NCBI GenBank assembly: GCA_021812735.1
Contig: JAKAMV010000328.1
Location: 1-9,348, forward strand
Direction of reading: 5' to 3'
Length of the DNA: 9,348 bases
DNA from: Chloroflexota bacterium
GTDB taxonomy: Bacteria; Chloroflexota; Limnocylindria; Limnocylindrales; CSP1-4
The position numbers and the translations under genes are program-made. Within the stretch, counting starts at the first letter, position 1; every line of letters begins with the position of its first letter. This document shows, one piece after another, positions 1 through 9,348 of this stretch. The notes under the pieces are model-generated. The model made no database searches, was not told the origin of the DNA, and worked only from the letters and a program-made list of their open reading frames with translations.

Positions 1-170
1 CCCGCCGCGACGACACGGACGTCGGGCGCCTGCTCGCGCGCCATCTGCAGCGCCATCTCGACGATCCCCTCCGCCACGCGCGCCGAGTGTGACGCCACGA
101 CCACCCCGACGAGCGGCCGGCGCTCCCCGCTCGCCCCGCCACTTGCCGCCCCGCCTGCGATGCTGCTCAC
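1..170 (-). CDS. dhaM: DhaM, PTS-type phosphotransfer subunit of DHA kinase (partial, N-terminus only)
   Basis: The N-terminal 56 codons of a DhaM (EIIA-Man fold) protein are visible; the rest lies beyond the left edge. In this family DhaM takes phosphate from HPr of the PTS on a histidine and passes it to ADP bound in DhaL. The segment VGVVVASHSARVAEGIVEMA matches the family start, with the phosphorylatable His in ASHS. The start is taken as GTG at 170-168, which overlaps the TGA stop of the upstream cytochrome b gene in a GTGA tetranucleotide. No other start codon lies between it and the conserved strand. The choice leaves an unusual Gly/Ser/Ala-rich leader of about 19 residues. It is the last visible gene of the glpF-dhaK-dhaL-glpK-glpA-sdhBCD-like run and supplies the phosphodonor for the DhaK/DhaL encoded earlier in it. 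Domains beyond EIIA cannot be judged. Confidence 0.85.
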   Translation of the reverse strand, partial: MSSIAGGAASGGASGERRPLVGVVVASHSARVAEGIVEMALQMAREQAPDVRVVAA

Positions 171-589
171 GGGTGCGTCACCAAGATGGCCAGGAGTGTC
201 AGGCCGTAGAGGACCGTCACGACCCAGACGCCCAGGAGGACGCGCGTCACGATCCGTTCGGCGCGCACGCTCAGCCCGAAGTCGAAGATGACGGCTCGCA
301 GCCCGAGCAGCCCGTGCCAGCTGACCACGACCAAGAAGAGCGTCTCGAGCGGCAAGATGACGGGGTTCGTGATGTAGGCGATCACCTCCTGGTAATCGCG
401 CAGCCCACCCTTGACCACGAAGTGGTTGGCGATCATGTGGAGCGACACGAGGACCAACACCAGCGCCCCGGTGACGGCCTGCCACCCCCAGCCCACGCCG
501 GGCAGCGTGTCCCGCTCCTCGGGCGCCCACCGCACGGGCCGTTCCCCGGGCGCCGACAGAGCCCCAGATTCGTCCGCTCGTCCGGCCAT
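167..589 (-). CDS. SdhD-like cytochrome b membrane anchor of a predicted glycerol-3-phosphate:quinone oxidoreductase
   Basis: A 140-residue membrane protein with three predicted hydrophobic helices, roughly residues 37-58, 76-96 and 114-136, after a hydrophilic N-terminus. Its pattern resembles SdhD of complex II: His51 and His56 in or after helix 1, and a WHGLLGLR signature at 91-98 in helix 2 that is typical of heme-b ligating anchors. In the known family such anchors bind heme b and quinone and hold the iron-sulfur subunit at the membrane. ATG at 589-587 overlaps the sdhC-like stop as TGATG; GTG at 592-590 is the alternative. It follows the sdhC-like gene and is coupled to dhaM downstream. 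No SdhA is encoded here; the only flavoprotein gene is glpA-like, so its job is inferred to be anchoring that enzyme. Confidence 0.8.
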   Translation of the reverse strand: MAGRADESGALSAPGERPVRWAPEERDTLPGVGWGWQAVTGALVLVLVSLHMIANHFVVKGGLRDYQEVIAYITNPVILPLETLFLVVVSWHGLLGLRAVIFDFGLSVRAERIVTRVLLGVWVVTVLYGLTLLAILVTHP

Positions 590-1017
590 CACTTCGCCCC
601 CACGTCACTCAGGAACCGCAACGCGCCGATCAGCAGCACGATCACGCCGACCGTGCCGAACGCCAAGAGGAGCGCCTTCTGGCGGCTGACGACCAACCCG
701 AACTCCACGAGGGTCAGGCGGATGCCGTTCAGCCCATGGATCAGCAACCCTGCAAGGAGCACGACATCTAGGACCAGGAAGATCGGGTTCAGGAACCAGT
801 TCAGCAAGGCGTTCCATGAGCTCGGGCCAGCCGCGAGCTGCGAGAGCACGATCAGGTGCAGGTACAGGTAGAAGAGGACGCCCAGCCCGGTGACGCGGTT
901 GAGGATGAAGGCCCAGCCACCCAGGCGGCGCCCACGGACGTCGAGCCAGCCGAGGAAGCCACGGCGGCGGCCACGAGGAGGGGCCTGCCGCTCGGGGGTG
1001 ACGGCGCGCTCGCTCAT
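589..1017 (-). CDS. SdhC-like cytochrome b subunit of a predicted glycerol-3-phosphate:quinone oxidoreductase
   Basis: A 142-residue protein with a basic N-terminus (RGRRRG near 16-20) and three hydrophobic helices at about 36-60, 78-98 and 114-135. The RVTGLGVLFYLYLH stretch (41-54) and IHGLNGIR (93-100) match the SdhC/cytochrome b556 family; His54 and His94 are plausible heme axial ligands. Two separate anchors with His in both suggest a two-heme (type A-like) arrangement, which is an inference. ATG at 1017-1015 lies 10 nt after the stop of the iron-sulfur gene, with GAGG about 8 nt upstream of it. Its stop overlaps the next start. In known complex II enzymes this subunit forms part of the quinone site and carries electrons from SdhB into the membrane pool. 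Confidence 0.82.
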   Translation of the reverse strand: MSERAVTPERQAPPRGRRRGFLGWLDVRGRRLGGWAFILNRVTGLGVLFYLYLHLIVLSQLAAGPSSWNALLNWFLNPIFLVLDVVLLAGLLIHGLNGIRLTLVEFGLVVSRQKALLLAFGTVGVIVLLIGALRFLSDVGAK

Positions 1018-1027
1018 TGGAGCACCC

Positions 1028-1762
1028 TCATCGCCCGACCTCCACCCGCGGCGCGAAGAGGCGCCGCAGCCGACCTCCGATCAGCGCGCGGCGCAGCTGC
1101 ATGATGTGCCCGGCCGGATCCACGTTCGAGGGGCACGCTTCTGTGCATTCGAACGCGGCATGGCAGCGCCACACGCCATGCGGGTCGTCTGCCAGGCTGA
1201 GCACGAACGGCAGATCGCGGCCACGCGGCTCCTCACGCACCCGGTCGGCCGCGGCGAGCGCCGCCGGACCCAGGTAGTCGGGATCGGTGCCCGCGATGGG
1301 GCAGACCGAGACGCAGATGCCGCACTCGATGCAGTCCTCGTATCGCAGGGCCCGCTCCACGCCCGGCGCACGCTGTGCCCCGGGCACGAGCTCGCTCTCG
1401 CGGACCAGTGGACGGTCGATCGCGTTGTACCGCGCGAAGAAGGGCGCCATCTCCACGACCAGGTCGCTGACGAGCGGCGCGTTCTCCAACGGTTCGACCA
1501 CCACCTCGGCGGTGCCGAGCTCGCGGACATTCGTCACGCACGCCAGCACCTCCCGGCCGTTCACCTTCATCGCGCAGGTCCCGCACGACGCGTGGAAGCA
1601 CGAGTGGCGGAGCGTGAGGCTGGGGTCCTGGGTGCGCCGGATGGCCGTCAACGCGTCGAGCACCGTGGTGCGCGGCTCGGTCTCGACCTGGAACGTGTCT
1701 TGGTGGGGTGCCGCGTCGCCCTGCTTGTAGCGGTGGACGCGGAACGTGACGGTCTCGCCCAT
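1028..1762 (-). CDS. SdhB/FrdB-type iron-sulfur subunit
   Basis: A 244-residue electron-transfer protein with the full complex II cysteine set. Cys55, 60, 63 and 75 (C-x4-C-x2-C-x11-C) form the N-terminal ferredoxin-type [2Fe-2S] site. Cys144, 147, 150 and 154 (CIECGICVSVCP) and Cys200, 206 and 210 (CHAAFECTEACP) supply the C-terminal sites. By family analogy Cys144/147/150/210 bind [4Fe-4S] and Cys154/200/206 bind [3Fe-4S]. His201 matches the quinone-site His of E. coli SdhB, while the quinone-site Trp of that enzyme is replaced by Thr159 in an alignment by eye. The gene starts 3 nt after the glpA-like stop and is followed by two cytochrome b anchors. It should relay electrons from the flavoprotein to heme and quinone. 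It resembles standard SdhB enough that genome context, not sequence, argues for the glycerol-3-phosphate role. Confidence 0.9.
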   Translation of the reverse strand: MGETVTFRVHRYKQGDAAPHQDTFQVETEPRTTVLDALTAIRRTQDPSLTLRHSCFHASCGTCAMKVNGREVLACVTNVRELGTAEVVVEPLENAPLVSDLVVEMAPFFARYNAIDRPLVRESELVPGAQRAPGVERALRYEDCIECGICVSVCPIAGTDPDYLGPAALAAADRVREEPRGRDLPFVLSLADDPHGVWRCHAAFECTEACPSNVDPAGHIMQLRRALIGGRLRRLFAPRVEVGR

Positions 1763-1765
1763 CGG

Positions 1766-2950
1766 CTACGCGGTGTAGTAGGCCGTGTGTGGCAGCAGCA
1801 CGGTGTCGCGCGTCCGGCAGGGCGCATCGACCCCCAGCTTGCGGCAGACGACGTCCGCCGTCGTCTCCGCCATCGCCCGCGCCGTCGTCCCCTTGCCGCC
1901 GGAAATGGTGACGAAGCCCTCCACGCCGTCGCGCTCCATGTGGTCGAAGCACTTGAACGTGCGGCTCAGCTCCCGTCCGGTCGCCGCGCCGCGCGATCCG
2001 ATCAGCGGGCGGGCCGCCGACCACGCCTGGCGGAACGGCGCCGAGCGGACCGCCGGGATCAGCTTGGCCCCTTCTTCGTACATCTTCTGCACGTGGTCCT
2101 CCGGGACGCCCAGGTCGTCCGGGTCGTCGACGATCCACGAGCTCGTGCCGACGATCGAGAGCGCGCGTTGCGGCACGACGATGTCACCGTCGCCGGATTT
2201 GTGCATGCGGTTGATGACCATGTTGCAGAAGCGGCCACGCAGCGCGAGCAAGACGCCCGGCGAGGGCTGGATCGGGACGTCCACCCCGGCCATCGCGGCC
2301 ACCTTCTCGGCCCACGGCCCGCTGGCGTTCACGACGATATCCGCACTGATCTCGAAATCGCGTTCCGTGCGATGGTCCCGCCCCCGCACGCCGGTCACGC
2401 ACTTGTCATGCACGATCAGGCTCGTCACCTCGCAGAACGGCTGGATCAGCGCGCCGTGTGCCTTGGCGGTGGCGAACCAGCGCAACGGCAGGCGCATCGC
2501 ATCGAACGTCGCGTCCGGGACCTGGATGGCGCCCTTCAGCGCGGCGTTCAGGTTCGGTTCGAGGCGCAGCGCCTCGGCCGCCGACAGCCAGCGGGCGGGG
2601 ATCCCGGTCTCGCCGCAGGCCGCGAAGAGTTTCTCGCCGTAGGCCATGTCCTCGTCGTCGAGACCGACGAAGAGCCCGTCGTTCTCCTCGAACGAGCCGG
2701 GCGCCACACGACGCAGCAGCTGGTTCTCCTGGATGCATTCGGCCGCGGACTCGGGGTCGTTCACAGCATAGCGGGCGCCGCTGTGGAGCAGGCCATGGTG
2801 CCGGCCCGTGGTCCCGGACGTGATCTCGCCGCGTTCGACGAGCGTGACCCGGAGCCCCCGGAGGGCCAGATCGAGGGCCAGCGCCCCGCCCGTGCCGCCC
2901 CCGCCGACGATGACGACGTGCGGCGCGGGCGAGCGATGGACGACGGTCAT
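1766..2950 (-). CDS. glpA: GlpA-type FAD glycerol-3-phosphate dehydrogenase, short form without the C-terminal [2Fe-2S] domain
   Basis: A 394-residue DAO-family flavoprotein that would oxidise sn-glycerol-3-phosphate to dihydroxyacetone phosphate. The FAD dinucleotide motif GGGGTGG is at 16-22 with the ribose-binding Glu39 in TLVERGE. The GlpA signature SGTTGRHHGLLHSGARYAV is at 45-63, a second FAD contact VNASGPWA is near 207-214, and the closing VTISGGKGTTARAMAE is at 347-361. From memory, E. coli GlpA is about 540 residues and ends in a Cys-rich BFD-like [2Fe-2S] domain; this protein stops just after the flavin domain and lacks that part. It follows glpK by 49 nt, with GGAG 7 nt before the ATG. 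An SdhB-type gene begins 3 nt after its stop, so its electron acceptor is predicted to be the SdhB/C/D-like set rather than GlpB/GlpC. Specificity for another 2-hydroxyacid or polyol phosphate is less likely beside glpK. Confidence 0.88.
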   Translation of the reverse strand: MTVVHRSPAPHVVIVGGGGTGGALALDLALRGLRVTLVERGEITSGTTGRHHGLLHSGARYAVNDPESAAECIQENQLLRRVAPGSFEENDGLFVGLDDEDMAYGEKLFAACGETGIPARWLSAAEALRLEPNLNAALKGAIQVPDATFDAMRLPLRWFATAKAHGALIQPFCEVTSLIVHDKCVTGVRGRDHRTERDFEISADIVVNASGPWAEKVAAMAGVDVPIQPSPGVLLALRGRFCNMVINRMHKSGDGDIVVPQRALSIVGTSSWIVDDPDDLGVPEDHVQKMYEEGAKLIPAVRSAPFRQAWSAARPLIGSRGAATGRELSRTFKCFDHMERDGVEGFVTISGGKGTTARAMAETTADVVCRKLGVDAPCRTRDTVLLPHTAYYTA

Positions 2951-2999
2951 AGCTGGTCTCCAACCCGGCCCTCTCGAGAGCCCGGATCCGTTCAGTGGC

Positions 3000-4502
3000 T
3001 CAGTGGTTCTCGACCCAGTCGAAGGTCCGCGTCACGGCCTTCTTCCAGAACTTGTACTCCTTCTCGCGGGTGGCCGCATCGAGCTGCGGGTGCCACTCCT
3101 TGTCCTTGGCCCAGTTGGCGCGCAGATCCTCGACCGCCTTCCAGAAGCCGACCGCCAGGCCGGCTGCGTAGGCAGCGCCGAGCGCCGTCGTCTCGGCCAC
3201 CTTCGGGCGGATGACCGGGACGGCAAGGACGTCGGACTGGAACTGCATCAGCAGCTCGTTGTAGACCATGCCGCCGTCGACCTTGAGGGCCGTCAGCGCG
3301 ACGCCGGAGTCGGCGTTCATCGCGTCGAGCACCTCACGGGTCTGCCAAGCCGTCGCCTCGAGGACGGCACGCGCGATGTGACCCTTGTTCACGTAGCGGG
3401 TGAGGCCGGCGATGACGCCGCGGGCGTCGTTCTTCCAGTACGGCGCGAACAGCCCGGAGAACGCCGGGACGAAGTAGACGCCGCCGTTGTCGTCGACGGT
3501 GCGGGCCAGATCCTCGATCTCCGGTGAGGTCTTGATCATGCCCAGGTTGTCGCGCAGCCACTGCACGAGCGCACCAGTGATCGCGATCGAGCCCTCGAGC
3601 GCGTAGACCGCGGGCTGGTCGCCGATCTTGTAGCCGAGCGTGGTGAGCAGGCCGCTCTTGGACGGCACCGGCTTGGTGCCGGTGTTGAGGAGCATGAAGC
3701 AGCCCGTGCCGTACGTGTTCTTCGCCTCGCCGGCGGAGAAGCACGTCTGGCCGAAGAGCGCCGCCTGCTGGTCGCCGAGGTCGCCGGCGACCGGGACGCC
3801 GGCGAGGTCGCCGGTGGCCTTGCCGTAGACCTCGCTGGAGGCCTTGATGGCCGGCAGCATCGCGCGCGGGATGCCCATCAGCTTCAGGATCTCGGGATCC
3901 CAGTCGAGGGTCGCGAGGTTCATCAGCATGGTGCGGCTGGCGTTCGTGACATCCGTCACGTGGACGCCGCCCGACGGGCCGCCGGTCAGGTTCCAGATGC
4001 ACCAGGTGTCGATGTTGCCGAAGAGCAATTCCCCGGCCTCGGCCTTGGCACGCGCACCCTCGACGTTGTCGAGGATCCACTTGATCTTCGGACCGGAGAA
4101 GTAGGTCGCCAGCGGCAGGCCGACCTTGGGCCGGAGCCGATCCTGGCCACCGTCCTTCGCCAGCTCGTTGCAGATGTCGGCCGTCCGGGTGTCCTGCCAG
4201 ACGATCGCGTTGTGGATCGGCTTGCCCGTGCGGCGATCCCAGACCACCGTGGTCTCGCGCTGGTTGGTGACGCCCACGGCGGCCAGATCGGCCGCGCTGA
4301 CGCCGGCCTTGGCCAGGGCACCGCGGATGACCTCGACGCTGCGGTTCCAGATCTCGAGCGGATCGTGCTCCACCCAGCCGGGCTTCGGGTAGATCTGCTC
4401 GTGTTCTTTCTGATCGATCGCGACGACGGCGCCGGCGTGATCGAAGATCATGAAGCGGGTGCTGGTCGTGCCCTGATCGAGGGCGCCGACGTATCTCGCC
4501 AT
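3000..4502 (-). CDS. glpK: Glycerol kinase
   Basis: A full-length 500-residue FGGY-family kinase that phosphorylates glycerol with ATP to sn-glycerol-3-phosphate in the cytoplasm. Visible family features are the N-terminal phosphate loop [11 protein letters not shown] (6-16), TNQRET (79-84, Arg82/Glu83 contacting glycerol), Tyr134 in ATYFSG, catalytic Asp244 in [10 protein letters not shown], and [11 protein letters not shown] (261-271). ATG at 4502-4500 has a GGGAGG Shine-Dalgarno sequence at 4513-4508, 5 nt upstream. It sits between dhaL and the glpA-like gene, so its product is oxidised by the next protein encoded. The loop where Firmicutes GlpK carries a histidine phosphorylated by HPr reads ASSEVYG (221-227) and has no His, so PTS control by that mechanism is not expected. 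Confidence 0.97.
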
Positions 4503-4507
4503 AGATG

Positions 4508-4513
4508 CCTCCC
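4508..4513 (-). promoter_or_regulatory. Shine-Dalgarno of glpK
   Basis: Minus-strand GGGAGG lies 5 nt upstream of the glpK ATG. It is one of the strongest ribosome binding sites in the operon and fixes the start. Confidence 0.85.
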
Positions 4514-4545
4514 AGCTCGTTCAAGCGTGCCGGCCCAGGCGCCGG

Positions 4546-5211
4546 CTAGTTGGCCGTTCCTCCGGCCGCACCCGACCAGGCGTCGGCGGCGGCCTTCAGC
4601 AGCAGGTACGAAGAGGTCGCGCCCGGGTCCTGGTGCCCGGCGCTTCGCTCTCCGAGGTAGCTCGCCCGACCTTTGCGGGCGACGAGCGGGATGGTCGCGA
4701 GCATCCCCTGCTCGGCCGCAGCGACCGCACGGGCCAATGCGTCCTGCAGGGAGGCCCCCGATGCGGCGGCCTCCCGCAGGGCGTCCCGGGCCGGCAGCAG
4801 CGTGTCGAGCATGGTCTTGTCGCCCGGCTCCGCCTTGCCGATCCGCTGAACCCCAGCGACTCCGGCGTCGAGCGCCGCGATGAGATCGTCGAGGCCGATG
4901 GCCTCGCGGCCGGCCGTGGCGGTGCCGAGCTGCAGAAAGAACGTGCCGTAGAGCGGGCCGCTCGCCCCGCCGACCGTCGAGACCAGCGTCATCCCCACCG
5001 TCTTGAACGCCGCGCCGATGTCGCGGTTGGGCAGGCCCGGGAGTTTCCCGATCACGGCCTGGAAGCCCCGGTCCATGTTGATGCCGTGGTCGGCATCGCC
5101 GATCGCGGAGTCGAGCTCGGTGAGGTACTCCTTCTGGTCCCTGACGGATGCGGCGAACGTGTTGATCCAAGCGATCACGTCGTCATACGTGATCGGCGTC
5201 GACCCGCTCAT
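4546..5211 (-). CDS. dhaL: DhaL, ADP-binding subunit of PTS-dependent dihydroxyacetone kinase
   Basis: A 221-residue helical-barrel protein that holds ADP/ATP and transfers the phosphate received from DhaM to DHA on DhaK. The Mg-nucleotide triad is Asp34, Asp39 and Asp41 in LDSAIGDADHGIN. The glycine loop GGASGPLYGT is at 81-90, GDKTMLDTLLP lies mid-protein, and RKGRASYLGERSAGHQDPG is near the C-terminus. The GDADHG form is the one found in E. coli PTS-type DhaL. Length matches the family (about 210 residues). ATG at 5211 follows the dhaK stop by 52 nt. A purine-rich AAGGGAAGG lies about 12 nt upstream, so initiation may lean on coupling from dhaK. glpK follows after 43 nt. This is the copy paired with dhaK and the tail-end dhaM. 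Confidence 0.95.
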   Translation of the reverse strand: MSGSTPITYDDVIAWINTFAASVRDQKEYLTELDSAIGDADHGINMDRGFQAVIGKLPGLPNRDIGAAFKTVGMTLVSTVGGASGPLYGTFFLQLGTATAGREAIGLDDLIAALDAGVAGVQRIGKAEPGDKTMLDTLLPARDALREAAASGASLQDALARAVAAAEQGMLATIPLVARKGRASYLGERSAGHQDPGATSSYLLLKAAADAWSGAAGGTAN

Positions 5212-5248
5212 CCGCCCGTCACACCTTCCCTTTCATGTCGCATGGTCA

Positions 5249-5263
5249 CGTCCGACCGCGCGG

Positions 5264-5270
<7 letters not shown>
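5249..5270. repeat. Imperfect 22-bp palindrome over the dhaK stop codon
   Basis: GACCGCGCGGTC at 5254-5265 is a perfect 12-bp palindrome flanked by CGTC and GACG after one mismatched base on each side. It covers the dhaK TGA (5264-5266) and the start of the dhaK-dhaL spacer. In RNA it could form a short stem near the stop codon; no U tract follows. A role in mRNA stability or coupling is a guess. Confidence 0.45.
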
Positions 5271-6262
<992 letters not shown>

Positions 6263-6267
6263 CGGTT

Positions 6268-6272
6268 CTCCT
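6268..6272 (-). promoter_or_regulatory. Shine-Dalgarno of dhaK
   Basis: Minus-strand AGGAG lies 5 nt before the dhaK ATG at 6262, supporting that start. Confidence 0.75.
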
Positions 6273-6292
6273 GCGCTAACGCCTGCTGGTGC

Positions 6293-6331
6293 TCCTGCCG
6301 CCGCCCGGCAGCGGCCGAACCGGCGGCAGGA
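6293..6331. repeat. 11-bp perfect inverted repeat (hairpin) between glpF and dhaK
   Basis: TCCTGCCGCCG at 6293-6303 pairs perfectly with CGGCGGCAGGA at 6321-6331 around a 17-nt loop. It lies in the 112-nt spacer between the glpF stop and the dhaK start, about 30 nt before dhaK on the transcribed strand. No T run follows, so it does not look like a simple intrinsic terminator. It could lower readthrough or stabilise a processed glpF mRNA; that function is inferred. Confidence 0.6.
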
Positions 6332-6355
6332 CGCGTGACACGGGTGCCGGCGTCA

Positions 6356-6369
6356 GTCGGCGCGCCGAC
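6356..6369. repeat. 14-bp perfect palindrome just after glpF
   Basis: GTCGGCGCGCCGAC at 6356-6369 is its own reverse complement and begins 6 nt after the glpF stop codon on the transcribed strand. It may be a protein site or a short stem working with the hairpin at 6293-6331. Short GC-rich palindromes do occur by chance in such DNA. Confidence 0.45.
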
Positions 6370-6374
6370 CGTGT

Positions 6375-7124
6375 TCAGTGCGCGATCGCCTTCAGGATGT
6401 AGTCAGTGAACACCCACTGGTACACCACGGCGGCGAGGGCGCCGCCGATGAGCGGGCCGACCACCGGTACCCACGAGTAGGCCCAGTCCGAATCACGCTT
6501 GCCCGGGATGGGCAGGATGAAGTGGGCGATGCGCGGACCGAGGTCGCGGGCGGGGTTGATGGCGTACCCGGTCGTACCGCCGAGCGAGAGGCCGATCACC
6601 CAGACCAACAGTGCGACGGGCAGCGCGCCCAATGACGCCAGTCCAGAGCCACTGCCGTTGTGGCCGAACGAGAAGATCACGAACAGCAGCACGAAGGTGC
6701 CGATGATCTCCGAGATCAGGTTCAGGGGGTAGTTGCGGATGTTCGGGGCGGTGCTGAAGACCGCCAGCTTGAGGTTGGCGTCCTCAGTGGCCTTGAAGTG
6801 ATCCCAGTAATGGAGCGCCACCAGGCAGGCGCCGATGAACGCGCCGATCATCTGCCCGAGCCAGTAGCCGGGCACGGCGCTCCACGGAATGCCACCGTTG
6901 ATCGCGACCGCGAGCGTCACCGCGGGGTTGATATGGGCACCGCTGATCGGTCCGGCGACGACGACGCCGGCGAAGACGGCCAAGGCCCATGCCGTGGTGA
7001 TCACGATCCAGCCGGAGTTCTGGGCCTTGGACTTGGTGAGCAGGACTGCGGCGACCACGCCGTCGCCGAGGAGGATCAGCATCCCTGTGCCAAAGATCTC
7101 GGCGAGGAACTTCTCAGCTGTCAT
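6375..7124 (-). CDS. glpF: Glycerol uptake facilitator (aquaglyceroporin)
   Basis: A 249-residue inner-membrane channel of the MIP family that lets glycerol diffuse in, where GlpK traps it. Both pore half-helix motifs are present: HINPAVTLA with NPA at 66-68 and AINPARDLGPR with NPA at 190-192. Arg193 and the Asp194 that usually marks glycerol-conducting members follow the second motif. Six hydrophobic segments plus the two half-helices fit the family; it is somewhat shorter than E. coli GlpF. ATG at 7124 has AGGGAG about 10 nt upstream. It is the first gene of the main minus-strand run, after a 413-nt gap that probably holds the promoter, and dhaK follows it. Transport of DHA as well as glycerol would fit the locus but cannot be read from sequence. 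Confidence 0.95.
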   Translation of the reverse strand: MTAEKFLAEIFGTGMLILLGDGVVAAVLLTKSKAQNSGWIVITTAWALAVFAGVVVAGPISGAHINPAVTLAVAINGGIPWSAVPGYWLGQMIGAFIGACLVALHYWDHFKATEDANLKLAVFSTAPNIRNYPLNLISEIIGTFVLLFVIFSFGHNGSGSGLASLGALPVALLVWVIGLSLGGTTGYAINPARDLGPRIAHFILPIPGKRDSDWAYSWVPVVGPLIGGALAAVVYQWVFTDYILKAIAH

Positions 7125-7134
7125 CCTGTATGTA

Positions 7135-7140
7135 CTCCCT
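7135..7140 (-). promoter_or_regulatory. Probable Shine-Dalgarno of glpF
   Basis: Minus-strand AGGGAG sits 10 nt upstream of the glpF ATG, slightly far but the best purine run available. Confidence 0.55.
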
Positions 7141-7403
7141 CAGAGATGGGATAGTTCCTGCGGTGCCACGACCGGGGATGTGGGCTGCGCGAATGGGGCC
7201 GCACCGCCCTCGGACGGACCCGGAAACCCCGGCCGGCATAGCATGAAGCGACTGCCCTTCCTGATACCCTCCTTTCCAGCCGCCGTGTCGCGGCGCGCCC
7301 CCCAGCGCACAGCCGAACAGAGACGGCGACGTCCGTTCCTGACGGGCGACAATCTACGGCGGGATGGGCGGCCAGAATCTCAAGACATCGTCGAAATCGC
7401 GCG

Positions 7404-7431
7404 CCGGCGGGAGCCCGAACCGGCGGGAGCC
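7404..7431. repeat. 12-bp direct repeat, 16-nt period, upstream of glpF
   Basis: CCGGCGGGAGCC occurs at 7404-7415 and again at 7420-7431 with CGAA between. Two identical half-sites spaced 16 nt apart in a promoter-bearing gap could bind a regulator as direct repeats; they could also be a short slippage duplication. Confidence 0.5.
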
Positions 7432-7435
7432 AGAA

Positions 7436-7467
7436 GCGCTCCGCGTGGCGGGTTTCGCGCGGAGCGC
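7436..7467 (-). terminator. Candidate hairpin terminator after dhaL2
   Basis: GCGCTCCGCG at 7436-7445 pairs perfectly with CGCGGAGCGC at 7458-7467 around a 12-nt loop. On the minus strand the stem lies about 70 nt after the dhaL2 stop and is followed by TTCTGG, a very weak U tract. It could separate the dhaM2-dhaL2 transcript from glpF, but as an intrinsic terminator it is poor. Confidence 0.35.
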
Positions 7468-7502
7468 GGCTGCCACGCCGCAGGCTGACCGCACGGCGCT
7501 CG

Positions 7503-7559
7503 GCCGGCGGAGGCGCGCTGAGCCGGCGGAGACGCGTTCAGCCGGCGGAGACGCGTTCA
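7503..7559. repeat. Three tandem 19-nt repeats across the dhaL2 stop codon
   Basis: GCCGGCGGAGACGCGTTCA is present twice in perfect tandem (7522-7540 and 7541-7559), and a diverged third copy at 7503-7521 differs at three positions. The unit is not a multiple of three, so each copy shifts the frame. The innermost copy encodes the last residues of dhaL2 and the next supplies its TGA stop. Confidence 0.9.
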
Positions 7560-8206
7560 GCCGCCGGGCACGTCTCGGCGAGCGCGCGGACGAGCAGGGC
7601 GCTCGACGCGGCGCCGGGGTCGAGGTGGCCGGCCGATCGCTCGCCCAGGTAGCTCGCGCGTCCTCGCCGTGCGACGAGCGGCCGCGTCGCCTCCAGCCCG
7701 GCCTCGGCGGCCTGTGCGGCGCGCGCCAGGGCCTCGCCCAGGTTGGTTCCGGTGCCGGCCGACGCACGCAGGGCCCCCAGCGCCGGGACGAGCGCATCGA
7801 GCATCGTCTTGTCGCCAGGCCCCGAGCGCCCGAGCGCGGCGATCGCCTCGACGGCCGCCTCGAACGCACGGACGATGACCTCCAGCGGCAGGACCTCCCC
7901 GGCCCGCGCTTCCGGCTCCGGGATGGCGGCTCCAGCCCTGGCCAGCGCCCGTCCGTAGAGCGCCCCACTCGCGCCGCCGACCGAACCGAGCATCACGCGC
8001 CCGGCCTCGGCCAGCACGACGCCCGCGGGCAGGAGCTGCGCCTCCTGGGCGTCGAGCCGCGCCACCACCAGCCCGAAGCCCCGGTCGAGGTTGATGCCGT
8101 GGTCGCCGTCGCCGATCGCGGCGTCGAGCTCCGTGAGCCAGGTGCTTCGCTCGTGGACCACGGCGGCGCTCGCCCGCAGCCACGCCTGCGCCCACTGCGC
8201 GCTCAT
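7538..8206 (-). CDS. dhaL: Second DhaL-type subunit (DAK2 domain)
   Basis: A 222-residue DhaL paralog. The nucleotide-binding triad is Asp28, Asp33 and Asp35 in LDAAIGDGDHGIN, followed by VGGASGALYGRAL, GPGDKTMLDALVP and RRGRASYLGERSAGHLDPG, so it looks catalytically intact. The loop reads GDGDHG, unlike the GDADHG of the dhaK-linked copy, as in many DAK2 proteins. ATG at 8206-8204 (MSAQWAQ) fits the family start but has no clear Shine-Dalgarno; it overlaps as ATGA the stop of a 24-codon ORF that itself overlaps the dhaM2 stop. The C-terminal residues AERVSAG are encoded by a 19-nt repeat. It pairs with the DhaM just upstream, but no second DhaK is visible; it may share the DhaK at 5264-6262 or serve a kinase encoded elsewhere. 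Confidence 0.93.
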   Translation of the reverse strand: MSAQWAQAWLRASAAVVHERSTWLTELDAAIGDGDHGINLDRGFGLVVARLDAQEAQLLPAGVVLAEAGRVMLGSVGGASGALYGRALARAGAAIPEPEARAGEVLPLEVIVRAFEAAVEAIAALGRSGPGDKTMLDALVPALGALRASAGTGTNLGEALARAAQAAEAGLEATRPLVARRGRASYLGERSAGHLDPGAASSALLVRALAETCPAAERVSAG

Positions 8207-8277
8207 GCGTTGCGGCCGGTTGCCCGTCTGGCGGGCGGCGGGATCAGCGCGACGGTCGGGCCCGGGGGCGCCGTCAT
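8203..8277 (-). CDS. Possible 24-residue bridging peptide between dhaM2 and dhaL2
   Basis: An ATG at 8277-8275 overlaps the dhaM2 TGA (ATGA), and this frame ends in a TGA at 8205-8203 that overlaps the dhaL2 ATG (ATGA again). The peptide starts MTAPPGPTVALIPPP and is rich in Pro and Ala. It resembles no family I know. Two exact ATGA junctions suggest it serves to carry ribosomes from dhaM2 to dhaL2, which lacks an obvious Shine-Dalgarno; chance is a real alternative. Confidence 0.3.
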   Translation of the reverse strand: MTAPPGPTVALIPPPARRATGRNA

Positions 8278-8690
8278 GCCGCGTCGCCCTGCGGGAGTTT
8301 CGGGACACCCGCCGCGCCATCGGCGGCGCGCGCCACGTCATCCAATGGCGCGCCGGAGGCGGCCTCCACGGCCGCCAGCACGGCACCTTCCACGATCGGA
8401 CCTCCGCTCAGCCGCGTCAGCCGCCGCTCCTCGGCGGTCGCCTCCTCGAGCGCGATCTCCACCGCGAGCGCGGCGCTGCCGAGATCGATGAGGATGACGG
8501 CGCCGTCCCCAGCGCTTGCCGCGAGCACCTCGCGCAGCACGTCCAGCACTTTCGGTGCACTGGTCCCGAGCGCGCCGACCGCCGTGCCGCCAGCCTCGCC
8601 GACCGGCACCGCCGGGGCCGCCTGCGCGACCATGGCGCGGAGGCCTGCTAGGAGCACGGGGCTGTGAGCGACGAGGACCAGTCCGACCAC
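8274..8690 (-). CDS. dhaM: Second DhaM, EIIA-only phosphotransfer subunit
   Basis: A 138-residue DhaM consisting of the EIIA-Man-like domain alone. It begins VGLVLVAHSP, with the phosphorylatable His9 in the family position. It also shows the VILIDLGSAA strand-loop and the C-terminal PIVEGAVLAAVEAASG pattern. GTG at 8690-8688 is preferred as start: it has GGAGGA at 8699-8694 and places the protein start exactly where other DhaM proteins begin. ATG at 8729 would add 13 residues and has no Shine-Dalgarno. E. coli DhaM carries extra HPr and EI-like domains; this one does not, so it needs general PTS proteins, none of which are in the window. It is joined to dhaL2 downstream and faces a divergent dhaL-like gene across a short control region. 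Confidence 0.9.
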   Translation of the reverse strand: MVGLVLVAHSPVLLAGLRAMVAQAAPAVPVGEAGGTAVGALGTSAPKVLDVLREVLAASAGDGAVILIDLGSAALAVEIALEEATAEERRLTRLSGGPIVEGAVLAAVEAASGAPLDDVARAADGAAGVPKLPQGDAA

Positions 8691-8693
8691 GAC

Positions 8694-8699
8694 TCCTCC
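8694..8699 (-). promoter_or_regulatory. Shine-Dalgarno that sets the dhaM2 GTG start
   Basis: Minus-strand GGAGGA ends 3 nt before the GTG at 8690-8688 (4 nt counted from its GGAGG core). It decides the GTG over the ATG at 8729, whose upstream sequence is not purine-rich. Confidence 0.65.
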
Positions 8700-8756
8700 G
8701 AACGCGGCGGCGCGCCCCAAGCCGCCCATAGACGAGTGTCGCCGGGGCGGAACGGG

Positions 8757-8775
8757 CTCGTACACTACGTACGAG
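8757..8775. promoter_or_regulatory. Perfect 19-bp inverted repeat, candidate operator between divergent dha genes
   Basis: CTCGTAC at 8757-8763 and GTACGAG at 8769-8775 are exact inverse complements around a 5-nt ACTAC spacer. The site abuts the ATG at 8776 of the plus-strand DhaL-like gene and lies 66 nt upstream of the dhaM2 GTG. The plus-strand hexamer TACACT (8761-8766, four of six matches to TATAAT) falls inside it. A repressor bound here would block the plus gene and perhaps the minus pair. The geometry is typical of a dimeric regulator; the regulator is not in the window. Confidence 0.6.
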
Positions 8776-9348
8776 ATGAGCATAGACCGCGTCTCGGACC
8801 CAGTGCAGGCGCGCGAGCGGAGCACGGCACCGGCCGCGCGGCGGCGGCTTGCCACGACGCCAGGCGCCGCCCACGAGACACGCGTGCGGCCCGCGCTCGA
8901 CCGGGGTGCCGTCACCGCGTACCTGGCGCGGGCGGCCCGCTCGTTGCGCCGCCACCGCGGGCTGCTCGACCGGCTCGACGCGTCGCTCGGCGACGGCGAC
9001 CATGGCGAGAACATGGCCACCGGGTTCGACGCGGTGCTGCAGGCGCTGGCGGAGGAGCCTGCCAGCGACCTGGGCGCGCTGCTGCGCAACGTGGGGCATG
9101 TCCTGGTCGCGCGGGTCGGCGGCGCCAGCGGTCCGCTCTACGGCACCGCCTTCATCGAGGCCGGGTTCACGGTCGGGAGCGTCGCCCATCTCGACCCGGC
9201 GGCGATCGCCGACGCCTTCGACGCCGCCGTGCGCGGTCTTTCCCGGCGGGGGCGCTGCGCCGTCGGCGACAAGACGATCCTCGACGCGCTGGCGCCCGCC
9301 GCGGGCGCCTTCCGCGCCGCCGTCGAAGCCGGCGAGTCCTTGGAGACC
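8776..9348 (+). CDS. Third DhaL-like protein (DAK2 domain), partial at the right edge
   Basis: An open plus-strand frame of 191 codons running off the window. It contains LDASLGDGDHGEN with Asp68, Asp73 and Asp75 matching the DhaL nucleotide triad, then ARVGGASGPLYGTAF and VGDKTILDALAPAAG, so the DAK2 fold is clear. The C-terminal RGRASYLGERS region lies beyond the edge. The ATG at 8776 directly follows a 19-bp inverted repeat and has no Shine-Dalgarno; with TACACT 10 nt upstream the mRNA could be leaderless. This start gives a 36-residue Arg/Ala-rich leader before the fold. GTG at 8884 would start near the usual family position and is the main alternative. It is divergent from dhaM2-dhaL2, so it may head another kinase operon. 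Confidence 0.85.
   Translation, partial: MSIDRVSDPVQARERSTAPAARRRLATTPGAAHETRVRPALDRGAVTAYLARAARSLRRHRGLLDRLDASLGDGDHGENMATGFDAVLQALAEEPASDLGALLRNVGHVLVARVGGASGPLYGTAFIEAGFTVGSVAHLDPAAIADAFDAAVRGLSRRGRCAVGDKTILDALAPAAGAFRAAVEAGESLET

Follow-up and report, generated by a model that had tools for sequence, protein, structure and literature searches.

A glpA-sdhB-sdhC-sdhD gene order in bacteria and archaea points to a predicted glycerol-3-phosphate:quinone oxidoreductase on a succinate dehydrogenase chassis

Can the iron-sulfur and membrane subunits of succinate dehydrogenase (SDH) serve a flavoprotein other than SdhA? The question is raised by a 9,348-nucleotide stretch of Chloroflexota DNA (the whole of which is hereafter called the window) in which a short glpA (1766..2950, minus strand; 394 aa), encoding an FAD-dependent glycerol-3-phosphate (G3P) dehydrogenase catalytic subunit without the C-terminal BFD [2Fe-2S] domain, stands before genes for an sdhB-like iron-sulfur subunit (1028..1762, minus; 244 aa), an sdhC-like cytochrome b anchor (589..1017, minus; 142 aa) and an sdhD-like cytochrome b anchor (167..589, minus; 140 aa from its ATG, or 141 aa from an alternative GTG start at 592). 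From gene content, phylogeny and conserved ligands, we propose that the four genes very probably encode one membrane enzyme, GlpA-SdhBCD, acting as a glycerol-3-phosphate:quinone (probably menaquinone) oxidoreductase.

The surrounding genes are those of glycerol metabolism. Upstream of glpA on the same strand lies glpK, encoding glycerol kinase (3000..4502, minus; 500 aa; TIGR01311, 753 bits), followed outward by genes for the dihydroxyacetone kinase subunits dhaL (4546..5211, minus; TIGR02365) and dhaK (5264..6262, minus; TIGR02363) and for a glpF-like aquaglyceroporin of the MIP family (6375..7124, minus; TIGR00861). At the opposite end, the start of a dhaM-like gene (1..170, minus) overlaps the end of sdhD in the sequence GTGA and continues beyond the window edge; its visible part gives a weak TIGR02364 match (E 1.8e-5) that is under the model cut-off. 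Together, glpK-glpA-sdhB-sdhC-sdhD-(dhaM) make up a closely packed glycerol operon on the minus strand. The junctions are as an earlier, sequence-only reading had described them: the TAG of glpA is separated by 3 nt from the ATG of sdhB, the TGA of sdhB by 10 nt from the ATG of sdhC, and sdhC and sdhD share a stop/start overlap (TGATG). That reading had also reported no SdhA, GlpB or GlpC in the window, and none was found when ten reading frames were searched with Pfam and ten with NCBIfam. Ratios of dN/dS for glpA, sdhB, sdhC and sdhD were 0.09-0.32 against three close relatives (L002, L004, and L027), a fourth (L175) being too similar to the window to be informative; because of these values, together with the identical gene order in many genomes, the four-gene arrangement is taken to be more than chance.

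The flavoprotein is GlpA-type, as had been claimed. It matches TIGR03377 with 452.8 bits, below the model cut-off of 552.8, covering model positions 1-378 of 530, and it has Pfam DAO and other FAD-binding matches; Fer2_BFD was not found by the Pfam scan. Over 361 aligned positions it is 46% identical to E. coli GlpA. Residues H56, R60, Y61, R314, R330, and K353 align with H50, R54, Y55, R317, R332, and K354 of E. coli GlpD, which we take to be its G3P-site residues, and these positions are conserved in 49-50 of the 50 hybrids (GlpAs linked to SdhB) and in all 33 GlpBC-type proteins. The resemblance to E. coli GlpABC thus comprises the catalytic domain, the substrate site and, in the window, an upstream glpK; the differences are the absent BFD region and the presence of SdhB, SdhC, and SdhD where GlpB and GlpC were not found. 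The C-terminal tail measures 8-18 residues in 50/50 SdhB-linked GlpAs versus 122-196 residues in 33/33 GlpBC-linked ones. Fer2_BFD was present in both GlpABC-type GlpAs tested and in none of five other GlpAs without GlpBC. Since the BFD region is also missing from GlpAs without SdhB (for example the CoxG-linked L041), losing it is not peculiar to the SdhB-linked forms.

The SdhB-like protein (TIGR00384, 196 bits; cut-off 88) does contain the 11 cluster cysteines previously attributed to it, and each is kept in every alignment row that reaches its position (42-46 rows each, of 48). The [2Fe-2S] ligands C55, C60, C63, and C75 (1538..1600, minus) begin in the motif RHSCFHASCGTC; the pattern C.H..CG.C occurs in 47/47 GlpA-linked SdhBs versus 10/79 SdhA-linked SdhBs. 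C144, C147, C150, and C154 (1301..1333, minus) are kept in 43/43 rows; judging from complex II structures, the first three are presumably [4Fe-4S] ligands and C154 a [3Fe-4S] ligand. C200, C206, and C210 (1133..1165, minus) are kept in 42/42 rows, and we take C200 and C206 to be the remaining [3Fe-4S] ligands and C210 a [4Fe-4S] ligand, with Ala203 occupying the place of a possible fourth cysteine in this group. A tryptophan within six residues past CxxCxxCxxxC, as in the PSFWW of E. coli SdhB, is absent from 46 of 47 GlpA-linked SdhBs and present in 42 of 79 SdhA-linked ones.

Both anchors exceed the Pfam Sdh_cyt cut-off (SdhC, E 4.4e-13; SdhD, E 1.7e-11), have three hydrophobic regions each, and carry the expected HGxxGxR pattern, as HGLNGIR in SdhC and HGLLGLR in SdhD. 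The SdhC heme histidines H54 (858-856, minus) and H94 (738-736, minus) are kept in 36/36 rows, of which one is a misfiled SdhD (34/34 once that row and near-duplicates are dropped), while SdhD H51 (439-437, minus), H56, and H92 (316-314, minus) are kept in 41/41 rows (33/33 without near-duplicates). The 40-residue spacing of the SdhC pair equals that of diheme M. smegmatis Sdh2, whose heme ligands include His C47 and C87 (PMC7447783). The anchors accordingly look to carry the four heme histidines of a diheme complex II, the hemes themselves being predicted; of the "probable heme b" suggested earlier, the ligand histidines are present, but the pattern looks diheme rather than single-heme. Likeness to diheme complex II such as Sdh2, as described in PMC7447783, extends to a three-cluster SdhB, two anchors, and four heme histidines; the differences are a flavoprotein that is GlpA (DAO family), not SdhA, and an SdhB that falls in its own clade.

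The order glpA-sdhB-sdhC-sdhD without sdhA is found in further Chloroflexota, in Actinomycetota, and in six genomes of archaea, phylum labels here and below being the names in the sequence records. The 400 Chloroflexota genomes yielded 24 short-GlpA loci, of which 16 continue with sdhB-C-D, three with sdhB only (two of these on contigs ending 451 and 1165 bases past the GlpA match), one is cut, and four have neither. In 296 Actinomycetota genomes, 10 of 11 short-GlpA loci have sdhB-C-D and the eleventh leaves its contig; for archaea the figure is six of the 30 GlpA loci examined. By comparison, GlpC was above cut-off in only one of 31 relatives (G018). Loci with glpA-sdhB and no adjacent sdhC or sdhD comprise six from Spirochaetota, three of Desulfobacterota type (one cut soon after sdhB), and L169, and in three Thermoflexales-type genomes glpA and sdhB lie apart, sdhC and sdhD being found beside neither. 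Both the loci without adjacent anchors and the Thermoflexales-type separation count against the GlpA-SdhBCD reading.

Under that reading, GlpK would make glycerol-3-phosphate, which GlpA with its FAD would oxidise to dihydroxyacetone phosphate. Electrons would pass from FAD through the SdhB-like [2Fe-2S], [4Fe-4S], and [3Fe-4S] clusters, then through two hemes b between SdhC and SdhD to the membrane quinone, so that SdhB would do the work of GlpB and GlpC as well as that of the BFD [2Fe-2S] region which this GlpA lacks. We infer complex formation, electron path, hemes, quinone, and direction from the sequences. Redox potentials make G3P oxidation with menaquinone already downhill; diheme anchors are therefore unexpected, which counts against GlpA-SdhBCD. 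So does the distribution of divergence between GlpA-linked and SdhA-linked SdhBs (mean JS, N domain 0.25 vs C domain 0.38; two vs five type-specific positions), because the N-terminal ferredoxin domain, the expected flavoprotein dock, is not where the differences cluster. A broader model is a complex II with an exchangeable flavoprotein, in which a diheme GlpA-SdhBCD with an outer-face menaquinone site would have a single origin, transfer between Bacteria and Archaea, and an anchor-free form using another acceptor; we advance it tentatively, as somewhat more likely to fail than to stand. If the outer-face quinone site were real, glycerol oxidation would be coupled to the membrane potential, unlike that by GlpD or GlpABC.

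The alternative that survives best, which we nevertheless consider very unlikely, is that the short GlpA reduces quinone directly and that SdhBCD is a membrane dock without electron transfer. It draws on Sulfolobus acidocaldarius, where, as described in PMC11962113, a GlpA without BFD cysteines has a non-GlpC membrane partner, the CoxG-like anchor, yet reduces quinones in vitro without it, the anchor being dispensable for electron transfer. Archaeal GlpAs without SdhB, including L041 with its adjacent CoxG gene, fall outside the hybrid clade in GlpA trees. Some short GlpAs also have no SdhB neighbour, and in one genome whose short GlpA stands alone (G204, 74% complete) nothing matched SdhB, which counts against GlpA-SdhBCD. 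However, the search of four genomes with a lone GlpA showed an unlinked SdhB of the GlpA-linked clade in three, the conserved 11 cysteines and heme histidines would be needless for a mere dock, and SdhB is kept without SdhC and SdhD, hence without a dock, in the Spirochaetota and Desulfobacterota-type loci.

It is still less probable that sdhBCD specify an additional succinate dehydrogenase or fumarate reductase of the ordinary kind, with its SdhA encoded elsewhere, their position after glpA being incidental. The three proteins are clear complex II homologues, and SdhA is above cut-off in 24/31 relatives and in 11/13 genomes with other hybrid or comparison loci. Rather than an sdhA without another sdhBCD, however, the genus of the nearest relative offers a canonical SDH alongside the hybrid in seven of eight genomes (the eighth, G005, is 61% complete), with SdhA on the same contig as, and adjoining, its own, different SdhB; G006 has one further SdhA match of 17.8 bits. 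The single-contig genome G235 likewise has the GlpA-SdhB system and an ordinary SDH side by side. In the draft genome G430, the GlpA-linked SdhB is the sole SdhB above cut-off and no SdhA reaches it (best, 275 bits, partial). Nor do GlpA-linked SdhBs fall within ordinary SDH clades: 47 of them group with two unlinked sequences in a single clade (UFB 99) that excludes 79 SdhA-linked sequences and one unlinked. With 17 more sequences this clade comprises 53 plus five unlinked (support 0.999), and each of the five belongs to a genome whose short GlpA either stands alone or lies where its contig ends. The distances of GlpA track those of SdhB (r 0.917, or 0.844 as a partial correlation controlling for GlpK; n = 23), and 0/2000 permutations reached this r. 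The 50/50 SdhB-linked GlpAs without an Fe-S region of their own and a gene order kept across phyla and both domains also speak against an incidental position. Gene order, the separate SdhB clade, and the co-existing ordinary SDH together support the suggestion that GlpA replaces SdhA in GlpA-SdhBCD. Equally improbable is a soluble two-subunit GlpA-SdhB module with a non-quinone acceptor and optional SdhC/SdhD, which fits the anchor-free loci noted above but not the presence of both anchors in the window and in most Chloroflexota and Actinomycetota loci, with heme ligands conserved where aligned.

The architecture, not known to the sequence-only reading, is known as a prediction: Schmerling et al. 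2025 (PMC11962113, Figs 8-9) proposed GlpA-SdhBCD for Thermofilum-type archaea, a heat-loving group. No purified GlpA-SdhBCD enzyme was found described in the available text of that paper or by literature search. What is new here is the bacterial GlpA-SdhBCD family, its union with archaeal members in a single clade, the anchor-free GlpA-SdhB forms, and the diheme prediction. The archaeal prediction is thereby extended to Chloroflexota and Actinomycetota, and relatives that lack the anchors occur in Spirochaetota and Desulfobacterota. This contradicts the statement in PMC11962113 that bacterial glpA consistently accompanies glpBC; "chloroflex" has no occurrence in its main text. The phylogeny indicates that the SdhB/C/D chassis can bear another dehydrogenase. 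Genes labelled "succinate dehydrogenase iron-sulfur subunit" may consequently serve glycerol metabolism, which would affect calls of SDH and TCA-cycle presence from draft genomes. The Thermofilum-type systems share the window's gene order and absence of sdhA, and archaeal and bacterial hybrids form a single clade for GlpA (UFB 100) as for SdhB (UFB 99); the window differs in being bacterial and in adjoining dhaK/dhaL/dhaM. Its GlpA and SdhB are 51% and 41% identical, respectively, to the archaeal hybrid proteins compared, and one archaeal hybrid locus has relatives named Thermofilum and Infirmifilum.

The minus strand of the window carries glpF, dhaK, dhaL, glpK, glpA, sdhB, sdhC, sdhD, and the beginning of a dhaM-like gene. 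Profile searches identified the flavoprotein as GlpA, the match covering only positions 1-378 of a GlpA model 530 positions long, and the three genes that follow it as SdhB, SdhC, and SdhD. The coordinates and junctions assigned to glpA-sdhBCD by the sequence-only reading were rechecked on the window sequence and found to be correct; the one refinement concerns sdhD, for which coordinates and junction hold and the start is most likely the ATG at 589, within the TGATG overlap. An RNA element, or a simple promoter/terminator explanation, is argued against by the lack of any Rfam match or promoter-like site in the window and by a single terminator-like site, no more than was found in shuffles. 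Degraded genes are ruled out by dN/dS values of 0.09-0.32 for glpA, sdhB, sdhC, and sdhD (window versus three close relatives), which indicate purifying selection. The dihydroxyacetone kinase set is duplicated around this glycerol operon, with three DhaL-type (Dak2) reading frames (4546-5211 and 7538-8386, minus strand; 8776-9348, plus strand) and two DhaM-like pieces on the minus strand (8274-8711 and 1-170), each under the DhaM cut-off.

Chance adjacency of glpA and sdhBCD is ruled out by the recurrence of the gene order across many genomes, and the GlpA-SdhBCD of bacteria is a real, conserved system. When contigs were scanned with the window GlpA and the best 80 of 304 relatives were kept (79 loci), the top of the list consisted of short GlpAs, mostly with an adjoining sdhB, and the lower part of long GlpAs, mostly with glpB/glpC alongside. 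Genome sets whose phylum names are inferred were also surveyed. Among Chloroflexota, 112 of 400 genomes had a GlpA match at E <= 1e-80 (74 over the model cut-off); 25 short-looking matches were examined, one of which adjoined glpB-glpC, and the remaining 24 were counted. The short glpA was followed by sdhB-sdhC-sdhD in 16 of these loci and by sdhB alone in three (the contig ending 451 and 1165 bases past the GlpA match in two of them), while one was cut and four had neither sdhB nor sdhC/D. For two divergent full-length Chloroflexota GlpAs (L179, L180), no GlpB/GlpC match was found in the locus DNA examined. Matches at E <= 1e-90 in 15/296 Actinomycetota genomes comprised 11 short GlpAs, three with glpB-glpC, and one cut; sdhB-C-D followed the short glpA in 10 of the 11, the eleventh running off its contig. 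In the archaeal phylum of L041 (a locus with GlpA and no SdhB), 35/300 genomes matched at E <= 1e-60 in 37 places, seven of them without a locus; the 30 loci examined showed glpK-glpA-sdhB-sdhC-sdhD in six, glpB in two, and neither in 22. Thermofilum and Infirmifilum are among the named relatives of one sdhB-C-D-linked archaeal GlpA. Spirochaetota matched in 34/247 genomes, and the best 15 of these 34 matches included glpA-sdhB in six and glpB in nine, with no sdhC/D in the DNA around the six glpA-sdhB loci.

A further alternative, that SdhBCD is an orphan ordinary succinate dehydrogenase (SDH), is opposed by the SdhA found beside another SdhB in genomes of the nearest genus and by the SdhB tree. 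The expectation that a separate canonical SDH occurs in the same genomes was borne out: all eight nearest-genus genomes contain a GlpA-linked SdhB (176-196 bits; GlpA is cut by a contig end in G007), seven also contain a second SdhB (246-271 bits) with an SdhA match on the same contig, and the eighth, G005, is 61% complete. Among the genomes compared, the nearest to the window is G001, with 93% of sampled words common to both. The single-contig genome G235 encodes an ordinary SDH at 1.61 Mb as well as glpA-sdhBCD at 2.97 Mb. In the draft genome G430, the only SdhB over the cut-off is the GlpA-linked one, no SdhA exceeds the cut-off (best match 275 bits, partial), and glpA reads as two fragments. 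Among 31 relatives, G018 is the only one with GlpA over the model cut-off, and likewise the only one with GlpC over its cut-off. Where source names were given for 120 listed SdhB relatives (P0001-P0120), they read 'succinate dehydrogenase / fumarate reductase iron-sulfur subunit', a naming that is probably misleading for the GlpA-linked members.

For the SdhB tree (IQ-TREE, LG+G4, 1000 UFB), rows shorter than 190 residues and then near-duplicates were dropped, reducing 180 sequences to 129. The tree split (UFB 99) into 47 GlpA-linked plus two unlinked sequences versus 79 SdhA-linked plus one unlinked; E. coli SdhB and FrdB fell with the latter group. For SdhB, the proposal that glp-linked proteins form a clade apart from SdhA-linked ones was upheld, also with FastTree (0.999), where, after the addition of 17 sequences, 53 GlpA-linked and five unlinked SdhBs fell on one side. 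Two of these five come from genomes in which both the unlinked sdhB and the short glpA sit at contig ends (G432, G397), and three belong to genomes with a lone short glpA (G068/G429, G288, G369); a fourth lone-GlpA genome, G204 (74% complete), gave no SdhB match in the genome search. GlpA rows were reduced from 217 to 118 for a first tree and thinned to 58 for a UFB tree. In both, SdhB-linked and lone short bacterial GlpAs formed one clade (0.979; UFB 100 in the 58-row tree), adjoining archaeal GlpAs without SdhB, among them L041, where glpA adjoins a CoxG gene. Archaeal SdhBs grouped with an Anaerolineae set (UFB 100; deeper nodes 96-98), whereas in the GlpA tree archaeal hybrids were sister to bacterial hybrids, whose clade had a UFB of only 72; given these differing placements, the trees do not fix which domain, Archaea or Bacteria, was the donor. 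Distances of GlpA and SdhB correlated at 0.917 (a value attained in 0/2000 permutations), and at 0.844 after removal of GlpK, in the 23 pairs with a single GlpK out of 82 in all and 41 non-redundant; by this measure the two subunits evolve together.

Beyond the catalytic domain, the GlpA tail measures 8-18 residues in 50/50 SdhB-linked versus 122-196 in 33/33 GlpBC-linked proteins, and mostly 50-59 in archaeal GlpAs with neither partner. Fer2_BFD is present in E. coli GlpA and in the GlpA of L072, and was detected neither in the window GlpA nor in five further GlpAs lacking GlpBC. GlpA residues H56, R60, Y61, R314, R330, and K353 are conserved among hybrids (49-50 of 50) and GlpBC-type proteins (33/33), and align with H50, R54, Y55, R317, R332, and K354 of E. 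coli GlpD, which we take to be its glycerol-3-phosphate (G3P)-binding residues. All 11 cysteines are retained in SdhB. Clustering of SdhB changes in the flavoprotein-facing N-terminal domain was not borne out by a position comparison of GlpA-linked and SdhA-linked groups, in which the differing positions showed no concentration there; this counts against the GlpA-SdhBCD reading.

Histidines H54 and H94 of SdhC occur in 34/34 non-redundant rows, and H51, H56, and H92 of SdhD (52, 57, and 93 from the alternative GTG start) in 33/33. Heme ligands of the two-heme Sdh2 of M. smegmatis are His C47/C87 and D65/D107 (PMC7447783), i.e. spacings of 40 and 42, versus 40 and 41 in the window anchors if H51, not H56, is taken. 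From the conserved histidines and Sdh2-like spacing, the SdhC/SdhD anchors are predicted to hold two hemes b. A Trp within six residues after CxxCxxCxxxC occurs in 1/47 GlpA-linked versus 42/79 SdhA-linked SdhBs; E. coli SdhB has PSFWW there, and the Trp is missing in 46 of the 47. The classical proximal quinone site of Sdh2 is blocked, and the missing Trp would fit a quinone site away from that position, as in Sdh2.

In the proposed GlpA-SdhBCD mechanism, glycerol would enter via GlpF and be phosphorylated by GlpK to G3P, which GlpA would oxidise, with electrons passing from GlpA to quinone via the three clusters of SdhB and the two hemes. Potentials are about -190 mV for G3P and about -74 mV for menaquinone, making transfer downhill; on these values G3P:menaquinone reduction should therefore need no help from the membrane potential, unlike succinate:menaquinone reduction, which needs some.

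GlpA-SdhBCD is listed, as a prediction for Thermofilum-type archaea, by Schmerling et al. 2025 (PMC11962113), the only paper on it among the openly licensed PMC papers listed for GlpA-SdhBCD or SdhBCD with glycerol-3-phosphate dehydrogenase (Thermofilum, Anaerolineae, Chloroflexi, Chloroflexota); judged by title, the other papers listed were unrelated. As far as sequence can tell, the bacterial system is the same architecture as the archaeal prediction, of a kind known but uncharacterised. In a 2016 paper (PMC5059525), an archaeal branch included some bacterial GlpA/GlpD sequences, and their transfer from archaea was suggested.

Anchor-free and split forms count against the GlpA-SdhBCD reading. 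A short glpA followed by sdhB without nearby sdhC/sdhD was seen in Desulfobacterota-type and Spirochaetota loci (L022, L023, L301, L031/L237, L326-L331; L328 is the locus of L031, and L022 is cut soon after sdhB), which by gene content represent an anchor-free GlpA-SdhB form. In the Spirochaetota locus L345, a gene for a large DUF1538 membrane protein (5479-7521) follows glpA-sdhB, with no sdhC/D there, and in L169 a glycerol-3-phosphate acyltransferase gene (2437-3369) lies downstream of such a pair. Three genomes of one Thermoflexales-type family (L166/L365, L167/L236, L171/L366) each carry a short glpA that stands alone, and an SdhB of the GlpA-linked clade is encoded by itself at another site, where no sdhC/D was found alongside; this arrangement appears to be a split system. 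In L164 and L006, a canonical glpB-glpC pair lies directly upstream of the hybrid glpA-sdhB, the full order in L164 being glpK-glpA-glpB-glpC-glpA(short)-sdhB-sdhC-sdhD, i.e. glpABC in tandem with glpA-sdhBCD.
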